This document shows positions 1 through 64,000 of a DNA stretch of 64,000 nucleotides, in pieces. Numbering within the stretch: position 1 is the first letter of the stretch; each line of letters opens with the position of its first letter. The DNA is from Brachyspira suanatina (GTDB lineage Bacteria > Spirochaetota > Brachyspiria > Brachyspirales > Brachyspiraceae): contig NZ_CVLB01000001.1 of assembly GCF_001049755.1 (NCBI RefSeq), forward strand, positions 2,126,995-2,190,994, written 5' to 3'. Position numbers and translations under genes: made by a program. The notes under the pieces are model-generated. The model saw nothing but the letters and a program-made list of their open reading frames with translations, searched no databases and was not told the DNA's origin.

Positions 1-600
1 GTTAAATTTAAAGTAAATCTTATTGATATAAATTCATTAAAAACAGTACAATCATTTACTGATACTGGAGCTTACACATTACCTAATAATAGCCCCGTAT
101 ATTCATCAGAAGATGCTCTTTTTACAGAAACAGCATTGGGAGCAGCGTCTGCAGTAGCATTAAATAAGATTGCTAATAATATAACAAAATATTTAGGAAA
201 TCCTCCTATAACAGGAATAATAACTAGAATAGAAGATAATAAATTATATATAAATATTGGTAAAAATAATAATATTAAAAAAGGAGATGAATTTAACATA
301 TACAGAGTAGATAAAGTTCTAAAACTTCCAGAAAATGCAACAACAAATAATATAAGTAATATCCCTAAGATACCTGTTGAAAATAATGAAAATACCAAAG
401 GATATGTATCTGTAAGAAGTAATCAGAAAGGAGATGTATGGTATACAAGCGAAATGCTCTATAAATATAGATTTTATAAAAATGAAGAAACACTAATAAC
501 ATCAGCTAAAGTTATAGAAATTTATGATTATTATGCTGTATTAGAAAATAACTCTAATGTAAAAATAGAACCAATGATGATAGTAAAAATAAGAAATTAG
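1..600 (+). CDS. C-terminal part of a CsgG/FlgT-like envelope protein (partial)
   Basis: The reading frame is open from the first base of the window to the TAG at 598-600, so the gene starts outside. A TTG at 136 is inside the frame and is not a credible start. The visible part of about 199 residues has an alanine-rich helix (ALGAASAVALNKIANNI) followed by a small beta domain with the pattern ITGIITRIEDNKLYINIG...IKKGDEFNIYRV. That pattern resembles the C-terminal domain of FlgT and the CsgG-associated domains, which are found in periplasmic or outer-membrane lipoproteins. The family call is inference from this pattern. The next gene starts 11 bases downstream, so the two are probably co-transcribed. 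Confidence 0.8.
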   Translation, partial: VKFKVNLIDINSLKTVQSFTDTGAYTLPNNSPVYSSEDALFTETALGAASAVALNKIANNITKYLGNPPITGIITRIEDNKLYINIGKNNNIKKGDEFNIYRVDKVLKLPENATTNNISNIPKIPVENNENTKGYVSVRSNQKGDVWYTSEMLYKYRFYKNEETLITSAKVIEIYDYYAVLENNSNVKIEPMMIVKIRN

Positions 601-611
601 GAGAATTACTG

Positions 612-1595
612 ATGATATCTAAGCAAAACGTTTTATACAATGAAATTGAAAAAGATGATTATTACATATATATAAATCAAAAAACAAATAAAGGTATATT
701 TACACCATATTATAAAGGAAGCTGTAATAGTTTTTTATATGACTTCAAATTAGATATATGCAGAACATTTCATAAAAATGCAAGATCATACTCTATAATT
801 GATATGTCATTGGATGGAACTAAAATTATGACCATTTCTGTTACAGGCAATGATTCTCAAAATAATGTATTTAAAATAATAGAAATAGGAACAAATAAAG
901 TATTATTAGAGATAAATAATCTTTATGTATATGAGGCATTTTTCACAGGAAATCCAAGATATATATTAATTAGAGCAAGAGAAGTAAATATAATGAAAAT
1001 ATTTGTGTATGATGTACAAACTAAAAAAACTATGCATACTTTAAAAGAAAATATACACATCGGAAGTGGATGCTTTGATGAAAATAGAATTATATTTACA
1101 TATCCTTCTATAACAGAAAATAAAGTTATAAATTATCTAAATTTTAATACTTTAACTGAAAATAAAGAGTTAATAGGATATTCTGACATTAGAGTTTCTA
1201 AAATTTTCTATACTGCTAATAAAGAATTACTTTTGGTAGATAATGATGAATCAGTTTCATTATACAGCAACAAAAAAATAATTTGGAAAATTCAATTTCT
1301 TTCATTCCTTAATCATTATATAGGAGGATTCTTTTATCTAAAAGAAGATAATAAAGTATATTTAGATACTCCTGCTATAATACAGGAAAAAATGTCTAAC
1401 AATCAAGTTGATGCTATGGTTCTTTACAGAATAGATGCTTATTCTGGTAATATAGAAAGTATACAATTACCAGCTAAGATAAAATATAAGAAATTTACAC
1501 ATATGTTTGATTATAAATTAATAGATACTGCCGGAAATATATTTGATTTAAGAGATAGAACTGCATATTCATTCCCTTTAAACATACATAGGTAG
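612..1595 (+). CDS. Unknown protein, probable beta-propeller fold
   Basis: A 327-residue protein of no family I recognise. ATG at 612 follows an AGGAGA ribosome site that overlaps the end of the previous gene, so the two probably form one transcript. There is no signal peptide or membrane segment. The sequence is made of repeated short beta-strand stretches with alternating hydrophobic residues and Asp/Asn-rich turns (for example SLDGTKIMTISVTGND, VYDVQTKK, YRIDAYSGNIESI), as in WD40-like or PQQ-like propellers without clear WD signatures. Its role may be tied to the CsgG/FlgT-like partner upstream. The function is not assignable. Confidence 0.75.
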   Translation: MISKQNVLYNEIEKDDYYIYINQKTNKGIFTPYYKGSCNSFLYDFKLDICRTFHKNARSYSIIDMSLDGTKIMTISVTGNDSQNNVFKIIEIGTNKVLLEINNLYVYEAFFTGNPRYILIRAREVNIMKIFVYDVQTKKTMHTLKENIHIGSGCFDENRIIFTYPSITENKVINYLNFNTLTENKELIGYSDIRVSKIFYTANKELLLVDNDESVSLYSNKKIIWKIQFLSFLNHYIGGFFYLKEDNKVYLDTPAIIQEKMSNNQVDAMVLYRIDAYSGNIESIQLPAKIKYKKFTHMFDYKLIDTAGNIFDLRDRTAYSFPLNIHR

Positions 1596-1605
1596 TATAA
1601 TGCTA

Positions 1606-1633
1606 TTGATTTTTAAAGAAAAATTTATATAAT
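1606..1633 (+). promoter_or_regulatory. Promoter of msrB, predicts a leaderless mRNA
   Basis: TTGATT at 1606-1611, a 16-base spacer and a perfect TATAAT at 1628-1633. The expected transcription start is 1640-1641, which is the A of the msrB ATG. No Shine-Dalgarno sequence precedes that ATG. Confidence 0.6.
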
Positions 1634-1640
1634 AGTAATT

Positions 1641-2120
1641 ATGTTAAGAAATATATTAATACTAATTTCAATCTTGATAATCGTTATATCATGTGATGAA
1701 GCAGATAATAAAGAAGTATGTAATGTCTGTAATGAAACTAAAACTCTTTCAGCAAAAGAATATCATGTATTAATTAATAAAGGTACAGAAATTCCTTTCT
1801 CAGGAGATCTTTTAAATATAAAAGAAGATGGAATATATACATGCAAAATCTGCGATACTCCATTATTTCATTCTGAGGCAAAATTTAATTCAGGAACAGG
1901 ATGGCCTAGTTTTGATGATGCTATAAAAGAAAATATCAAATTAGTACCTGACGGCGACAGAATTGAAGTTGTATGTGCTAAATGCGGCGGACATATGGGA
2001 CATGTATTCTATGGAGAAGGTTTTACAGAAAAAGAGACTAGATACTGCATTAATTCTGTTTCTTTAAATTTCGTTAATAAATTCACTAATGAAAATAATA
2101 ATGAAAATTCTGAAAAATAA
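1641..2120 (+). CDS. msrB: Peptide-methionine (R)-S-oxide reductase, lipoprotein form
   Basis: MsrB reduces methionine-R-sulfoxide in oxidised proteins. The 159-residue product starts with a lipoprotein signal ending in the lipobox VISC (Cys18), so it should be anchored outside the cytoplasm. The zinc-binding pairs are CKIC (Cys68/71) and CAKC (Cys112/115). The family motifs GTGWPSF (residues 85-91) and GGHMGHVF are intact, and the catalytic cysteine is in RYCINS (Cys136). An additional CNVC pair at 27/30, just after the lipid anchor, could be the resolving or electron-relay cysteines; this is inference. msrA follows 59 bases downstream, also as a lipoprotein. Confidence 0.95.
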   Translation: MLRNILILISILIIVISCDEADNKEVCNVCNETKTLSAKEYHVLINKGTEIPFSGDLLNIKEDGIYTCKICDTPLFHSEAKFNSGTGWPSFDDAIKENIKLVPDGDRIEVVCAKCGGHMGHVFYGEGFTEKETRYCINSVSLNFVNKFTNENNNENSEK

Positions 2121-2179
2121 ATAATATTTCAAGATAATAAAGAACAGCAAATCTAAAATTACGGAGTTTAATATATACT

Positions 2180-2788
2180 ATGATAAAAAAAATAATAATA
2201 ACAATCTTATCTTTATTATCAATTATTTCATGCTCTGAAAAACTTAACAGTCAAAATATTAATGATAAAGGTAACAATATGAACAATAGTACAGCTATGC
2301 CTGAAAATGTAAAATATGCATATTTTTCTTCCGGATGTTTCTGGGGTACAGAATACTGGTTTGAAAAATCAAAAGGGGTTCTTTCAGTTGTAAGCGGATA
2401 TGCAGGAGGACATAAAGTAAATCCTACATATCAGGAAGTATGCACAGGACTTACAGGACATTTAGAAACTGTAAGAGTTGCTTATGATCCTGAAAAAACT
2501 ACGTATGAAGAATTGGTTAAACTTTTCTTTGAAACTCATGATTTTACTCAAAAAAATGGACAAGGCCCTGATATAGGATCTCAATATTTATCTGCAATTT
2601 TCTATCAGAATGATGAAGAAAAAGAAACAGCAGAAAAATATGTTGCTATGTTAAGAGAAAAAAAATATGATGTTGCTACAACTATAAGGCCGTATAAAAA
2701 CTTTTATGAGGCAGAAGATTATCATCAGAATTATTACGCTAGAAAAGGTTCTATGCCTTACTGCCACTTTTATACAAAAATATTTTAA
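2180..2788 (+). CDS. msrA: Peptide-methionine (S)-S-oxide reductase, lipoprotein form
   Basis: MsrA reduces methionine-S-sulfoxide and complements the stereospecificity of MsrB next door. The 202-residue protein has a lipobox IISC (Cys18), a low-complexity Asn-rich linker, and then the MsrA domain with the catalytic GCFWGTEYWF (Cys53), the GVLSVVSGYAGG strand, GHLETVRVAYDP, and the FTQKNGQGPDIGSQYLSAIF core. The C-terminal region keeps the YHQNYYARK segment. The lipid anchor suggests repair of periplasmic or surface proteins. A terminator follows 23 bases after the stop, so msrB-msrA is probably a two-gene unit. Confidence 0.95.
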   Translation: MIKKIIITILSLLSIISCSEKLNSQNINDKGNNMNNSTAMPENVKYAYFSSGCFWGTEYWFEKSKGVLSVVSGYAGGHKVNPTYQEVCTGLTGHLETVRVAYDPEKTTYEELVKLFFETHDFTQKNGQGPDIGSQYLSAIFYQNDEEKETAEKYVAMLREKKYDVATTIRPYKNFYEAEDYHQNYYARKGSMPYCHFYTKIF

Positions 2789-2811
2789 GAAAGTTTAATT
2801 ATAAAAAAATA

Positions 2812-2850
2812 AAATAGGCTTTAAATTTTAATATTTAAAGCCTATTTTTT
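2812..2850. terminator. Bidirectional rho-independent terminator
   Basis: Perfect 15-bp stem (2812-2826 with 2833-2847) around a 6-base loop, A-rich on the left and T-rich on the right. It lies between the convergent msrA and phosphoesterase genes and can serve both. Confidence 0.9.
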
Positions 2851-2859
2851 ATTATTTTA

Positions 2860-3756
2860 TTATTTACTGCTTTTTAAAGTTATTATAACAACTTCAGGAT
2901 AAGCAAATAATCTAAAAGGCATAAGCACAGCCCCTATTCCTGAAGTAACATAAACCTTCATATTGGCATAATTCATAAGTCCGTAAACAGCAGGAAAAAG
3001 AGGATATTCTCTATTTTTATTTATTCCTTCCCATACCCACATAGGAAGAAAACTTATCTGAAGGCCATGTGTATGTCCTGAGAAAAAGAAATCTATAAAC
3101 TTCATATATCCTCCGTCTTTTGCTCTTTTCAAAGGTATATTAGGTTCATGAGATAATAGTATATGGAAATCTTCGGCTTTAACATTACTAGTAGCGATAT
3201 CAAATTTAACATCATCAGTTAAAAAATCTCCTACTCCTCCAATAGATATATATTCTCCGCTTTCATTTGTTATAAACAAAATATCATTATCAATTACTTT
3301 AAATCCATTAGAGTATAAAGCATTAGAAACATCTTCAGTGCTTTCCCAATTATCATGATTTCCTAAAACTGCATATTTTCCATATTTAGCTTCTAAACCT
3401 TTTATACCATTATTGAATTTCTCAGTATTCTTTTTATCATAATGACTGAATTTATGAGGGGCACTATAAATATAATCGCCTGCAAATAATATCATATCAG
3501 GTTTTTCATTCATTATTAAGTCAGACATTCTTCTTACATGACTTTCAGGTATATAAAGCCCAGCATGCATATCTGCAGCCAAAGCCAATTTCATATTATC
3601 AAAACTTTTAGGCAAATCTTCAAACTCTACAGTAATATATCTAACCCTCATAGAATGAGCTGTTTTATACATATATAGATGCATTATAAATAAAAATATA
3701 ATCACTACTAAAAATATTATTTTATTTCTTTTTGATACTTTCTTTAAAAAATTCAT
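2860..3756 (-). CDS. Membrane-anchored metallophosphoesterase (YaeI/YkuE type)
   Basis: A 298-residue calcineurin-like phosphoesterase with one N-terminal membrane segment (about residues 12-30, IIFLVVIIFLFIMHLYMY). The metal-binding motifs appear in family order: LAADMHAG (DxH), FAGDYIYS (GDxx), VLGNHDNW (GNHD), LLSHEP and FSGHTHGLQ (GHxH). The anchored form resembles YaeI and YkuE, which act on lipid-linked phosphates, but the substrate here is unknown. The gene lies 16 bases after the permease gene on the same strand, so the two probably share a transcript. Confidence 0.88.
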   Translation of the reverse strand: MNFLKKVSKRNKIIFLVVIIFLFIMHLYMYKTAHSMRVRYITVEFEDLPKSFDNMKLALAADMHAGLYIPESHVRRMSDLIMNEKPDMILFAGDYIYSAPHKFSHYDKKNTEKFNNGIKGLEAKYGKYAVLGNHDNWESTEDVSNALYSNGFKVIDNDILFITNESGEYISIGGVGDFLTDDVKFDIATSNVKAEDFHILLSHEPNIPLKRAKDGGYMKFIDFFFSGHTHGLQISFLPMWVWEGINKNREYPLFPAVYGLMNYANMKVYVTSGIGAVLMPFRLFAYPEVVIITLKSSK

Positions 3757-3772
3757 TTTTAATCCTTAACCT

Positions 3773-5851
3773 CTATATATAATTGTAATTAGATATTAAA
3801 AGCGATAGTACAAATGATAATAATACTATACATAAACTAAATAACACCAATTTAATACTAAATATCATAAATATAGATATTATTACAATAGATAATATTA
3901 AAGAAATAATAAAAGATAAACCATATAAACCATTTAATAATAAACTTTTATTCCAAGCATTTATATACTTCGATAATCTTCTGTGAAAAAGAGATAATAC
4001 AGATGAAGATAACAAAGAAAGCGAAAAAGATAAAACTATTATAAGTAAAATAGTAATATTTTTAATTGAGCTGGAATTTATAATATAATATGCTTTTTCA
4101 GCAGAAACAATTTTCAAATCATTATTATTTATTATTTCACTTTTATTTAAAAGCGAATATATATCATCATTGCTAGAAAAAACTATTATACTTTCATTAT
4201 AAGGAGATTTATCACCTTCTTTAAGATATATAAAACTATTCATAGCAGTTACATCGCCTATAATATCATAATTTTTATCTTTCAAATCGTATATACCGCT
4301 TACATAAAAATATCCTGTTTCAAGCCATCCTCTTGATGCTTTTGCTATAAGTGATAAAGCATCTCCTATTTTCAAATTTAAGTAATTGGCTAAATCCTTA
4401 CCTATTATAATTTCTCTTTTAGGACTTTCAAACATCTCACCTTCTACGATGATATTTGATACGCTCATTCCATTTTCTAATATATTTTTATCATAAGCAT
4501 AAACTCTTGAATATATGCTTCCTGTTCTTATAACAACTCCAACAGGAAAAGTTAATACTGTCTCTATATCAGCATACTCATCATAAGAAGTAATTTCTTT
4601 AAATAATAAATTAGTTATACTATTATTTGTAGATAAATCTATAGAACCATTGAATAAAAATGTATTTCTTGAAGTGTTATTCTTTACTATTCTAAAAATT
4701 TTTTCATGTGATTCTTTATTAATATTTTCTTTTGATTTATTTGCAAATGTAAAAAATGATATATACAATACCAAAAATACTATTATATAAGTACATACCA
4801 GTCCAAATATAATTAATATATTCTTACTTTTTTTATACTCCTCATCCTGTAAAAATACTTTCTCCCAAACCTGATATTTAACATTGGCTATAATAACTGA
4901 TAATATATTTATAATAAAAAGTAATGGATATATATAATCAAATTCTAATTTGCCCTTATACAATAATATAAAGAAATATATAATGAAAGATATAGCAAAT
5001 CCAGAAGCACTATATAATAATTTTGATTTTAATAATTCTCTATAGCTGTAAATAGTGTATGAATTAATAAATATAAATATAGAAAGTAAAACAAATAAAT
5101 ATATTAATATTATATATATTTTATATTTAGAATCATTTTCATTAACCTTATAATCATCTCCCAAAATATCTTTTTTAGTATAAGCAGCAAAGCCATTTCC
5201 AAAAATTTGATTTATATCATTATCATAATCAAACAATTTATCGTCGCTTATATTCTGCTTCACATATATTTCAGTAGCAGCATTTTCCAAACCTACAAAA
5301 TTATTTAAATTATTTATATCTATTAAAGCATAATTATAATTTATATTATCAGACACTTCTATTATAGTGTATTCTTCAGCATTATAATGTCCTGTTTTTG
5401 TAATAAGTTTTAATATTATAGTATCATTAGTATTAACATCCAATACAGAAGCTATTGACTTACTTATAATTATTGAATTATCAGGATTAAAATTTTCTAA
5501 TGCATTATTATTTAAAATACCAAAAACTTCATCATCATTTTTTATATCAATACCATTTATGACAATTTCTTCCTCGCCCAAATGAGATATTAAACTAGCT
5601 CTGTATTTCAGTCTTGAAGCTATAGGAACTGATTTAAATATTTCTCTTAATTTCTGCTCTTTATTAGGATAATCTAATATATAATAATCATCTAATATAT
5701 AATCTCTTGATTCTTTATAAGTACTATTCATTATATTGATATTGCTTAAAGAAGTATCAGAATCATTTTTACTTAAATAATTCACAGAAAATAATGCAGT
5801 AAATGTAATTACTATAGATATTAAACAAATAAGTATATTAATTTTTTTCAT
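3773..5851 (-). CDS. FtsX/MacB-like permease protein without a linked ATPase
   Basis: A protein of about 692 residues with the layout of the larger FtsX-like (type VII ABC) permeases: one N-terminal helix, a periplasmic domain of about 210 residues, four helices (TM2-5), a second periplasmic domain of about 230 residues, and three C-terminal helices. The second periplasmic domain contains VGVVIRTGSIYSRVYAYD and IIIGKDLANYLNLKIGDALSL, typical of MacB-PCD domains. I chose the ATG at 5851, preceded by GGGAT, over an upstream in-frame TTG at 5866. No ABC ATPase gene is adjacent. A shortened paralogue lies at 17816-18664. It is probably involved in lipoprotein or peptide export or cell-wall control; this is inference. 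Confidence 0.75.
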   Translation of the reverse strand: MKKINILICLISIVITFTALFSVNYLSKNDSDTSLSNINIMNSTYKESRDYILDDYYILDYPNKEQKLREIFKSVPIASRLKYRASLISHLGEEEIVINGIDIKNDDEVFGILNNNALENFNPDNSIIISKSIASVLDVNTNDTIILKLITKTGHYNAEEYTIIEVSDNINYNYALIDINNLNNFVGLENAATEIYVKQNISDDKLFDYDNDINQIFGNGFAAYTKKDILGDDYKVNENDSKYKIYIILIYLFVLLSIFIFINSYTIYSYRELLKSKLLYSASGFAISFIIYFFILLYKGKLEFDYIYPLLFIINILSVIIANVKYQVWEKVFLQDEEYKKSKNILIIFGLVCTYIIVFLVLYISFFTFANKSKENINKESHEKIFRIVKNNTSRNTFLFNGSIDLSTNNSITNLLFKEITSYDEYADIETVLTFPVGVVIRTGSIYSRVYAYDKNILENGMSVSNIIVEGEMFESPKREIIIGKDLANYLNLKIGDALSLIAKASRGWLETGYFYVSGIYDLKDKNYDIIGDVTAMNSFIYLKEGDKSPYNESIIVFSSNDDIYSLLNKSEIINNNDLKIVSAEKAYYIINSSSIKNITILLIIVLSFSLSLLSSSVLSLFHRRLSKYINAWNKSLLLNGLYGLSFIISLILSIVIISIFMIFSIKLVLFSLCIVLLSFVLSLLISNYNYI

Positions 5852-5985
5852 AAATATCCCAAACAAAAAATAATCATAATATAAAAAGAGATTATATCTT
5901 AATAGCCATTTTTGTAAATAGTAAATATTATTTTTTGATAAGTAATTATATATTTAATGATAAACAATATATTAAAAAAATAAAA

Positions 5986-6025
5986 ATGCTGACATATAAA
6001 AAATTATACGCCAGCATCATATAAT
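5986..6025 (-). terminator. Terminator of the NlpE-like lipoprotein gene
   Basis: On the minus strand ATGCTG pairs with CAGCAT across a loop of about 20 bases, followed by TTTTTATTTTTTT. It lies just after the stop of the gene ending at 6040. Confidence 0.65.
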
Positions 6026-6039
6026 CTAATTAAACTTTA

Positions 6040-6468
6040 TTATTCTTGGAATAAAGGAGTTGTTTTATTAGTATCAAAACCTATAACTTTTGTAACTATT
6101 AAAAACATATTTGTAGTGCCTTCTTCCATACCAGGTCTTTCTTCTAAATAACCTTCAACTTTAAGATTAACTTTAGTAGGTTCAGCAAAATTAAATCCTG
6201 TATATTCTCTCTCTAAATTAAGATACTCGCCTTCCATAGCTACAGGATAAGTTTTCATTTCTGTGTAATTGCTGAAATTAGCAGAATCAGCATAATAAAC
6301 GAAATCGCCTTCAAAAGTTTGAGTATTTGAAATTAATTGAGTTTCTTCTGCTGCATTATTATTAGCAGATGCATCTGTGCCTACAGCTACATTTTGAGTG
6401 CTTTCTGTTTTATTAGAACAAGAAATTGCAAGCACAAAAATGATAAATAGTAAATAGATTCTTTTCAT
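6040..6468 (-). CDS. Lipoprotein with NlpE C-terminal-like OB domain
   Basis: A 142-residue lipoprotein. I chose the ATG at 6468, which has a GAGGG ribosome site 5 bases upstream, over an upstream ATG at 6510. The signal MKRIYLLFIIFVLAISC ends at the lipidated Cys17, followed by an Asn/Thr/Ala-rich linker. The mature domain reads DFVYYADSANFS, YPVAMEGEYLNLEREY and VEGYLEERPGMEEG. This matches the pattern of the OB-fold C-terminal domain of the copper-stress and adhesion-sensing lipoprotein NlpE, as I recall it (YxADAATF, YPVAMEGDxxxLERAY, VEGxxxxRPxMEG). The NlpE N-terminal barrel is absent. The family call is moderate; the lipoprotein call is firm. Confidence 0.7.
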   Translation of the reverse strand: MKRIYLLFIIFVLAISCSNKTESTQNVAVGTDASANNNAAEETQLISNTQTFEGDFVYYADSANFSNYTEMKTYPVAMEGEYLNLEREYTGFNFAEPTKVNLKVEGYLEERPGMEEGTTNMFLIVTKVIGFDTNKTTPLFQE

Positions 6469-6609
6469 TTTTACCCTCTTTATTATATTATTTTGTTTTA
6501 TGTAAAACAAAATAGTATGAAATTAGTAATAAATTTTTCATATTTTTTTTATGAATGTTTTTATTTAAATAACTGTTATTATAAATGATAATTTAATAAT
6601 TAATTATTA

Positions 6610-7545
6610 CTACCAAATTAACATTTTATTTAAAGGATGTGTATTTGGTTCTTCTTCATATATTTTTATATCTTTTGAAAATTTTATTTTATATTCTTCT
6701 AATTTATAATTATCAAAATTAGCTATATTATTATATAATATATAACCATGTTTGGATTTTTTTATGACTTTATCTGTATAAATATCTTGTATTTCTTTTG
6801 TGAGTTCACTAAAAGCATAATTTGAAATAAAAATATCATACTCATAATCATTATCATCCAATTTATCTAAAGTTAAAAAATTCAATTTAGACATATCAAT
6901 ATCATCAAATTTACTAATATATTTCTTTGATAATTCCAAAGCACAATCTAAATCAATATATGTATAACTTTCGATATTTTTGAAATAAGACATTATTATC
7001 CTCGATTGACCACCATATCCAATTCCTATTTCACATATTCTCAAACCATTCAAATTTTGAAAATAGATAATTAAATCTGATAATATTTTTATATATCTTA
7101 AAGTTGTAGGGGCTATTTTACCAATTTCTCTAAATTCTTTAATATCTGCACCTCCATATAAATCATTTCTTTTAAAATCTTCAAAATTCTCTTTTTCAAA
7201 AGATTTTCTTTTTAATATAATATCTAAACATAAATTAGCTATTTCATAGTTAACATGTTCAAGTACAGTAATATAATATTTATTTTTTCTAAAAGTATCA
7301 AAATAATTATCATTGTATGCTGCTAACATACAAATATTTTTATATCCAAAATTTGAATCTGTTATACTAGTGATATCTTTTGAATTTGTATACGTTAATA
7401 TGTTATCTATATTGCTTACTTTATCATATAAATAATTAAGATTTTCAAAATGATCATAAAGTAAATTCCTTATAGAATTTCTTAATTTTTTAAAAGGTAT
7501 CCACCAAACTATATTATCAATATCTTTTCTTAATTTTTCAGTCAT
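6610..7545 (-). CDS. Putative sugar O-methyltransferase
   Basis: A 311-residue protein. From about residue 135 it carries a class I SAM-methyltransferase fold: YGGADIKEFREIGKIAPTTL, the glycine-rich motif I (ICEIGIGYGGQSRI), an acidic strand (YTYIDLD) and FISNYAFSELTKEIQDIY. This arrangement matches the family annotated as putative sugar O-methyltransferase in surface-polysaccharide loci. The first 130 residues are a helical region with no recognised domain. A good ribosome site (GGAGG) precedes ATG 7545. No other glycan genes are adjacent. A long CTTGT repeat lies about 100 bases upstream of the start and may influence expression. Confidence 0.8.
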   Translation of the reverse strand: MTEKLRKDIDNIVWWIPFKKLRNSIRNLLYDHFENLNYLYDKVSNIDNILTYTNSKDITSITDSNFGYKNICMLAAYNDNYFDTFRKNKYYITVLEHVNYEIANLCLDIILKRKSFEKENFEDFKRNDLYGGADIKEFREIGKIAPTTLRYIKILSDLIIYFQNLNGLRICEIGIGYGGQSRIIMSYFKNIESYTYIDLDCALELSKKYISKFDDIDMSKLNFLTLDKLDDNDYEYDIFISNYAFSELTKEIQDIYTDKVIKKSKHGYILYNNIANFDNYKLEEYKIKFSKDIKIYEEEPNTHPLNKMLIW

Positions 7546-7574
7546 TAATTGCCTCCAAAATATTTAAAACACAA

Positions 7575-7617
7575 ATAGCCGATATTTACAATTATCAAAA
7601 TTGCAAACATCGGCTAT
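7575..7617 (-). terminator. Long hairpin between lysS and the methyltransferase gene
   Basis: ATAGCCGATATTTACAATT pairs with its near-perfect inverted copy (two G-U type mismatches) around a 5-base loop. On the minus strand it follows lysS and precedes the methyltransferase ribosome site by about 15 bases, with a moderately T-rich tail. It may terminate lysS transcripts or act as a 5-prime UTR structure of the methyltransferase mRNA. Confidence 0.55.
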
Positions 7618-7641
7618 AATTTTCAATATATAATATATTAG

Positions 7642-7734
7642 TTGTCTTGTCTTGTCTTGTCTTGTCTTGTCTTGTCTTGTCTTGTCTTGTCTTGTCTTGT
7701 CTTGTCTTGTCTTGTCTTGTCTTGTCTTGTCTTG
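7642..7734. repeat. Pentanucleotide microsatellite (CTTGT), 18.6 copies
   Basis: 93 bases of perfect tandem CTTGT: 17 full units from 7646 to 7730 plus TTGT at the left and CTTG at the right. It is not part of a credible reading frame. On the minus strand (the direction of both neighbouring genes) the unit reads ACAAG. It sits 92 bases after the lysS stop and 97 bases before the methyltransferase start. Perfect tracts of this length are prone to slipped-strand length change. Confidence 0.98.
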
Positions 7735-7826
7735 ATATTATTTAACATTTTTAAATCCAAAAGTTGGTTAATAGTAACATATTATAATAATAAATACAAG
7801 AGTTACTAATACCATAGTATTTACAA

Positions 7827-9359
7827 CTATTCCAGTTTTCTCATTTGAGGGAAAAGAATAGTATCTCTAATGCTTGCCACATTCAAGAATAATATAGCCA
7901 TTCTGTCAATACCTATTCCAAGTCCGCCTGTAGGAGGAAGTCCGTATTCCAAAGCATTAATATAGTCTAAATCCATATCCATAGTTTCATCTTCACCGCG
8001 TGCTTTTGCTTTTAACTGCTCTTCAAATCTTTCTTTTTGATCTATTGGGTCATTAAGCTCACTGAATCCATTAGACATTTCCATTCCGCCTATAAATAAT
8101 TCATATCTCTCTGTAATATCAGGATTATCAGGATAAGATTTTGAAAGAGGAGAAACTGCTTTAGGATAGTTAATAACAAATGTAGGCTGTATCAATTTCT
8201 CTTCAACTTTTTCTTCAAATACTGCCACCATTACTTCCCATTTAGAAGGTTTAGTTTTAGAAGTATCTATTTCAACACCAACTGATTTAGCTTTCTCTAA
8301 TGCCTCATCATCTGACTGTATAGCATTGAAATCAAGTCCTGAATGCTCTTTAACCAAATCAACCATAGGTACTCTTGCAAACGGAGGCTTGAAATTAATC
8401 TCATAATCCTTATACTCTGAAGTGTATTTTCCATTTAATTTGAAACATACTTTTGAAAATACTTCCTCTACCAATTCCATAACTTTGTGGAAATTAGCAT
8501 AAGCCATATATGCTTCCATCATAGTGAACTCTGGATTATGTCTTGTAGATATACCTTCATTACGGAAATTTCTATTAAGCTCAAATACTCTGTCGAAACC
8601 GCCTACTACAAGTCTTTTCAAATAAAGCTCAGGTGCTATTCTCAAATATAATGTCATATCCAAAGTATTATGATGCGTGATGAAAGGTTTAGCCTTAGCT
8701 CCTCCAATTAAAGGGTGCATCATAGGTGTTTCTACTTCTAAAAAGTTATTTTCTATCATTACTTCTCTTATAGCAGAAATCATTTTTGATCTTTTAATAA
8801 ATGCTTCTTTAACATCATCATTCATTATTAAATCAACATATCTTTGTCTGTAGCGAAGTTCTGTATCTGTTAATCCATGGAATTTTTCAGGCAATGGATT
8901 AAGTGATTTAGTTAATAATTTTAATTCATTGGCATATATTGTAATTTCTCCTGTTTTAGTTTTAAAAACAGTACCTTTTACACCTACAATATCACCTATA
9001 TCTATTAATTTTTTGAATACTGTATTATAAAATTCATCGCCTACTTTATCTCTTTGTATATAAGCCTGAATAGTACCTGCTGAATCCTTTATAGTTAAAA
9101 ATGAAGACTTACCCATTACTCTATAAAGCATAATTCTTCCGGCAACAGCAACTTCAGTTTCATTCTTCTCTAACTCTTCAAATTTTTCTGCTATATCATG
9201 CGATTTATAAGTTACATCATAACTGTTTGGAAATGGGTTTATTCCCATACCTCTTAATGTGTTTAACTTCTCTCTTCTGTTTTCTTTTTCTGCATTTTTT
9301 TCTACACTAGTATTTTTTTCATTTTGTGTATTTTCAGAATTGTTTTGATTTTCTGACAT
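7827..9359 (-). CDS. lysS: Lysyl-tRNA synthetase, class II
   Basis: Charges tRNA-Lys in the cytoplasm. The 510-residue length is normal. After a Glu/Asn/Lys-rich N-terminal extension of about 30 residues comes an OB-fold anticodon-binding domain (VAVAGRIMLYRVMGKSSFLTI), then the class II core: motif 1 around FLEVETPMMHPLIGGAKAKPF, motif 2 FELNRNFRNEGISTRHNPEFTMME, and motif 3 GLPPTGGLGIGIDRM. ATG 9359 has a GAGGGA ribosome site 7 bases upstream. It is probably transcribed alone or as the first gene before the methyltransferase. Confidence 0.98.
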   Translation of the reverse strand: MSENQNNSENTQNEKNTSVEKNAEKENRREKLNTLRGMGINPFPNSYDVTYKSHDIAEKFEELEKNETEVAVAGRIMLYRVMGKSSFLTIKDSAGTIQAYIQRDKVGDEFYNTVFKKLIDIGDIVGVKGTVFKTKTGEITIYANELKLLTKSLNPLPEKFHGLTDTELRYRQRYVDLIMNDDVKEAFIKRSKMISAIREVMIENNFLEVETPMMHPLIGGAKAKPFITHHNTLDMTLYLRIAPELYLKRLVVGGFDRVFELNRNFRNEGISTRHNPEFTMMEAYMAYANFHKVMELVEEVFSKVCFKLNGKYTSEYKDYEINFKPPFARVPMVDLVKEHSGLDFNAIQSDDEALEKAKSVGVEIDTSKTKPSKWEVMVAVFEEKVEEKLIQPTFVINYPKAVSPLSKSYPDNPDITERYELFIGGMEMSNGFSELNDPIDQKERFEEQLKAKARGEDETMDMDLDYINALEYGLPPTGGLGIGIDRMAILFLNVASIRDTILFPQMRKLE

Positions 9360-9729
9360 TAAATTATCCCTCTTAAATTATTTGTTATTTGTAATGAAAT
9401 AACATGAAAAATATTGCTATAAATATATATTAAAAACAAAAAAAATTCTATAAAAAATTAACATTATTAAATATAAATATAACTAATCTATGTTTTAATA
9501 AAGCATTTATAACCATATTATATTTTAATGTTTCATTAGTAATATTTAAAATATAATAAAACTCATTAAGCCTATTAATAAATCATATAATTGTATAAAA
9601 AAATAAAATACTAAATAAAAATTAAATTAACAAAAATTGCAAAGTGATAAAATAGAGTAAATAATTTTAATAGATACTTGTAATTTTTATAATTATATTT
9701 ATGATATTAAAAAATCATTATTGAAAAAG
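9360..9729. other. Divergent intergenic region
   Basis: About 370 very AT-rich bases between the starts of lysS and the DUF3592 gene. I see no repeat, RNA gene or convincing operator. It presumably holds the two divergent promoters. Confidence 0.5.
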
Positions 9730-10200
9730 ATGTATTATTATTACCATATGAATAATAAATTAAAAATTATAAAATATAAGGCTATACTATTTTTTATAGG
9801 AATGATATTTTTATCAGCATCATTCATTATAATCTATCTTCATTTTAGATTTAATAATGAAGATATAATTAAAGTAAATGCCAATGTAGAAAGTATTGAG
9901 CATTATGAATACGGAATCATCAAAAAACAAAAATTTGCAAATATAATTTATAGTTTCACTTATGAAGGAAAAGAAATAATACTTACAAACTCATATTTGG
10001 AAGATTCATACAAAGGTATTTCTGTAAATTCAAAAACTGAAATATTATACGATAAAACAAACAACACTATAGTAACCAAGCCAAGAATATATACATTAGT
10101 TATAGCATTCATATTTATAATATTAGCAATGGCTGTAATAGTATTTGCATTTAAATTAAAACAAAATAATATATATGTATGGCCTACACTAGATAAGTAA
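9730..10200 (+). CDS. DUF3592-like two-helix membrane protein
   Basis: A small membrane protein of about 156 residues. Helix 1 spans about residues 15-35 (IKYKAILFFIGMIFLSASFIII) and helix 2 is near the C-terminus (TLVIAFIFIILAMAVIVFAF). Between them is an extracytoplasmic beta domain: VNANVESIEHYEYG, IIYSFTYEGKEIILTN, then SKTEILYDKTNNTIVTK. This order (xxYxYxVdGkxy ... vxYdPxnp) is that of DUF3592. The start is unsure: ATG 9730 is used here, TTG 9721 and ATG 9748 are alternatives, and none has a good ribosome site. The function of the family is unknown. Confidence 0.7.
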   Translation: MYYYYHMNNKLKIIKYKAILFFIGMIFLSASFIIIYLHFRFNNEDIIKVNANVESIEHYEYGIIKKQKFANIIYSFTYEGKEIILTNSYLEDSYKGISVNSKTEILYDKTNNTIVTKPRIYTLVIAFIFIILAMAVIVFAFKLKQNNIYVWPTLDK

Positions 10201-10229
10201 AAATATAGGTTTATTCTATAATAATATAA

Positions 10230-11000
10230 TTAGTTAATATAAAATTCATAATCTTTTGCTTTAGAGCATGATTTTCTCAAAGCAAAATGAACTAGAGTTA
10301 ACATAATCTTACTAATATATTTAGCTGATGAATTACATATTGAAATGCACCTCATACAGGATATGCATTTATTTTTATCAATTATTTTAGGATTATTAAT
10401 ATCTATTGCCTGAACTGGGCATTTCTTAGCACATAATTTACAATCATTGCATTTGCTTTTAGTTTTTGGCACTAATAATACTTTACTTATTTGTCTATAT
10501 GGACGATTACCTTTTAATTTATGTTCATCTAAAACTTCAGAAGCATTTATTATTTTATCAGCAAATTCTTTGAGTTTAGCTATATCATTTTCATCTGGTC
10601 TATTATAGGCATATTTATAAGCTATGGAATGTTTAGCAATTGCAGCTACAGCAGAAGTAACTTTAAAATTTAACTCTTTCGCTATGTCATAAAGTTCAAT
10701 TAAAGTATCTTCATAATCTCTATTACCATAAACAGATATAATAACAGTATTAGCTCTATTACCTTTTATTTGAGATATACGCTTTGATGCTATTTCAGGA
10801 ACTCTGCCTGCATAAGAAGGTACTGCAATGACAACAATATCATCTTGAGATATTTTTACGCTTGAAAAATCCATACTATAATCAGTTAAATCAACTTTTT
10901 CTATACTGCTGTTAGTTTTTTGGCTGATTTCTGAAGCAATTGCATCGGCAACCTTTTTTGTTCCGCCTGTTGGGCTAAAAATAATTTCATATATCTTCAT
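10230..11000 (-). CDS. EFR1-type flavodoxin-ferredoxin fusion
   Basis: A 256-residue electron-transfer protein. The N-terminal half is a flavodoxin fold with the FMN phosphate loop FSPTGGTKKVADAIA and the second loop VPSYAGRVPEIA. The C-terminal part has two 4Fe-4S cluster motifs, CNDCKLCAKKC and CISCMRCISIC, each with one more Cys-Pro/Asn-type site. This arrangement defines the EFR1-type ferredoxins of anaerobes. I chose ATG 11000, with GGAG 8 bases upstream; the upstream in-frame TTG at 11012 overlaps that ribosome site. It stands alone between a converging DUF3592 gene and the ankyrin cluster. The partner reductase is unknown. Confidence 0.88.
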   Translation of the reverse strand: MKIYEIIFSPTGGTKKVADAIASEISQKTNSSIEKVDLTDYSMDFSSVKISQDDIVVIAVPSYAGRVPEIASKRISQIKGNRANTVIISVYGNRDYEDTLIELYDIAKELNFKVTSAVAAIAKHSIAYKYAYNRPDENDIAKLKEFADKIINASEVLDEHKLKGNRPYRQISKVLLVPKTKSKCNDCKLCAKKCPVQAIDINNPKIIDKNKCISCMRCISICNSSAKYISKIMLTLVHFALRKSCSKAKDYEFYIN

Positions 11001-11205
11001 ATAAAACTCCAAATATAATTTAATTAATTATAATTAACTTTATAAATATTATCTTTAATTAAAAATATTGTAACATATATTATTACAACTATAATAACAT
11101 ATTTTATTGTAATGTCAATAATTACAACTAATTTTTTAAAACGCTATTTTTAAATAGTAGGCTGTTTTATATAAATAAAATAATTTTTATTTTATTAATT
11201 TTTTA

Positions 11206-11246
11206 ATAAAAAAACAGCTGAGAACTTCATCATCGGTTATCAGCTG
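11206..11246 (-). terminator. Terminator of the first ankyrin gene
   Basis: CAGCTGATAAC pairs with GTTCTCAGCTG on the minus strand around a short loop, followed by seven T. It is a member of the AGCTGATAAC hairpin family seen after the other ankyrin genes. Confidence 0.8.
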
Positions 11247-11276
11247 CTCGTTTATCACTTTAAAATATTATTTATA

Positions 11277-12368
11277 TTATTTTTCTAACTCTAATATATC
11301 ATCATAGCCTTTTTCTCTAGCTATATCAAATACAGTCTTATTTTCCTTATTTACAACTGTAGTATCTGCTCCTTTCTCTATTAAAAGTTTAACAAGCTCT
11401 GTTTTTCCATTGTCAATAGCCTGAAGCAGTAAAGGATAACCATCTTCTGAAGGTATAGGAGTATTTACATCGGCACCTTGCTCTATTAAATACTTTGCCA
11501 TTTCTGTATCACTATTATAAAGAGTACTAGCCAATAATGAAATATTTACATTTGGATAGTATTCTTTAAGTTCATATTTCATAGCAGGATCAATACCTTT
11601 TGAAACTAAATATTTTACTATATCCAAACAGCCTGACTGAACAGCATAACGAATTAAAGGATAGCCATAATTATCAACATAATTTATATCAGCTCCATAT
11701 TCAGCAAGCATTTTTAATTTTTCTAAATCACATTTTGATTCGTCAACTCCAATTGTGTCAAGTAATATAGGAACAGGTTCTTCCCAGCCGTACTCGACAT
11801 CTACTTCAGCACCTGCATCTAATAATTCTTTCATTATTTTTAAACTATTTTCATTTGTAGACATTACTGCTGAATATAAAGCATCAATATTTCCTTCTCC
11901 CCTAAAATTAACATTTGCCCCTCTTTTTATAAACTCTTTTACAAGTTCTAAATATCCTTTTGCAGAAGCTGTTTTTAATGGACTATCATTATCAACATAA
12001 GTCTGATCAACATTAACACCATAAGAAAGTAATTCTGTAACCATTTTTTTATCACCGTATTGTAATGCCATTATTAAACTTCTTTCTCCATGTTTCTCTT
12101 CAAAGCTTTTTAAAGACTCTGCATCCTTTACATTTTTAAGATCATTAAAAGCCTCTAAATCCCATCCTGGTACTTCACTAATTTCGGCAGTATCAGTATT
12201 AATTTCTTCAGTATTATTATCTTCAACATATTCATCATTATTAGATATTTCTGTATTATTGGAATTAATTGCGTTAGTATCTGTAGTTACTTCTGTATTA
12301 TCAGTTTTTTTAGAATTACAGCTTATTATACTAATTAACATTAAAGCAGTTATAATTAATTTTTTCAT
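11277..12368 (-). CDS. Ankyrin-repeat lipoprotein 1
   Basis: A 363-residue lipoprotein. The signal MKKLIITALMLISIISC (Cys17) is followed by a low-complexity Asn/Thr/Glu linker of about 50 residues, then about seven ankyrin repeats with the usual consensus pieces (SPLKTASAKGYLELVKEFIKRGANVN, ALYSAVMS, YPLIRYAVQSGCLDIVKYLVSKG, GKTELVKLLIEKGADTTVVNKENKTVFDIAREKGYDDIL). Anchored outside the cytoplasm, it should act as a protein-binding scaffold. The partner is unknown. Its C-terminal third is nearly identical to that of the ankyrin gene at 14416-15585, so they are recent paralogues. Confidence 0.92.
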   Translation of the reverse strand: MKKLIITALMLISIISCNSKKTDNTEVTTDTNAINSNNTEISNNDEYVEDNNTEEINTDTAEISEVPGWDLEAFNDLKNVKDAESLKSFEEKHGERSLIMALQYGDKKMVTELLSYGVNVDQTYVDNDSPLKTASAKGYLELVKEFIKRGANVNFRGEGNIDALYSAVMSTNENSLKIMKELLDAGAEVDVEYGWEEPVPILLDTIGVDESKCDLEKLKMLAEYGADINYVDNYGYPLIRYAVQSGCLDIVKYLVSKGIDPAMKYELKEYYPNVNISLLASTLYNSDTEMAKYLIEQGADVNTPIPSEDGYPLLLQAIDNGKTELVKLLIEKGADTTVVNKENKTVFDIAREKGYDDILELEK

Positions 12369-12453
12369 TTAATTACCCCTTAATTATTATTTTTTATTAT
12401 CATATCACAACTAAATATAAAAGTAAAGAAAACATTAATTTCTTATTGCTGCT

Positions 12454-12583
12454 AGCGATAAACTTATTATTATATATAAAAAATCTCGCCTTAAAATATC
12501 TATCAGCTAAAGCTGACAGATGCTCGATTTTTTATTTTTAAATATAGCTGACAACTAAAGTTATCAGCTGCTCGTTTATCGCT
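12454..12583. repeat. Structured dispersed repeat, copy 1
   Basis: An outer stem AGCGATAAAC (12454-12463) pairs with GTTTATCGCT (12574-12583) and encloses two hairpins: ATCTATCAGCT/AGCTGACAGAT (about 12498-12521) and AGCTGACAAC/GTTATCAGCT (12546-12569). Copy 2 lies at 15670-15800 with about 200 bases of near-identical context. Copy 3 is at 49590-49649. Confidence 0.88.
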
Positions 12584-12690
12584 TTAAAAATATATTAATA
12601 AATAATTCATATTAATTATATTAGCAATAATAAAAAATAATAATTTATCATTATACTGTATATCAATTAAAAAATATATAACCTATTTTA

Positions 12691-13050
12691 TATACCTAAA
12701 CAAGTGTATTTTGTCAATTTTAATATTTTTTATATGAATTATCAACTTTTTTGTCGCTCAAAAAAGTTGCTGCCACAGGCACGCTTCGCGAAAAAGCATA
12801 TACTACAGCTTAATATTTTAAGAATATATATTAAATGTATGGTAATACATAAAATTTAGGTTAAAAATGCAGTCTTTCGCGAAGCGTATCCGAGCCTGTC
12901 GAGGATATAGGTTCTCGCTGCAGGCGGGCTTCGCCTTGGTTACAAAAAGAACTGGGGATGTTATGAAATACGGTGGGAAAAAGAACAATAAAAAATTGAC
13001 AAACTTAAAATTTTTCATTACATATCAAGTACTTTTGAAACAAGTTTATT
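12691..13050. repeat. GC-rich composite dispersed repeat, copy 1
   Basis: It begins with TATACCTAAACAA then TTTGTCAATTTTAA. Next comes a GC-rich block B (12740-12796, ending GGCACGCTTCGCGAAAA), an AT spacer, and a GC-rich block A in reverse (12868-12957, reverse complement CCCCAGTTCTTTTT to GACTGCATTTTTA). It ends near TTGACAAACTTAAAA and TCAAGTACTTTTGAAACAAG. The same two blocks recur, inverted as a unit, at 22876-23256. Block A and the final 21 bases recur at 37671-37837. Confidence 0.85.
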
Positions 13051-13060
13051 ATTGCTGTTA

Positions 13061-13095
13061 ATAAAAAAAAAGCTGACAATTAAATCTGCCAGCTG
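13061..13095 (-). terminator. Terminator of the second ankyrin gene
   Basis: On the minus strand AGCTGGCAGA pairs with TTGTCAGCT across a short loop and is followed by eight T. Next to it, 13111-13160 carries a GC-richer TTGTTATGCTCGCC segment shared with the repeat at 41024-41091. Confidence 0.75.
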
Positions 13096-13164
13096 CTCAA
13101 TTTTTTATTTATTGTTGTTATGCTCGCCACCTGTAAGGGTGCCTACTCGGTCGGCTCACTTATA

Positions 13165-14238
13165 TTATTTTTTTAAAGCCACAATCTCATCATAGCTTTG
13201 TTCTTTAGCTAAATCAAAAATTGTTTTTCCGTCTTTATCAACAACAGAAGTATCTGCCCCTTTCTCTATCAAAAGTTTAAGAAGTTCAATATTTTCAGAT
13301 CTAAGAGCAACAAATATTAAAGGTAAACCAGAAACACTATCAGTTTGAGTATTAATATCAGCACCTTGTTCTATTAAATATTCTGCTATTTCTGTAGTTT
13401 TATTTCTTACTGCAGCATTAAGTAATGAATAACTTTTACCTGAGTATGAATAACCATTAGTATATGTCATAGCAGGGTCAACACCTTGAGAAACTAAATA
13501 TTTTACTATATCAATACATCCTTGAGAAATAGCAACAGCAATTACGGGGCCATACTCAAAATTTGAATAATTTATATCTGCTCCATGTTCTGTAAGTAGT
13601 TTAACTTTTTCTAAATTGCATCTTCCTATTATAGCAACATTTAATATATTATCTTTATTTTCTTCTTTAGTACCATAAATAATACCAGTGTCTGCTCCTG
13701 CATTTAATAGTTCCTTTACTACTTCCAAATGATAATTTTTTTCAGACTCTACTGCATAATATAAAGCGTCTATATCTCCTTCTTCTTCTCTAAAATTAAC
13801 ATCAGCACCTTGTTGGATAAGTTCTTTTACAAGTTTCAAATATCCCTTTTCTGAAGCTAATTCTAAAGGAGTTCTACTATCATTATCATCTTTCATATTT
13901 ACATCAGCACCATAAGATATTAATTCAATAGCCTTTTCTTCTGTAGGAAATTTATCAATAGCAAATACTAAAGAAGATTTACTCGGATTTTTTGACTGCC
14001 ATTCATCGAAAGAATTTTTATCTTTTATAGAATCAATTTCATTAAATAATTTTTCTTCCTCTTCTAACATTGTAGTTTTGTATATATCCCACATATCATT
14101 AGAAGCATATCCCTGATAGATTTCATTATTATTATTATTTACTTCTGAATTATTTATTTTTTCGCTTTTACCAGATCCGCAGCTTATTATATTTATTATA
14201 CTGATTAATATAAAAGCTATTATAATTATTTTTTTCAT
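13165..14238 (-). CDS. Ankyrin-repeat lipoprotein 2
   Basis: About 357 residues. I chose ATG 14238, which has GGAG 8 bases upstream, over the in-frame ATG at 14250 that overlaps the ribosome site. The hydrophobic signal ends at IISCGSG, giving the lipidated Cys. About seven ankyrin repeats follow from near residue 75, for example TPLELASEKGYLKLVKELIQQGADVNFRE, DALYYAVES, GPVIAVAISQGCIDIVKYLVSQGVDP, and a final repeat ELLKLLIEKGADTSVVDKDGKTIFDLAKEQSYDEI. It is the middle of three tandem copies on the minus strand and the most divergent of them. Confidence 0.92.
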   Translation of the reverse strand: MKKIIIIAFILISIINIISCGSGKSEKINNSEVNNNNNEIYQGYASNDMWDIYKTTMLEEEEKLFNEIDSIKDKNSFDEWQSKNPSKSSLVFAIDKFPTEEKAIELISYGADVNMKDDNDSRTPLELASEKGYLKLVKELIQQGADVNFREEEGDIDALYYAVESEKNYHLEVVKELLNAGADTGIIYGTKEENKDNILNVAIIGRCNLEKVKLLTEHGADINYSNFEYGPVIAVAISQGCIDIVKYLVSQGVDPAMTYTNGYSYSGKSYSLLNAAVRNKTTEIAEYLIEQGADINTQTDSVSGLPLIFVALRSENIELLKLLIEKGADTSVVDKDGKTIFDLAKEQSYDEIVALKK

Positions 14239-14353
14239 AAAATACTCCATAATGATTATTGTTTACTATAATATCATAAGTAAATATAAAAGTAAATAAA
14301 ATACTAATTACCATTATACTGTATATAACAAATCAATTAAAAATATGTTGTTA

Positions 14354-14386
14354 ATAAAAAAAGTTGACAACTAAAGTTATCAGCTG
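14354..14386 (-). terminator. Terminator of the third ankyrin gene
   Basis: On the minus strand GCTGATAAC pairs with GTTGTCAAC around TTTA, followed by a T-rich tail. Same hairpin family as after the other ankyrin genes. Confidence 0.75.
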
Positions 14387-14415
14387 CTCGTTTATCACTT
14401 TAAATATTATTTATA

Positions 14416-15585
14416 TTATTTTTCTAAAGCTAATACATCATCATAGCCTTTTTCTCTGGCTATATCAAATACTGTCTTCTTTTCCTTATTTACAACTGTA
14501 GTGTCTGCTCCTTTCTCTATTAAAAGTTTTACGAGTGATGTATTTCCATTTTCAATAGCAGTCAATATTAAATTTACAGCTTCTTTGCTATTATCTTTAT
14601 AATTTGAAGTCATATCATTTTCCATATAATTATCAATAATAGCTTTAGTATTTACATCAGCACCTTTATCTATTAAATATTCTGCTATTTTTGTATCATT
14701 ATTATTAACTGTAGCAACTAATAAAGAAAATGGTATATTTCTATAATCTGTATATTTCATTGTAGGATCAATGCCTTTTTCAACTAAATATTTCACTATA
14801 TCAAAACGTTCGCGTCTAATAGCATTAACAATAAAAGGCTCTCCTCTATCATTAACTTTGTCTATATTAGCACCATTTTCTACAAGTGTTTTAAATATTT
14901 CAAAATTATTATAATATAAACTTCTGTCTAATATAGTAAAATTGCCTTCCTCGGGATCTGAATAAAGAATATTAGGATTTGCTCCAGAATTTAATAGAAC
15001 TTTAACTAATTCTAAACTATTTTTATTATTAGCATTAACAGCATAAAATAAAGAATCCGCAGATATATTACCTCTTGAATCTAATTCTCTTGCATTAACA
15101 TCAGCATTATGATTTATAAGTTCTATAGCTAGTTTTACATATCCGTTAATTGAGGCATTCATTAAAGGAGTAAGCCCACTAAAATCTTTTTGATTGACAT
15201 CAGCACCATAAGATATTAATTCAATAGCTTTTTCTTCTGTAGGATAATAATCAATAGCAAACTTTATAGGTGTTTGATCTGTATATTTTGACTGCCATTC
15301 ATCTAAAGAGGCTTTATCTTTTATAAGATTAAAATCTGCAATAACTTGTGAATATTTTTCAGCTGATGAAGCACTATAATAAATATTAGTGGCATATCCT
15401 TCATACTCTTTTGTATTGCTTTCTAGTGTATTGGTATTAATTACAGAAGTTAATTTAGTATCGGTTTCTACATTATTTGTATTAACGGCATTAGTATTTG
15501 CAGTTACTTCTGCATTATCGTTTTTTTTAGAATTACAGCTTATTATACTGATTAATATTAAAGCTGTGATAATTATTTTTTTCAT
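14416..15585 (-). CDS. Ankyrin-repeat lipoprotein 3
   Basis: About 389 residues. ATG 15585 with AAGGA 9 bases upstream is preferred to the in-frame ATG at 15603. The signal MKKIIITALILISIISC gives the lipidated Cys17. An Asn/Thr-rich linker (VNTNNVETDTK) follows, then ankyrin repeats from about residue 110 (TPLMNASINGYVKLAIELINHNADVNARE, EPFIVNAIRRERFDIVKYLVEKGIDP, TSLVKLLIEKGADTTVVNKEKKTVFDIAREKGYDDVL). Both the lipoprotein signal and the last repeat are almost identical to ankyrin lipoprotein 1, pointing to a recent duplication that also copied the upstream region. The binding partner is unknown. Confidence 0.92.
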   Translation of the reverse strand: MKKIIITALILISIISCNSKKNDNAEVTANTNAVNTNNVETDTKLTSVINTNTLESNTKEYEGYATNIYYSASSAEKYSQVIADFNLIKDKASLDEWQSKYTDQTPIKFAIDYYPTEEKAIELISYGADVNQKDFSGLTPLMNASINGYVKLAIELINHNADVNARELDSRGNISADSLFYAVNANNKNSLELVKVLLNSGANPNILYSDPEEGNFTILDRSLYYNNFEIFKTLVENGANIDKVNDRGEPFIVNAIRRERFDIVKYLVEKGIDPTMKYTDYRNIPFSLLVATVNNNDTKIAEYLIDKGADVNTKAIIDNYMENDMTSNYKDNSKEAVNLILTAIENGNTSLVKLLIEKGADTTVVNKEKKTVFDIAREKGYDDVLALEK

Positions 15586-15669
15586 AAAACATTCCTTAAT
15601 CATTATTGTTTGCTATAATATCATAAGTAAATATAAAAGTAAATAAAATACTAATTTCTTATTGCTGCT

Positions 15670-15800
15670 AACGATAAACTTATTATTATATATAAAAAAT
15701 CTCGCCTTAAAATATCTATCAGCTAAAGCTGACAGATGCTCGATTTTTTATTTTTAAAATATAGCTGACAACTAAAGTTATCAGCTGCTCGTTTATCGCT
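15670..15800. repeat. Structured dispersed repeat, copy 2
   Basis: Near-identical to 12454-12583: outer stem AACGATAAAC/GTTTATCGCT, two inner hairpins, and shared flanks TTCTTATTGCTGCTA on the left and TTAGCAATAATAAAAAATA on the right. It lies between the divergent starts of ankyrin genes 3 and 4, so this copy cannot be a simple transcription terminator for either. It fills most of the 337-base gene-free gap 15586-15922. Confidence 0.88.
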
Positions 15801-15922
15801 TTAAAAATATATTAATATATAATTTATATTAATATATTAGCAATAATAAAAAATATATTGACAGAATATACCAATATACTGTATAATCAAAAACCTAATA
15901 CTAGGTTAAAAAGAGGTTTATG

Positions 15923-16795
15923 ATGAAAGTATTATGTATTATTATATTTATTATTAGTTCGTGCATTTCTTATGCTCAAGTGAGTGATGATTTTAAAAAT
16001 TTAGCGACAACAAATAAAGAATCAGCATTATACAAATCAGTAATATCAGAAAATATTGATGAGTTTAAATATGTAATTGAAAATATTGAAAACAATAAAG
16101 AATATATAACTTACTCTATAACAAACATTGAAACATGGTATAACTATATACCCAATTTAAGCACTAATAGTTTCTCTAATTTCGTAAAAGTTTTATTAGA
16201 TAATGGAATGGATATTAACGAATCTGGAAAAAATCTTATACTTGATGTAAGTAAGTCCTACAATTCACATCGTCAACCTAAATTCGGAGCAAGTGAAATT
16301 ATAGGAGTTCCAGATAGTAAATATAAAATTGAAACACTGATGAATCTCGGAGCAAATATTAATATACAAGATAATGACGGAAATGGTATACTTCACTATA
16401 TACTTTCCAGAGATAATATAGGAACAGAAGAATATGATATTTTTGAAATGCTTATAAAAAACGGAATCAATATTAATTTACAAAATAATGATGGAGATAC
16501 TGCACTTCATAAAATTTCATATAAAAAAGATAATGGGTATAGAAATATTGATATGGAAAAAAAAGTTATATCTCTTTTTATAGAAAATAATGCAGATAAA
16601 AACATAAAAAATAATAATGGAAAAAAAGCGTATCCCGGAGAATTTATATATAATATAAAATTAATTTTTAGTAATATATTTAATATATTATACTATATTT
16701 TTATAATTATAATTATAATTATAGTTGATATATTCTATTCTATATTCTATGTAATATCAGGATTTATTTACAATATAGCTAGATTTTTTAGATAA
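15923..16795 (+). CDS. Secreted ankyrin-repeat protein with a C-terminal membrane segment
   Basis: About 290 residues. Two tandem ATGs occur (15920 and 15923). The second is better spaced from the GAGG ribosome site. The N-terminus MKVLCIIIFIISSCISYAQ is a signal peptide, probably cleaved after SYA. Repeats are visible from about residue 85 (KVLLDNGMDINESG, ETLMNLGANINIQDNDGNGILHYIL, EMLIKNGININLQNNDGDTALHKI, SLFIENNADKNIKNNNGKKAY). The last 45 residues form a very hydrophobic helix (ILYYIFIIIIIIIVDIFYSIFYVI). Opposite in strand to the three ankyrin lipoproteins, it uses a membrane helix instead of a lipid anchor. Confidence 0.88.
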   Translation: MKVLCIIIFIISSCISYAQVSDDFKNLATTNKESALYKSVISENIDEFKYVIENIENNKEYITYSITNIETWYNYIPNLSTNSFSNFVKVLLDNGMDINESGKNLILDVSKSYNSHRQPKFGASEIIGVPDSKYKIETLMNLGANINIQDNDGNGILHYILSRDNIGTEEYDIFEMLIKNGININLQNNDGDTALHKISYKKDNGYRNIDMEKKVISLFIENNADKNIKNNNGKKAYPGEFIYNIKLIFSNIFNILYYIFIIIIIIIVDIFYSIFYVISGFIYNIARFFR

Positions 16796-16852
16796 TTTAT
16801 TTTTATACTGATTAAAATTATATATATTATTATTTTTTCATAGAACTAAAAT

Positions 16853-16886
16853 TATGATATAAATTTTTTATATCATAATTTTTCTA
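16853..16886. terminator. Hairpin terminator at the end of the first Rpn gene
   Basis: AATTATGATATA pairs with TATATCATAATT across an A/T loop, with T-rich and A-rich sides, between the convergent ankyrin gene and the Rpn gene whose stop lies inside the stem. In the second Rpn copy only the right arm is kept. Confidence 0.65.
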
Positions 16887-16988
16887 TTTTTTCTATACTA
16901 AGTCCTGTTAATTCGCTTATAAGATTTAAATCCATATTTTTATTTTTCATATTTCTAGCTAGAGAATATTTTTCTTGTTCTATACCTT
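16857..16988. repeat. 132-bp direct repeat shared by the two Rpn genes, copy 1
   Basis: Bases 16857-16988 appear identical to 18677-18808. The repeat covers the last codons, the stop and the sequence just after both Rpn genes. Confidence 0.9.
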
Positions 16989-17739
16989 TTTGTATTCCTT
17001 CTTCTATACCCTTTATACGCTCTTCATTAAGCATTAAAACATTAAAGTAATCTCTTTCATAATTACTGTAACCATTATATAAATCATTACTATTAACAAA
17101 TTTATTATATTCTTCATATACTTCTTTCATTATAGGGTTTTTCTTTACTAATATTTCCATAGTATCCTCCAATTTATCTTTAGAATTTAAAAACTCAAAC
17201 CAATCTGATAAACCTTTATACAATTTATTATTACTATTGAATTTTTTCAATTCAAGAAAGTGAATCTCTAAATGATTAGTTAATATATGATTGGTTTCAA
17301 GCTCTTTAATAAAGTAACAGCTATGAGGTTTATCTATACCTTTTATCAAATTAAAATCTAAAATATTAATACTTATTACGGGTGTTAAATCTGAATATAT
17401 ATCCTTAGATTTTAAATTTGTAAAATAATTTTTAGCCCAATAGTATAAACTTCTATATATAAATGATTGATTACCTATTCTTTGTATTTCTATTATTATA
17501 GTTTCGCCTGATTTCGTTTTTGCCTTAACATCTGCTATTGATTCTTTATAAAATACATTTTCTTTTAAATTAAAAGTATTCAAAACTTCTATATATTCAA
17601 AAGGCTCTTGATTAGAATCTATCCTAACAGAATTAATAAGATTTTTAAGTATATGCTCATGTCCCTCTTTGGCAAACATATAACGCATAAAATAATCATT
17701 AAGCACATTAAATTTTTTATTATTTGATCTCAATTCCAT
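16873..17739 (-). CDS. Rpn family PD-(D/E)XK nuclease / transposase-like protein, copy 1
   Basis: A 288-residue member of the Rpn (recombination-promoting nuclease; PDDEXK_2 transposase-like) family. It opens with the conserved FNVLNDYFMRYMFAKEGHE and LKNLINSV. The nuclease core is SIADVKAKTKSGETIIIEIQ (the Asp and Glu-x-Gln of the active site), then FIYRSLYYWAKNYF and LTPVISINILDF. The C-terminal tail has charged EGIEEGIQKGIEQ repeats and ends in NLISELTGLSIEKIEKL. These nucleases cut DNA and promote recombination without RecA. The promoter sits directly at the start codon. Paired with the copy at 18693-19583. Confidence 0.9.
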   Translation of the reverse strand: MELRSNNKKFNVLNDYFMRYMFAKEGHEHILKNLINSVRIDSNQEPFEYIEVLNTFNLKENVFYKESIADVKAKTKSGETIIIEIQRIGNQSFIYRSLYYWAKNYFTNLKSKDIYSDLTPVISINILDFNLIKGIDKPHSCYFIKELETNHILTNHLEIHFLELKKFNSNNKLYKGLSDWFEFLNSKDKLEDTMEILVKKNPIMKEVYEEYNKFVNSNDLYNGYSNYERDYFNVLMLNEERIKGIEEGIQKGIEQEKYSLARNMKNKNMDLNLISELTGLSIEKIEKL

Positions 17740-17745
17740 AAAATT

Positions 17746-17773
17746 ATTATAATGAATTTTTATTCTTTGTCAA
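17746..17773 (-). promoter_or_regulatory. Consensus promoter of Rpn gene 1, predicts a leaderless mRNA
   Basis: On the minus strand TTGACA (17773-17768), a 16-base spacer, then TATAAT (17751-17746), with only 6 bases before the ATG at 17739. The same arrangement precedes Rpn gene 2. Confidence 0.8.
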
Positions 17774-17815
17774 ATAGTATCAATTAAATATATATTAACA
17801 AAATATATTTAGTTT

Positions 17816-18664
17816 ATGAATATTCTAGTATTTAATTTTGACAAAAAAGTATATAATAATATTATGAACAAATATGCATCTCCAATATATCAATACAAAG
17901 GAAGAGTTAATTTAATAATCTCTTCAATATCAGCTTTAATAAATTTAACAGCATTACTAAATATAAACAATTTTAATTTAATAACATTCAATACAGTATA
18001 TTTATTTAGCTTCTTTTCAGTATTTATGTTTATCAATTCCCGTACAGTTTATACTAACATTTTTAAAAATTACAAGAAAGAAATAAAAAATAAAACTATA
18101 TTCTCTTTTATTGGTTTTGTTATATCATTAATCTTGTATATATTGATTACAAAAATTGTTTTTAATAAAATAGCAGTATCATTTAAATATGCTATTCTTC
18201 CTATTATGAATTTTATTTCCATAATACTAGCTAATACAGTATATTTTATATTAGAAAAACTTTTTATAAATAAAGATAAACATTTCTTTAATATTAAATG
18301 CATTTCAAATATATTATTAATATCATTTGCATATACATCAGTTTTTATAGCATTATATTTATTTTATGAATCTAAATACATTATTATTTTACTAAGTATA
18401 TCAAACTCATTATTATCATCAGCAATACTATCAGTTTTTAATATAATGTCATCGAAGTTTATGAATCCTTGGAGCAGGTTTATATTTGTAAATGCTAGTT
18501 ATATAATATCTTTTATTTTATCTTTAATAATATCTTCTATTTTAATAGCGATTTTCTTTACATTTACACTAAAAATATTTGTTTCTACTTTTATGATAAT
18601 ATTATTGTCATTTATAATTTCTATTTTATTAGCCCATTATATAAAAGCATATTCATATTTATAA
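17816..18664 (+). CDS. Transmembrane-only paralogue of the FtsX-like permease
   Basis: A 282-residue, almost entirely hydrophobic protein with about seven membrane helices. Its first part aligns by eye with the TM2-TM5 block of the permease at 3773-5851 (INSRTVY against INSYTIY, IILANTVYFILEKLF against VIIANVKYQVWEKVF). Its end aligns with the last three helices (LLSSAILSVF against LLSSSVLSLF, FIISILLAHYIKAYSYL against FVLSLLISNYNYI). Both periplasmic domains and the first helix are missing, yet the frame is open. The start could be 17816 or ATG 17864; neither has a good ribosome site. It sits between two Rpn nuclease genes. It may be a decayed relic or a minimal membrane protein. Confidence 0.7.
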   Translation: MNILVFNFDKKVYNNIMNKYASPIYQYKGRVNLIISSISALINLTALLNINNFNLITFNTVYLFSFFSVFMFINSRTVYTNIFKNYKKEIKNKTIFSFIGFVISLILYILITKIVFNKIAVSFKYAILPIMNFISIILANTVYFILEKLFINKDKHFFNIKCISNILLISFAYTSVFIALYLFYESKYIIILLSISNSLLSSAILSVFNIMSSKFMNPWSRFIFVNASYIISFILSLIISSILIAIFFTFTLKIFVSTFMIILLSFIISILLAHYIKAYSYL

Positions 18665-18676
18665 ATAGAACTCAAA

Positions 18677-18808
18677 ATATAAATTTTTTATATCATAATT
18701 TTTCTATTTTTTCTATACTAAGTCCTGTTAATTCGCTTATAAGATTTAAATCCATATTTTTATTTTTCATATTTCTAGCTAGAGAATATTTTTCTTGTTC
18801 TATACCTT
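18677..18808. repeat. 132-bp direct repeat shared by the two Rpn genes, copy 2
   Basis: Identical by eye to 16857-16988, offset by exactly 1820 bases. Confidence 0.9.
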
Positions 18809-19583
18809 GTTCTATCCCTTCTTTAATACCTTCCTCTTTCCCTTCTACTCTTCCTAATCTTCTTTCCTCTTCCAGCATTATTTGATTGCCATATAAATAT
18901 GCTTGTCTTTTATCATATTCGTTCATCATTAATCTGTCTTTTATAAAGTTATTATATCTTCTTTGTACTTCTTCCATTATAGGTTTCTCTTTTACTAATT
19001 CTGACATTATAACCTCCTTATTATCATTATCTTTCATAGTAAAAAATTTAAGCCAACAATTTAAATCATATTCTAATGAATCATATTTGAATTTTTTCAA
19101 TTCTATTATATGTATTTGTAAATGGTCAGTAAGTAATCTTTTATTATTGGTGTCATAAATCATATAACAAGAATGTATAGAATCATTATCATCTAAATTA
19201 AAATTAAGCAAATTGATACTAATTACTGGAGTTAGAGCATCATATTTTTCTCCTTGTTTCAAAAGTTTACTATAATTAGAAGCCCAATAATATAATATTC
19301 TTTCTGGAAATCTTGAATTACCTTGTAATTGTATTTCTATAATAACAACTGTTCCATTTTGTGTAATACATTTTACATCTGCAATAGTTTCTTTATCTTC
19401 GTAATTCTCTTTATAGTTAAATGGTGTCAATATTTCTACAGATCTAAAAGTTTTCATTCCAGAATCAAGCATTATTGAATTAATAAAGTCTAATAATATT
19501 GCTTCACTGCCTTTATCGGAGAAAAGATATCTCACAAAGTAATCATTTAAAACATTAAAGTTATTATTTGATCTCAATTCCAT
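18693..19583 (-). CDS. Rpn family PD-(D/E)XK nuclease / transposase-like protein, copy 2
   Basis: A 296-residue paralogue of the gene at 16873. It has the same order of motifs: FNVLNDYFVRYLFSDKGSE, TIADVKCITQNGTVVIIEIQ (active-site Asp and Glu-x-Gln), YYWASNYSKLL, LTPVISINLLNF, and a charged repeat (GRVEGKEEGIKEGIEQGIEQ). The last 35 residues are identical to copy 1, while the body is clearly diverged. That mosaic pattern suggests gene conversion or recombination through the shared 3-prime ends. Its promoter and start region are also nearly identical to copy 1. All the active-site motifs are intact, so it is probably functional. Confidence 0.9.
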   Translation of the reverse strand: MELRSNNNFNVLNDYFVRYLFSDKGSEAILLDFINSIMLDSGMKTFRSVEILTPFNYKENYEDKETIADVKCITQNGTVVIIEIQLQGNSRFPERILYYWASNYSKLLKQGEKYDALTPVISINLLNFNLDDNDSIHSCYMIYDTNNKRLLTDHLQIHIIELKKFKYDSLEYDLNCWLKFFTMKDNDNKEVIMSELVKEKPIMEEVQRRYNNFIKDRLMMNEYDKRQAYLYGNQIMLEEERRLGRVEGKEEGIKEGIEQGIEQEKYSLARNMKNKNMDLNLISELTGLSIEKIEKL

Positions 19584-19589
19584 AAAATC

Positions 19590-19617
19590 ATTATAATGAA
19601 TTTTTATTCTTTGTCAA
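19590..19617 (-). promoter_or_regulatory. Consensus promoter of Rpn gene 2, predicts a leaderless mRNA
   Basis: TTGACA (19617-19612), a 16-base spacer and TATAAT (19595-19590) on the minus strand, with 6 bases to the ATG at 19583. Confidence 0.8.
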
Positions 19618-19723
19618 ATACTATATATTTTATTATTTGGCATATAAAACGAATAAATTCAAATTTGATTAAAGATTAAAAATATATTATACTAACCCTA
19701 AAATTTATAAACGGATAACTATA

Positions 19724-22387
19724 ATGCAAGAAACATTTTTTGGAAGCGAAAAAGAAGAAAATCAAAAACTCACACCTATGATGAGGCAGTACAAAGAAAT
19801 AAAAGATAAATATAGTGACAGTATACTTCTTTTTAGAATGGGAGATTTTTACGAAGTATTTTTTGATGATGCAAAAGTAGTATCCGATATATTGGGGCTT
19901 ACACTTACAAAGAGAGCTAATGTTCCTATGGCAGGAGTTCCTTATCATGCTATAGACAATTATTTATCAAGATTAGTTAAATCTGGAATGAAGATTGCTA
20001 TATGCGATCAAATGGAAGACCCAAAACTTGCAAAAGGTATAGTAAAAAGAGAGGTTACTCAGGTTATAACTCCGGGTACAATTTCAGAAAATAAATACCT
20101 TGAATCAAAAAGCAATAATTATTTAGCTTCTGTAATAGTATCAAAAAGTGAGAAAAATGCTGCTTTATCTATATGCGATATTTCTACAGGAGAACTTTAT
20201 GCTACAGAAATAAATTCTAATTTAGAAAATCAAAATGAAGCTGTAAAAGAAATCATTAATGAGCTTACAGAAGAAATTATAAGATTCTCTCCTAAAGAGA
20301 TTATGACTATAGAATCAGTTTCTGAAAGTGTCATTATAAAAGAAATTCAAAATAAATTTAATAATATATTCTACAGCACTACTCCAAATTATACCGCAGA
20401 ATATTCTTATGCATATAAAACATTAACAAATCATTTTAAAACAGTATCATTAAAAAGTTTCGGTATAGAAGAAAAGCCTCTTTTAATATCCTTATTAGGA
20501 TCAACTATATTCTATATACAGGAACTTTCAAAAACTTCTCTTGAACATATTTCAAATATTAAACTATATAATAGAAGAGATTCTATGACTTTGGATTATG
20601 CCACAATAGCAAGTTTGGAAATATTAGAAACTATAAGAAATGATAATAATAAAATGACATTATTTGACACCATAGACAGAACAAAAACTTCTATGGGAGC
20701 GAGATATTTAAAAAGAATAATCGTAGAACCACTATTAAATATAGAAGAAATAAATAAAAGACTTAATAATGTAGAGTTTTTCTATAAAAATCAAAAGTTT
20801 ATGTATAAAATAAGAGATTTGCTTCAAGATATTGGAGATATAGAAAGACTAGCATCGAAATTGGCATTAGGAAGGATTAATCCTAAGGAATTAGTATCAT
20901 TAAAAAGATTTTTAGTAGGTTCTCTTGAAGTTGTAACAGAACTTGCAATGAATAACTTTGAAGATGTGAACTTTGAGGAAGTTAATGATATAAAAATAAT
21001 AACTGATTTAATAGAGCGTGCAATATTAGAGGATCCAAAAGTTGTTATAAATGAAGGCGACATTATAAAAGATGATTACGATGAAACATTAAAAAAATAT
21101 AATGAAGCTAGAAGAGAAGGAAGGTCTTGGATAGCAGAACTTGAATATAATTACAAACAAGATACAGGAATAAACAATTTAAAAATAAGATATAATAATG
21201 TTATAGGTTATTATGTAGAAGTAACAAAATCAAATGTATCATCAGTTCCAAGCGATTTCATAAAAAGACAAACATTAATAGGAAGTGAAAGATACACTAC
21301 AAGCAAATTAATGGAATATGAAACTATTATAAATGAAGCTAATGAAAAAAGTTATGCATTAGAATACAATATATTTATTGAGGTGAGAAATAAAACCAAC
21401 GAATATTTAAACTCAATATTAAAAATGGCAAGAGTAATTTCTATAATAGATGTTTATTCTTCTCTTGCTTGTTTAGCTAAAGAAGACAATTACATAAAGC
21501 CAATAATAACAGATGACGGTATAATAGATATAAAAGACGGAAGACACCCAGTCGTAGAAGTTAATCTAAAAACAGAAAGTTTTATTCCTAATGATACATA
21601 TTTAGATAATAAAAATGAACATATGCTTATAATTACAGGTCCTAATATGAGTGGTAAGAGTACATATTTAAGACAAACAGCTTTGATAGTATTGCTTGCT
21701 CAAATAGGTTCATTCGTTCCTGCATCAAGTGCAAAAATTTCTATAGTTGACCGTATATTTACTCGCGTTGGAGCTAGCGATAATATAGCAAGAGGAGAAA
21801 GTACATTCTTAGTAGAAATGAATGAAACAGCATATATTCTAAATCATTGTACAGATAAAAGTCTTGTTATAATGGACGAAATAGGACGAGGAACTTCAAC
21901 TTATGACGGACTTTCTATTGCTTGGGCTATAGTGGAATATTTAGTTCATGAAGAAAACAAAAAAGCTAAAACTTTATTCGCCACACATTACCATGAACTT
22001 ACTATGCTTGAAGATTTACAAGGAGTTAAAAACTATAAAGTATTAGTTGAAGAATATAAAGATGAAATAATATTCATGAAAAAAGTTACTGAAGGAGCTG
22101 CTAAATCTAGTTATGGTATATATGCTGCCAAAATAGCAGGTGCCCCTAATAAAGTTATAAAAAGAGCTACTGAAATATTAAAAAGATTAGAAGCTGATGC
22201 AAGTGTTCAGGTGGAAAATATAGAATTAAATAATCAAAAATCTAAAGATATACTTCCGCTTTATGAAGAACCTAAAATCATAGAAAAAGAAAGCGAAATA
22301 GAAAAAGAGATAAAAGATTTGAATATTAATATGATAACACCTCTTGATGCTATGAATTTAATTAATAAATGGAAGAACATGATATGA
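19724..22387 (+). CDS. mutS: DNA mismatch repair protein MutS
   Basis: Recognises mismatches and small loops and recruits MutL. The 887-residue length is normal. Domain order: mismatch-binding domain I with the Phe-x-Glu motif (LLFRMGDFYEVFFDDA), connector, clamp and lever helices, then the ATPase with Walker A GPNMSGKSTYLRQ, GASDNIARGESTFLVEM, Walker B LVIMDEIGRGTSTYDGLS and FATHYHELTML. The tail ends in the family's MNLINKWKNMI helix-turn-helix dimer region. A TATACT -10 box lies about 45 bases upstream. MutS matters here because the window contains a long pentanucleotide repeat, although tracts with 5-base units are poorly policed by MutS. Confidence 0.98.
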   Translation: MQETFFGSEKEENQKLTPMMRQYKEIKDKYSDSILLFRMGDFYEVFFDDAKVVSDILGLTLTKRANVPMAGVPYHAIDNYLSRLVKSGMKIAICDQMEDPKLAKGIVKREVTQVITPGTISENKYLESKSNNYLASVIVSKSEKNAALSICDISTGELYATEINSNLENQNEAVKEIINELTEEIIRFSPKEIMTIESVSESVIIKEIQNKFNNIFYSTTPNYTAEYSYAYKTLTNHFKTVSLKSFGIEEKPLLISLLGSTIFYIQELSKTSLEHISNIKLYNRRDSMTLDYATIASLEILETIRNDNNKMTLFDTIDRTKTSMGARYLKRIIVEPLLNIEEINKRLNNVEFFYKNQKFMYKIRDLLQDIGDIERLASKLALGRINPKELVSLKRFLVGSLEVVTELAMNNFEDVNFEEVNDIKIITDLIERAILEDPKVVINEGDIIKDDYDETLKKYNEARREGRSWIAELEYNYKQDTGINNLKIRYNNVIGYYVEVTKSNVSSVPSDFIKRQTLIGSERYTTSKLMEYETIINEANEKSYALEYNIFIEVRNKTNEYLNSILKMARVISIIDVYSSLACLAKEDNYIKPIITDDGIIDIKDGRHPVVEVNLKTESFIPNDTYLDNKNEHMLIITGPNMSGKSTYLRQTALIVLLAQIGSFVPASSAKISIVDRIFTRVGASDNIARGESTFLVEMNETAYILNHCTDKSLVIMDEIGRGTSTYDGLSIAWAIVEYLVHEENKKAKTLFATHYHELTMLEDLQGVKNYKVLVEEYKDEIIFMKKVTEGAAKSSYGIYAAKIAGAPNKVIKRATEILKRLEADASVQVENIELNNQKSKDILPLYEEPKIIEKESEIEKEIKDLNINMITPLDAMNLINKWKNMI

Positions 22388-22475
22388 AAATATCATGTTA
22401 ATTTCATTGATTTTTTCATAAATTCAATTTTAAGAGGTTGCAAGCCGAAATTATAGTATAATAATGAGGTGTACA

Positions 22476-22799
22476 ATGACTGAACAATATTACTACAAAT
22501 CAACAACTGAAAGAGAATTCGACTGCGTAAAAGATGATGAGAGATTGATAGAAACTTTGTCTGATAAAGGCTATACTGTTTATGCCATTGCACAAAAATC
22601 TAATCAATTAATACCATATCATGAACATCCTTCCGAAGAAATGGTAATAGTATTAAGCGGTAAAGTAAGATATATAGTAGAAGAAGAAATCGTGGATTTA
22701 GAAGAAGGTGATATTATAAGAGTAAGACCGCATTCTGTGCATTCCATGATAGGAATTTCTGAAAATGGAATATCTAATTTACTTTTAGTATTTATTTAA
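22476..22799 (+). CDS. Small cupin-domain protein
   Basis: 107 residues. I chose ATG 22476, with GAGGT 5 bases upstream, over the in-frame ATG at 22464, which overlaps that ribosome site. The single-domain cupin has motif 1 LIPYHEHPSEEMVIVLSG (two His and a Glu as metal ligands) and motif 2 LEEGDIIRVRPHSVHSM (a third His). Such proteins bind a metal and often a small sugar or acid; the ligand is not evident. A TATAAT box lies just upstream at 22457-22462. It is 88 bases after mutS and probably has its own promoter. Confidence 0.88.
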   Translation: MTEQYYYKSTTEREFDCVKDDERLIETLSDKGYTVYAIAQKSNQLIPYHEHPSEEMVIVLSGKVRYIVEEEIVDLEEGDIIRVRPHSVHSMIGISENGISNLLLVFI

Positions 22800-23335
22800 T
22801 CTTTTATAAATTAATAGCAAAAAATAAATTTGTGTAATATAATCTAAAATTATGTTACATTAAAAATTTTCAGTATATACCTAAACAACTATATTTTGAC
22901 AATTTTATTTTTTATATTGTTATTATTTTCGGGGACTAGCCCATGAACCCCCAGTTCTTTTACGACCGAAGGAAGTACTGTAAGTATTGGTATAAGGCAC
23001 AGCCCGCCTCACGAAGTGTGCCTACGGCAGGCGAGAACCAAAATAACTACATTTTTAGTCCAAATTTAGGATATATCCTATATTTAATAAGTATTTTTCA
23101 AATATAAAGTTCTAGCAATTGAGTTTTCGCGAAGCGTGCCGACGAAGTCCACCTGCAGTGGTGGCAGCTACTTTGACGAAGTCCGACAAAAAAGTAGATA
23201 ACATTTATATAAAGTGCATCGGCTGACAAACTTAAAAATATTTGGTATATACCAAATATATTTCAAATGTAAAAATTGAAATGGATTATTTTTAATATAA
23301 AAGTATTAATTAAAAAATTTAATACAAATACTAAA
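22800..23335. other. Gene-free gap filled by a composite repeat
   Basis: Apart from the GC-rich composite repeat at 22876-23256 I see no gene here. A short plus-strand open frame at 23276-23497 runs into the antisense of dcd and is not credible. Confidence 0.7.
22876..23256. repeat. GC-rich composite dispersed repeat, copy 2
   Basis: Block A (about 22930-23059, CCCCAGTTCTTTT to AACTACATTTTTA) followed by block B in reverse (23124-23203, TTTTCGCGAAGCGTGCC to AAAAAAGTAGATAA). This is the inverted order of copy 1 at 12691-13050. Left border TATACCTAAACAA and TTTGACAATTTTA, right border TGACAAACTTAAAAA. Copy-specific GC-rich inserts lie inside both blocks. Confidence 0.85.
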
Positions 23336-23854
23336 TTACTTGAAATCTTTATAAAGCATACTAGGCTGAACATCAGTATTATTCTGGTATTTACTGCTTG
23401 TATACTCTTCATATTCTCCGTCTATTGTATGATAATAAAGCTGAGCTATTTCAACTCCGGGATATATTATTATAGGCTTTATACAGAAAATTTCTAAAGT
23501 CCAGTATCCTGCAAATCCAACATCACCAAAACCAGCAGTAATATGAATAAATATTCCAAGCCTTCCTATAGATGATCTACCCTCTATCATAGGAACAAAT
23601 TTTTTAGTGTTGGTATACTCTAAAGTTCTTCCTAAATATAATTCATTAGGTTTTAATTCGTATCCAGATTCAGGTATTATTATTTCCTTTACACTATTAG
23701 GTTTTTTCATATCAAGAACATTATCTTTATATACTAAAAGTTTATTATGAAGTTTTACATTATAACTATTTGAATTTAATTGTTTTCTATTAAATGGTTC
23801 TATTATTATATCTTTTCCTAAATTTTTTTCTATTTCAAGCCCTGACAAAATCAT
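23336..23854 (-). CDS. dcd: dCTP deaminase
   Basis: Deaminates dCTP to dUTP, the first step of dTTP supply in many bacteria. The 172-residue protein has the trimeric dUTPase-like fold: SNSYNVKLHNKLLVY, LYLGRTLEYT, then the signature FVPMIEGRSSIGRLGIFIHITAGFGDVGFAGYW cut here into its parts (EGRSSIGRLG, HITAGFGDVGF), and the C-terminal IYPGVEIAQLYYHTIDGE. The catalytic Glu corresponds to the Glu in YWTLEI. Whether it also hydrolyses dUTP (the bifunctional archaeal type) cannot be decided by eye. ATG 23854 has AGGAAA upstream. Confidence 0.93.
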   Translation of the reverse strand: MILSGLEIEKNLGKDIIIEPFNRKQLNSNSYNVKLHNKLLVYKDNVLDMKKPNSVKEIIIPESGYELKPNELYLGRTLEYTNTKKFVPMIEGRSSIGRLGIFIHITAGFGDVGFAGYWTLEIFCIKPIIIYPGVEIAQLYYHTIDGEYEEYTSSKYQNNTDVQPSMLYKDFK

Positions 23855-23954
23855 CTATTTATTTTCCTGCAATTTATTTTAAATTATTTCGCTTTATTTT
23901 TCGGTATTATTATAGTATAATTTATTAAGTAAAATAAAATTATGGAGTTATTAA

Positions 23955-25286
23955 ATGCTATCTATAAATTATAAAAACGTATTAGGATTTTTACAAGAGC
24001 ATGAACTAGAATATTTTGCCGAAAAAGCTAAATATGCAAATGAACTTCTTGAAAACAAAAAAGGTGCTGGCAATGATTTTTTAGGATGGGTTAATTTACC
24101 AACAGAAGCTTTAAAAATGGTAAAAGAAATTGATGAATTAGCTAAAGAAATTAGAGAAAATGCTGAAGTTTTAGTATCTGTTGGTATAGGCGGATCTTAT
24201 TTAGGAGCAAGAGCTGTTATAGAATCTTTTTTAAACCCTTTTGTTTCCGCTAAAAAAGGAAATACTCAAGTTATATATGCCGGTCATAATATGAACGGAG
24301 AATATTTCAAAAATTTATTAGATTATTTAGAAGGTAAAGATTTTTATATCAATGTAATATCTAAAAGCGGTACTACAACTGAACCTGCTATAGCATTCAG
24401 AGTATTAAAAGAATATGCTGAAAAAAGATACGGTAAAGATGAAGCTGCTAAAAGAATAATAGCTACTACAGATAAAGCTAAAGGAGCTTTAAAAACATTA
24501 TCTACAGAAAATAAATATAGAACTTTTGTTATACCTGATGATGTAGGAGGAAGATATTCTGTACTTACACCTGTTGGATTAATTCCTATTGCTGTTGCAG
24601 GAATAAGCATTGAAGAGCTTATAAAAGGCTTTGATTCTATGGCTAAATTAACTAAAGAAATGGATTATAAGAAAAACCCTTCTATGTTATATGCTATACT
24701 TAGAAATATCCTTTATAGTAAAGGATTTAGTACTGAAATAATGGTTAACTATATACCTAGAATGCATTATATATCTGAATGGTGGAAGCAATTATACGGA
24801 GAAAGCGAAGGAAAAGATAAAAAAGGTATTTTCCCTGCTTCTGTTGATTTCTCTACTGATTTACACTCTTTAGGTCAATTCATACAGGATGGTAAAAGAG
24901 GATTATTTGAAACTGTTATAAGAGTTGATAAAGAAGATATCGATTTAACTATGAAAAAAGAAGCTTCTGATTTAGACGGACTTAATTATTTGGAAGGTAA
25001 AACTTTGCATGAAATAAATAAATCAGCATTAGAAGCTACTGTACTTGCCCATGTTGATGGAGGAGTACCAAATATTATAGTAGATATAGATAAAATTACT
25101 CCATTCACTATCGGAGAGCTTTTATACTTCTTTGAAAAATCTTGCGGTATATCTGGTCATTTACTTGGTGTTAATCCATTCGATCAGCCTGGTGTAGAAG
25201 CATACAAGAAAAACATGTTTGCTATGCTTGGTAAAAAAGGTTATGAAGAAATGGGTAAAACTTTGAGAGCAAGATTAGGTAAATAA
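23955..25286 (+). CDS. pgi: Glucose-6-phosphate isomerase
   Basis: Interconverts glucose 6-phosphate and fructose 6-phosphate in glycolysis. The 443-residue length matches the shorter Firmicutes/Thermotoga-type enzyme. Visible motifs: VLVSVGIGGSYLGARAVIE, INVISKSGTTTEPAIAFRVL (sugar-phosphate-binding SIS region), DDVGGRYSVLTPVGLIP, WWKQLYGESEGKDKKGIFP, and the C-terminal NPFDQPGVEAYKKNMFAMLG, which carries the active-site Lys. ATG 23955 has GGAG 8 bases upstream, and a TATAAT box lies at 23916. A terminator follows. Confidence 0.97.
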   Translation: MLSINYKNVLGFLQEHELEYFAEKAKYANELLENKKGAGNDFLGWVNLPTEALKMVKEIDELAKEIRENAEVLVSVGIGGSYLGARAVIESFLNPFVSAKKGNTQVIYAGHNMNGEYFKNLLDYLEGKDFYINVISKSGTTTEPAIAFRVLKEYAEKRYGKDEAAKRIIATTDKAKGALKTLSTENKYRTFVIPDDVGGRYSVLTPVGLIPIAVAGISIEELIKGFDSMAKLTKEMDYKKNPSMLYAILRNILYSKGFSTEIMVNYIPRMHYISEWWKQLYGESEGKDKKGIFPASVDFSTDLHSLGQFIQDGKRGLFETVIRVDKEDIDLTMKKEASDLDGLNYLEGKTLHEINKSALEATVLAHVDGGVPNIIVDIDKITPFTIGELLYFFEKSCGISGHLLGVNPFDQPGVEAYKKNMFAMLGKKGYEEMGKTLRARLGK

Positions 25287-25302
25287 TTAATTAAAAATAT
25301 TA

Positions 25303-25977
25303 TTAATAAGGCTGATAATAAATAATACTTATTATCAGCTTTAATTTTATATATCTATTATTTTTTCCTGCAACAGAATATATAAAACCTTTTATCTGTT
25401 TCTTATCTATTACATCAAATCCATTTTTCAGCATTCGTTTATATATACTTTCTTTGTTTTCTGTGCGGCAATCTCCACTTTTCATAATATTAAATAAAAT
25501 ATTATTATCTATCCAAGCTGCAACTCCTCCTACTCCTGTATCTGATAATATATAAATTCATCATTTTTTAAGAACGCTGCAAACATCTTTCATAGCATCA
25601 TCAGGATACGGATAATAATGAAACTCTGTATGCATGTTACTATATCAAAAGTATTATCATTAAAAGGAAGTTTGTTGGCAGTACCTAATATAAATTCAGT
25701 ATCCTTTATATTTTTAGATTTAGAAATATTTATCATCTCTTCTGATAAATCAAGTCCATAAAATTCTGCGGTATCTTTATATTTTTTAGCATATTTATTA
25801 AGTAACATGTTCCACAACCTATATCTAAAAGTTTATTATAATCTATATTTTTTAAATATTCTGACACATAATTACATCTAATTTTTCCATACTTAGAATA
25901 ATAAATAATATACTTTTTATATAAATACTAGCTTGCTTATTAAAATATTCTTTTGATAATTTTTTATAATCTTTCAT
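25303..25977 (-). pseudogene. Frameshifted class I SAM-dependent methyltransferase
   Basis: Pieces of one methyltransferase are read in changing frames on the minus strand. ATG 25977 starts MKDYKKLSKEYFNKQA, then a frame change is needed to reach YVSEYLKNIDYNKLLDIGCGT (motif I). Another change leads to LLNKYAKKYKDTAEFYGLD, SEEMINISK and LGTANKLPFNDNTFDIVTC (motifs II and III). A further shift gives HYYPYPDDAMKDVCSVLKK, two stops, and then a last piece ending in MLKNGFDVIDKK and FIYSVAGKN. At least three frameshifts or stops are required, so the gene is broken. The tail overlaps the pgi terminator. Confidence 0.85.
25305..25345 (+). terminator. Terminator of pgi
   Basis: GCTGATAATAA pairs with TTATTATCAGC across a short loop, followed by TTTAATTTTA. 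Confidence 0.85.
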
Positions 25978-26190
25978 AAATATTATCCTTGCATTTTAAA
26001 TGTTAGCATAATCTAACATTTAAAATAATTAAATCAATAATAAACTTTTATTAATATTTTCATATATTTAATTATGTAAAAATAAATTATTTTTAAAAAA
26101 AGACATTATTTCATATTCTTTTTATAATACATTTATTTCTATTTATTGTATAAACTGTTTTATATATCAATAATTTTAAAGGAAAACATT

Positions 26191-26877
26191 ATGAAAAAAA
26201 TATTAATACTTTTTATTATTATGATATCTTTTATATCAATAATATCTTGCAATAATAAAGAAAAAAAACAAGCTAATAATTCTCAGCAAAATACTCAAAA
26301 AATAATAAAAACAGGAGAATGGGATATTAATCCTAAGCAAATAAATTCAATAGATGAAAATATTAAAACTATTTTTGATAATACTGTAAAAAATTTATTA
26401 GGTGTGAAAAGAGAATTAATGCTATATCTTGGAAACCAAACAGTAAATGGAGTCAATTATGCTTTTATTTGCCGAAGTGAAATAACATATCCTTCAGCAT
26501 CTCCTTATTATGAGATAATTATATGCAATGTATCTCCTTCAAATGAAATATCTATAGTAAAATTAGAAAAGATAATAGAAAGCAGTCAAAGCAGTGTAGG
26601 AGGAATAGTATGCACTTCTTCTGATGAAGCTAAAATAAATATATCCAATTCTAAAGAAGCAAATGATATTATTAAAATATTCAAAAATGCAGTTAAAGAT
26701 ATAAAAGATACAAAATATACTCAAGAACTTTATATTGCAAATCAAGTAGTAAAAGGAATTAATTATTATTTCATAGCTAATGCTGAGCTTAATGACGGAA
26801 CTCATTCAATAAAACTAGTAACTATAAATAATTTTATGGAATCAAGTGAAGTAATTGAAGTAAAAAATATTCTATAA
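26191..26877 (+). CDS. Lipoprotein with two cystatin-like repeats
   Basis: About 228 residues. ATG 26191 with GGAAAA 5-8 bases upstream is preferred to the in-frame codon at 26146. The signal ends at SIISC, giving a lipid anchor, followed by a Gln/Asn-rich linker. The rest holds two similar halves. The first has IFDNTVKNLLGVKRELMLYL then NQTVNGVNYAFICRSE. The second has IFKNAVKDIKDTKYTQELYI then NQVVKGINYYFIANAE. The QxVxGxNYxF core is the pattern of cystatin-type protease inhibitors, and the preceding helix fits that fold. The protease-inhibitor role is inference; the internal duplication is directly visible. Confidence 0.8.
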   Translation: MKKILILFIIMISFISIISCNNKEKKQANNSQQNTQKIIKTGEWDINPKQINSIDENIKTIFDNTVKNLLGVKRELMLYLGNQTVNGVNYAFICRSEITYPSASPYYEIIICNVSPSNEISIVKLEKIIESSQSSVGGIVCTSSDEAKINISNSKEANDIIKIFKNAVKDIKDTKYTQELYIANQVVKGINYYFIANAELNDGTHSIKLVTINNFMESSEVIEVKNIL

Positions 26878-26993
26878 TACAGAGAAGTTAAGAATTATGT
26901 AAACTCATTGTAAAAAATATTATATATCAATTAACATAACAATGCAGGTTTATGATATCCTTAACCGATAATAACTTGTAAGAGGGTATCAAC

Positions 26994-28655
26994 ATGAAAA
27001 ACATAAGATATAAATATTTATTTGTTATTTTATCGGTAGTATTCATTTCTACTTTAGAAAATTTATATGGCCAAATTGCTGTAAATACTTATTCTTTAGA
27101 AATTAATACTAACGATATAGAGATAGTAAAATATATAAATGGCTATCAAATTTACTTAAAGAAAAAGCCTAATGTATATGGATACAGAATCCAATTAAAA
27201 AGACAAGACGGGCTTAATTCTTATATTTATATTGATAACAGCGGTAATACTAATTCTATAATTAGAATAAGAGAAAGTGATTATCATTATAAAATTGGAG
27301 AAGTGTTTAAAGTATTTATTCCGCAAAATGTATATTTAGATAATAGAAATAATAATTCTTTATTTACTTTAAGGGATAATATTACTCTTATTTTAGAAGC
27401 TTATGATATTAATAATAATACTTTAATAAATAATGAAATAATATTAAAGGCAAATAATACTGAAGCTTCAACACCTACTATAACACTTAGAAATGTGGAA
27501 AAGGAAGGTGATCTATATGCATTTTATTTATACTATTCCGGAGGAGATAACGGAGAGTATGCATTTTATGTAAGAGAAGGAAAAACAAATACATCATATA
27601 AATTGATAGATACTTCTTATGGAAATACAGGAAATTACGATAGCAGCGGTATAATATTAGAAGATACTTTTAATAGAGTATTGGGTAAAAAACTTTATAT
27701 AAAAGCATATTTTAAACAGCTTCCTGAAGATAGATATTTATCATTTAATGTATTCAATACACAAGGAGAGAGTTTCACTTATCCTATAGACTATGTTATA
27801 GAAACTACAAATGTAAAACAAGAAGTAACACCTCCTCAAATGCCTAGCGGAGGAAATGAAGGACCTGTAAAAATAAGACCTAGAGATAGAGTTATAGAAA
27901 CTTCTACAAATACTATAATAGTAAAAAAAGATGCTGCTCCTCCTACTAAAGAAAGTAATGAGATAAAAATTTTATCATCTGCTAATATTGTTGAAAAACC
28001 TGTAATTAATGAAAAGTCTGCCGCAGAAGAGAATTTTAATTACAACTTGGAAGCTATGAATAATTTAAATAATGCCAGCAAATCATTCAATACACCTAAT
28101 AATTACGTAAAAAATGCAGATGAATTGAGTGATAAATTTAAAAGCATTATTAAAAGATATAAAGATGAAGGAAGTATGGACTTAGTTATAGTACTAGACA
28201 CAACAGAAAGTATGCATCCTTATTTGAAAACCATAAAAAGAGATATAAGAGGTATGGTTACAGAATTATTCGATGCTCATAAATATTCCAGAGTAGGTTT
28301 TTTACTTTATAGAGATGTTAAAGATACTTACCTTACAAAAAAGATAGACTTCAGCGATAATATTAACTTTATAAATAGAGAAGTTAACTATTTTTATGCT
28401 GCAGGAGGCGGAGATAAGGCAGAACCTATGTATGAAGCTTTACAGGAAGCATTAGAAACATTTGATTATATTAATCAAAAAAGATTGGTAATAGTATTAA
28501 CAGATGCCCCTGCTAAAGTTATTGGAAGAGCTAATTTGGATTTAAATTTATCTACAGCTAAAACAAAAAATGTTACTGTAGAATTTATATTAGCATCAGA
28601 AATAGAAGAAGAGGAAGATTTTTCTGATGATTATTTATACTTTTTAAATTTCTAA
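26994..28655 (+). CDS. Secreted von Willebrand factor A domain protein
   Basis: 553 residues with an N-terminal signal (MKNIRYKYLFVILSVVFISTLENLYG). Residues 30-270 are beta-rich with no recognised family. A Pro/Asn/Glu-rich linker follows (about 275-375). The C-terminal 170 residues are a VWA domain: MDLVIVLDTTESM carries the DxTxS metal-ion-dependent adhesion motif, FLLYRDV and GGGDKAEPMYEALQEAL follow, and LVIVLTDAPA is the next conserved strand. VWA domains bind proteins through a metal ion. Here it should be periplasmic or surface-exposed. GAGGG lies 8 bases before the ATG. No chaperone or ATPase partner is adjacent. Confidence 0.88.
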   Translation: MKNIRYKYLFVILSVVFISTLENLYGQIAVNTYSLEINTNDIEIVKYINGYQIYLKKKPNVYGYRIQLKRQDGLNSYIYIDNSGNTNSIIRIRESDYHYKIGEVFKVFIPQNVYLDNRNNNSLFTLRDNITLILEAYDINNNTLINNEIILKANNTEASTPTITLRNVEKEGDLYAFYLYYSGGDNGEYAFYVREGKTNTSYKLIDTSYGNTGNYDSSGIILEDTFNRVLGKKLYIKAYFKQLPEDRYLSFNVFNTQGESFTYPIDYVIETTNVKQEVTPPQMPSGGNEGPVKIRPRDRVIETSTNTIIVKKDAAPPTKESNEIKILSSANIVEKPVINEKSAAEENFNYNLEAMNNLNNASKSFNTPNNYVKNADELSDKFKSIIKRYKDEGSMDLVIVLDTTESMHPYLKTIKRDIRGMVTELFDAHKYSRVGFLLYRDVKDTYLTKKIDFSDNINFINREVNYFYAAGGGDKAEPMYEALQEALETFDYINQKRLVIVLTDAPAKVIGRANLDLNLSTAKTKNVTVEFILASEIEEEEDFSDDYLYFLNF

Positions 28656-28687
28656 ATAACAAAATAAGTAATGTTGATAATAATGGA

Positions 28688-28722
28688 TAAAGCCCTTATC
28701 TTATTATAGGTTTGGGCTTTCA
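28688..28722. terminator. Convergent hairpin after the VWA gene
   Basis: AAAGCCC (28689-28695) pairs with GGGCTTT (28714-28720). The T-run is weak on both sides, so termination strength is uncertain. Confidence 0.5.
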
Positions 28723-29319
28723 TTATATATGCGGATTATCAAATTTATTTAAAATTTTAATTTGATTTAATCTATATTCAATATTCAATTTTTTAAAAAT
28801 CATATAAGTTAAAGAAGATACAGTGATTCCAATAAATACTCCGAATACTACATCACTAGGATAATGAACTACTAAATAAACTCTTGAAAAACCTATCAAT
28901 AAAGCAATCAATATGGCTGCAAAACTATATCTTTTATTAAAATATAAAAAAATTGGAAAAAATACAGCAAATGATGCTGTAGTATGAGAAGACGGACAAG
29001 AAAATGAAGTTTCAATGTGCTTTCCAACAGCAATCCAATATTCATTATAAATAGGATCTGTAAAAGGACGTTCTCTTGCTATTAATGGTTTTAATATAAT
29101 GGCGCCTATGAATATAGATATAAATAAACTTACAGCCATATTAATACCGCAAACTCTAGTTCTTTTTATAAATATCAATATAATTGTAAATATCATTAAA
29201 GGTATTGATTCACCTAAATATGTTATAGATGAAAAAAACAAATCAAATATTTTACAATTATTATGTAAACTATGAGCAAATTCTATTAAAGTTTTATCGA
29301 ATATATTTATTATCTCCAT
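28723..29319 (-). CDS. PAP2-family membrane phosphatase
   Basis: 198 residues with about five or six membrane helices and the three phosphatidic-acid-phosphatase motifs in order: KPLIARERP (Kx6RP), CPSSHTTAS (PSxH, with Ser for the usual Gly) and SRVYLVVHYPSD (SRx5HxxxD). Enzymes of this family dephosphorylate undecaprenyl diphosphate, phosphatidate or phosphatidylglycerophosphate outside the membrane. The exact substrate cannot be told from sequence. It is flanked by a convergent VWA gene and transcribed from its own promoter region. Confidence 0.9.
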   Translation of the reverse strand: MEIINIFDKTLIEFAHSLHNNCKIFDLFFSSITYLGESIPLMIFTIILIFIKRTRVCGINMAVSLFISIFIGAIILKPLIARERPFTDPIYNEYWIAVGKHIETSFSCPSSHTTASFAVFFPIFLYFNKRYSFAAILIALLIGFSRVYLVVHYPSDVVFGVFIGITVSSLTYMIFKKLNIEYRLNQIKILNKFDNPHI

Positions 29320-29505
29320 TAGAATTCCTATAATTAATTTTTCTATAAAACAGTTATATCGTAAATATGTGATAAATATTTATTCCTTTTAATAATGATC
29401 TATATAAAAATATGAAAGGAATTATATTTTCCTTCCCTATTCTAATTTTATATAACTACATATTTTTATTTTCTTTATATTATATTAAAAATATTGAATT
29501 TAGTA

Positions 29506-31092
29506 CTATTCATCATTTTTTAGAAGTTCTTCAAATTTAGCTTTTACTTGAGAAACGGATAATCCAATTATTATCTGTATAGCATTTCCTTTTTTCACAA
29601 CACCGTAAGATCCGGCTTTTTGAAAATATGCTGCATCTTTTACAAGATTAATATCTTTTACCGTTACTCTTAATCTAGTAGCACAATTGGTAAAATGTTC
29701 TATATTATTTCTGCCGCCTAAAGCTTCCAAATAAATAGCAGCTTGATCTTCAAAATTTGATTTTTTAACTTCTCTTTCTTCTTTATAATCTTTTTTAGTA
29801 TAAAGTTTAATATCACTATCCCCTCTTCCAGGAGTTTTAATATTAAATTTTAATATTAAAAATCTAAACAAAAAAAACCATATAGCAGTAAATATAAGCC
29901 CTATAACAATATTTGCTATGACCATAGCAGAATGATTTTTTATGGCAAATATCCAGTTTTGAGTTATGAAAGCTATTAACCCTGATCCATAATTTCCTAC
30001 TACTCCTCCAACTACATATAATACCGTAGATAAAGTGGCAGCCAAAATAGAATGTACTAAAAATAAGAAAGGAGATATAAATAAAAATGTAAACTCTAAA
30101 GGTTCAGTAATACCTACAAGCACCGATGTTAATGTTACCGGTATAAGCAAAGCAGCAATCTTCTTTCTATTTTCATTATTGGCACAAAAATAAATTGCCA
30201 AAGCCAAACCAGGAGCACCAAAAACTTTTGAGTTACCATGCAAAGCAAATCCTCCTTCAGGAAACAGATCTTTAAAAGGCTCAAGCATATTTGAAAACTC
30301 AGCAACATGATTTATCCAATATGCTTCTATACCTTCAGGGACTACAGCAGGTCCATAAATAAAAGGTCCGTAAATAAAATGATGCAGCCCGGTAGGTATC
30401 AATATACGCTCTAAAAAAGTATATATAAATACTCCTACACCGCCGGCTTTTATTAAAAATGTCTGCATTGAATATATTAAATTCTGTATTTTAGGCCATA
30501 TCAAACATGTTAAAAATGCTAAAACTAATACAACAAAGAAACCTATAATATGTACAAAAGATGTTCCCTGAAATACTCCTAAATAATCCGGCAGTTTTGT
30601 TTCATAGAATCTATTATGAATAATAGTTATGACAAAACCTATAAATATTGCCCCTATTATGTTTGTATCTAATGTTTTAATACCTGCTATTAAAGTTAAA
30701 CCGCTTACTCCGCCTACTTCCTGAGTAAAATCAACTCCGAAATAAGGTCCAAAAAAATTAAGTATAGCAGATATAAAATAGTTATATGATAAATAACATA
30801 TCAAAGTTGCTAATATTGCTCTTTCAGGCGCCATTTTTGAAAGACCTATAGGAATACCTAAACAGAAAAATAAAGGCATATTTCTGAATATAGTCCAAGC
30901 ACCTTCTTCTATTATAAATACAAACTTATAAAATATACCTTCTGGATCAGCTAAATTTCCAACTATATACTGATCCTTAAAAATAATTGTAAGGCCTGCA
31001 ATTAAACCAGAAAAAGAAAAAAGTAATACAGGTACAAACATAGCCGCACCAAATTTTTGGAAACTAGCCCTCAAATCAATATTAGCAAACAT
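29506..31092 (-). CDS. PTS EIICB component, glucose/maltose superfamily
   Basis: 528 residues. The N-terminal EIIC part (about 1-420) has some ten membrane helices and the family landmarks GLPIGLSKMAPERA-like start, GLHHFIYGPFIYGP, and the substrate loop FALHGNSKVFGAPGLALAIYFCA with VGITEPLEFTFLFISPFLF. The C-terminal EIIB domain (about 450-528) carries the phospho-cysteine in FTNCATRLRVTVKD. No EIIA domain is attached, so it must borrow a separate EIIA. It is the second gene of a unit with the GH4 glycosidase 80 bases upstream, so alpha-glucosides (maltose or trehalose type) are the likely sugars. Confidence 0.93.
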   Translation of the reverse strand: MFANIDLRASFQKFGAAMFVPVLLFSFSGLIAGLTIIFKDQYIVGNLADPEGIFYKFVFIIEEGAWTIFRNMPLFFCLGIPIGLSKMAPERAILATLICYLSYNYFISAILNFFGPYFGVDFTQEVGGVSGLTLIAGIKTLDTNIIGAIFIGFVITIIHNRFYETKLPDYLGVFQGTSFVHIIGFFVVLVLAFLTCLIWPKIQNLIYSMQTFLIKAGGVGVFIYTFLERILIPTGLHHFIYGPFIYGPAVVPEGIEAYWINHVAEFSNMLEPFKDLFPEGGFALHGNSKVFGAPGLALAIYFCANNENRKKIAALLIPVTLTSVLVGITEPLEFTFLFISPFLFLVHSILAATLSTVLYVVGGVVGNYGSGLIAFITQNWIFAIKNHSAMVIANIVIGLIFTAIWFFLFRFLILKFNIKTPGRGDSDIKLYTKKDYKEEREVKKSNFEDQAAIYLEALGGRNNIEHFTNCATRLRVTVKDINLVKDAAYFQKAGSYGVVKKGNAIQIIIGLSVSQVKAKFEELLKNDE

Positions 31093-31172
31093 TTTATATT
31101 CCTAGCATTTTAATCTTATATAAAATAAATAATAATAAATCAAACTCTAAAATATTATATAAGAAACAAAAA

Positions 31173-32531
31173 CTATTTTAAATAATCCAAATATGGTTTT
31201 TGACTTTCTATCATTCTGTCTACCATTTCTTCAATATTTTTACATACATTAACAACAGGGTTGGCAAGTATAGCCTGCACTGCATATTCTTTTTTATGAT
31301 GTATAGCAGCTTCAGCAGTTAAATCGTATACACTTACATAATTTCTTAAAAGAGACAAATAACCTTTAGGTACATTATTTAATTTTACTCCTTTAACTCC
31401 ATCTTTACTTATTTCAGCAGGTACTTCAACAGCTATCCAATTAGGTAAATCTTCTATTAATCCGTCATTTAAAATATTTACCGCTTCTTCAACATAGCTT
31501 TCATTTGTAACTATAGCATTTATTATGCTAGAAGCTCTTTCTTTTACTATCAACTCTATTTTAGGCTCAGCTTTAGAAAGTACAGTTCTATATAATTCAT
31601 AAAAATCTAATATTCCTCTATGATCAACAACATCCCAAGCCCAAGCTATATATTCTCCGAAATGGCTGTCAACTGTTATAGGCAATAATTTATATTTTTC
31701 TAATATCACTTTCAATAATCTTCTGTCAGCCCATATAAATTCGCCTTTCAATCTTTCCTCTATAGAATGGTCAAAATTTTCTGTCTTTGAAAATGCATTA
31801 TTTGCTTTAGCATACTTTAATAAATCACTATACCCTACTTCATGCTCAAAATAACCATGCGCATTTTTTAATACATCAGGATATAAATCTTTTCCGCTTT
31901 TTTTATCTTTTATTTCTAATAGACAGCTGAAATGATTGAGTCCTCCTGCTTTAATATCCAATGACTCATAATTCATTCTAAGAATTTTAGGCAGCCATTT
32001 ATGAAGCCATCCTATTTCATGGCATAATCCTATAAATTTAGCATTAGGATAAGCTCTCTTTACAGCAGTACATATAGCAGTCATAGGATTAGAAAAATTA
32101 AATATATAAGCATTAGGACATATATCCATAGCATCTTTAACTATATCCAAAATAGGAGGAATGATTCTTAGAGAGTGAAATACTCCTCCAGGTCCTCCGT
32201 TTTCTCCATAAACCTGATGAATACCATACTGCATAGGTATTTTCCAATCTTCATCCCATAATTGAAATCTGTCTCCTACCTCTATTGAACTTATAATAAA
32301 ATCAGCGTCTTTAAAAGCTTTCTTTCTATCTGTAAGAGCATCAACTGTGAAATTAAGTTTATTTGATTCTATAAATTCTTTAACATAATCATATACTTTA
32401 TTTAAAGCATTCGTATTAATATCCAATAATGTAATATGTGAGCCTTCCAAAGACTTAGTAGAAAAAATATCTCCAAGCATATCGCATCCGAATTGTGCAC
32501 TTCCTGCACCTACTAAAACAAATTTAATCAT
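31173..32531 (-). CDS. Glycoside hydrolase family 4 (alpha-glucosidase/galactosidase type)
   Basis: 452 residues. GH4 enzymes use NAD+, Mn2+ and a redox elimination mechanism. The N-terminal Rossmann motif is FVLVGAGSAQFGCDML. The family region YGENGGPGGVFHSLRIIP and the metal-binding Cys motif in GLCHEIGW follow, then AGGLNHFSCLLEI with the catalytic His. The motif reads CHE, which in my knowledge of the family marks AglA-like alpha-glucosidases acting on non-phosphorylated sugars, whereas 6-phospho-glycosidases have CNxP. This contrasts with the adjacent PTS transporter, which would deliver phosphorylated sugar. ATG 32531 has GGAG upstream. Confidence 0.9.
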   Translation of the reverse strand: MIKFVLVGAGSAQFGCDMLGDIFSTKSLEGSHITLLDINTNALNKVYDYVKEFIESNKLNFTVDALTDRKKAFKDADFIISSIEVGDRFQLWDEDWKIPMQYGIHQVYGENGGPGGVFHSLRIIPPILDIVKDAMDICPNAYIFNFSNPMTAICTAVKRAYPNAKFIGLCHEIGWLHKWLPKILRMNYESLDIKAGGLNHFSCLLEIKDKKSGKDLYPDVLKNAHGYFEHEVGYSDLLKYAKANNAFSKTENFDHSIEERLKGEFIWADRRLLKVILEKYKLLPITVDSHFGEYIAWAWDVVDHRGILDFYELYRTVLSKAEPKIELIVKERASSIINAIVTNESYVEEAVNILNDGLIEDLPNWIAVEVPAEISKDGVKGVKLNNVPKGYLSLLRNYVSVYDLTAEAAIHHKKEYAVQAILANPVVNVCKNIEEMVDRMIESQKPYLDYLK

Positions 32532-32697
32532 ATTTACTCCTTATAAATATCATTTAATTATTATAAACAATATTATATACCAATAAAATTCAATGTTAAT
32601 AATTTTTTATAAAAATTGTTAACATTAATTAATATTTTTATTTTATAAAACAAATGCTAAATATATTATTGAATTTTTAATACTGAATTAATTATCA

Positions 32698-33363
32698 TCA
32701 AAATAAGTCTTTAATAATATTTGGATATTTAATATCATTAATTTTTGATATTCCAGCCTCTTTATCAAATTCAGTTATATGTACTTTTATAGGATCTATT
32801 TGGCTTGTAATATATTTTATAACATTAGCTGAAACAAATACATCTTTTCTTACATTAATAATTATAAAAGGTATTTTAAATCCTCTAGTATGAAATAATT
32901 CCACCTGCTCTAAAGATGAATGTATAACATTAGAATCATATTCAATAATAGGTATTATATGAATTTCATTTTCTTTTTCTATATCAAGCATCAAATCCAT
33001 AAAATTATAATTTTCTTTTATAGGCGAATATAAAGATAATGATTCAAATACCATATAATCATAAATATTATTATTTTCATCTATGAGATCCGTAATATCT
33101 CTTTCATCTATTTTTGCATTAATACTATGAAGAGGAGATATATTTCCATTGGTAGCATAGGAAACAAATATTTCTGAAGCTTTTAAAGAAGTTGTTTTTT
33201 TTACATATTCAGGATCAAATAACTTATTATCGCGTACTTCCATTACGAAAGGTTTATAATAACATACAGTTTTATCAAGCATCTTTAATGATGACACTAT
33301 ATGAGAAGAAATATAAGTCTTACCAACATGACTTTTATCTGATATAATACAAAACAGCTTCAT
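32698..33363 (-). CDS. Dethiobiotin synthetase-like P-loop NTPase
   Basis: 221 residues similar in layout to BioD, which closes the ureido ring of dethiobiotin using ATP and CO2. The P-loop is IISDKSHVGKTYISSHIV, where BioD usually has GTDTxVGKT, and YYKPF follows at the usual distance (the KP motif). YDYMVFESLSLYSP matches the region after the second nucleotide motif (BioD: vvEGAGG), but the Gly-Ala-Gly-Gly is missing. No other biotin genes are nearby. It starts 17 bases after the GH57 gene and is probably co-transcribed with it. It could be a diverged BioD or a phosphotransacetylase-type P-loop protein. Confidence 0.65.
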   Translation of the reverse strand: MKLFCIISDKSHVGKTYISSHIVSSLKMLDKTVCYYKPFVMEVRDNKLFDPEYVKKTTSLKASEIFVSYATNGNISPLHSINAKIDERDITDLIDENNNIYDYMVFESLSLYSPIKENYNFMDLMLDIEKENEIHIIPIIEYDSNVIHSSLEQVELFHTRGFKIPFIIINVRKDVFVSANVIKYITSQIDPIKVHITEFDKEAGISKINDIKYPNIIKDLF

Positions 33364-33380
33364 CTATACTACCTTTAAAA

Positions 33381-35501
33381 TTAAATATATTTAACATCTA
33401 ATTTTACTTTATATTTAACTTTTTCTCCGGCTTTTAATGATATATTCTTGCAGCATACTATAGTAGAATTTTGATAATTCATTTCAAGTTTATCAACAGC
33501 ATCAGATATAGTAAAGTTAGGCATATATAAGAATACTGTTTCTTCGCTAGCTTCCATTAATACTTTTATTTTTATATATGAATCATCAGCCATACCGAAA
33601 ACTGTACCTTTATATTCTCCGCAGTCTGATAAATTATTAGAAACTTTTTCATTGCCTCCTATATAGTATCTGTCTGGTTCCTGACCTGCAAGCAATGTTA
33701 TATTATTTTCTAAAGCATATACAAATTGAATATCTTCATTAGATTTATTTTCTATAATAGATTCAACAGAAAATTTTCCGTCATTGCCTACTATATATCT
33801 TTTTATTAAATATATATCCTTATCATTAACCTTTGAAGTTTTTTCAAAAGATACTGTAGCATAATCTTTATTGATAAGATTTTCTAATACATCATAATGA
33901 ATGTTATAAAAATCTGCATTTTCTTCATATTTCAACAATTGGAATTCTTCAGCAGTAGGCATTTTATTTAAGAAGTGGTCAACACCAAATACTTTTTCAT
34001 TTTTATCGAATACCAAATATTTAGCAATCTTATCATCAACTTTTTTTGCTATTTCATGTATTGATACATGTTCATTATCTTCCTGCTTATTATTAGAATT
34101 TCTTACAGCAGCTATATGATAAGCCTCTTCTCTTCTTCTAAGACAGTCTATTAAATTGGTAGGGTTTCCTTTTTTCAAATCCCATTCTATTATAGATCCG
34201 CTTAAAGTATGGAAAACTAATCCGGCATTTTCACAGGAAATCATAATCTCCTCTCTGCCGTCCATATCAAAATCTAAACTATGACTTAAGAAATATTTTC
34301 TTCCATAAACTTTTTCTAAAGATATAGAAGTAGCTTTAATTAAATTAGCATAAGTAGCATGCCTTAAATTATTTAAATAAAGTCCGCCGAATGTACCATG
34401 CCAATAAGGACAATTACACTGACCTTTTAATAAATAGCTCAAAGCCTCTTCTTTTTCTTTATAATTAGATTCAGTAATCTCTCCTATCATATTTGAAGTA
34501 AATATCATTCTTTTATTCATTCTGTTGCTTTCAGAATATTTACTGAAATAATTTCTCCAGAAACCGCCTCTCATAAATCTGCTTATAATCTCATTATCTT
34601 CAGATTTTTTTAGTTCTTCCTGTTTTGAATGGAATTCATCCTGTACCTTAGCAGGTAAAACCCAAGTAAGCATTTCTTCATAAGAGCCTGTAGGTATATA
34701 AATTCTTGATATAGGAGGATGCTTCTCCATATATTCGCTGTATGTAGTAGTAATAATAGTATCTTTTTCTTTTGTGAGGGCATCAAAAAACTTTTCAAGC
34801 CATTTATCTTCATAAACCCATTTTTGAGTGCCAGGCCAATCTCCGTATTTTTCTCCGTCATCATGAAGAACTACAACTCTGTCGCCTTCTTCTGTAGCTA
34901 TTGATTTTAAATATTCAATAGACTTTTCAACATCTCTAAATGGTATTAAATAACGAAGTTCCTGAGATATTGGAAATATATTTAATTTATAATTTTCATT
35001 ATCAGTTATAAAATAACCGAACATATTTTTAGTATCTACACCTGTAGTTAAAAACTGAGAATCATCGAGCATTATATATTTGATGCCATTCATAGCTAAA
35101 TTCTTAACTAATGTAGGCTCCCAAACTCTCTCTGCAATCCAAGCACCTTGAGGAGTAATATTAAAATTCTTTTCTATATATGAATTTAATTTTTTTATTT
35201 GTATATCTTTATCTTTATCCGGTATTGAAGGCATTATGGGTTCATAAAAACCGCCGCTTTGCATTTCTATTCTTTTTTCTTCTGCAAGTTTTTTCAAGGC
35301 TTGAATATGTTCTGGGTGATTCTTTTCAAGCCATTCTAATAAACAGCCTGTATAATGGAAATTAAATTTTATATCTTTATATTTTTCTAATATGTCTAAA
35401 AAAGGCTTATAAGCATTTTTATATGTATTTTCAAATACAAAGTCAAAATTGCCAACCGGCTGATGATTATGGTTACCCAATATTAAATTAATAGTTTTCA
35501 T
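33381..35501 (-). CDS. GH57 alpha-amylase / 4-alpha-glucanotransferase
   Basis: 706 residues. GH57 enzymes cleave or transfer alpha-1,4-glucans by a retaining mechanism. The N-terminus LILGNHNHQPVGNFDFVF is the family's first motif. The nucleophile Glu124 is in WIAERVWEP and the acid Asp214 in VVLHDDGEKYGDWPGT; both lie at almost the same positions as in the Thermococcus litoralis glucanotransferase. The middle and C-terminal beta domains (about 300-706) match the DUF1925/DUF1926 parts of that enzyme. There is no signal peptide, so it is cytoplasmic, likely acting on stored glucan or maltodextrin. Downstream in the same direction are a BioD-like gene, GH4 and the PTS. Confidence 0.93.
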   Translation of the reverse strand: MKTINLILGNHNHQPVGNFDFVFENTYKNAYKPFLDILEKYKDIKFNFHYTGCLLEWLEKNHPEHIQALKKLAEEKRIEMQSGGFYEPIMPSIPDKDKDIQIKKLNSYIEKNFNITPQGAWIAERVWEPTLVKNLAMNGIKYIMLDDSQFLTTGVDTKNMFGYFITDNENYKLNIFPISQELRYLIPFRDVEKSIEYLKSIATEEGDRVVVLHDDGEKYGDWPGTQKWVYEDKWLEKFFDALTKEKDTIITTTYSEYMEKHPPISRIYIPTGSYEEMLTWVLPAKVQDEFHSKQEELKKSEDNEIISRFMRGGFWRNYFSKYSESNRMNKRMIFTSNMIGEITESNYKEKEEALSYLLKGQCNCPYWHGTFGGLYLNNLRHATYANLIKATSISLEKVYGRKYFLSHSLDFDMDGREEIMISCENAGLVFHTLSGSIIEWDLKKGNPTNLIDCLRRREEAYHIAAVRNSNNKQEDNEHVSIHEIAKKVDDKIAKYLVFDKNEKVFGVDHFLNKMPTAEEFQLLKYEENADFYNIHYDVLENLINKDYATVSFEKTSKVNDKDIYLIKRYIVGNDGKFSVESIIENKSNEDIQFVYALENNITLLAGQEPDRYYIGGNEKVSNNLSDCGEYKGTVFGMADDSYIKIKVLMEASEETVFLYMPNFTISDAVDKLEMNYQNSTIVCCKNISLKAGEKVKYKVKLDVKYI

Positions 35502-35737
35502 GATAATGCCCTGTTTTATTGAAATTTATTACTTATAATTTCGTAATAATAGAAAAATTAATTAACATAATTCTATAATAAATAAGGCTTTTTGTAAAGT
35601 GCCTATTTATGTATAGTATTACTTTAAGCAGTATTGACTTTTTGATTTTTTTATTTATCATGTTCGATTATCAAAAAAACTGATTTTTTAAAAATGACGT
35701 TTTTATGATAAAATTTTATTTTAAGGACTTTTGTTTT

Positions 35738-37564
35738 ATGTGCGGAATAGTTGGATATATAGGGGATAATAATGCATCAGATATATTAATGCATGGACTC
35801 ACTTCTTTAGAATATAGAGGCTATGATTCTGCTGGTATATCTATAGTTGATTCTAAAAATGACATTGTTACATTCAAATCTGAAGGAAAACTTGAAAATT
35901 TGAAAAATATTTTAAAAAATGAAAAAAATATAAACTCAAATGTAGGAATAGGACATACAAGATGGGCAACACATGGAGCACCATCAGATATTAATGCCCA
36001 CCCTCATTTTACAGAAAGGCTTTCGCTTGTACATAATGGTATTATAGAAAATTATAAAGATATAAAAAATGATTTAATAAAAAAAGGATATAAATTTTTA
36101 TCAGAAACGGATACCGAAGCTGCCGCAAATTTAATAGATTCATTGTATGAAGGAGATCCTTTAACTGCTATAAAAAAAGCTTTAAATATAATAGAAGGTT
36201 CATATGCATTCGCTATAATTTTTCAAGATGATGTCAATAAATTATATGCTGTGAGAAAATCTGCTCCTTTAATAGCTGCTTTAGGTGAAAATGAAAATTT
36301 CTTAGCTTCAGATATACCGGCAATATTGAAATATACAAATAAATATATTTTGATAGATGACGGAGATATAGCTGTTTTAGAAAAAAACAAAATAACTATA
36401 TACGATGAAACATTAAAAGAAAAAGATTATGAAGTACTTGAAGCGAATTGGACTGTAGAACAGGCTGAAAAATGCGGATATGATCATTTTATGCTTAAAG
36501 AAATTAATGAACAGCCTAAAGCTCTTCTTGATACAATAGAGCCTAGAATAGTGCATGGCATACCAGATTTTAAAAGAGACGGAATCGAAGATGAAAGTTT
36601 CTGGACATTCTTTGACAGAGTATATATAATAGGATGCGGTACTGCTATGCATGCTGCCATGATAGGAAAAAGACTTATAGAAGATAATTGCAGAATACCT
36701 GTAGAATGCGAAATAGCTTCTGAGTTCAGATATAAAAATCCTATACTCACAGAAAAAACTCTTTCAATATTCATATCACAATCCGGAGAAACTGCTGATA
36801 CTTTAGCGGCTTTAAACTTAGTTAAAGAAAAAGGATACAAAACTTTAGCTATAGTAAATGTTAATAGTTCTTCTATAGCTAGAAATGCAGATTATGTTAT
36901 ATATACTTATGCAGGACCTGAAATATCTGTAGCTTCTACAAAGGCTTATTCTGTACAAATGGCTATAATGTATTTAATAACTTTTAAAATAATATCAGCA
37001 AGAAAGATGAAAGATAATGATTATATAAAAACTCTCATAAAAAATTTACTTAACACAATAGATTCTGTAAATAAAGTACTTTCTATGAATGATGAAATAA
37101 AATCTCTATGCTATGATTATAAAGAAGCTAACAGCATATTTTTTATAGGAAGGGATTTAGATTATTATCAAGTAATGGAAGGAGCTTTAAAAATGAAAGA
37201 GATAAGCTATATTCATTGCGAGGCATATGCAGGAGGAGAACTCAAACATGGTGCTATATCTCTCATTACAGATAATACTCCTGTAGTGGCATTGGCTATA
37301 CAAGAAAAAATACTTAGTAAAATGATAAGCAATACAAAAGAGGTAATATCAAGAGGAGCTAATGTTTTACTTTTTGTAAAGGAAGGTATTGATATAGATA
37401 AAGATTCATATAAAAAAATAGTATATCTTCCTAAAGTTGAGGATATGTTTATGCCAATAGTTTCAATTGTAGCATTACAATTATTAGCATATCATACATC
37501 TGTAATAAGAGGATGCAATGTTGATAAGCCTAGAAATTTGGCAAAAAGTGTTACAGTTGAATAA
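35738..37564 (+). CDS. glmS: Glucosamine-6-phosphate synthase (isomerizing)
   Basis: Makes glucosamine 6-phosphate from fructose 6-phosphate and glutamine, the entry to cell-wall amino sugars. I chose the ATG at 35738 because the next residue must be the N-terminal nucleophile Cys (MCGIVGYIG); AAGGA lies 11 bases upstream. A longer frame from 35705 would bury that Cys. The 608-residue protein has the class II glutaminase (GHTRWATHG, HNGIIENY, SETDTEAAANL) and two SIS domains (IGCGTAMHAAMIGK, SQSGETADTLAAL, GAEIS-like AGPEISVASTKAYSVQ). It ends in the conserved KPRNLAKSVTVE. No glmS ribozyme core was recognised upstream. Confidence 0.96.
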   Translation: MCGIVGYIGDNNASDILMHGLTSLEYRGYDSAGISIVDSKNDIVTFKSEGKLENLKNILKNEKNINSNVGIGHTRWATHGAPSDINAHPHFTERLSLVHNGIIENYKDIKNDLIKKGYKFLSETDTEAAANLIDSLYEGDPLTAIKKALNIIEGSYAFAIIFQDDVNKLYAVRKSAPLIAALGENENFLASDIPAILKYTNKYILIDDGDIAVLEKNKITIYDETLKEKDYEVLEANWTVEQAEKCGYDHFMLKEINEQPKALLDTIEPRIVHGIPDFKRDGIEDESFWTFFDRVYIIGCGTAMHAAMIGKRLIEDNCRIPVECEIASEFRYKNPILTEKTLSIFISQSGETADTLAALNLVKEKGYKTLAIVNVNSSSIARNADYVIYTYAGPEISVASTKAYSVQMAIMYLITFKIISARKMKDNDYIKTLIKNLLNTIDSVNKVLSMNDEIKSLCYDYKEANSIFFIGRDLDYYQVMEGALKMKEISYIHCEAYAGGELKHGAISLITDNTPVVALAIQEKILSKMISNTKEVISRGANVLLFVKEGIDIDKDSYKKIVYLPKVEDMFMPIVSIVALQLLAYHTSVIRGCNVDKPRNLAKSVTVE

Positions 37565-38011
37565 ATAATACAAAAATTAAAAATCTTGTATTTTATTAAA
37601 TAAACTTGTTTAAAAACTAAATTAATAGATATATACACTGTTTAATTTTTTAGTGTTTTAAATTTATAGTTGGGGCTTTGCCCCAAACCCCAGTTCTTTT
37701 ATTGGTATAAAAGAACCAAAAGAACTGCATTTTTATATACTAAAATAATTAATTATACAACATATCAACATTATTTTATAACTAAAATTTTATTAAAAAT
37801 TATACAACTAAATTTGTCAAGTACTTTTGAAACAAGTCTAATATTTATTTTAGCTTATTTATTTTTTCAAAATACAGGATTTTTTATTTAACTAAATAAA
37901 TAACTATTATAATTGTATTTTTTTATTAATTGATTTATTATTAACATAATTATTAGAATATTAGAACTTTTATTTTATTATTTAATATCTTAATTATATA
38001 AGGAAAATATT
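37565..38011. other. Gap between glmS and dgt with a GC-rich repeat
   Basis: 447 bases without a credible gene. It contains a block-A repeat (37671-37735) and the 21-base segment TCAAGTACTTTTGAAACAAG(T) at 37817-37837. The rest is plain AT-rich sequence and presumably holds the dgt promoter. Confidence 0.6.
37671..37837. repeat. GC-rich dispersed repeat, short form (block A only)
   Basis: GGGGCTTTGCCCC hairpin, then CCCAGTTCTTTT, a 7-base spacer, and AAAAGAACCAAAAGAACTGCATTTTTA. Without the inserts found in the two longer copies this is the simplest version of block A. The right border shares 21 identical bases with 13025-13045. Confidence 0.85.
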
Positions 38012-39043
38012 TTGAGAACTATAAGACTTGATATAGAAACCAGAGAAAAAGGCTTTTTATCACCTGCTGCAGCTTTCTCAGCAGATAGTAAAGGCACAGT
38101 ATACCCTAGAGAAAAAGACGATATAAGAACTATTTATATGCAGGATAGAGACAGAATAGTACATAGCGAATATTTTAGACGCCTTAAAGATAAAGCACAA
38201 GTTATAATGCTTTCAGTAGGCGATTTCAGGACAAGACTCACTCATACACTTGAAGTTATGCAAATAGCTAGAAGCATAGCAAGAGCTTTAAGACTAAATG
38301 AAGATTTAACAGAGGCTATTGCATTCGGTCATGATTTAGGACATTCACCATTCGGACATGCCGGAGAGAGGGCTATATCAAAATATTTCAAAGGTTTTCA
38401 TCATTCTTCACATTCTTTAAGAGTAGTAGAGCATCTTGAAAAAGGCAAAGGACTAAATTTAAGTTTTGAGGTACGCGATGGTATTATAAAGCATACTAAA
38501 GGAAAAAACGGAAAACTTATTGCTGACTCATCAGGTCCTTCAACTAATGAGGGTATGATAGTAAGGATATCCGACACTATAGCTTATGCCAACCATGATG
38601 TTGATGATGCTATAAGATACGGACTTCTTAAATATGAGGATTTACCTAAAGATATAGTTAAAGTTCTTGGCACAACTTATGGAGAGAGAGCGGACACTAT
38701 GATTATGGGTGTTATAGAAGCTAGTATGGAAAAGATGGAAATTGATATTGATGAAAAAGTATTAAAAGCTATAAATGATTTAAGAGCTTTTATGTTTAAG
38801 ACTGTTTATGAAAGCAAAGCAATACTCGAAGATGTTGAAAGAGTAAATAGAATAATTTCAACAATATTTGAATATTTATTAAAGCATAAAGATATTATAG
38901 AAGAAGATACTTTATTCAAAAAAGCAGATATACCTTATAACAGCGATGAAGAATTAGTAAAAGATTATGTTGCACATCTTACAGATTCTGAAGCCATATC
39001 ATTACATAAAAAGATTACCTATGGAAAATTTAATTATATATAA
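38012..39043 (+). CDS. dgt: dGTP triphosphohydrolase (HD domain)
   Basis: Hydrolyses dGTP or other dNTPs to deoxynucleoside and triphosphate. The 343-residue protein starts at a TTG (38012) with AAGGA 8 bases upstream. N-terminal signature DRIVHSEYFRRLKDKAQV, then RTRLTHTLEVMQIARSIAR (first metal His), AIAFGHDLGHSPFGHAGE (the HD pair) and DTIAYANHDVDDAIR (second Asp). These match the bacterial Dgt family, of the shorter group near 340-380 residues. The next gene starts inside its last 23 bases, so translation is likely coupled. Confidence 0.93.
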   Translation: MRTIRLDIETREKGFLSPAAAFSADSKGTVYPREKDDIRTIYMQDRDRIVHSEYFRRLKDKAQVIMLSVGDFRTRLTHTLEVMQIARSIARALRLNEDLTEAIAFGHDLGHSPFGHAGERAISKYFKGFHHSSHSLRVVEHLEKGKGLNLSFEVRDGIIKHTKGKNGKLIADSSGPSTNEGMIVRISDTIAYANHDVDDAIRYGLLKYEDLPKDIVKVLGTTYGERADTMIMGVIEASMEKMEIDIDEKVLKAINDLRAFMFKTVYESKAILEDVERVNRIISTIFEYLLKHKDIIEEDTLFKKADIPYNSDEELVKDYVAHLTDSEAISLHKKITYGKFNYI

Positions 39044-40997
39044 ACCTAAAAACAAAGAAGAATTAAAAAAATTAACTGATGATGAAAATATAAATCTATA
39101 CAATATAGATACAAGTCTTATAAAAGATATGAGTTTTTTATTTAAAGAAAGCAAAAGAAAAAATTTTGAAGGCATAGAAAATTGGAATACTTCAAATGTT
39201 CATGATATGATTGGTATGTTTAAAGATGCTCATTACTTCAATAATGATTTGAATAATTGGGATACTTCAAACCTTAAAAAAATTTCATATATGTTTTTTA
39301 ATGCATCATCTTTCAATAAATATCCTGATAAATGGAATCTTGATAATGTAAAAGAAGCTTATGATGTATTTAATGATGATATTGATATAAATAAACTTCC
39401 TTTTAATCTTAGAATAAATCTGTATTATGAAGATTTTGATAAAATAAAAGATATTGATATAAAAGATATATACAAAACTATTATTACTTCTAAAAACAGA
39501 AAGATTATAGCCTTTAGAACAAAATTAGAAAAAGAACATTATGATGAACTTGAAAAACTTATAGAACATAGAGAAAAAATAGAAGCTAAAAATGAAGTAA
39601 AGTTTAATAGCATAGAAGAAGTTCAGGATTATGTTAATAATAATTATGAAGAATATTTTGATAAAAATTTAAAATTTATTAAAGATGAATATGATATTCT
39701 CTCAAGAGATAAAACTAAAAAGATTGATATTAAAATAATTAAATTCATTTACGGAAATTATTTGAAAGTTAAAGATAATGTAATGAGATTAAAAATAATA
39801 GATAATATCATAGATTTAATAGATATAGAAAGTTTCAGGAATGCTGCCTATAAAATATTTGAAAATGACAGAAGTAAAATTGCTTCAAGAATAATAGTAG
39901 GCATATATGGAAAAGGAAATATTATAAAAGATTATGCTAAAAGTATTCAGGGCAAAGAATTTTATCCTCGTTCATATTATATTTATATTTTAGCTTTAAA
40001 TGACGGAAAATACGCTTTAAGTTTAATAGATGAAATGGCTAGAAAATCAAAGATTGAAAGTGTAAGAAATGCTTCTAATTCTGCACTAGATGTTATAGCC
40101 GATAGAATGAAAATAAATAGAGATGAGTTAAGCGGTTTATTAATTCCTGATTTTTCATTGGATAAAAACGGAGAGAGAATAATAAATATAGAAGACAAAA
40201 AATATAAAATATCCGTCAATTCAAATATGTCTGTTGATATATACGATATAACAGAAAAAGAAAAAATATTAAAAACTATTCCAAAAACTTTTTCATCTGA
40301 GTTAAAATCAGAAATAAACTTCATGAAAAAAGAAATAAAGAATATTGTAAAAAGAGAAAGAGAAAAAATATTAATGCTTTTTATGAACGGAAGAAAATTA
40401 AGTTATGATTTTTGGAAAAAGATTTATATTGATAATTCATTTTTGAGTCAGTATTCTATAAATTTATTTTGGAACTTATACGATGAAAACGAAAATTTTA
40501 TAAATATTTTCAGATATTTAGGAGATGGAAGTTTCATTGATATAAATGATGATTATATAACATTGAATGAAAATAATTTAATAAGTTTAGCCTCCCCTAC
40601 TGAAATAAATAAAGATTCAATAATAAAGTGCATCAATCAATTATCCGATTATGAGATAGCACAGCCTATTAAACAGATTCAAATAATAGATAATTTAGAA
40701 AATGAGTTAAATAGATATAATAACATAACAGCAACAGTATCAAATATAAAAAATTTCGCTTCTCAATTTGCTTTTAAAGAAATTTCCGAATATTATGAAG
40801 AAGTTAATGGTTATGAATATTTAGATAATTACAGTGGTTTATCATTATATATAGAATCTCCTTTTAATAAAAATTCAAATTACAATGATGAAATTGATAT
40901 AAAAATATCTATTCAAGGCAAAAATGACAATAATAAACATTTATTTGACAGATTTGTGTACGGAAGCATTTTAATTTTAGAAAATTTGATTAAATAA
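39021..40997 (+). CDS. DUF285 (BspA-type repeat) - DUF4132 fusion protein
   Basis: 658 residues from ATG 39021, which overlaps the dgt end by 23 bases; an upstream frame start at 38967 lies deep inside dgt and is less likely. Residues 1-110 hold DUF285/BspA-like units (FEGIENWNTSNVHDMIGMFKDA, FNNDLNNWDTSNLKKISYMF). The middle is helical, HEAT-like. The C-terminal 270 residues fit DUF4132: IPDFSLDKNGER, LKTIPKTF, REREKILMLFMNGRKLSYDFWKKIYI, LFWNLYDEN, FRYLGDGSFIDIND, and DYEIAQPIKQI. No WGR domain precedes it, unlike MolR-type proteins. No signal peptide. The function is unknown, probably protein-protein contact. Confidence 0.82.
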   Translation: MENLIIYKPKNKEELKKLTDDENINLYNIDTSLIKDMSFLFKESKRKNFEGIENWNTSNVHDMIGMFKDAHYFNNDLNNWDTSNLKKISYMFFNASSFNKYPDKWNLDNVKEAYDVFNDDIDINKLPFNLRINLYYEDFDKIKDIDIKDIYKTIITSKNRKIIAFRTKLEKEHYDELEKLIEHREKIEAKNEVKFNSIEEVQDYVNNNYEEYFDKNLKFIKDEYDILSRDKTKKIDIKIIKFIYGNYLKVKDNVMRLKIIDNIIDLIDIESFRNAAYKIFENDRSKIASRIIVGIYGKGNIIKDYAKSIQGKEFYPRSYYIYILALNDGKYALSLIDEMARKSKIESVRNASNSALDVIADRMKINRDELSGLLIPDFSLDKNGERIINIEDKKYKISVNSNMSVDIYDITEKEKILKTIPKTFSSELKSEINFMKKEIKNIVKREREKILMLFMNGRKLSYDFWKKIYIDNSFLSQYSINLFWNLYDENENFINIFRYLGDGSFIDINDDYITLNENNLISLASPTEINKDSIIKCINQLSDYEIAQPIKQIQIIDNLENELNRYNNITATVSNIKNFASQFAFKEISEYYEEVNGYEYLDNYSGLSLYIESPFNKNSNYNDEIDIKISIQGKNDNNKHLFDRFVYGSILILENLIK

Positions 40998-41023
40998 TTT
41001 TATGTAAAGTTTAATTTAATAAA

Positions 41024-41091
41024 AGCGAGCCGGAGCAGATAACAGCTTTAGCTGGCATCTATAGTTAGCGGAGGCGAGCATAACAATAATA
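41024..41091. repeat. Structured dispersed repeat, diverged copy
   Basis: GCGAGCCGGAGCAGATAAC, AGCTTTAGCT hairpin and GAGGCGAGCATAACAATAATAA. It shares the AGCAGATAAC/AGCTTTAGCTG core with the AGCGATAAAC family and the GGCGAGCATAACAA tail with 13111-13130 (inverted). Confidence 0.65.
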
Positions 41092-41182
41092 AGATTTTTT
41101 TTTATAAATCTATTGTATAAAAATGCAATTAATTATAATATTGACAGGTTAAAAATAAAAATAAAGTTGGTTATAATAATAT

Positions 41183-42598
41183 ATGATGAATAATATTTAT
41201 ATGAATGACAAGCCTAGAGAAGAATGCGGAGTTTTTGGTATTTATTCTAAAGAAATAAAGAAAGATATATTAAAAACATTAAATTATGCACTTTATTCCT
41301 TACAGCATAGGGGACAGGAAAGTGCAGGTATTACGGTATCAAATTACAAACATTTATTTACTTATAAATCTATGGGGCTTGTATCAGATTTATTTTCTAG
41401 TAATATACCTAAGGATACAGAAGGTAATATTGCTATAGGACATGTAAGATATTCCACTACAGGTGCTAGTAAAATAGAAAATGCTCAGCCGCTTGAAAAC
41501 CTTTTCAGATTGGGACAAATTGCTATAGCACATAACGGCAACTTGACTAATGCTGAAGAATTAAGATATGAACTTGAAGAAGGAGGAGCAACATTCAATG
41601 CTACTTCCGATACAGAGGTTATTATTAAACTTATAGCTAGAAAAACTGTTAATAACTTCATAGAAGGCATTAAAGAATGCGTAAATATTATAAAAGGGGC
41701 TTTTGCTTTAGTTATAGTTGTTGATGGCAAACTTATAGGTGTAAGAGATCCTTATGGAATAAGACCATTATGTTTGGGTACAAATGCTAATGGCGATTAT
41801 TTCTTAGCTTCCGAGTCTTGTGCTTTAGATGCTGTAGGCTCTAAATTCATAAGAGATATAGAAGCAGGAGAAATGGTTATAATAGATGAGGAAGGTGTTA
41901 AATCTTTCAAATACGCTAAAGACCAGGTTAAACATTATCCTTGTGCTTTTGAACATATATATTTTGCACGCCCTGAAAGTAATATAGACGGTATTAACGT
42001 TTATAATGTAAGATTCCAAACAGGTGTATTGCTTGCCAAAAAAAATAAAATAGATGCTGATATAGTTATAGGTGTTCAGGACTCTGGTACAATAGCGGCA
42101 TTAGGATTTGCTAAAGAAAGCGGAATTCCATATAGTATAGGTTTAGTAAAAAACAGATATATAGGAAGAACTTTCATTATGCCTGAACAATCCTCAAGAG
42201 AAGAAACAGTTAAATTAAAATTCAATCCTTTAAGACATTTAATAGACGGAAAAAGAGTTATATTAATAGACGATTCATTGGTTAGAGGAACTACAAGCAG
42301 AATATTAATAGATATTGTTAGAAAAGCAGGTGCTAAAGAGGTACATTTCAGATCGGCCTCCCCTGTTATAAAGAGTCCTTGCTACTATGGAGTTGATATA
42401 TCTTCTAAAAAAGAACTTATAGGAGCAAAGCTTTCCGTAGAAGAGATCAGAAAAGAAATTAATGCTGATACTTTAGAATATCTCACTATAGAAGATATGC
42501 TTGAAGCTTTACAAAATCAGAATTACTGTATAGGCTGTTTCACTGGAGAATATCCTACTGAAATTCCAAAAAGACCTTTAGCTGAAAAAACTTGCTGA
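41183..42598 (+). CDS. purF: Amidophosphoribosyltransferase
   Basis: First committed enzyme of purine synthesis: PRPP plus glutamine to phosphoribosylamine. 471 residues. The class II glutaminase Cys is in EECGVFGIY (Cys15 from the first ATG), so a short propeptide must be cleaved, as in the Bacillus-type enzyme. HRGQESAGIT and HNGNLTNAEELR follow. The PRPP-binding motif is VILIDDSLVRGTTS, and conserved Cys residues for a 4Fe-4S cluster include the C-terminal YCIGCFTGEYP. Start codons at 41183, 41186 and 41201 are all possible. A TATAAT box at 41172-41177 is very close to the first. Confidence 0.96.
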   Translation: MMNNIYMNDKPREECGVFGIYSKEIKKDILKTLNYALYSLQHRGQESAGITVSNYKHLFTYKSMGLVSDLFSSNIPKDTEGNIAIGHVRYSTTGASKIENAQPLENLFRLGQIAIAHNGNLTNAEELRYELEEGGATFNATSDTEVIIKLIARKTVNNFIEGIKECVNIIKGAFALVIVVDGKLIGVRDPYGIRPLCLGTNANGDYFLASESCALDAVGSKFIRDIEAGEMVIIDEEGVKSFKYAKDQVKHYPCAFEHIYFARPESNIDGINVYNVRFQTGVLLAKKNKIDADIVIGVQDSGTIAALGFAKESGIPYSIGLVKNRYIGRTFIMPEQSSREETVKLKFNPLRHLIDGKRVILIDDSLVRGTTSRILIDIVRKAGAKEVHFRSASPVIKSPCYYGVDISSKKELIGAKLSVEEIRKEINADTLEYLTIEDMLEALQNQNYCIGCFTGEYPTEIPKRPLAEKTC

Positions 42599-42693
42599 CA
42601 TAATAAAAATATTTATGTACTAATTGACTTTTTTATCAATAAATTTATTATATATTATGAAAACATATAATAAAGCTGAGGTTAGAAATTATT

Positions 42694-43182
42694 ATGAAAG
42701 AAGTTTCTTATAAAATTTGTATGAATGAAGAAGAGTTAGTAAATGCTCTTATGTCAGATGATGATGTTATTTATATAGAGCATAAACTTGGCAATAAAGT
42801 TTCTAACATAAAAAACACAGGTAAAATAGCATGGGGAGTTCTTATAGGAGGAGTATTAGTTGCCGCTACTGCTATAGTATCATCAAAAAAATTTGGAAAA
42901 GATAAAGCATTAATAGCTTCATCAATAGCAACTGTTCCGTCAGCTGGTGTAGCAATCATATATATAGGGCTTCCATCTACTATATCATTAATACAAATCA
43001 TTATTCAGGCATATAAGAAAAATGACGGTATTAATGGTGCTAAAGATTTAGTATTGAAGCTAAGAAATAACTATTATATAGCTGAAAAAGACAGAGAAAA
43101 ATTGACACTTAAAAAAACTGCTGATGAAAAAGTTAAAGAAGTAAAAATAACAGAAATTAAAAAAGCAAAAGAAGAAAAATAA
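42694..43182 (+). CDS. Unknown small membrane protein with charged tail
   Basis: 162 residues, no family recognised. An N-terminal acidic soluble part of about 45 residues is followed by two hydrophobic segments (IAWGVLIGGVLVAATAIV at about 48-65 and ALIASSIATVPSAGVAIIYIGLPSTISLIQIII at about 73-105), a basic soluble region (DLVLKLRNNYY) and a tail of repeated Lys/Glu (KVKEVKITEIKKAKEEK). The Gly/Ala-rich helices suggest tight packing or an oligomer. It lies between purF and the convergent purC and ends at a shared terminator. Confidence 0.75.
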   Translation: MKEVSYKICMNEEELVNALMSDDDVIYIEHKLGNKVSNIKNTGKIAWGVLIGGVLVAATAIVSSKKFGKDKALIASSIATVPSAGVAIIYIGLPSTISLIQIIIQAYKKNDGINGAKDLVLKLRNNYYIAEKDREKLTLKKTADEKVKEVKITEIKKAKEEK

Positions 43183-43202
43183 AATTTAATTAAATAATAT
43201 TA

Positions 43203-43246
43203 AAAAGACTTTGCAAGATACTAAAATCAAGCAAAGTCTTTTATTT
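43203..43246. terminator. Bidirectional terminator between the membrane protein gene and purC
   Basis: AAAAGACTTTGC (43203-43214) pairs perfectly with GCAAAGTCTTTT (43231-43242), with T-rich continuation on both strands. Confidence 0.9.
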
Positions 43247-43264
43247 TATATTAATACTATAAAA

Positions 43265-43981
43265 TTATAGATTATTAAGTCTATTTAAAACCTCTATATA
43301 AGCCTCTTCAATAGAACCTAAATCTCTTCTAAATCTGTCTTTATCTAATTTTTTACCAGTTTCTTTATCCCAGAATCTACAAGTATCAGGAGTAATCTCA
43401 TCAGCCAAAAGTATTTCACCTTTTGCATTTTTACCGAATTCAACTTTGAAGTCAACTAAAGTAATTCCTATTTTATCCAAAGCGTCTTTTAATAGATTAT
43501 TAACTTTTGAAGTTACTTCATAGATATATTTTAACTCATCATAAGTAGCAAGTTTTAAAGCAACAGCATGATGATCATTGATTAAAGGATCACCGTATTC
43601 ATCATTTTTATAACAAATTTCAAATATAGTATTAGGAGGAACTGTACCCTCTTCTATTCCAAGTCTTTTAGCCATAGAACCTGCAATTAAGTTTCTAACA
43701 ATCACTTCTAATGGGAAGATTTTAACTTTCTGACAAAGCTGTTCTCTGTCGCTTAATTTTTCTATGAAGTGAGTTTTTATTCCATTTTTCTCAAGCATTT
43801 TGAAAAGTAAAGTTGTTATTTCATTATTCATAACGCCTTTATCTTTTATAGAACCTTTTTTCTCACCATTAAAAGCAGTAGCATCATCTTTATAATACAC
43901 GATTATTTCATTAGGATTATCTGTAGCGTAAATCTTTTTAGCTTTTCCCTCATACATCATTTCTTTTTTTTCTTTAGACAT
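43265..43981 (-). CDS. purC: SAICAR synthetase
   Basis: Joins aspartate to CAIR in purine synthesis using ATP. The 238-residue length is typical of bacterial PurC. Motifs in order: [14 protein letters not shown] (ATP-binding loop), [43 protein letters not shown], KFDFVxFG-like [30 protein letters not shown], and the conserved [10 protein letters not shown] near the end. purE is 100 bases upstream on the same strand, so purE-purC is probably one unit, divergent from the rhodanese gene and convergent with the purF side. Confidence 0.96.
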
Positions 43982-44081
43982 ATATTAACTCCTATTATAG
44001 TTAAACTTTTTATATATATTCTTTTTATTATATATCTTTTTTAATTATTTTACTATATAGTATTTAAAAAATAAAAACTAA

Positions 44082-44570
44082 TTAAATATCAAACTCTATA
44101 GGCTTTTCATTATCAGCAATAAAATCTTCTTTCATTTTTTTTCTGAATTCTATCAATTTGTTTTTTATGTCGCTATATTTTAAAGCAAGCATTTCCACAG
44201 CAAGCATACCGGCATTATAAGAATTATTAATACCAACAGTAGCAACAGTTATAGGTTTAGGCATTTGAACTATAGAAAGTAAAGCATCCATTCCGTCAAG
44301 ATTGCTAGCACTAATAGGTACTCCTATAATAGGAAGTATTGTTTTAGAAGCTATTACACCAGGTAAATGTGCAGCAAGTCCTGCACCAGCTATTATCACT
44401 TCATAATTATTTTCTTCTATATGTTTTATAGTTTTTTCAAGATGTTCAGGTACTCTATGAGCAGAAAGAACAAAGGCTTTATATTCGATACCAAATTCTT
44501 TTAAACAAGAAGCAGCCCCTTTCATTTTATCAGTATCAGATCTGCTTCCAAATATTATAGCAACTTTCAT
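44082..44570 (-). CDS. purE: N5-carboxyaminoimidazole ribonucleotide mutase
   Basis: Converts N5-CAIR to CAIR in purine synthesis. I chose ATG 44570 with AGGAG 6 bases upstream. A longer frame to 44624 adds residues unlike the family. The 162-residue protein starts VAIIFGSRSDTDKMKGA, with the substrate-binding SxSDxxxM pattern, then VLSAHRVPEHLEKTI (the catalytic SAHR), VIIAGAGLAAHLPGVIASKTILPIIGVP and LDGMDALLSIVQMPKPITVATVGINNSYNAGMLA. This is the class I (mutase) form. purC follows on the same strand. Confidence 0.96.
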   Translation of the reverse strand: MKVAIIFGSRSDTDKMKGAASCLKEFGIEYKAFVLSAHRVPEHLEKTIKHIEENNYEVIIAGAGLAAHLPGVIASKTILPIIGVPISASNLDGMDALLSIVQMPKPITVATVGINNSYNAGMLAVEMLALKYSDIKNKLIEFRKKMKEDFIADNEKPIEFDI

Positions 44571-44689
44571 GTTTTCTCCTATATAAAAAATATTGTTAGT
44601 ATTATAACTAAAAAATAAAGCCAATGCAAATATATTTATTTTATCTTAAATATGTTAAAATATAATAAACTAATTTTATAGGTATATTT

Positions 44690-45097
44690 ATGGACAATAC
44701 TTTTTATACTCTTATTATACTAGGAGCCGTTATAATACTAATAAATATTATCAATAATATAATATTTAAAACTAAAAGTTCCGGTAAATTCAAAACAATA
44801 AATCTTGATGAAGCAGTTAATATAATTCATAATAATAAAAATATTTTGCTTATTGATGTAAGAACTTACAAAGAAATAGAAAATACAGGTTCTATAAAAA
44901 ACAGCATATCAATAGCTTTCAATGATGATAATTTTGAAAATAAAATATCAAAACTTGATAAAGAAAAAGAATATATAGTGTATTGCAGCAGCGGTTTCAG
45001 AGCTTCAAATGTATGCTTTAAAATGGCTGAAATGGGATTTAAAAACATTTTCTATCTCAAAAAAGCAGGATACAAACATTTATCTAAAATGCTATAA
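44690..45097 (+). CDS. Membrane-anchored rhodanese-domain protein
   Basis: 135 residues. An N-terminal helix (about 5-27, FYTLIILGAVIILINIINNII) anchors a single rhodanese domain of about 95 residues. The domain has LLIDVRTYKEIENTGSIKNSISIAF and the active-site loop in YCSSGFRASN with the persulfide Cys. Single-domain rhodaneses carry sulfane sulfur. An oxidative or sulfur-transfer role is family knowledge; the partner is unknown. It ends 15 bases before the stop of the convergent zinc-ribbon gene. Confidence 0.9.
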   Translation: MDNTFYTLIILGAVIILINIINNIIFKTKSSGKFKTINLDEAVNIIHNNKNILLIDVRTYKEIENTGSIKNSISIAFNDDNFENKISKLDKEKEYIVYCSSGFRASNVCFKMAEMGFKNIFYLKKAGYKHLSKML

Positions 45098-45111
45098 AAA
45101 TTATATTAGAT

Positions 45112-45276
45112 CTATTTTTTTATAATATGATCCATAGACTTAGTATCTTTGCTCCCGCATTTTGGGCATTTAGGACTGAAACCAAATAAATGAATAACCG
45201 AAGGTCTTTTTCTAGAATAAAAAATTTTACCGCAAGAATTACATTTATATATAAAAGGCGGATTGAAAGGCATCAT
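45112..45276 (-). CDS. 54-residue zinc-ribbon protein
   Basis: A small gene read from the minus strand. ATG 45276 (or the adjacent ATG at 45273) has TAGGAG 8 bases upstream, and the stop is TAG at 45114-45112. The product contains YKCNSCGKIFYSRK near residues 10-23 and SPKCPKCGSKDTK near residues 35-47, two CxxC knuckles as in FmdB-like or rubredoxin-like zinc ribbons. No other domain is present. The function is unknown, possibly nucleic-acid or protein binding. Confidence 0.85.
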   Translation of the reverse strand: MMPFNPPFIYKCNSCGKIFYSRKRPSVIHLFGFSPKCPKCGSKDTKSMDHIIKK

Positions 45277-45421
45277 AATAAACTCCTATATAATAAATTA
45301 TAGTGTTTATATATGACAGTTTTTGACACAATATCAAAAAAATTAAAAATTATCTTAATTATATATGAATAAATTTAAATATGAGTTACTTCTATAAAAA
45401 TAACTCATATTTAACATGAAA

Positions 45422-46624
45422 TTATAATAATGATTCTATAAATTGTCTTGCTACCCTAGGACTTCTTCCGGCACTTCTTATAGCATAACTTTCAGCCTGT
45501 TTTATTAGTTCCTCTTTATCCATTTGTATATTATTAATTTCGGCATAAGAAAATACAATATCTGTAAATAGATCTTTATCAGGTCTTTGATATGTTATTA
45601 TTATACCAAATCTATTAGTCAAACTCATTATCTGCTGAATAGTATCTTCTATATGAATATCATCTCCGGTTCTGTCTTGGAAATTTTCTTTTATTAAATG
45701 TCTGTAATTTGAAGTAACATAAACTACAACATTTGAAGGAAAAGAATTAACTCCTCCCTCAAGAATGGCTTTTAAATATGAGAAAGTATCATCATTTGAA
45801 GAAAATGTTAAATCATCTATAAATATTATAAATTTAAGAGGACTAAAACTTAAATCTTCTATTATATCAGTTATAAATGATAATTGGCTTTTTTTAACTT
45901 CTATAAGCCTCAATCCATCATCTTTAAACATATTTGCCACTGCTTTTATAGTGCTGCTTTTTCCTGTACCGGCATCCCCGTAAAGAAGTATATTATTTGC
46001 TTTTTTACCTTCAAGAAGACTTTTAGTATTTGCTATAACTTTGTTTCTCTCTCTTTCATAGCCGTATAAATGTTTAATATCCTGCATATCCTGATGTTTT
46101 GCCGGTATAACATTCTTTTTATCATCAAGAGTAAACATATTATTATTATAAAATATTCCATGACCTTTTTTAGGCATTTCTTCTATATGTTTTTTATATA
46201 ATTCATAAAAACTTATCTCATCACAGTCTAATTTTGATATTTGATTAGAATACTCTTCTGAAAATAATGTATTAAAATCGAATGAAGATAAAAATTCAAA
46301 GAAATTTAATTCATTCTTTAATGACTCTTCCAAATTATAATCTAAATTATCTTTCTTTATATATTTGTTTATATAAATATTATCATCTTTAAATATATAA
46401 GCTAATAAATAATCAGCTATACTATTATTATATTTAAAAAGTTCATATAAAAAATCTGAATAATAATCTATCAATTTTATTTCATTGTTTTTATTATCAT
46501 CATAAGCTTCTAAAAATTTAATTAGCTTTTTTATCACTTTATTTTTAAGTATATCCCTAAATATTACTATACTAGAAAATCCTATTCTCATTTTTACTAT
46601 TTTATCATTCATAACATTTTCCAT
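45422..46624 (-). CDS. DUF815 family AAA ATPase
   Basis: 400 residues. The N-terminal 150 residues are helical and specific to this group. The C-terminal AAA part has Walker A LLYGDAGTGKSSTIKAVANMF, Walker B LKFIIFIDDLTFSSND, the sensor VVYVTSNYRHLIKENF (sensor 1 Asn) and a final arginine-containing RSAGRSPRVARQFIESL. This matches the DUF815 proteins, AAA ATPases of unknown role that are widespread in bacteria. The start is 46624 or ATG 46612, where GGAA is better placed. Transcribed alone, divergent from the chemotaxis receptor. Confidence 0.88.
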   Translation of the reverse strand: MENVMNDKIVKMRIGFSSIVIFRDILKNKVIKKLIKFLEAYDDNKNNEIKLIDYYSDFLYELFKYNNSIADYLLAYIFKDDNIYINKYIKKDNLDYNLEESLKNELNFFEFLSSFDFNTLFSEEYSNQISKLDCDEISFYELYKKHIEEMPKKGHGIFYNNNMFTLDDKKNVIPAKHQDMQDIKHLYGYERERNKVIANTKSLLEGKKANNILLYGDAGTGKSSTIKAVANMFKDDGLRLIEVKKSQLSFITDIIEDLSFSPLKFIIFIDDLTFSSNDDTFSYLKAILEGGVNSFPSNVVVYVTSNYRHLIKENFQDRTGDDIHIEDTIQQIMSLTNRFGIIITYQRPDKDLFTDIVFSYAEINNIQMDKEELIKQAESYAIRSAGRSPRVARQFIESLL

Positions 46625-46806
46625 TCCATTTTTAATTTACAATTATTTTAAATTTATTAAAAAAATATTCAAGTATTTTTATTTTATTTTTAATTTTTTT
46701 AATATTAATATAATATTTTATTTATTTATATGCTATAATCATTGTATTACAGTTTAATTGATTCCGAAAATTGTTAAAAAACTATATTATGGATATGAGG
46801 TTGCAT

Positions 46807-48468
46807 ATGAAAATAAAAACAAGGTTCATTATATTTGGTATTTACACTTTTATAGTTACTATTTTATTAATATATCTTCAATTTAGAATAGTAAGAAGTG
46901 TTACTGGATATAGTAATATATATCAGCATACTATAAAATCATCTGCTATAGCAAGAGAGTACCAGCAAAATTCAGCCTATTTAACACAATTTGTTAGAAG
47001 TTATGTAGCAACTGCTAATCAAAAATATGAACAGGCATATAATGACTGTATAGGAATATCAGGCGGTACAAAACCAACTCCAATGAATTATGATAGGGGA
47101 TTATATTGGTCTTTATACTTAGGAAGCGGAACTAAACCATATCAAGATGGACAAACAAAATCTTATGCTGATGTTATGAAAGAACTTAATTTCTCTCAGG
47201 ATATGTTTGATTTACTTGCTTTATCAAAGAGCAGGTCTGAAGAATTAGTAAAATTAGAAGTTCAGGCTATGGATATAATAAAATCAATACCAAGAAATGC
47301 AGACGGAACTATACCTGATGAATATAAGATAAGACAATTAGAAGCTATAGAATTAGTTAATGGGGATGAATATGAAAGAAGAGTTTCAGAGATAATGACT
47401 CCTATAAGCCAGTTTTTTGATAAATTAGAAAACGATAATGCTATAAAGTTACGTGCGGCAGCTTATGAAGTAAGAAATGATACTATATTATTTTTTATAG
47501 GTTTATTATTAGTAGGTTCATCTGTTGTAGTGTTCTTGGCTTCTTTAGGAAAAACCATAGGAAAGAATTTAAGATTATGTGTAGAATTAGCTTCTGAAAT
47601 ATCTAATGGTAATTTAACAGCAGAAATAGATGAAAGATTATGCAAAGGTAATGGAGAATTTGCTTCATTACTTAAAAGTTTTAAAGATATGATATTGCAT
47701 TTAAGAGAAATTATTTCAAGAGTATTACAAAGCTCTAAAGAAATATCTGAAGCTGCTACAGAAATAGCACAAGGAAATACTGACTTATCAACAAGAACAG
47801 AAATGCAGGCATCTCATTTGGAAGAAACTGCTTCTTCTATGGAACAGATAGCATCTACTATAAAATCTTCTGCAGATAATTCTGTAAGAGGAAATCAGAT
47901 GATGCAGGATTCTGAAAAATCAGTTCAAGAAGCTGGAGAAATAATTGAAGCTACTACCAATAATATAGAATTAGTATTTGAAGCAAGTAATAAAATTACA
48001 GATATTACCAAAATAATAGAAAATATTGCATTTCAAACTAATATATTGGCACTTAATGCTGCAGTAGAAGCTGCAAGAGCGGGAGAACAAGGAAAAGGTT
48101 TTGCTGTTGTTGCCTCTGAAGTTAGAAACTTAGCTCAAACTAGTCAGTCTTCAGTTAAAGATATTACTTCTCTTATAGCAGATGCTAATGAAAAAATAAA
48201 AACTGCAACAGAAACAGCTAGAAAATCAAAAGAAATATTTATGGACATAGAACAAAAAATAGAAGATACTTCTAGGATCATGCAGGATATCAGTGCTATG
48301 GCAGTAGAACAGCAGGCGGGAGTTGATCAAGTTAATATAGCAGTATCTCAAATGGATCAATCCACTCAGCAAAATGCTGCTTTAGTAGAACAGGCTACTG
48401 CTTCTTCAGAAGGATTAATGGGACAGGCTAAAGAATTAGTTGATTTGATGCATTTCTTTAAAGTTTGA
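46807..48468 (+). CDS. Methyl-accepting chemotaxis protein
   Basis: 553 residues from ATG 46807, which has GAGG 6 bases upstream; codons at 46771 and 46789 are also in frame but lack a site. The protein has one N-terminal helix, a helical extracytoplasmic sensor of about 200 residues, a second helix (about 225-247), HAMP, and the cytoplasmic signalling domain. The CheA/CheW-binding hairpin is intact (ENIAFQTNILALNAAVEAARAGEQGKGFAVVASEV, cited in parts: FQTNILALNAAVEAARAG and FAVVASEVRNLAQ). Methylation helices flank it. There is no C-terminal pentapeptide. It steers the periplasmic flagella expected in a spirochaete. The ligand is unknown. Confidence 0.94.
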   Translation: MKIKTRFIIFGIYTFIVTILLIYLQFRIVRSVTGYSNIYQHTIKSSAIAREYQQNSAYLTQFVRSYVATANQKYEQAYNDCIGISGGTKPTPMNYDRGLYWSLYLGSGTKPYQDGQTKSYADVMKELNFSQDMFDLLALSKSRSEELVKLEVQAMDIIKSIPRNADGTIPDEYKIRQLEAIELVNGDEYERRVSEIMTPISQFFDKLENDNAIKLRAAAYEVRNDTILFFIGLLLVGSSVVVFLASLGKTIGKNLRLCVELASEISNGNLTAEIDERLCKGNGEFASLLKSFKDMILHLREIISRVLQSSKEISEAATEIAQGNTDLSTRTEMQASHLEETASSMEQIASTIKSSADNSVRGNQMMQDSEKSVQEAGEIIEATTNNIELVFEASNKITDITKIIENIAFQTNILALNAAVEAARAGEQGKGFAVVASEVRNLAQTSQSSVKDITSLIADANEKIKTATETARKSKEIFMDIEQKIEDTSRIMQDISAMAVEQQAGVDQVNIAVSQMDQSTQQNAALVEQATASSEGLMGQAKELVDLMHFFKV

Positions 48469-48491
48469 TATTAATTAAAATATTTTTATAT

Positions 48492-48530
48492 AAGACAATA
48501 ACGGTAAATTTACTGTTATTGTCTTTTTTA
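48492..48530 (+). terminator. Terminator of the chemotaxis receptor gene
   Basis: AAGACAATAAC pairs with GTTATTGTCTT with an extended inner stem, followed by six T. Confidence 0.92.
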
Positions 48531-48636
48531 TATTAAAAACATAATATTTTAATATTAATTATAGCATTTTAATTAATCATATTATATAATTGATACCATT
48601 ATTTGATTAATAAAAAAGAATGGAGATATATCTATT

Positions 48637-49509
48637 ATGACCTTTACAGATTTAATTATGACTTTAAATAAATATTGGAGCGAAAACGGATGTATAATAC
48701 AGCAAGGATATGATCTAGAGGTAGGTGCCGGAACATTTAACCCAGCAACAGCATTAAGAGCATTAGGCCCAGAACCTTTCAGCGTAGCTTATGTAGAACC
48801 TTCAAGAAGACCAACTGACGGAAGATACGGAGAAAATCCTAACAGACTTCAGCATTATTATCAATACCAAGTTATAATGAAACCATCTCCAGAAAATATT
48901 CAGGATTTATATATACAAAGTTTGGAAGCATTAGGAATAAGCTTTAAAGATCATGACATAAGATTCGTTCATGATGACTGGGAATCCCCTACTCTTGGAG
49001 CTTGGGGCCTAGGTTGGGAAGTTTGGCTTGACGGTATGGAAATAACTCAATTTACATATTTCCAAGCTGTAGGAGGAATCAATTTAAAGCCTATAACAGG
49101 TGAGATTACCTACGGACTTGAAAGAATATGTATGTATTTACAAAATATAGATAATGTTTATGATTTGGAATGGGGACATGGCATAAAATACGGAGATGTA
49201 CATTTACAAGGTGAAAAAGAATTCTCTAAATATAATTTTGAAGTTGCTGATACAGATATGTATTTCAGACATTTCAAAGAATATGAAGAAGAATGCGATA
49301 GATGTTTAGCTAATGGCTGCGTACTTCCTGCTTATGATATGGTTATGAAAAGTTCGCATGTATTCAATATGCTTGATGCTAGAAATGCTATAAGTGTAAC
49401 AGAAAGAGCCGGATATATAGCAAGAGTAAGAGAGCTAATGAAAAAAGTTTCAGCTGCTTATATAGAATCAAGAGAAAAATTAGGTTATCCATTAATAAAA
49501 AATAAGTAA
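48637..49509 (+). CDS. glyQ: Glycyl-tRNA synthetase alpha subunit
   Basis: The catalytic subunit of the bacterial alpha2-beta2 glycyl-tRNA synthetase. The 290 residues are highly conserved: [95 protein letters not shown] and [26 protein letters not shown]. The beta subunit gene glyS normally sits next to glyQ. Here the next 460 bases contain only a repeat, a terminator and a promoter, then the encapsulin locus, so glyS must be elsewhere. GGAG lies upstream of the ATG. Confidence 0.97.
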
Positions 49510-49589
49510 GTTATTTATTTAAAAATTATTATTTATTATTATAATATATTACTAAAGACTATATATTAATTGTTTTATTAAGTTTTTAA

Positions 49590-49649
49590 AGCGATAAACG
49601 AGCAGCTGATAACTTTAGTTGTCAGCTATTTGTGAGCGAGTTTATCGCT
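49590..49649. repeat. Structured dispersed repeat, copy 3 (short form)
   Basis: Outer stem AGCGATAAAC (49590-49599) with GTTTATCGCT (49640-49649), enclosing one hairpin AGCTGATAACTTTAGTTGTCAGCT (49604-49627) in the opposite orientation to copies 1 and 2. The flanking GCTAGCAATAATAAAAAATT also matches them. Confidence 0.88.
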
Positions 49650-49668
49650 AGCAATAATAAAAAATTTT

Positions 49669-49702
49669 TAAGCTGTCATTTATATAATGGCAGCTTTTTT
49701 TA
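49669..49702 (+). terminator. Terminator downstream of glyQ
   Basis: AAGCTGTCATT pairs with AATGGCAGCTT (one G-U), followed by seven T. Confidence 0.85.
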
Positions 49703-49890
49703 TTTTTATTTTATACTACTTGTAAATTATAAAAAAATATTTTTTGTTATCATATATTTCATTAAAATACACATTATATGTTACCGGTTTACTTCTATAT
49801 ATAGTTTTTATTATACATATTAATATAAAATTATAACAAATAAATTATTACTTTTTAATATGAAAAATGTTATTATTTATTATAATAATA

Positions 49891-49918
49891 TTGACATTAT
49901 TTTTTTATCATGTATAAT
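49891..49918 (+). promoter_or_regulatory. Promoter of the encapsulin operon
   Basis: TTGACA (49891-49896), a 16-base spacer and TATAAT (49913-49918) preceded by TG. A 12-base palindrome TTATTATAATAA ends just before the -35 box, and a partly palindromic stretch ATTATTAGTAATTAATACTA follows the -10. Either could be an operator for an iron or peroxide regulator; that is speculative. Confidence 0.8.
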
Positions 49919-49972
49919 ATTATTAGTAATTAATACTATTAAGTAATTATTTTAAATAAGGAGACTAATATT

Positions 49973-50323
49973 ATGCCTAGTTTTGCAAATCCATTTAATG
50001 CAAATGTGAACAGAAAAGTTACTAAAGAAGAATTAATACAAGCTGTAAGACTTGATATTGCCGGAGAATTGGAGGCTATATATTTATACGATGCCCATGT
50101 TATGGCTACAGATGACCCTGTTGCAAAGGCAGTATTAGCTGACATAAGAGATGAAGAAAAAGCACATGTCGGAGAGCTTATGGCTTTACTTAGACATTTA
50201 GACCCTAAAGAAGCAGAACATTTTGAATCTGGACAATTAGAGGTTAAAGAGATGATGGAAGAGCTTGGAATAAAAGAACCTAATCTATCAGGGCTTACAG
50301 TTGGAAGTTTGAAAAAAGACTGA
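49973..50323 (+). CDS. Encapsulated ferritin-like protein (EncFtn), encapsulin cargo
   Basis: 116 residues. EncFtn is an annular ferritin-like ferroxidase that oxidises Fe(II) inside encapsulin shells. The half-ferritin helices contain ELEAIYLYD (Glu32, Glu34) and DEEKAH (Glu62, His65), which coincide in number and spacing with the iron ligands of the Rhodospirillum rubrum protein. Gly31 and Leu38 replace the Glu and Trp I recall there. The C-terminal tail ends in LTVGSLKKD, a classical encapsulin targeting peptide. AAGGAG lies 8 bases before the ATG. The shell gene begins 33 bases downstream, so the two form one operon. Confidence 0.95.
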   Translation: MPSFANPFNANVNRKVTKEELIQAVRLDIAGELEAIYLYDAHVMATDDPVAKAVLADIRDEEKAHVGELMALLRHLDPKEAEHFESGQLEVKEMMEELGIKEPNLSGLTVGSLKKD

Positions 50324-50356
50324 TAAAGCGATAATAAAACATTAAAGGAGGAATAT

Positions 50357-51166
50357 ATGGATTATTTAGCTAGAGAAAGTTCGCCTTTTGAAGAAAGTTT
50401 TTGGCAAAATATAGATAAAGTTGTTGTTGAAACAGCGAGCAGAACACTTATAGGAAGAAGATTTTTATCTATTTACGGACCTCTTGGTGCAGGTGCTATA
50501 AGCGTTCAATATGATAAAAGCGACAGAGAAGAAGTTTTTGAAGATGGATTCGTAAAAACTTCAGGAAGAAAATCTGTTGAGCTTCCTCAGATTTATCAGG
50601 ATTTTACTCTATTATGGAGAGATTTGGAAAATAATATTTCAAATAAACTTCCTTTAGATTTATCTATTGTATCTCAGGCAGCTCAAACACTCGCTAACAA
50701 AGAAGATAATTTAATATTCAATGGAAATGATTTCCTAGAATTAAAAGGTATACTCAATGCTGAAGGAGTACAAAAATTAAAAATCTCTGATTGGGGACAA
50801 GGCGAGAACCCTTATACTGATATAGTAAAAGCTATAAATATGATTAGAGAAAAAGGCATTGTAGGAAGATTCGTACTATGTTTGAGCCAATCATTATATT
50901 TTGATTTACAGAGAATACAGCAAGGCACTGGAATGACAGAAGCTCAAAGAATATCTAGTATGATTGGAAATCTTTATAATGTACCTGTTATAAAAGGAAA
51001 GAAAGCTGCATTGATTTGTTCAGAGCCTCAATATATGGATTTGGCTGTTGGAATAGATATGTCTACTGCATATTTAGAACAAAAAGATTTAAATCACAGC
51101 TTTAGAATAATGGAAACTATTATACCTAGAATAAAAGATTCTAATGCAATAGTTGTTTTAGAATAG
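50357..51166 (+). CDS. Encapsulin shell protein, family 1
   Basis: 269 residues with the HK97-like fold of encapsulin nanocompartments. The N-terminus is typical: DYLARESSPFEESFWQNIDKVVVETA, then SRTLIGRRFLSIYGPLGAG, the E-loop region with GRKSVELPQIYQDFTLLWRDLE, IVSQAAQTLANKEDNLIFNG and the C-terminal MSTAYLEQKDLNHSFRIMETIIPRIKDSNAIVVLE. The N-terminal helix and P-domain form the cargo-binding groove. Together with EncFtn upstream it should build an iron-storage compartment that also guards against peroxide damage. AAAGGAGG precedes the ATG. A bidirectional terminator ends the operon. Confidence 0.96.
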   Translation: MDYLARESSPFEESFWQNIDKVVVETASRTLIGRRFLSIYGPLGAGAISVQYDKSDREEVFEDGFVKTSGRKSVELPQIYQDFTLLWRDLENNISNKLPLDLSIVSQAAQTLANKEDNLIFNGNDFLELKGILNAEGVQKLKISDWGQGENPYTDIVKAINMIREKGIVGRFVLCLSQSLYFDLQRIQQGTGMTEAQRISSMIGNLYNVPVIKGKKAALICSEPQYMDLAVGIDMSTAYLEQKDLNHSFRIMETIIPRIKDSNAIVVLE

Positions 51167-51198
51167 TTTAATTTCATAATAACTCTTTAAAAAATTAT

Positions 51199-51230
51199 AA
51201 GCCTGCAGATAACATAAAATCTGCAGGTTT
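51199..51230. terminator. Bidirectional terminator after the encapsulin operon
   Basis: CCTGCAGAT (51202-51210) pairs with ATCTGCAGG (51219-51227), with T-rich sides. Shared with the convergent DUF2157 gene. Confidence 0.88.
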
Positions 51231-51231
51231 A

Positions 51232-52218
51232 TTATTTGTATTTTATTATTCTCTCTATTATCACTCCTATTAATATAGTTGATAATCCCAAAATAATAAA
51301 AAATATCCAAGTATTCATTCTTGAATAGAAATATTCAAAATATCTTATATACATATTTAGAATAACAAAAAATATTGAGTATCTTACTATAGAAGATATC
51401 TTTAACTTATATCCTATTATAAGTGCAATGATATCTGAAATCAAAAATATAGAACTATATATTATGATTTCTTTATTAGCAAAATGTTCAAGAATTATTG
51501 GATAATCATAACTCCCAAATATTGACATTATTGCAAGTATTATGTTTACATATAATATTCCAACTGTATAATATATTACTGAAAAATTAGAATATCTTTC
51601 TCCTAACTTTTTATTGATATCAGTTATTCCTATTAAAAACATTAATATGCTTGTCATAATAAATCTTATATAATTATTAAGTGTTAAATCAATTCCAGAT
51701 ATATCGAAACCTTCAAAACCATACCAAGTTATCAAACCTATTATTGCAATAGATAATACCGCATAATTTCTCTTTATATATGCTATTATAAAAAACAATA
51801 TTATGCTTATAAGAGATAGTAAAATAAAATTATCTTTGTTATGAGTTATAATGTACGATAAAGTAAAAATAAATGCTGATAAAAATATAGAAGAAATAGC
51901 TATTATTGCAGAAGAAGTTTTAGGTAAATATATATCTTTTCTTTTAAGTATTTCATCAATTATAAACCCTGATAAAAAAAGTAAAGCAAATAAAAATGCT
52001 ATAAAATAAAGGGAAAAAATATAGAAACTTATAAAAGCTATAAATCCAATTGATACCATTACAATACCTGTTATCATTATAGCTTTTATAATAGGCTGCC
52101 AATCTATATAATCATCTATATATCTTTTGGATAATGTTTCAAACTGTTCATCAGTTATAATATTATCTTTATTCCACTTTTTTAATTCTTTAAGTAAAAA
52201 TCTGTTTTTGCTTCCCAT
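51232..52218 (-). CDS. DUF2157 multi-helix membrane protein
   Basis: 328 residues. A soluble N-terminal segment of about 40 residues (LLKELKKWNKDNIITDEQFETLSKRYIDD) has the pattern of DUF2157, followed by about nine or ten hydrophobic helices and a short basic tail. Members of the family are membrane proteins of unknown role. The gene starts 5 bases after the 106-residue gene upstream, so they are probably translated from one mRNA. Confidence 0.85.
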   Translation of the reverse strand: MGSKNRFLLKELKKWNKDNIITDEQFETLSKRYIDDYIDWQPIIKAIMITGIVMVSIGFIAFISFYIFSLYFIAFLFALLFLSGFIIDEILKRKDIYLPKTSSAIIAISSIFLSAFIFTLSYIITHNKDNFILLSLISIILFFIIAYIKRNYAVLSIAIIGLITWYGFEGFDISGIDLTLNNYIRFIMTSILMFLIGITDINKKLGERYSNFSVIYYTVGILYVNIILAIMSIFGSYDYPIILEHFANKEIIIYSSIFLISDIIALIIGYKLKISSIVRYSIFFVILNMYIRYFEYFYSRMNTWIFFIILGLSTILIGVIIERIIKYK

Positions 52219-52223
52219 AATAT

Positions 52224-52544
52224 TTAATAGTCTTTAAATATTTCTGTTTTTATAAATTTCATATTATCTAATGTATATCTAGTATAATCATTATCATTAT
52301 GCTTAATAGTTCTTAAAGCTCTTATATACTTAATAAAATTCATAAAAGTATTCATCAAATTTGCAGGAACAATATTTTCAATATTAGATTTTATATTATC
52401 ATTAAAACTATCACTATTTTCTAATATTATCAAATTGCAAAATTCATCTTTATGTTTGAAAAAATTATCCAAATCATTATTCTCTAAATATGAAATAAGT
52501 TCATTTAATTTATCAGCTATTAATTGTAAATCTTTATTACTCAT
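52224..52544 (-). CDS. Unknown 106-residue soluble protein
   Basis: No family recognised. The protein is predicted helical throughout (LQLIADKLNELISYLENNDLDNFFKHKDEF, NLMNTFMNFIKYIRALRTIKHNDND), acidic in the first half, with no signal or membrane segment. It lies directly upstream of the DUF2157 membrane protein on the same strand, and the 5-base gap suggests coupled translation and a joint function. The start is ATG 52544. The long intergenic region to the right is shared with the PepSY-like gene. Confidence 0.72.
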   Translation of the reverse strand: MSNKDLQLIADKLNELISYLENNDLDNFFKHKDEFCNLIILENSDSFNDNIKSNIENIVPANLMNTFMNFIKYIRALRTIKHNDNDYTRYTLDNMKFIKTEIFKDY

Positions 52545-52711
52545 AGATATAATTAAATATTATAATAAAATAATTGCAATAGTTAAAAATGAATATTTAT
52601 AAAATAAAGTTATAAACGTAAGTAAACTTTACATTTATTAGTAAATTTCATATAAATCAAAAACCATATGTATAAAACGTATTCTAATATATATTAAAAT
52701 ATATATTTTAG

Positions 52712-52740
52712 GTAAATTTTTTGTAAATTTAATGTAAATT
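52712..52740 (+). promoter_or_regulatory. Three GTAAATT direct repeats at 11-base spacing
   Basis: GTAAATT occurs at 52712-52718, 52723-52729 and 52734-52740, each exactly 11 bases after the last, ending 3 bases before the -35 box of the PepSY-like gene. Repeats on one helical face directly next to -35 are what OmpR/PhoB-type response regulators bind. Related GTAAACT and GTAAATT copies lie at 52622-52628 and 52641-52647. Confidence 0.75.
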
Positions 52741-52743
52741 ATA

Positions 52744-52771
52744 TTGACAAATATCTTATTTAGGCTATACT
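52744..52771 (+). promoter_or_regulatory. Promoter of the PepSY-like gene
   Basis: TTGACA (52744-52749), a 16-base spacer and TATACT (52766-52771). The start of transcription is expected near 52778, giving a 65-base leader before ATG 52843. Confidence 0.82.
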
Positions 52772-52842
52772 TATAATTGTAAAGATAATTTACATGATTG
52801 CTAATAAGAAATAAAAACAACATAAATAAAAGGAGATTTACT

Positions 52843-53274
52843 ATGACTAAAAAATTATTTGCTTTATTAATAACTTTAACTATAATTTCTACTTCAAATG
52901 CTTTTGCTGATTGGATAGTTCCAGCTTCTTCACTTCCTCAAAATGCTAGAAGCTTCATACAGCAAATTTATCCTAATGTACAAATATGGAAAGTAGAAAG
53001 AGATGACGGAAAATTTGAAGTAAAATTATCAAACGGTGCCAAAATAGACTTTTTATACAATGGCGATTGGAACAGCATAGAAGGTGAATATAATACCGTA
53101 CCTTTCAACGCTTTACCTGCTAATATAGCAAACACTATAAAAAATACTTATCCTCAGGCTGCTGTAATAGATGTAGAAAAAGAATGGGGCAATTACAAAG
53201 TTAAATTGAATAACTTTATGGAATTATTTATAACATCTGACGGACAGTTAATGGGACAGAAATTCGACGATTAA
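52843..53274 (+). CDS. Periplasmic PepSY-like (DUF2874) protein
   Basis: 143 residues from ATG 52843, with GGAG 8 bases upstream; the longer frame from 52798 has no ribosome site. Signal peptide MTKKLFALLITLTIISTSNAFA is followed by two PepSY-like repeats: LPQNARSFIQQIYPNVQIWKVERDDGKFEVKLSNG then IDFLYNGDWNSIEG, and LPANIANTIKNTYPQAAVIDVEKEWGNYKVKLNNF then LFITSDGQLMGQ. This matches the BLIP-like/PepSY-like periplasmic family often controlled by two-component systems. The direct repeats at its promoter fit such control. It is transcribed alone, up to a strong terminator. Confidence 0.92.
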   Translation: MTKKLFALLITLTIISTSNAFADWIVPASSLPQNARSFIQQIYPNVQIWKVERDDGKFEVKLSNGAKIDFLYNGDWNSIEGEYNTVPFNALPANIANTIKNTYPQAAVIDVEKEWGNYKVKLNNFMELFITSDGQLMGQKFDD

Positions 53275-53318
53275 TTACAAATATATTATTAGATTACTTC
53301 ATGAAAAATACTAAATAA

Positions 53319-53349
53319 AAAAGAGGGAGTTATAAAACTCTCTCTTTAT
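53319..53349. terminator. Bidirectional terminator after the PepSY-like gene
   Basis: AGAGGGAGTT (53322-53331) pairs with AACTCTCTCT (53336-53345), A-rich left and T-rich right, between convergent genes. Confidence 0.88.
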
Positions 53350-53387
53350 TATTTTATAATTAAATAGTTTATCAAAAAATGCTAACC

Positions 53388-55385
53388 CTATTTATTATCA
53401 GGTCTTAAAGAAGCCTTTAAATTAGAGAAAAACTCCTCCTCGTTCATAGCCATTTCTTCAGGTAAATTCTCGCTCATCTCCTCCAAAAATACAGAAGGTG
53501 TGCACTCAACTTTTCTTCCCATTTTAGTTCTGCTTCTGCAGTATGTTAAAGTTAAATGTTTCTTAGCCCTAGTCATAGCAACATAGCAAAGTCTTCTCTC
53601 TTCTTCTAATCCATTTTCGTCCAAACTTTTTTGATGAGGCATTATACCGTCTTCCATACCGCATATATAAACATAAGGAAACTCTAATCCTTTAGCAGCA
53701 TGTATACTCATAAGCATTATTCCTTTCTTTTTATCCTCATCATCATTTTGTTCTTCTATACTCATTAATAAAATTCTATCTAAATAATTTTTTAAAGTAG
53801 CATTTTTATTTGATTTCTCATATTCAAGTATGCCGTTCATAAGAGATTCTACGTTCTCCATTTTTTTAGCACCCTGCTCTTTTGTATCGCTTGAGTTTAA
53901 AATCTCATTATGATAAGCAATAACATCTAAAAATTTATTTATGTTATCATATAGTTTAGGACGCTCTAATGCATTTTTATCAACAGTAAATAAATTATGA
54001 TAATGATCTATAACTTCAAGAAAATCTTTTATACCTGCCTTAGCCTTAGGAGAAATATCATCCATACTCTCATAATTAAGCAATGTCTCATATAATGAAA
54101 CACCATTTTTTATACTAGCTTCATTGAGATTATTTATTGCAACAGCCCCAATTCCTCTTTTAGGTATATTTATAACTCTAAGCAAAGATACTTCGTCTTC
54201 AGGATTAACGAATAAATTAAGATAAGCAAGTATATCTTTAATCTCTTTTCTTTCATAAAACTGAAAAGCTCCTACTACAGTATAAGGCAAACCTCTAAGT
54301 CTGAAAACCTCTTCAAAAAGTCTTGACTGTGCATTCATTCTAAAAAGCACAGCAAAATCTTCATAATTTAATTTTTTGCTTATAGAATAATTTATTATAG
54401 AATCAGCAACAAATTGTGCCTCTTCCCTCTCATCTTCGCATGGCATTATAGTAGGAGGTATTCCTTCCTCGCCTTCTGCCACTACCTTTTTATCTTTTCT
54501 TTGAGTATTATTGCTTATTACAGAATGTGCCGCTTCAAGTATTGCTTTTGTACTTCTGTAATTTTTTGTAAGAGTTACTATTTTTGCATCAGGATATTCA
54601 TTTTCAAATGATAATATATTAGATACATCAGCGCCTCTGAATGCATATATACTTTGATCATCATCACCCACAACGGCAATATTTCTATATTTTGATGCTA
54701 ATAAAGTGGTAAGTTTATATTGAGCAAAATTAGTGTCTTGATATTCATCTACCATTATATATCTGAATCTCTCCTGATATTTATCAAGAACTTCAGGAAA
54801 CTCTACATATAAATCTATAGTAAGATTAATAAGATCATTAAAATCAACGGCATTATATCCTTTTAAATAGCTTTGATAAACTTCATAAACTCTCTTTGCT
54901 ATTTTTTCTAAATCATCATGAGGCTCTACTTCATAAGGCTTCATCAAATTATTTTTAAATCTATCTATATACCAAGCGAATAAATTTTCATCATAATTGA
55001 GAGTATTAATTTTTATTTCTCTTAAAATATTTCTTATTAAAGTACGGCTGTCAGATGAAGAATAAATACTAAAATTATTTTTATAACCTAGCTTTTCAAT
55101 ATCGCCTTTCAATACTCTAACACAAAAAGAATGGAAAGTGCTAACTACCAATTGTTTTGGTTTTTCTTTTAGAAGTTTTGTTATACGCTCACGCATTTCA
55201 GCTGCTGCTTTATTTGTAAAAGTAACGGCTAGTATCTGACTAGGAAGCACGCCATACTTTATTAAATATGCTATTCTCTCTGTAATAACCCTAGTCTTAC
55301 CGGAACCTGCACCAGCCAATGCAAGCAATGGTCCGTCAATATGTTCTACTGCCTGTCTTTGTTCTTCATTTAACATTAATGCCAT
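53388..55385 (-). CDS. UvrD/PcrA/Rep-type DNA helicase
   Basis: 665 residues, superfamily 1A 3-to-5-prime helicase used in repair and replication restart. All motifs are present: LNEEQRQAVEHIDGPLLALAGAGSGKTRVITERIAYL (Q-motif and Walker A), AVTFTNKAAAEM (Ia), IMVDEYQDTNFAQY (II), VVGDDDQSIYAFRGAD (III), TLTKNYRST (IV), GIMLMSIHAAKGLEFPYVYICG (V) and EERRLCYVAMTRAKKHL (VI). It ends shortly after motif VI, lacking the long Tudor-type C-terminus of classical PcrA, so it is nearer Rep in size. Which of UvrD, PcrA or Rep it replaces cannot be said. Confidence 0.96.
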   Translation of the reverse strand: MALMLNEEQRQAVEHIDGPLLALAGAGSGKTRVITERIAYLIKYGVLPSQILAVTFTNKAAAEMRERITKLLKEKPKQLVVSTFHSFCVRVLKGDIEKLGYKNNFSIYSSSDSRTLIRNILREIKINTLNYDENLFAWYIDRFKNNLMKPYEVEPHDDLEKIAKRVYEVYQSYLKGYNAVDFNDLINLTIDLYVEFPEVLDKYQERFRYIMVDEYQDTNFAQYKLTTLLASKYRNIAVVGDDDQSIYAFRGADVSNILSFENEYPDAKIVTLTKNYRSTKAILEAAHSVISNNTQRKDKKVVAEGEEGIPPTIMPCEDEREEAQFVADSIINYSISKKLNYEDFAVLFRMNAQSRLFEEVFRLRGLPYTVVGAFQFYERKEIKDILAYLNLFVNPEDEVSLLRVINIPKRGIGAVAINNLNEASIKNGVSLYETLLNYESMDDISPKAKAGIKDFLEVIDHYHNLFTVDKNALERPKLYDNINKFLDVIAYHNEILNSSDTKEQGAKKMENVESLMNGILEYEKSNKNATLKNYLDRILLMSIEEQNDDEDKKKGIMLMSIHAAKGLEFPYVYICGMEDGIMPHQKSLDENGLEEERRLCYVAMTRAKKHLTLTYCRSRTKMGRKVECTPSVFLEEMSENLPEEMAMNEEEFFSNLKASLRPDNK

Positions 55386-55579
55386 AATTAAAAATACCTC
55401 TCATTTTGAAGAGTTATTATATATTATATTTAAATAATGTAAAATTCAGAATTTGTATATTTCATATTAATTTTTTATATAAAAAATATATAAACTTCAA
55501 AATATATTTGCAAAAATATTTGAAAATGATACTATAAATAACATAATTTTTTAATTAAAAGCAATTATAAGGAAACAAA

Positions 55580-56647
55580 ATGAATATAGATAGTATTAAT
55601 GATATAAGAAAAAAAGTAAAAACTGTAAAAATTGGAAATGTTTTGATAGGCGGAAATAATCCTATAAGTATTCAGTCTATGACAAATACAGATACTAGGA
55701 ATATAAAAGATACAGTTAATCAGATAAAATCGCTTGAAGATGCTGGGGTTGATATAGTAAGGCTTGCTGTTTTGGATATGGATGCTGCCAAAGCCATTAA
55801 AGAAATAAAAAATCAAACTAAAGTTCCTTTAATTGCTGATATACATTTTGATTATAGATTAGCATTAGAAAGTATGAAAAGCGGTATTGATTCTTTAAGA
55901 CTTAATCCTGGTAATATAAAAGACAAAGAAAAAGTAAAAGAAGTTATAAAGGAAGCCAAAGAAAGAAATCTTACAATAAGAGTCGGAGTAAACGGAGGAA
56001 GTTTAGACAGAAGCATATATAAAGAAGTAACTCCTGAAAACATGGTAAAAAGTGCTGCTGATCATATAAAATTAATGGAAGATTTAGATTTCACTAATAT
56101 AAAAGTTTCTTTAAAATCTTCAGACATCAAAACTACAATAGAAGCTAATACTCTATTCAGAGAAAAATTCGATTATCCTATACATTTGGGAGTAACAGAA
56201 GCTGGTACTTTAAGAAGCTCTCTAATAAAAAGTACAAGTGCTTTATCATATTTAATAATGCAGGGTATTGGCGATACTATAAGATACTCTATAACAGGTG
56301 ATCCAGTAGAAGAAGTAATGGCTGGAAAAATGCTTCTTAAATTTTTAGGCATAAGAAATGAACCTTCCATAGAAATAATATCATGTCCTACATGCGGAAG
56401 ATGTCAGGTTAATGTTGAAGAGGTGGCAAGCTTTATAGAAAAACATGTACAGAATATAAAAAAGAATATTACAATAGCTATTATGGGCTGTGTTGTAAAT
56501 GGTCCTGGTGAAGCAAGGCATGCTGATTTTGGAGTGGCTGGAACAGGAGACGGCAATTTTATATTCTTTGAAAAGGAAAATGAACCTATAAAAGTAGCTA
56601 AAGATAATATTATAGCTTTCCTTACAAAAAAAATAGAAGAGTTTTAA
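55580..56647 (+). CDS. ispG: 4-hydroxy-3-methylbut-2-enyl diphosphate synthase
   Basis: A late step of the MEP isoprenoid pathway, converting MEcPP to HMBPP with a 4Fe-4S cluster. The 355-residue length fits the flavodoxin- or ferredoxin-dependent bacterial form. TIM-barrel motifs: GNNPISIQSMTNTDT, GVDIVRLAVLDMDAAKAI, PLIADIHFDYRLAL, LRLNPGNI and HLGVTEAGT. The cluster ligands are in SCPTCGRCQ and IMGCVVNGPGEARHADFGVAG. AAGGA lies 6-9 bases before ATG 55580. It has divergent transcription from the helicase gene. Confidence 0.97.
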   Translation: MNIDSINDIRKKVKTVKIGNVLIGGNNPISIQSMTNTDTRNIKDTVNQIKSLEDAGVDIVRLAVLDMDAAKAIKEIKNQTKVPLIADIHFDYRLALESMKSGIDSLRLNPGNIKDKEKVKEVIKEAKERNLTIRVGVNGGSLDRSIYKEVTPENMVKSAADHIKLMEDLDFTNIKVSLKSSDIKTTIEANTLFREKFDYPIHLGVTEAGTLRSSLIKSTSALSYLIMQGIGDTIRYSITGDPVEEVMAGKMLLKFLGIRNEPSIEIISCPTCGRCQVNVEEVASFIEKHVQNIKKNITIAIMGCVVNGPGEARHADFGVAGTGDGNFIFFEKENEPIKVAKDNIIAFLTKKIEEF

Positions 56648-56834
56648 AAGTTTTTATATTAGATTAAATTATATAGTTAAATAATTATAAATTAGTAGAA
56701 TATGTTTTTCTATATTAATAATATAGAATTTAAATGTATCAAATATTTTTTAATAACAATATATCATTATTGAAAAAATTGTAAATTTATGTTACTTTTA
56801 CTCTATAATCTTCTTAAATAATAAAGTATAGAAA

Positions 56835-58184
56835 ATGCATGGAAAAAAGATTAGAGATATAATATTCAATATAGATGAAGCATATAAAAATAGGTTATAC
56901 TTTTTATCCGAAAGACTTCTCAAAGATATAGTGGATAAAAATCTAGAATATTATAAACTATATATTTTATTTGCATATTTAATGCAGTTAGAAGATAATA
57001 AAGAAAAATTAAATCTGTCAATTCAATACTCTTCAAAAGCAATAGAATCAAATAAGCATTATCTATTGGCATATTGCTATAGATACAAGGCAAGTAAAAA
57101 ATTGTTAGAAAATTATAAAAATGATAAGTATACAAAACAATTAGAACAATTAATAAATCAGGATATAAATTATTTAAAAAAATTATCTAATAATTTTATT
57201 ATAAAGAAGCATATGAAAAATTTCATTAAAAATCCCCTATCCTATTATGATAAAAATAAGTTAATATTAAAAACTTCTTCTCAAATAAAAAAATATATAA
57301 AGTATTTTAACAGAGAAAAAGTAAAATATGACTATATAGATATAATAGAAAATTATAACTTCTTCATAAAAAATAATGATAATGATTATGAAGCATATAA
57401 TTTAAGAGGATTTTTAAAATATAATCTTAAATTATATGATGAAGCATTAGAAGATTTTAATAAATCTATAACACTTAATTCCAGACTTGCAGAAAATTAT
57501 TATAATAGAGCTAAACTTTATTATACATTAAAGCGTTATGAAGAAGCCTTGAAAGATTTTAGAAAAGCACAGAAAATATTTGTAAGAAATAATATTGATT
57601 CTCCATTAGATATAATAAAATGCGATCATTATATAGCTTGGTGCAATTATAGTTTAATGAGAGATGAAAAAATATTTTTAGATATTGAAGTAGATGAAGA
57701 TATTAATGATTTTTCTGAAGGATACTACAATAGTGCTAAATTAAAATTCAATAAGAAAAATTATAAAGATGCTTTGAAAATTTTTTCTAAAGTAGATAAA
57801 AATAATAAAAACTATACTAAAACAAAATATTATAAAAATATATGCAAATGTAAAATCAATAATAATTGTAATATAAATTTAATAGTTAATATTTTAAGAT
57901 TATCTGATATTTATAAATACGAAAATGACTTTCATGTTACAGAAAATTTATGCAATGAAGCTTTAGAATATATTAAATCTATAAAAGAAAAAAACGACTT
58001 TTGGTATTTATATCTTAAAGGCATTGCTTTGTATGAATTATATGACATATCATTTTTGGATTATAAGTTAAAAGAAAAAGTATTGTATTATCTTAATAAA
58101 TCTAAATGTACTATCGAAAAAGAAAATAAATATTATAAAAGAATAGAAGAAATAACAACGGATATTACAGAATATGGCATTTGA
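56835..58184 (+). CDS. Tetratricopeptide-repeat protein
   Basis: 449 residues, Lys/Asn/Tyr-rich. TPR units are clearest in the middle: YEAYNLRGFLKYNLKLYDEALEDFNKSI, LAENYYNRAKLYYTLKRYEEALKDFRKAQ and YYNSAKLKFNKKNYKDALKIFSKV, with less regular helices on both sides. No signal peptide or membrane segment. It ends inside the next gene, with an 11-base overlap, so the two are translationally coupled and probably work together. It is a scaffold by family; its partner is most likely the neighbour. Confidence 0.85.
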   Translation: MHGKKIRDIIFNIDEAYKNRLYFLSERLLKDIVDKNLEYYKLYILFAYLMQLEDNKEKLNLSIQYSSKAIESNKHYLLAYCYRYKASKKLLENYKNDKYTKQLEQLINQDINYLKKLSNNFIIKKHMKNFIKNPLSYYDKNKLILKTSSQIKKYIKYFNREKVKYDYIDIIENYNFFIKNNDNDYEAYNLRGFLKYNLKLYDEALEDFNKSITLNSRLAENYYNRAKLYYTLKRYEEALKDFRKAQKIFVRNNIDSPLDIIKCDHYIAWCNYSLMRDEKIFLDIEVDEDINDFSEGYYNSAKLKFNKKNYKDALKIFSKVDKNNKNYTKTKYYKNICKCKINNNCNINLIVNILRLSDIYKYENDFHVTENLCNEALEYIKSIKEKNDFWYLYLKGIALYELYDISFLDYKLKEKVLYYLNKSKCTIEKENKYYKRIEEITTDITEYGI

Positions 58185-59463
58185 TATAAATACCAAAAAT
58201 ATAGAATTCAATTATAAGAATTCAAAAAAGAATATTTCATCTTTGAAAGATATCATAAACAATAAAAAAAATATTTATTTGATTGAAAGTGTATCCGGTA
58301 GAGAAAAAGATATTGAAAAAGACTATAAAATAAGAAAAATAATAATAAATGATGATAATATATTCGATTATGATATTTCTAAAAAAGTGCAGTATATAAA
58401 TAAAAATGAAATTAATAATATTATAAATAAATCCAATACATATTTTTTAAGCCGTGATGCTTTTATAGAATATTATAATATTTTATATGATAACAAAATA
58501 GATAGCGAAGAATATATAAAAAGAATAAAAGACAGAATAAAACAAAGACAATACAGAGAATTAATATTACCAGCATATAAATTAAAAAGTAAAGAAAAAG
58601 GTAAAGAAGGTTATTTTTATTCTTTAGAAGAAATGGAATTATTTGATATTGTCATAGAATATTTTGAACTTGAAATGAGTAAGTTAAAAGATATTTTATA
58701 CAGTAAAAAGATTAATTATTATAATATCATAAACTCTAAAATAAAATGTTTTTACAAAAATATTCAAAATTACAAATCAAAAAATAATGATAAGATGACA
58801 TATTATCATTATAAATTATACTTTATACCATTTTTAATTTTTGATAATTTCAAACAGGAAAAAATTACCGAAAATGAACATAATGAACTTATAAGATTAT
58901 ACAGAAAGTTTTATAAATCATTGAAAAAAATAAAAAAAGAAAAAAAAGAATATACATATTTAGGATATAAATTAGAAAATAAAGAAACGTTTTACAAAAA
59001 AAATCTCATAAAAATATTTGAAGTATTTTCTTATGAAGATTATAAAAATGCTTCATATTTAGAAGAATATATTCAATTTCACAAGGAATTAATAGAATAT
59101 CAAATAAAGCATAATAGATATATAGAATATTATAATAACTTTTTTAATGATAAGATTTTAATTTTTTTATATTTTACAGATAGAATTTCTAATAATGATT
59201 TTTTATTTTTTAAAAAACATATAGAAGAATTAAAAAAAATAAATGCTGAAAATAATAATGAATACAAAGCTATAAAGCTGACAGAAAAAGATGAAAATAT
59301 AATTTATGAAACAATAATTAAAAACGATTATAAAAAAGTAATTATAGGATATATAGAATTATACAATTTCAACAAAATTTATCATAAATCATCAAAAAAG
59401 CATTATAAAAGAAGTATAGAACTTATTTCAGGATATAATTTCTTCAAAAAAATTTTAAAATAA
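58174..59463 (+). CDS. Unknown cytoplasmic protein coupled to the TPR gene
   Basis: 429 residues, extremely rich in Lys, Asn, Ile and Tyr, with no family recognised. The start ATG overlaps the last 11 bases of the TPR gene. The first 100 residues look alpha/beta (LKDIINNKKNIYLIESVSGREKDIEKD, YKIRKIIINDDNIFDYD). The rest is predicted mostly helical, with a basic cluster (KRIKDRIKQRQYRELILPAYKLKSKEKGKEGYFY). No signal peptide or membrane helix. The tight overlap suggests a joint function with the TPR protein. Confidence 0.7.
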   Translation: MAFDINTKNIEFNYKNSKKNISSLKDIINNKKNIYLIESVSGREKDIEKDYKIRKIIINDDNIFDYDISKKVQYINKNEINNIINKSNTYFLSRDAFIEYYNILYDNKIDSEEYIKRIKDRIKQRQYRELILPAYKLKSKEKGKEGYFYSLEEMELFDIVIEYFELEMSKLKDILYSKKINYYNIINSKIKCFYKNIQNYKSKNNDKMTYYHYKLYFIPFLIFDNFKQEKITENEHNELIRLYRKFYKSLKKIKKEKKEYTYLGYKLENKETFYKKNLIKIFEVFSYEDYKNASYLEEYIQFHKELIEYQIKHNRYIEYYNNFFNDKILIFLYFTDRISNNDFLFFKKHIEELKKINAENNNEYKAIKLTEKDENIIYETIIKNDYKKVIIGYIELYNFNKIYHKSSKKHYKRSIELISGYNFFKKILK

Positions 59464-59599
59464 TTTTTGAAGTATTTAAAAAAATGCATACTTCAAATGC
59501 AATATTTTATTTTTAACGTATAGTAATGTCAAAATATTTTATAAACCTAATATTAAAGACTTATAAGGAGGTAAGGTAAAAACTGCAAAAATGGTAAAT

Positions 59600-59880
59600 A
59601 TAATTGGAAAATATGCTAAATTGACTTTTTATTATTATATATTCTTTACTGATAAAATAGTTATGAATATAGGTTTATTATACAAATGTTGATTTTATGG
59701 TATATGATCTTTCTAATTATATAAAATCATTATTCCTTACTTATTATATAGGTTAAAGTAGGACTGATATTCTGTCCTAAAGCTTTTAATTAATTTGACA
59801 TAATCATTTTAAATTAAAACAATCAATATCATTAAAAAGCCTGTCTTATATTTTAGGCTATGAGGCAGGTTTTTTATTAT
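59600..59880 (+). ncRNA. Candidate structured RNA gene ending in an intrinsic terminator
   Basis: The 526-base gap 59464-59989 has no credible reading frame but ends a transcription unit at 59834-59877. A possible promoter is TTGACT (59621-59626) with TTTACT (59645-59650), which would give an RNA of about 220 bases. Within it TGATTTTAT (about 59693-59701) pairs perfectly with ATAAAATCA (about 59722-59730), and TAGGAC pairs with GTCCTA (about 59757-59779). It is not recognised as 6S, tmRNA, RNase P or SRP RNA. The terminator alone could instead belong to the unknown gene upstream, 370 bases away. Confidence 0.5.
59834..59877 (+). terminator. Intrinsic terminator in a gene-free stretch
   Basis: GCCTGTCTT pairs with GAGGCAGGT (one G-U) around a 14-base loop, followed by six T. 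Confidence 0.85.
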
Positions 59881-59989
59881 TTTTATTTAATAATTTATTA
59901 AAATATATAATAAATTAAATTAATAACTATGAAAAACCGAATTTTATTTAATAAATAATACTGAAATTTAATAATTAAAGGTATTTATT

Positions 59990-61066
59990 ATGAAAAGAAT
60001 TTATCTATTAACCGCTATATTATTTATAGTAATAATTTTTAATATATACCCTAACACTTCTCAAAATACCTATATAGATAAATATCTTCTTCTTACACTT
60101 AATGGTACAATAGATAAATCACAAATAACTATGCATATAAAAATAAAAAATCCTGATTCTATTATAGAAGGAAAAATTACAACTATAAAAGGGCATTATA
60201 AATATGATCTTATAAATATGCCTATAAAAATTGAAGGAAATATTGATAAAAAAGGAATAACTATAAAAACTCACAATAATGAAATTTTTTCTTTTAATTT
60301 GAATGAAAATCAATTATACGATATTATCAATTCAAAAAATGAAATATATGTTAATTTTAATGGAAAATGGAGAAATAAAGAAAAATCATCCGAATGCAGC
60401 ATAAAAAACATTAAATTTGTTCACTCAATTTATGAAGTATATGTGGAAAAAGAATATAAAGAAAATTCAGGTTCTATGGGGGCAATATATATAGAAAATA
60501 AATCTTTAGCAATATATAATGGAAATGTAACTAATACTACATTAAATCAATTAATTTCTGATATAAATAACAATCTTGATGAAAAACTAAAAACAGATAA
60601 TCAAACAAACAATTTAAACTATACTGAATCTTCTTCCATTTCAGATTATTTCGATAATAATATATTTTCTATTAAAAACTATTCTGATGGATATTACGGA
60701 GAATTTGGAATTATTTATAAATCATATACAACCATATTTACTATAAACTCACTAGTAAAAATCAATAATTATTTAGGAAATTTGGTATATGATACTAAAG
60801 AGTTTAGAACTTTTTTAAAAAACAAAATAAAAGAACAAACTTATAATTATGACAATGATAATTTCGGAGAATATTTTGATGAATATATAACTTCTCTCAA
60901 CTATGCTGAAATATATTTTAATACCGATGCTTCCGTAACTATTCATTTCTTTTTTGGTAAAGAAAAACTAGAATATGGCTTTATAAACATAAACATAGAA
61001 GAACTAAAACCTTATATAAAACCTGATAGTTTTTACAGTTATTTATTTTATAATTTGAGTTTATAA
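59990..61066 (+). CDS. Secreted protein with DUF3298-like C-terminus
   Basis: 358 residues with signal peptide MKRIYLLTAILFIVIIFNIYPNTSQ. The first half is beta-rich repeats (YLLLTLNGTIDKSQITMHIKI, KIEGNIDKKGITIKTHNNEIFSF). The second half has the pattern of the DUF3298 domain known from RsiV-type proteins: YYGEFGIIYKSYTTIFTINSLVKIN, then a helical stretch, and AEIYFNTDASVTIHFFFGKEKLEYGFININIEELKPYI near the end. In that domain this last part is the Fy-T-dGlvi-f-Yeia-G-xxv-ip-eL strand order. The match is by eye and moderate. No anti-sigma region or sigma-factor gene is adjacent. Confidence 0.72.
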   Translation: MKRIYLLTAILFIVIIFNIYPNTSQNTYIDKYLLLTLNGTIDKSQITMHIKIKNPDSIIEGKITTIKGHYKYDLINMPIKIEGNIDKKGITIKTHNNEIFSFNLNENQLYDIINSKNEIYVNFNGKWRNKEKSSECSIKNIKFVHSIYEVYVEKEYKENSGSMGAIYIENKSLAIYNGNVTNTTLNQLISDINNNLDEKLKTDNQTNNLNYTESSSISDYFDNNIFSIKNYSDGYYGEFGIIYKSYTTIFTINSLVKINNYLGNLVYDTKEFRTFLKNKIKEQTYNYDNDNFGEYFDEYITSLNYAEIYFNTDASVTIHFFFGKEKLEYGFININIEELKPYIKPDSFYSYLFYNLSL

Positions 61067-61123
61067 CTATGCAATAATTTAAATATAATAATGTAAATAA
61101 TAAAAATAATTAAATAGCAAATA

Positions 61124-61151
61124 TTTACAAATTATATATTTGTGATATAAT
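61124..61151 (+). promoter_or_regulatory. Promoter of the cdaA operon, nearly leaderless
   Basis: TTTACA (61124-61129), a 16-base spacer and TATAAT (61146-61151). Transcription should start near 61158, only about three bases before ATG 61161. GGAAAAG would be inside or before the start site. Confidence 0.6.
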
Positions 61152-61160
61152 GGAAAAGCA

Positions 61161-61943
61161 ATGCTTTATGTAATAAATAATTTTATATCAACCTCAAACT
61201 GGCGATATTTCTTTTATGGCCTTGATATAATATTGGTTGCTGTATTATTTTATATTATATATATGCTTATGTATAATACAAGAGCTTACAGCATAGCAAT
61301 AGGTTTTATAATATTATTTTTTATTACTTTAATAGCAAAAGTATTCGGACTTTCTACATTATCTTGGATATTTGACCAATTCTTCCAAGTAGGACTTATA
61401 GCCATAGTAGTAATATTCCAAGCTGAAATAAAACATGCCTTGAGAATATTGGGAGGAAGAGCTTTTTTAAAAAAATCATTCAGATATGATGAAGATCAAA
61501 TTCAAAAAATATTAAGTGCTACATTTAACTTATCATATAAAGGATACGGTGCTTTAATAGTATTTCAAAGAAATATATCCTTACATTCCTTAGTTGATAG
61601 AGCTGTAAAACTTAATGCTGATATATCCATAGAACTTGTTGAATCTATATTTTTTAAGAATAACCCTATTCATGACGGAGCAGCAATAATAATGGAAAAT
61701 AGAATAGCAGCAGCAAGCGCATATCTACCACTCACAGAAATAGAGCCTCAAATAAAAAATAGAAGATTAGGTACAAGACATAGAGCAGCACTTGGTATTT
61801 CAGAACAAACAGATGCTGTAGTTATTGTAGTTTCAGAGGAAACTCAATGCGTATCTATTGTTCATAATGGTATATTAGAATATAATTTAAATAGAGAAGA
61901 ATTAGATAAAAGACTTGGAGAACTTTTAGAGATAAAAAAATGA
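61161..61943 (+). CDS. cdaA: Diadenylate cyclase CdaA
   Basis: Makes cyclic di-AMP from two ATP. 260 residues: three N-terminal membrane helices (about 18-90) followed by the DisA_N (DAC) domain with the catalytic DGA in NPIHDGAAIIMENRIAAASAYLPL and RHR in LGTRHRAALGISEQTDAVVIVVSEE. VVIFQAEIKHALRILG links the two parts. The gene overlaps cdaR by four bases (ATGA). This is the housekeeping cyclase that regulates potassium and turgor in many bacteria. ATG 61161 lies directly after a consensus -10 box. Confidence 0.96.
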   Translation: MLYVINNFISTSNWRYFFYGLDIILVAVLFYIIYMLMYNTRAYSIAIGFIILFFITLIAKVFGLSTLSWIFDQFFQVGLIAIVVIFQAEIKHALRILGGRAFLKKSFRYDEDQIQKILSATFNLSYKGYGALIVFQRNISLHSLVDRAVKLNADISIELVESIFFKNNPIHDGAAIIMENRIAAASAYLPLTEIEPQIKNRRLGTRHRAALGISEQTDAVVIVVSEETQCVSIVHNGILEYNLNREELDKRLGELLEIKK

Positions 61944-62983
61944 GCAGCAAAAAAACATCAGATTTAAGTAAATTTAGTTTTAAAAAAGCGTTAGCTCGTA
62001 TAACGAATAGATTAGGAATTAAATTATTATGTCTGTTAATGTCATTTTTATTATTCCTATTTGTAAGATATCAGAAAGAATATACTAAGGATTATGTTAC
62101 TAAAATAGAAATAAAAAATATTCCCTCAAGATTATTAATTGCAAATGACATACCTGAAAATATTACAATAACTCTAAAAGGATTTAAAGACAATATTTAT
62201 GAACTTCCTACAGAATTTAGTGCTTATATAGACCTTACTAATGCTACTATAGGAAGCAATATGTATGAAGTTAATTTAGCAGGCGATATAGATTATTCAA
62301 AAATGAATATTACGGTAAATCCAAGTGAAATACCTATAATATTAGATGAATTATCATACAAAACAGTACCTATAAAAGTACCTACTATAGGAACTGCAGC
62401 ATATGGTCTTACAATTGATAATATAATAGTAAATCCGTCAAATACAATAATATCAGGCCCTAAAGCCTTAATATCGTCTATAGATGAAATAAAAACTTAT
62501 AATGTGGATATATCAGACAAATATTTAGATTATTCATCAATATCAAGAATACATTTACCTAGAAATATAAAATCTGATGTTTCAAGAGTAAATATAAATA
62601 TTATTTTCAATAAAAATCTTGACAAAGTGGAATTTAATAATCTTGCTATAAGTATAGATAATTTAAACGGAAAATTCAAAATTAATGATCGTAATCCTCT
62701 TATAATAAATAAAGTAGTTTTGGAAGCTAATAAAGTAATGCTTGACAATTTATCACCTGATGATATTAAATTGTATATAGATTTACAAGAAATGACAAAT
62801 GTCGGTATATATTCAAATGTATCTGTAGAAGCTAATGTACCTATTCAAGCAAAACTTATAGAAATAGAACCTTCATTTTTTGATATTGAAATAATAGAAA
62901 GAGAAATAACAGATAATAATATAACCAATGCTGATAACAACATAAATGAAAATAATAATAAAAGCAACTTAACTAACAGATAA
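61940..62983 (+). CDS. cdaR: CdaR, YbbR-domain regulator of CdaA
   Basis: 347 residues. One N-terminal membrane helix (about 28-44, IKLLCLLMSFLLFLFVRY) followed by an extracytoplasmic region of about three YbbR repeats (for example YVTKIEIKNIPSRLLIANDIPENITITLKGFKDNI and YKTVPIKVPTIGTAAYGLTIDNIIVNPSNTIISGP). It ends in an Asn-rich tail. CdaR proteins bind the membrane part of CdaA and tune c-di-AMP synthesis. Its start overlaps the cdaA stop, so the pair is translationally coupled, as in Firmicutes. Usually glmM follows, but here a NusG_II gene does. Confidence 0.94.
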   Translation: MSSKKTSDLSKFSFKKALARITNRLGIKLLCLLMSFLLFLFVRYQKEYTKDYVTKIEIKNIPSRLLIANDIPENITITLKGFKDNIYELPTEFSAYIDLTNATIGSNMYEVNLAGDIDYSKMNITVNPSEIPIILDELSYKTVPIKVPTIGTAAYGLTIDNIIVNPSNTIISGPKALISSIDEIKTYNVDISDKYLDYSSISRIHLPRNIKSDVSRVNINIIFNKNLDKVEFNNLAISIDNLNGKFKINDRNPLIINKVVLEANKVMLDNLSPDDIKLYIDLQEMTNVGIYSNVSVEANVPIQAKLIEIEPSFFDIEIIEREITDNNITNADNNINENNNKSNLTNR

Positions 62984-62999
62984 GGTAAATTAGTAAATA

Positions 63000-63362
63000 A
63001 TGAAGAGATTAAAATACGGTGATGTATTAATATTTTTATTTATAATTATTTTCTCATTTTTTTATGCTAAAAACTTGATTTCAAATAAAAGCAGTAAAAT
63101 AATAATAGATACTTATGATAAATCTTTTAGATATGATTTAAATACTGACAGAGAAATTACTGTTAATGGTTTATTAGGTGAATCAAAAATACTTATAAGC
63201 AATCAGCAAATTATGTTTGAAAGTTCGCCTTGCAGAGATAAACTATGCATCAAAGCAGGCGTACTAAAAAATTCACCTATAATATGCATGCCTAATGGTA
63301 TATCTATAAGATTCGAAAAAAATATGGAGAACAATATAGAAATTGATTCTGTAGTTCAATAG
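63000..63362 (+). CDS. NusG domain II-containing membrane protein
   Basis: 120 residues. One N-terminal helix (KYGDVLIFLFIIIFSFFYAKNLI) and an extracytoplasmic domain with the NusG_II pattern: KIIIDTYDKSFRYDLNTDREITVNGLLGESKILISNQQIMFESSPCRDKLCIKAGVL. A conserved Cys pair is in SPCRDKLCIKAG, and a third Cys is in IICMPNGI. This family commonly pairs with Gx transporter and FMN-transferase (ApbE/Rnf-type) genes in anaerobes. Here the Gx gene follows 8 bases later. The precise role is unproven. Confidence 0.9.
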   Translation: MKRLKYGDVLIFLFIIIFSFFYAKNLISNKSSKIIIDTYDKSFRYDLNTDREITVNGLLGESKILISNQQIMFESSPCRDKLCIKAGVLKNSPIICMPNGISIRFEKNMENNIEIDSVVQ

Positions 63363-63370
63363 GAATATTT

Positions 63371-63916
63371 ATGTTATTTTTAGAGAATATAAAATCTCAT
63401 ATAGGTAAAAGAAGAATATACGATATAATATTTTTTGCTTTTTTATCCTCATTTATAGCAGCTGTTGAAAATATGTTTCCAAGACCAATACCATATTTCA
63501 GGATAGGATTTTCTTTTATTATTGTATTGATGGTTGTAGACGTATTCACTTTCAGAGAGCTATTATTACTCATATTTATAAAGAATGTTTCTGTTGCTTT
63601 GGCTTTTGCCTATATATTAACACCTCCATTTTATTTAGGATTATGCGGAGGAATCACATCAATCATAATAATGAAATTTATGAGTTATTTCAAAAATACA
63701 TTTTCTATTTTTGGAGTGAGTTTAGCAGGTTCTTTAATAAGTAATTTATCTCAGGCTTTTCTATCCAAATATTTATTTAAATTACCGGATATAAGATTCT
63801 TAATAGTACCTGTATTTATATTATCACTAATAACAGGAAGTATAGTTGGAATTATCACTATGTTATTATGCACAAATAATACTAAAAAAAGTGATTCTTA
63901 TGCTGATAATAATTAA
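63371..63916 (+). CDS. Gx transporter family / heptaprenyl diphosphate synthase component I
   Basis: 181 residues with about five membrane helices and the family landmarks FFAFLSSFIAAVENMFPRPIPYFRIGFSFIIVLMVVDVFTFRELLLLIFIKN and LGLCGGITSIIIMKFMSYF, then LAGSLISNLSQAFLSKYLF. The family is named both as Gx transporter and as component I of heptaprenyl diphosphate synthase; neither role is certain. It ends the cdaA operon and overlaps by 4 bases the end of a convergent gene. GGAAT lies 5-9 bases upstream of the ATG. Confidence 0.9.
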   Translation: MLFLENIKSHIGKRRIYDIIFFAFLSSFIAAVENMFPRPIPYFRIGFSFIIVLMVVDVFTFRELLLLIFIKNVSVALAFAYILTPPFYLGLCGGITSIIIMKFMSYFKNTFSIFGVSLAGSLISNLSQAFLSKYLFKLPDIRFLIVPVFILSLITGSIVGIITMLLCTNNTKKSDSYADNN

Positions 63917-64000
63917 TTAATAGCAAGTAAAGTTTCCTGTAAAGCCTGCATATATTCTCTTGCTCTTGAAACATTAGGATTAGCAGGATATTCTGATATA
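63913..64000 (-). CDS. C-terminal end of an unknown gene (partial)
   Basis: Only the last 28 codons are visible, reading ISEYPANPNVSRAREYMQAL and QETLLAIN before the TAA at 63915-63913. The pattern (short helical turn, YPxNPxVxRAxEYMxAL) is reminiscent of the last repeat of TPR or BamD-like proteins, but this is a weak hint. It converges on the Gx gene with a 4-base overlap. Confidence 0.6.
   Translation of the reverse strand, partial: ISEYPANPNVSRAREYMQALQETLLAIN

Follow-up and report, generated by a model that had tools for sequence, protein, structure and literature searches.

An EncFtn-encapsulin operon of Brachyspira with a candidate PerR-type operator common to catalase and superoxide dismutase promoters

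Gene content and signals of the locus

The DNA analysed here is a 64-kb stretch (hereafter the window) from a Brachyspira genome of 3.26 Mb in 34 contigs. It carries a two-gene operon in which the gene for an encapsulated ferritin (EncFtn) precedes that for a family 1 encapsulin shell protein (Table 1). The promoter is the sole site within 3 kb that matches the consensus at all 12 positions, and its -35 element is kept as TTGACA or TTGACT across Brachyspira species. EncFtn ends in LTVGSLKKD. Tails of the TVGSL type are kept in its relatives, and the consensus for encapsulin targeting peptides is L/F-x-V/I-x-x-L/I (PMC11202242). Terminator-like sites number three, compared with 0.7 +/- 1.0 in shuffles. 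At Rfam thresholds, no known RNA element was found in the leader or the operon. A shell gene adjoins EncFtn in 97 of 100 loci, which are not all independent, as several come from one and the same genome. A sequence-only reading of this DNA had described a two-gene operon with a near-perfect promoter, a targeting peptide and a strong terminator in a host-associated spirochaete, and all of these features are present.

Table 1 Features of the EncFtn-encapsulin operon, numbered from the first base of the window
Feature	Coordinates	Strand	Remark
Sigma-70-type promoter TTGACA-16-TATAAT	49891..49918	+	12/12 match
Candidate PerR/Fur-family operator TTATTAGTAATTAATACTATTAA, 23 bp, directly 3' of the -10	49920..49942	+	
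Encapsulated ferritin (EncFtn, EncB_fam), 116 aa, ending in ...LSGLTVGSLKKD	49973..50323	+	
C-terminal shell-targeting peptide SGLTVGSL, inside the EncFtn gene	50288..50311	+	From sequence
Family 1 encapsulin shell protein, 269 aa	50357..51166	+	
Intrinsic terminator, hairpin, 14-pair stem	51197..51232	+	Minus strand also reads terminator-like

Upstream lies glyQ (48637-49509), the gene for the glycyl-tRNA synthetase alpha subunit; the beta-subunit gene is not adjacent. The neighbourhood downstream of glyQ varies among Brachyspira species. Between glyQ and encFtn there is a strong imperfect hairpin (49588-49652; -29.1 kcal/mol, z -5.35). It is present in only a few near-identical genomes, and about 55 bp are missing at the same place in a close relative (G008, L201). 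The hairpin may be a small mobile or REP-like element.

The shell protein

The shell protein, of the HK97 fold, scores 272 bits against the encap_f1 profile NF041155 (cut-off 100) and also matches PF04454. Based on sequence, its nearest relatives are the shells of M. xanthus (EncA), D. quercicolus, B. methanolicus and Q. thermotolerans, at 175-155 bits, compared with at most 66 bits for T=1 shells such as that of T. maritima. Based on profiles, the EncA-type group scores 289-242 bits versus 111, and M. xanthus EncA is closest. The predicted structure (pLDDT 89.3) has a TM score of 0.91 to M. xanthus EncA and of about 0.8 to the T. maritima shell. The M. xanthus shell is of T=3 and the Q. thermotolerans shell of T=4 architecture (PMC11202242, PMC7762939). 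Because sequence, profile and fold all group our protein with the EncA and Q. thermotolerans shells, a large shell, of T=3 or T=4 type, is likely. Without cargo, M. xanthus EncA can also assemble as T=1 shells.

EncFtn and its metal-binding residues

EncFtn scores 167.5 bits against the EncB_fam profile NF058679 (cut-off 90) and lies above the cut-off of PF22277 (EncFtn-like). Its score against TIGR04535, the R. rubrum-type profile, is 106.9 bits and falls below the cut-off of 125. The closest solved relatives are 5n5e (9.6e-18) and 7s8t (2.2e-17). In an AlphaFold monomer model (pLDDT 81.7), the protein is predicted to form two long antiparallel helices (18-45 and 49-76), a short third helix (78-97) and a disordered tail with SGLTVGSLKKD, as expected of the EncFtn fold. 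The model is best matched by the EncFtn domain of the P. furiosus fusion protein (5n5e), followed by M. xanthus EncC. With R. rubrum EncFtn (5da5) the protein has the diiron residues and the fold in common, at an identity of at most 38% in the structural alignment.

The numbering of our protein coincides with that of R. rubrum EncFtn, and the R. rubrum-type residues Glu31 (of the EXXE entry site), Trp38, His57 and Glu64 are replaced by Gly, Leu, Asp and Ala. The sequence-only reading had assigned Gly31, Glu32, Glu34, Leu38, Glu62 and His65 correctly, and had read Gly31 and Leu38 as unusual iron-entry residues. The residues are present as it placed them, with the qualification that Glu34 is part of the proposed entry site and not a ferroxidase ligand (PMC5012862). 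The claim that they are unusual is not supported: the outcome named beforehand as refuting it, an alignment in which Gly31 and Leu38 are common, was largely what we observed. Among 144 distinct EncFtn sequences, a sample centred on the subfamily of our protein and drawn in part with peptide patterns that include GELEA, Glu32, Tyr39, Glu61, Glu62 and His65 are invariant, and position 34 is Glu in 139 and Asp in five. Position 31 is Gly in 86, Ala in 49 (135 of 144 together), Glu in seven and another residue in two. At position 38, Leu occurs in 107 sequences, Val in 14, Ile in 11, Trp in seven and other residues in five. Glu31 and Trp38 go together: the same seven proteins, R. rubrum EncFtn among them, carry both.

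As this tally leans towards the subfamily of our protein, the counts were also split by source. Gly or Ala occupies position 31 in 16 of 21 profile-sampled Clostridia, and Ala does so in 29 of 29 sequences from the genomes of one phylum (a set centred on L041). The structurally characterised EncFtn of P. furiosus and EncC of M. xanthus both have Ala31 and Leu38; the exact Gly31 was not found in any characterised EncFtn enzyme. According to a 2024 review, Glu31 is not conserved (PMC11202242). Judged from the 144 sequences, the characterised Ala31/Leu38 proteins and the review, Gly31/Leu38 is the normal state of the subfamily and no anomaly.

These data bear on the possibility that the protein is set apart by its loss of Glu31 and Trp38, with altered iron-uptake kinetics as the result. 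The side chain of Gly31 cannot coordinate metal, and in R. rubrum EncFtn both E31A and E34A raise ferroxidase activity (PMC11202242), so absolute kinetics may differ from those of the R. rubrum enzyme. Nevertheless, Glu31/Trp38 is the minority state (7/144) and the whole subfamily, including the P. furiosus and M. xanthus proteins, does without it, which leaves nothing special about the Brachyspira protein and makes such a change most improbable. On the tally and its split by source, we rejected the idea that altered iron entry sets this protein apart. Among the sequences sampled, it is the textbook reference, the R. rubrum set of entry-site residues, that represents the minority.

The same review contrasts a bacterial HxxxEExEH motif with DxxxEExA/T-H plus Glu68 in archaeal fusion proteins (PMC11202242). 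Our protein follows the archaeal version (Asp57, Glu61, Glu62, Ala64, His65 and Glu68). Asp57 is present in 131 and Glu68 in 136 of the 144 sequences, nearly all of which are bacterial. Thus, the Asp57/Ala64/Glu68 outer-site pattern described for archaeal fusions is also widespread among stand-alone EncFtn proteins of bacteria.

The P. furiosus fusion (5n5e, 2e0z) also has in common with our protein Ala/Gly31, Glu32, Leu38, Asp57, Glu62, Ala64, His65 and Glu68 and the motif EEKAHVGE, and its ferritin-like part likewise lies upstream of the shell part. In Brachyspira this cargo-then-shell order is split into two genes, with the targeting peptide on the cargo, Glu34 instead of Asp34, a bacterial host and a shell nearer to the M. 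xanthus type. In the M. xanthus system (EncA with EncB and EncC; 7s20, 7s8t), EncC likewise has an LTVGSL-type peptide, but His57, Glu64 and Leu68 stand in place of Asp57, Ala64 and Glu68, and Brachyspira differs further in having a single cargo gene that adjoins the shell gene.

Distribution and origin

Of 26 Brachyspira genomes, 20 encode both EncFtn and the shell, five encode neither and one retains just a truncated shell gene, which possibly sits at a contig edge. Among further members of the Brachyspiraceae, two genomes are without both genes and one has both. The EncFtn of the nearest named homologue, from B. hampsonii, is identical. In a tree of shell proteins, those of the Brachyspiraceae make up a single, well-supported clade next to Deferribacterota, inside a mainly clostridial tree, and Treponema EncFtn-encapsulin pairs group apart from them. 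Given this single clade, recent gene transfer into Brachyspira is unsupported. A phage or plasmid origin was also rejected: there were no plasmid matches and one phage match, which was weak.

A candidate operator shared with catalase and superoxide dismutase promoters

When the regions upstream of encFtn are aligned across Brachyspira, a palindrome right after the -10 element is kept while its flanks diverge. The sequence-only reading had overlooked this element, through which the operon is connected with the catalase and superoxide dismutase genes. The core TAGTAAT-T-AATACTA forms an inverted repeat of the 7-1-7 type, as Fur-family operators generally do. TTATTAGTAATTAATACTATTAA has one match in the 64-kb window at up to three mismatches, compared with 0.02 expected from shuffles. 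A single pattern search across the genome, again with up to three mismatches, gave six matches, versus one for the reversed-pattern control and about one expected by chance (scaled from the window shuffles). The encFtn site matches without mismatch. The second match lies in the promoter of a superoxide dismutase-rubrerythrin operon, and the third 11 bp before the start codon of catalase, with ferrochelatase divergent. The remaining three flank genes that we read by eye as chemotaxis-type, transporter-type and RND-type, and may be chance.

We trained a weight matrix on the encFtn sites alone and used it to score the promoters of sod and catalase in other genomes. As a benchmark we took its maximum over the other positions of the window (127,838). 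This maximum was exceeded in 23/23 Brachyspira catalase promoters and in 15 of the 18 sod promoters. In the catalase promoters the box directly follows the -10 element, the same place as in encFtn. In the sod promoters it is upstream of the -35 element, so its action at sod may differ. With the matrix, no box was found in the promoters of the genome's two ferritins or in the catalase promoters of three sister-genus genomes, and no clear box in the promoter of the perR gene itself. Nor was the box found in the encFtn promoters of two Brachyspira genomes, G005 and G021 (L014 and L020), or in those of the sister genus (L030, L116).

Four side observations concern the genes and sites searched. G005 and G021 are also without a detectable catalase gene. 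In another genome (G012, L255) the catalase match consists of two overlapping pieces near the C-terminal end, with a TGA inside the larger, which reflects a frame interruption or an assembly error. The second-best matrix match in the window (35516-35538; 17.6 versus 25.4 for encFtn) lies just upstream of the minus-strand gene 33381-35501. Ferritins other than the encapsulin cargo occur in Brachyspira genomes (L208-L211, L266, L267), and the genome of the window has two strong PF00210 genes.

If the iron store were constitutive, the palindrome would be there by chance or have no bearing on the operon. This would fit the near-perfect promoter, the AT-rich genome, which favours AT palindromes, and the lack of the box upstream of encFtn in two Brachyspira genomes. 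Yet so few matches are expected in the window, the box is kept across species amid diverging flanks, and it recurs independently at the sod and catalase promoters, which together render constitutive expression very unlikely.

The clostridial, Deferribacterota and Treponema pairs have an EncFtn 65-85% identical to ours beside a shell gene. Unlike in Brachyspira, PerR-like box enrichment was not found upstream of them. General PerR control of clostridial encFtn was rejected, as no box enrichment comparable to that in Brachyspira was found upstream of the clostridial genes. The control would therefore be lineage-specific.

The Fur-family regulator

The genome has one Fur-family gene, encoded outside the operon. 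Among solved structures, its 128-aa product is nearest to B. subtilis PerR, and in an ungapped alignment the PerR ligands His37, Asp85, His91, His93 and Asp104 correspond to H23, D71, H77, H79 and D90. The four structural Cys are also kept. The best NCBIfam PerR equivalog model scores 102.8 bits, below its cut-off of 180, for which reason we call the protein PerR-like and base its identity on the residues and the nearest structure. Read in this way, it is most likely a PerR-type peroxide sensor.

The box could instead be the site of an iron-sensing Fur, with the operon, sod and catalase responding to iron status. The 7-1-7 repeat is generic for the family, the catalase sites carry a TGATAAT half-site, and a single Fur-family protein could fill both roles. 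We nonetheless consider this unlikely: the regulator has Asp at the position (104) where Asp marks PerR and Glu marks Fur (PMC4866751), the co-targets are peroxide and superoxide genes, and the two ordinary ferritins are without the box. Physiologically, it would also make little sense to switch off an iron store at times of plentiful iron.

The B. subtilis PerR regulon has the same operator form and the same sensor ligands, and catalase is among its targets. The Brachyspira half-sites are TAGTAAT and TGATAAT, compared with the B. subtilis consensus TTATAAT, and the candidate targets in Brachyspira include encapsulin, sod and rubrerythrin.

Discussion

We regard it as quite likely that the operon specifies an EncFtn-encapsulin iron store of the ordinary kind and that it is under peroxide control of the PerR type. 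EncFtn, translated just upstream of the shell protein, would fold as a two-helix ferritin-like subunit, with its C-terminal LTVGSL peptide directing it into the shell. The assembled subunits would form a diiron site from Glu32, Glu62, His65 and Tyr39, with predicted ferroxidase activity; it would oxidise Fe(II), and the resulting mineral would be stored inside the shell.

The operon would be repressed by the metal-bound PerR-type protein through the 23-bp palindrome, which overlaps the transcription start. Oxidation of the regulator's metal site by H2O2 would release the palindrome. Synthesis of the iron store would then coincide with that of catalase, superoxide dismutase and rubrerythrin, and Fenton-active iron would be removed. 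From the shared operator and the single PerR-like protein we infer the further steps, namely binding, the direction of regulation and the response to peroxide. The encapsulin store probably belongs directly to the PerR regulon, expressed along with catalase, superoxide dismutase and rubrerythrin and apart from the two ferritins.

The EncFtn-encapsulin store is known in kind; what is new, at the level of sequence, is the candidate operator common to the catalase and sod promoters. The regulation of encapsulin iron stores is little described. Our literature search covered open-access papers. Only two of these name both encapsulin and PerR, and the relevant passages of one draw no link between them; the three that name Brachyspira and PerR appear to concern other subjects, as far as their titles and abstracts tell.

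If PerR-type control holds, the encapsulin would be a peroxide-induced iron-sequestering defence and not a general iron reserve. Through the shared, conserved operator, an encapsulin is connected in a testable way with peroxide defence, here in a gut-dwelling anaerobic spirochaete with two ferritins besides.
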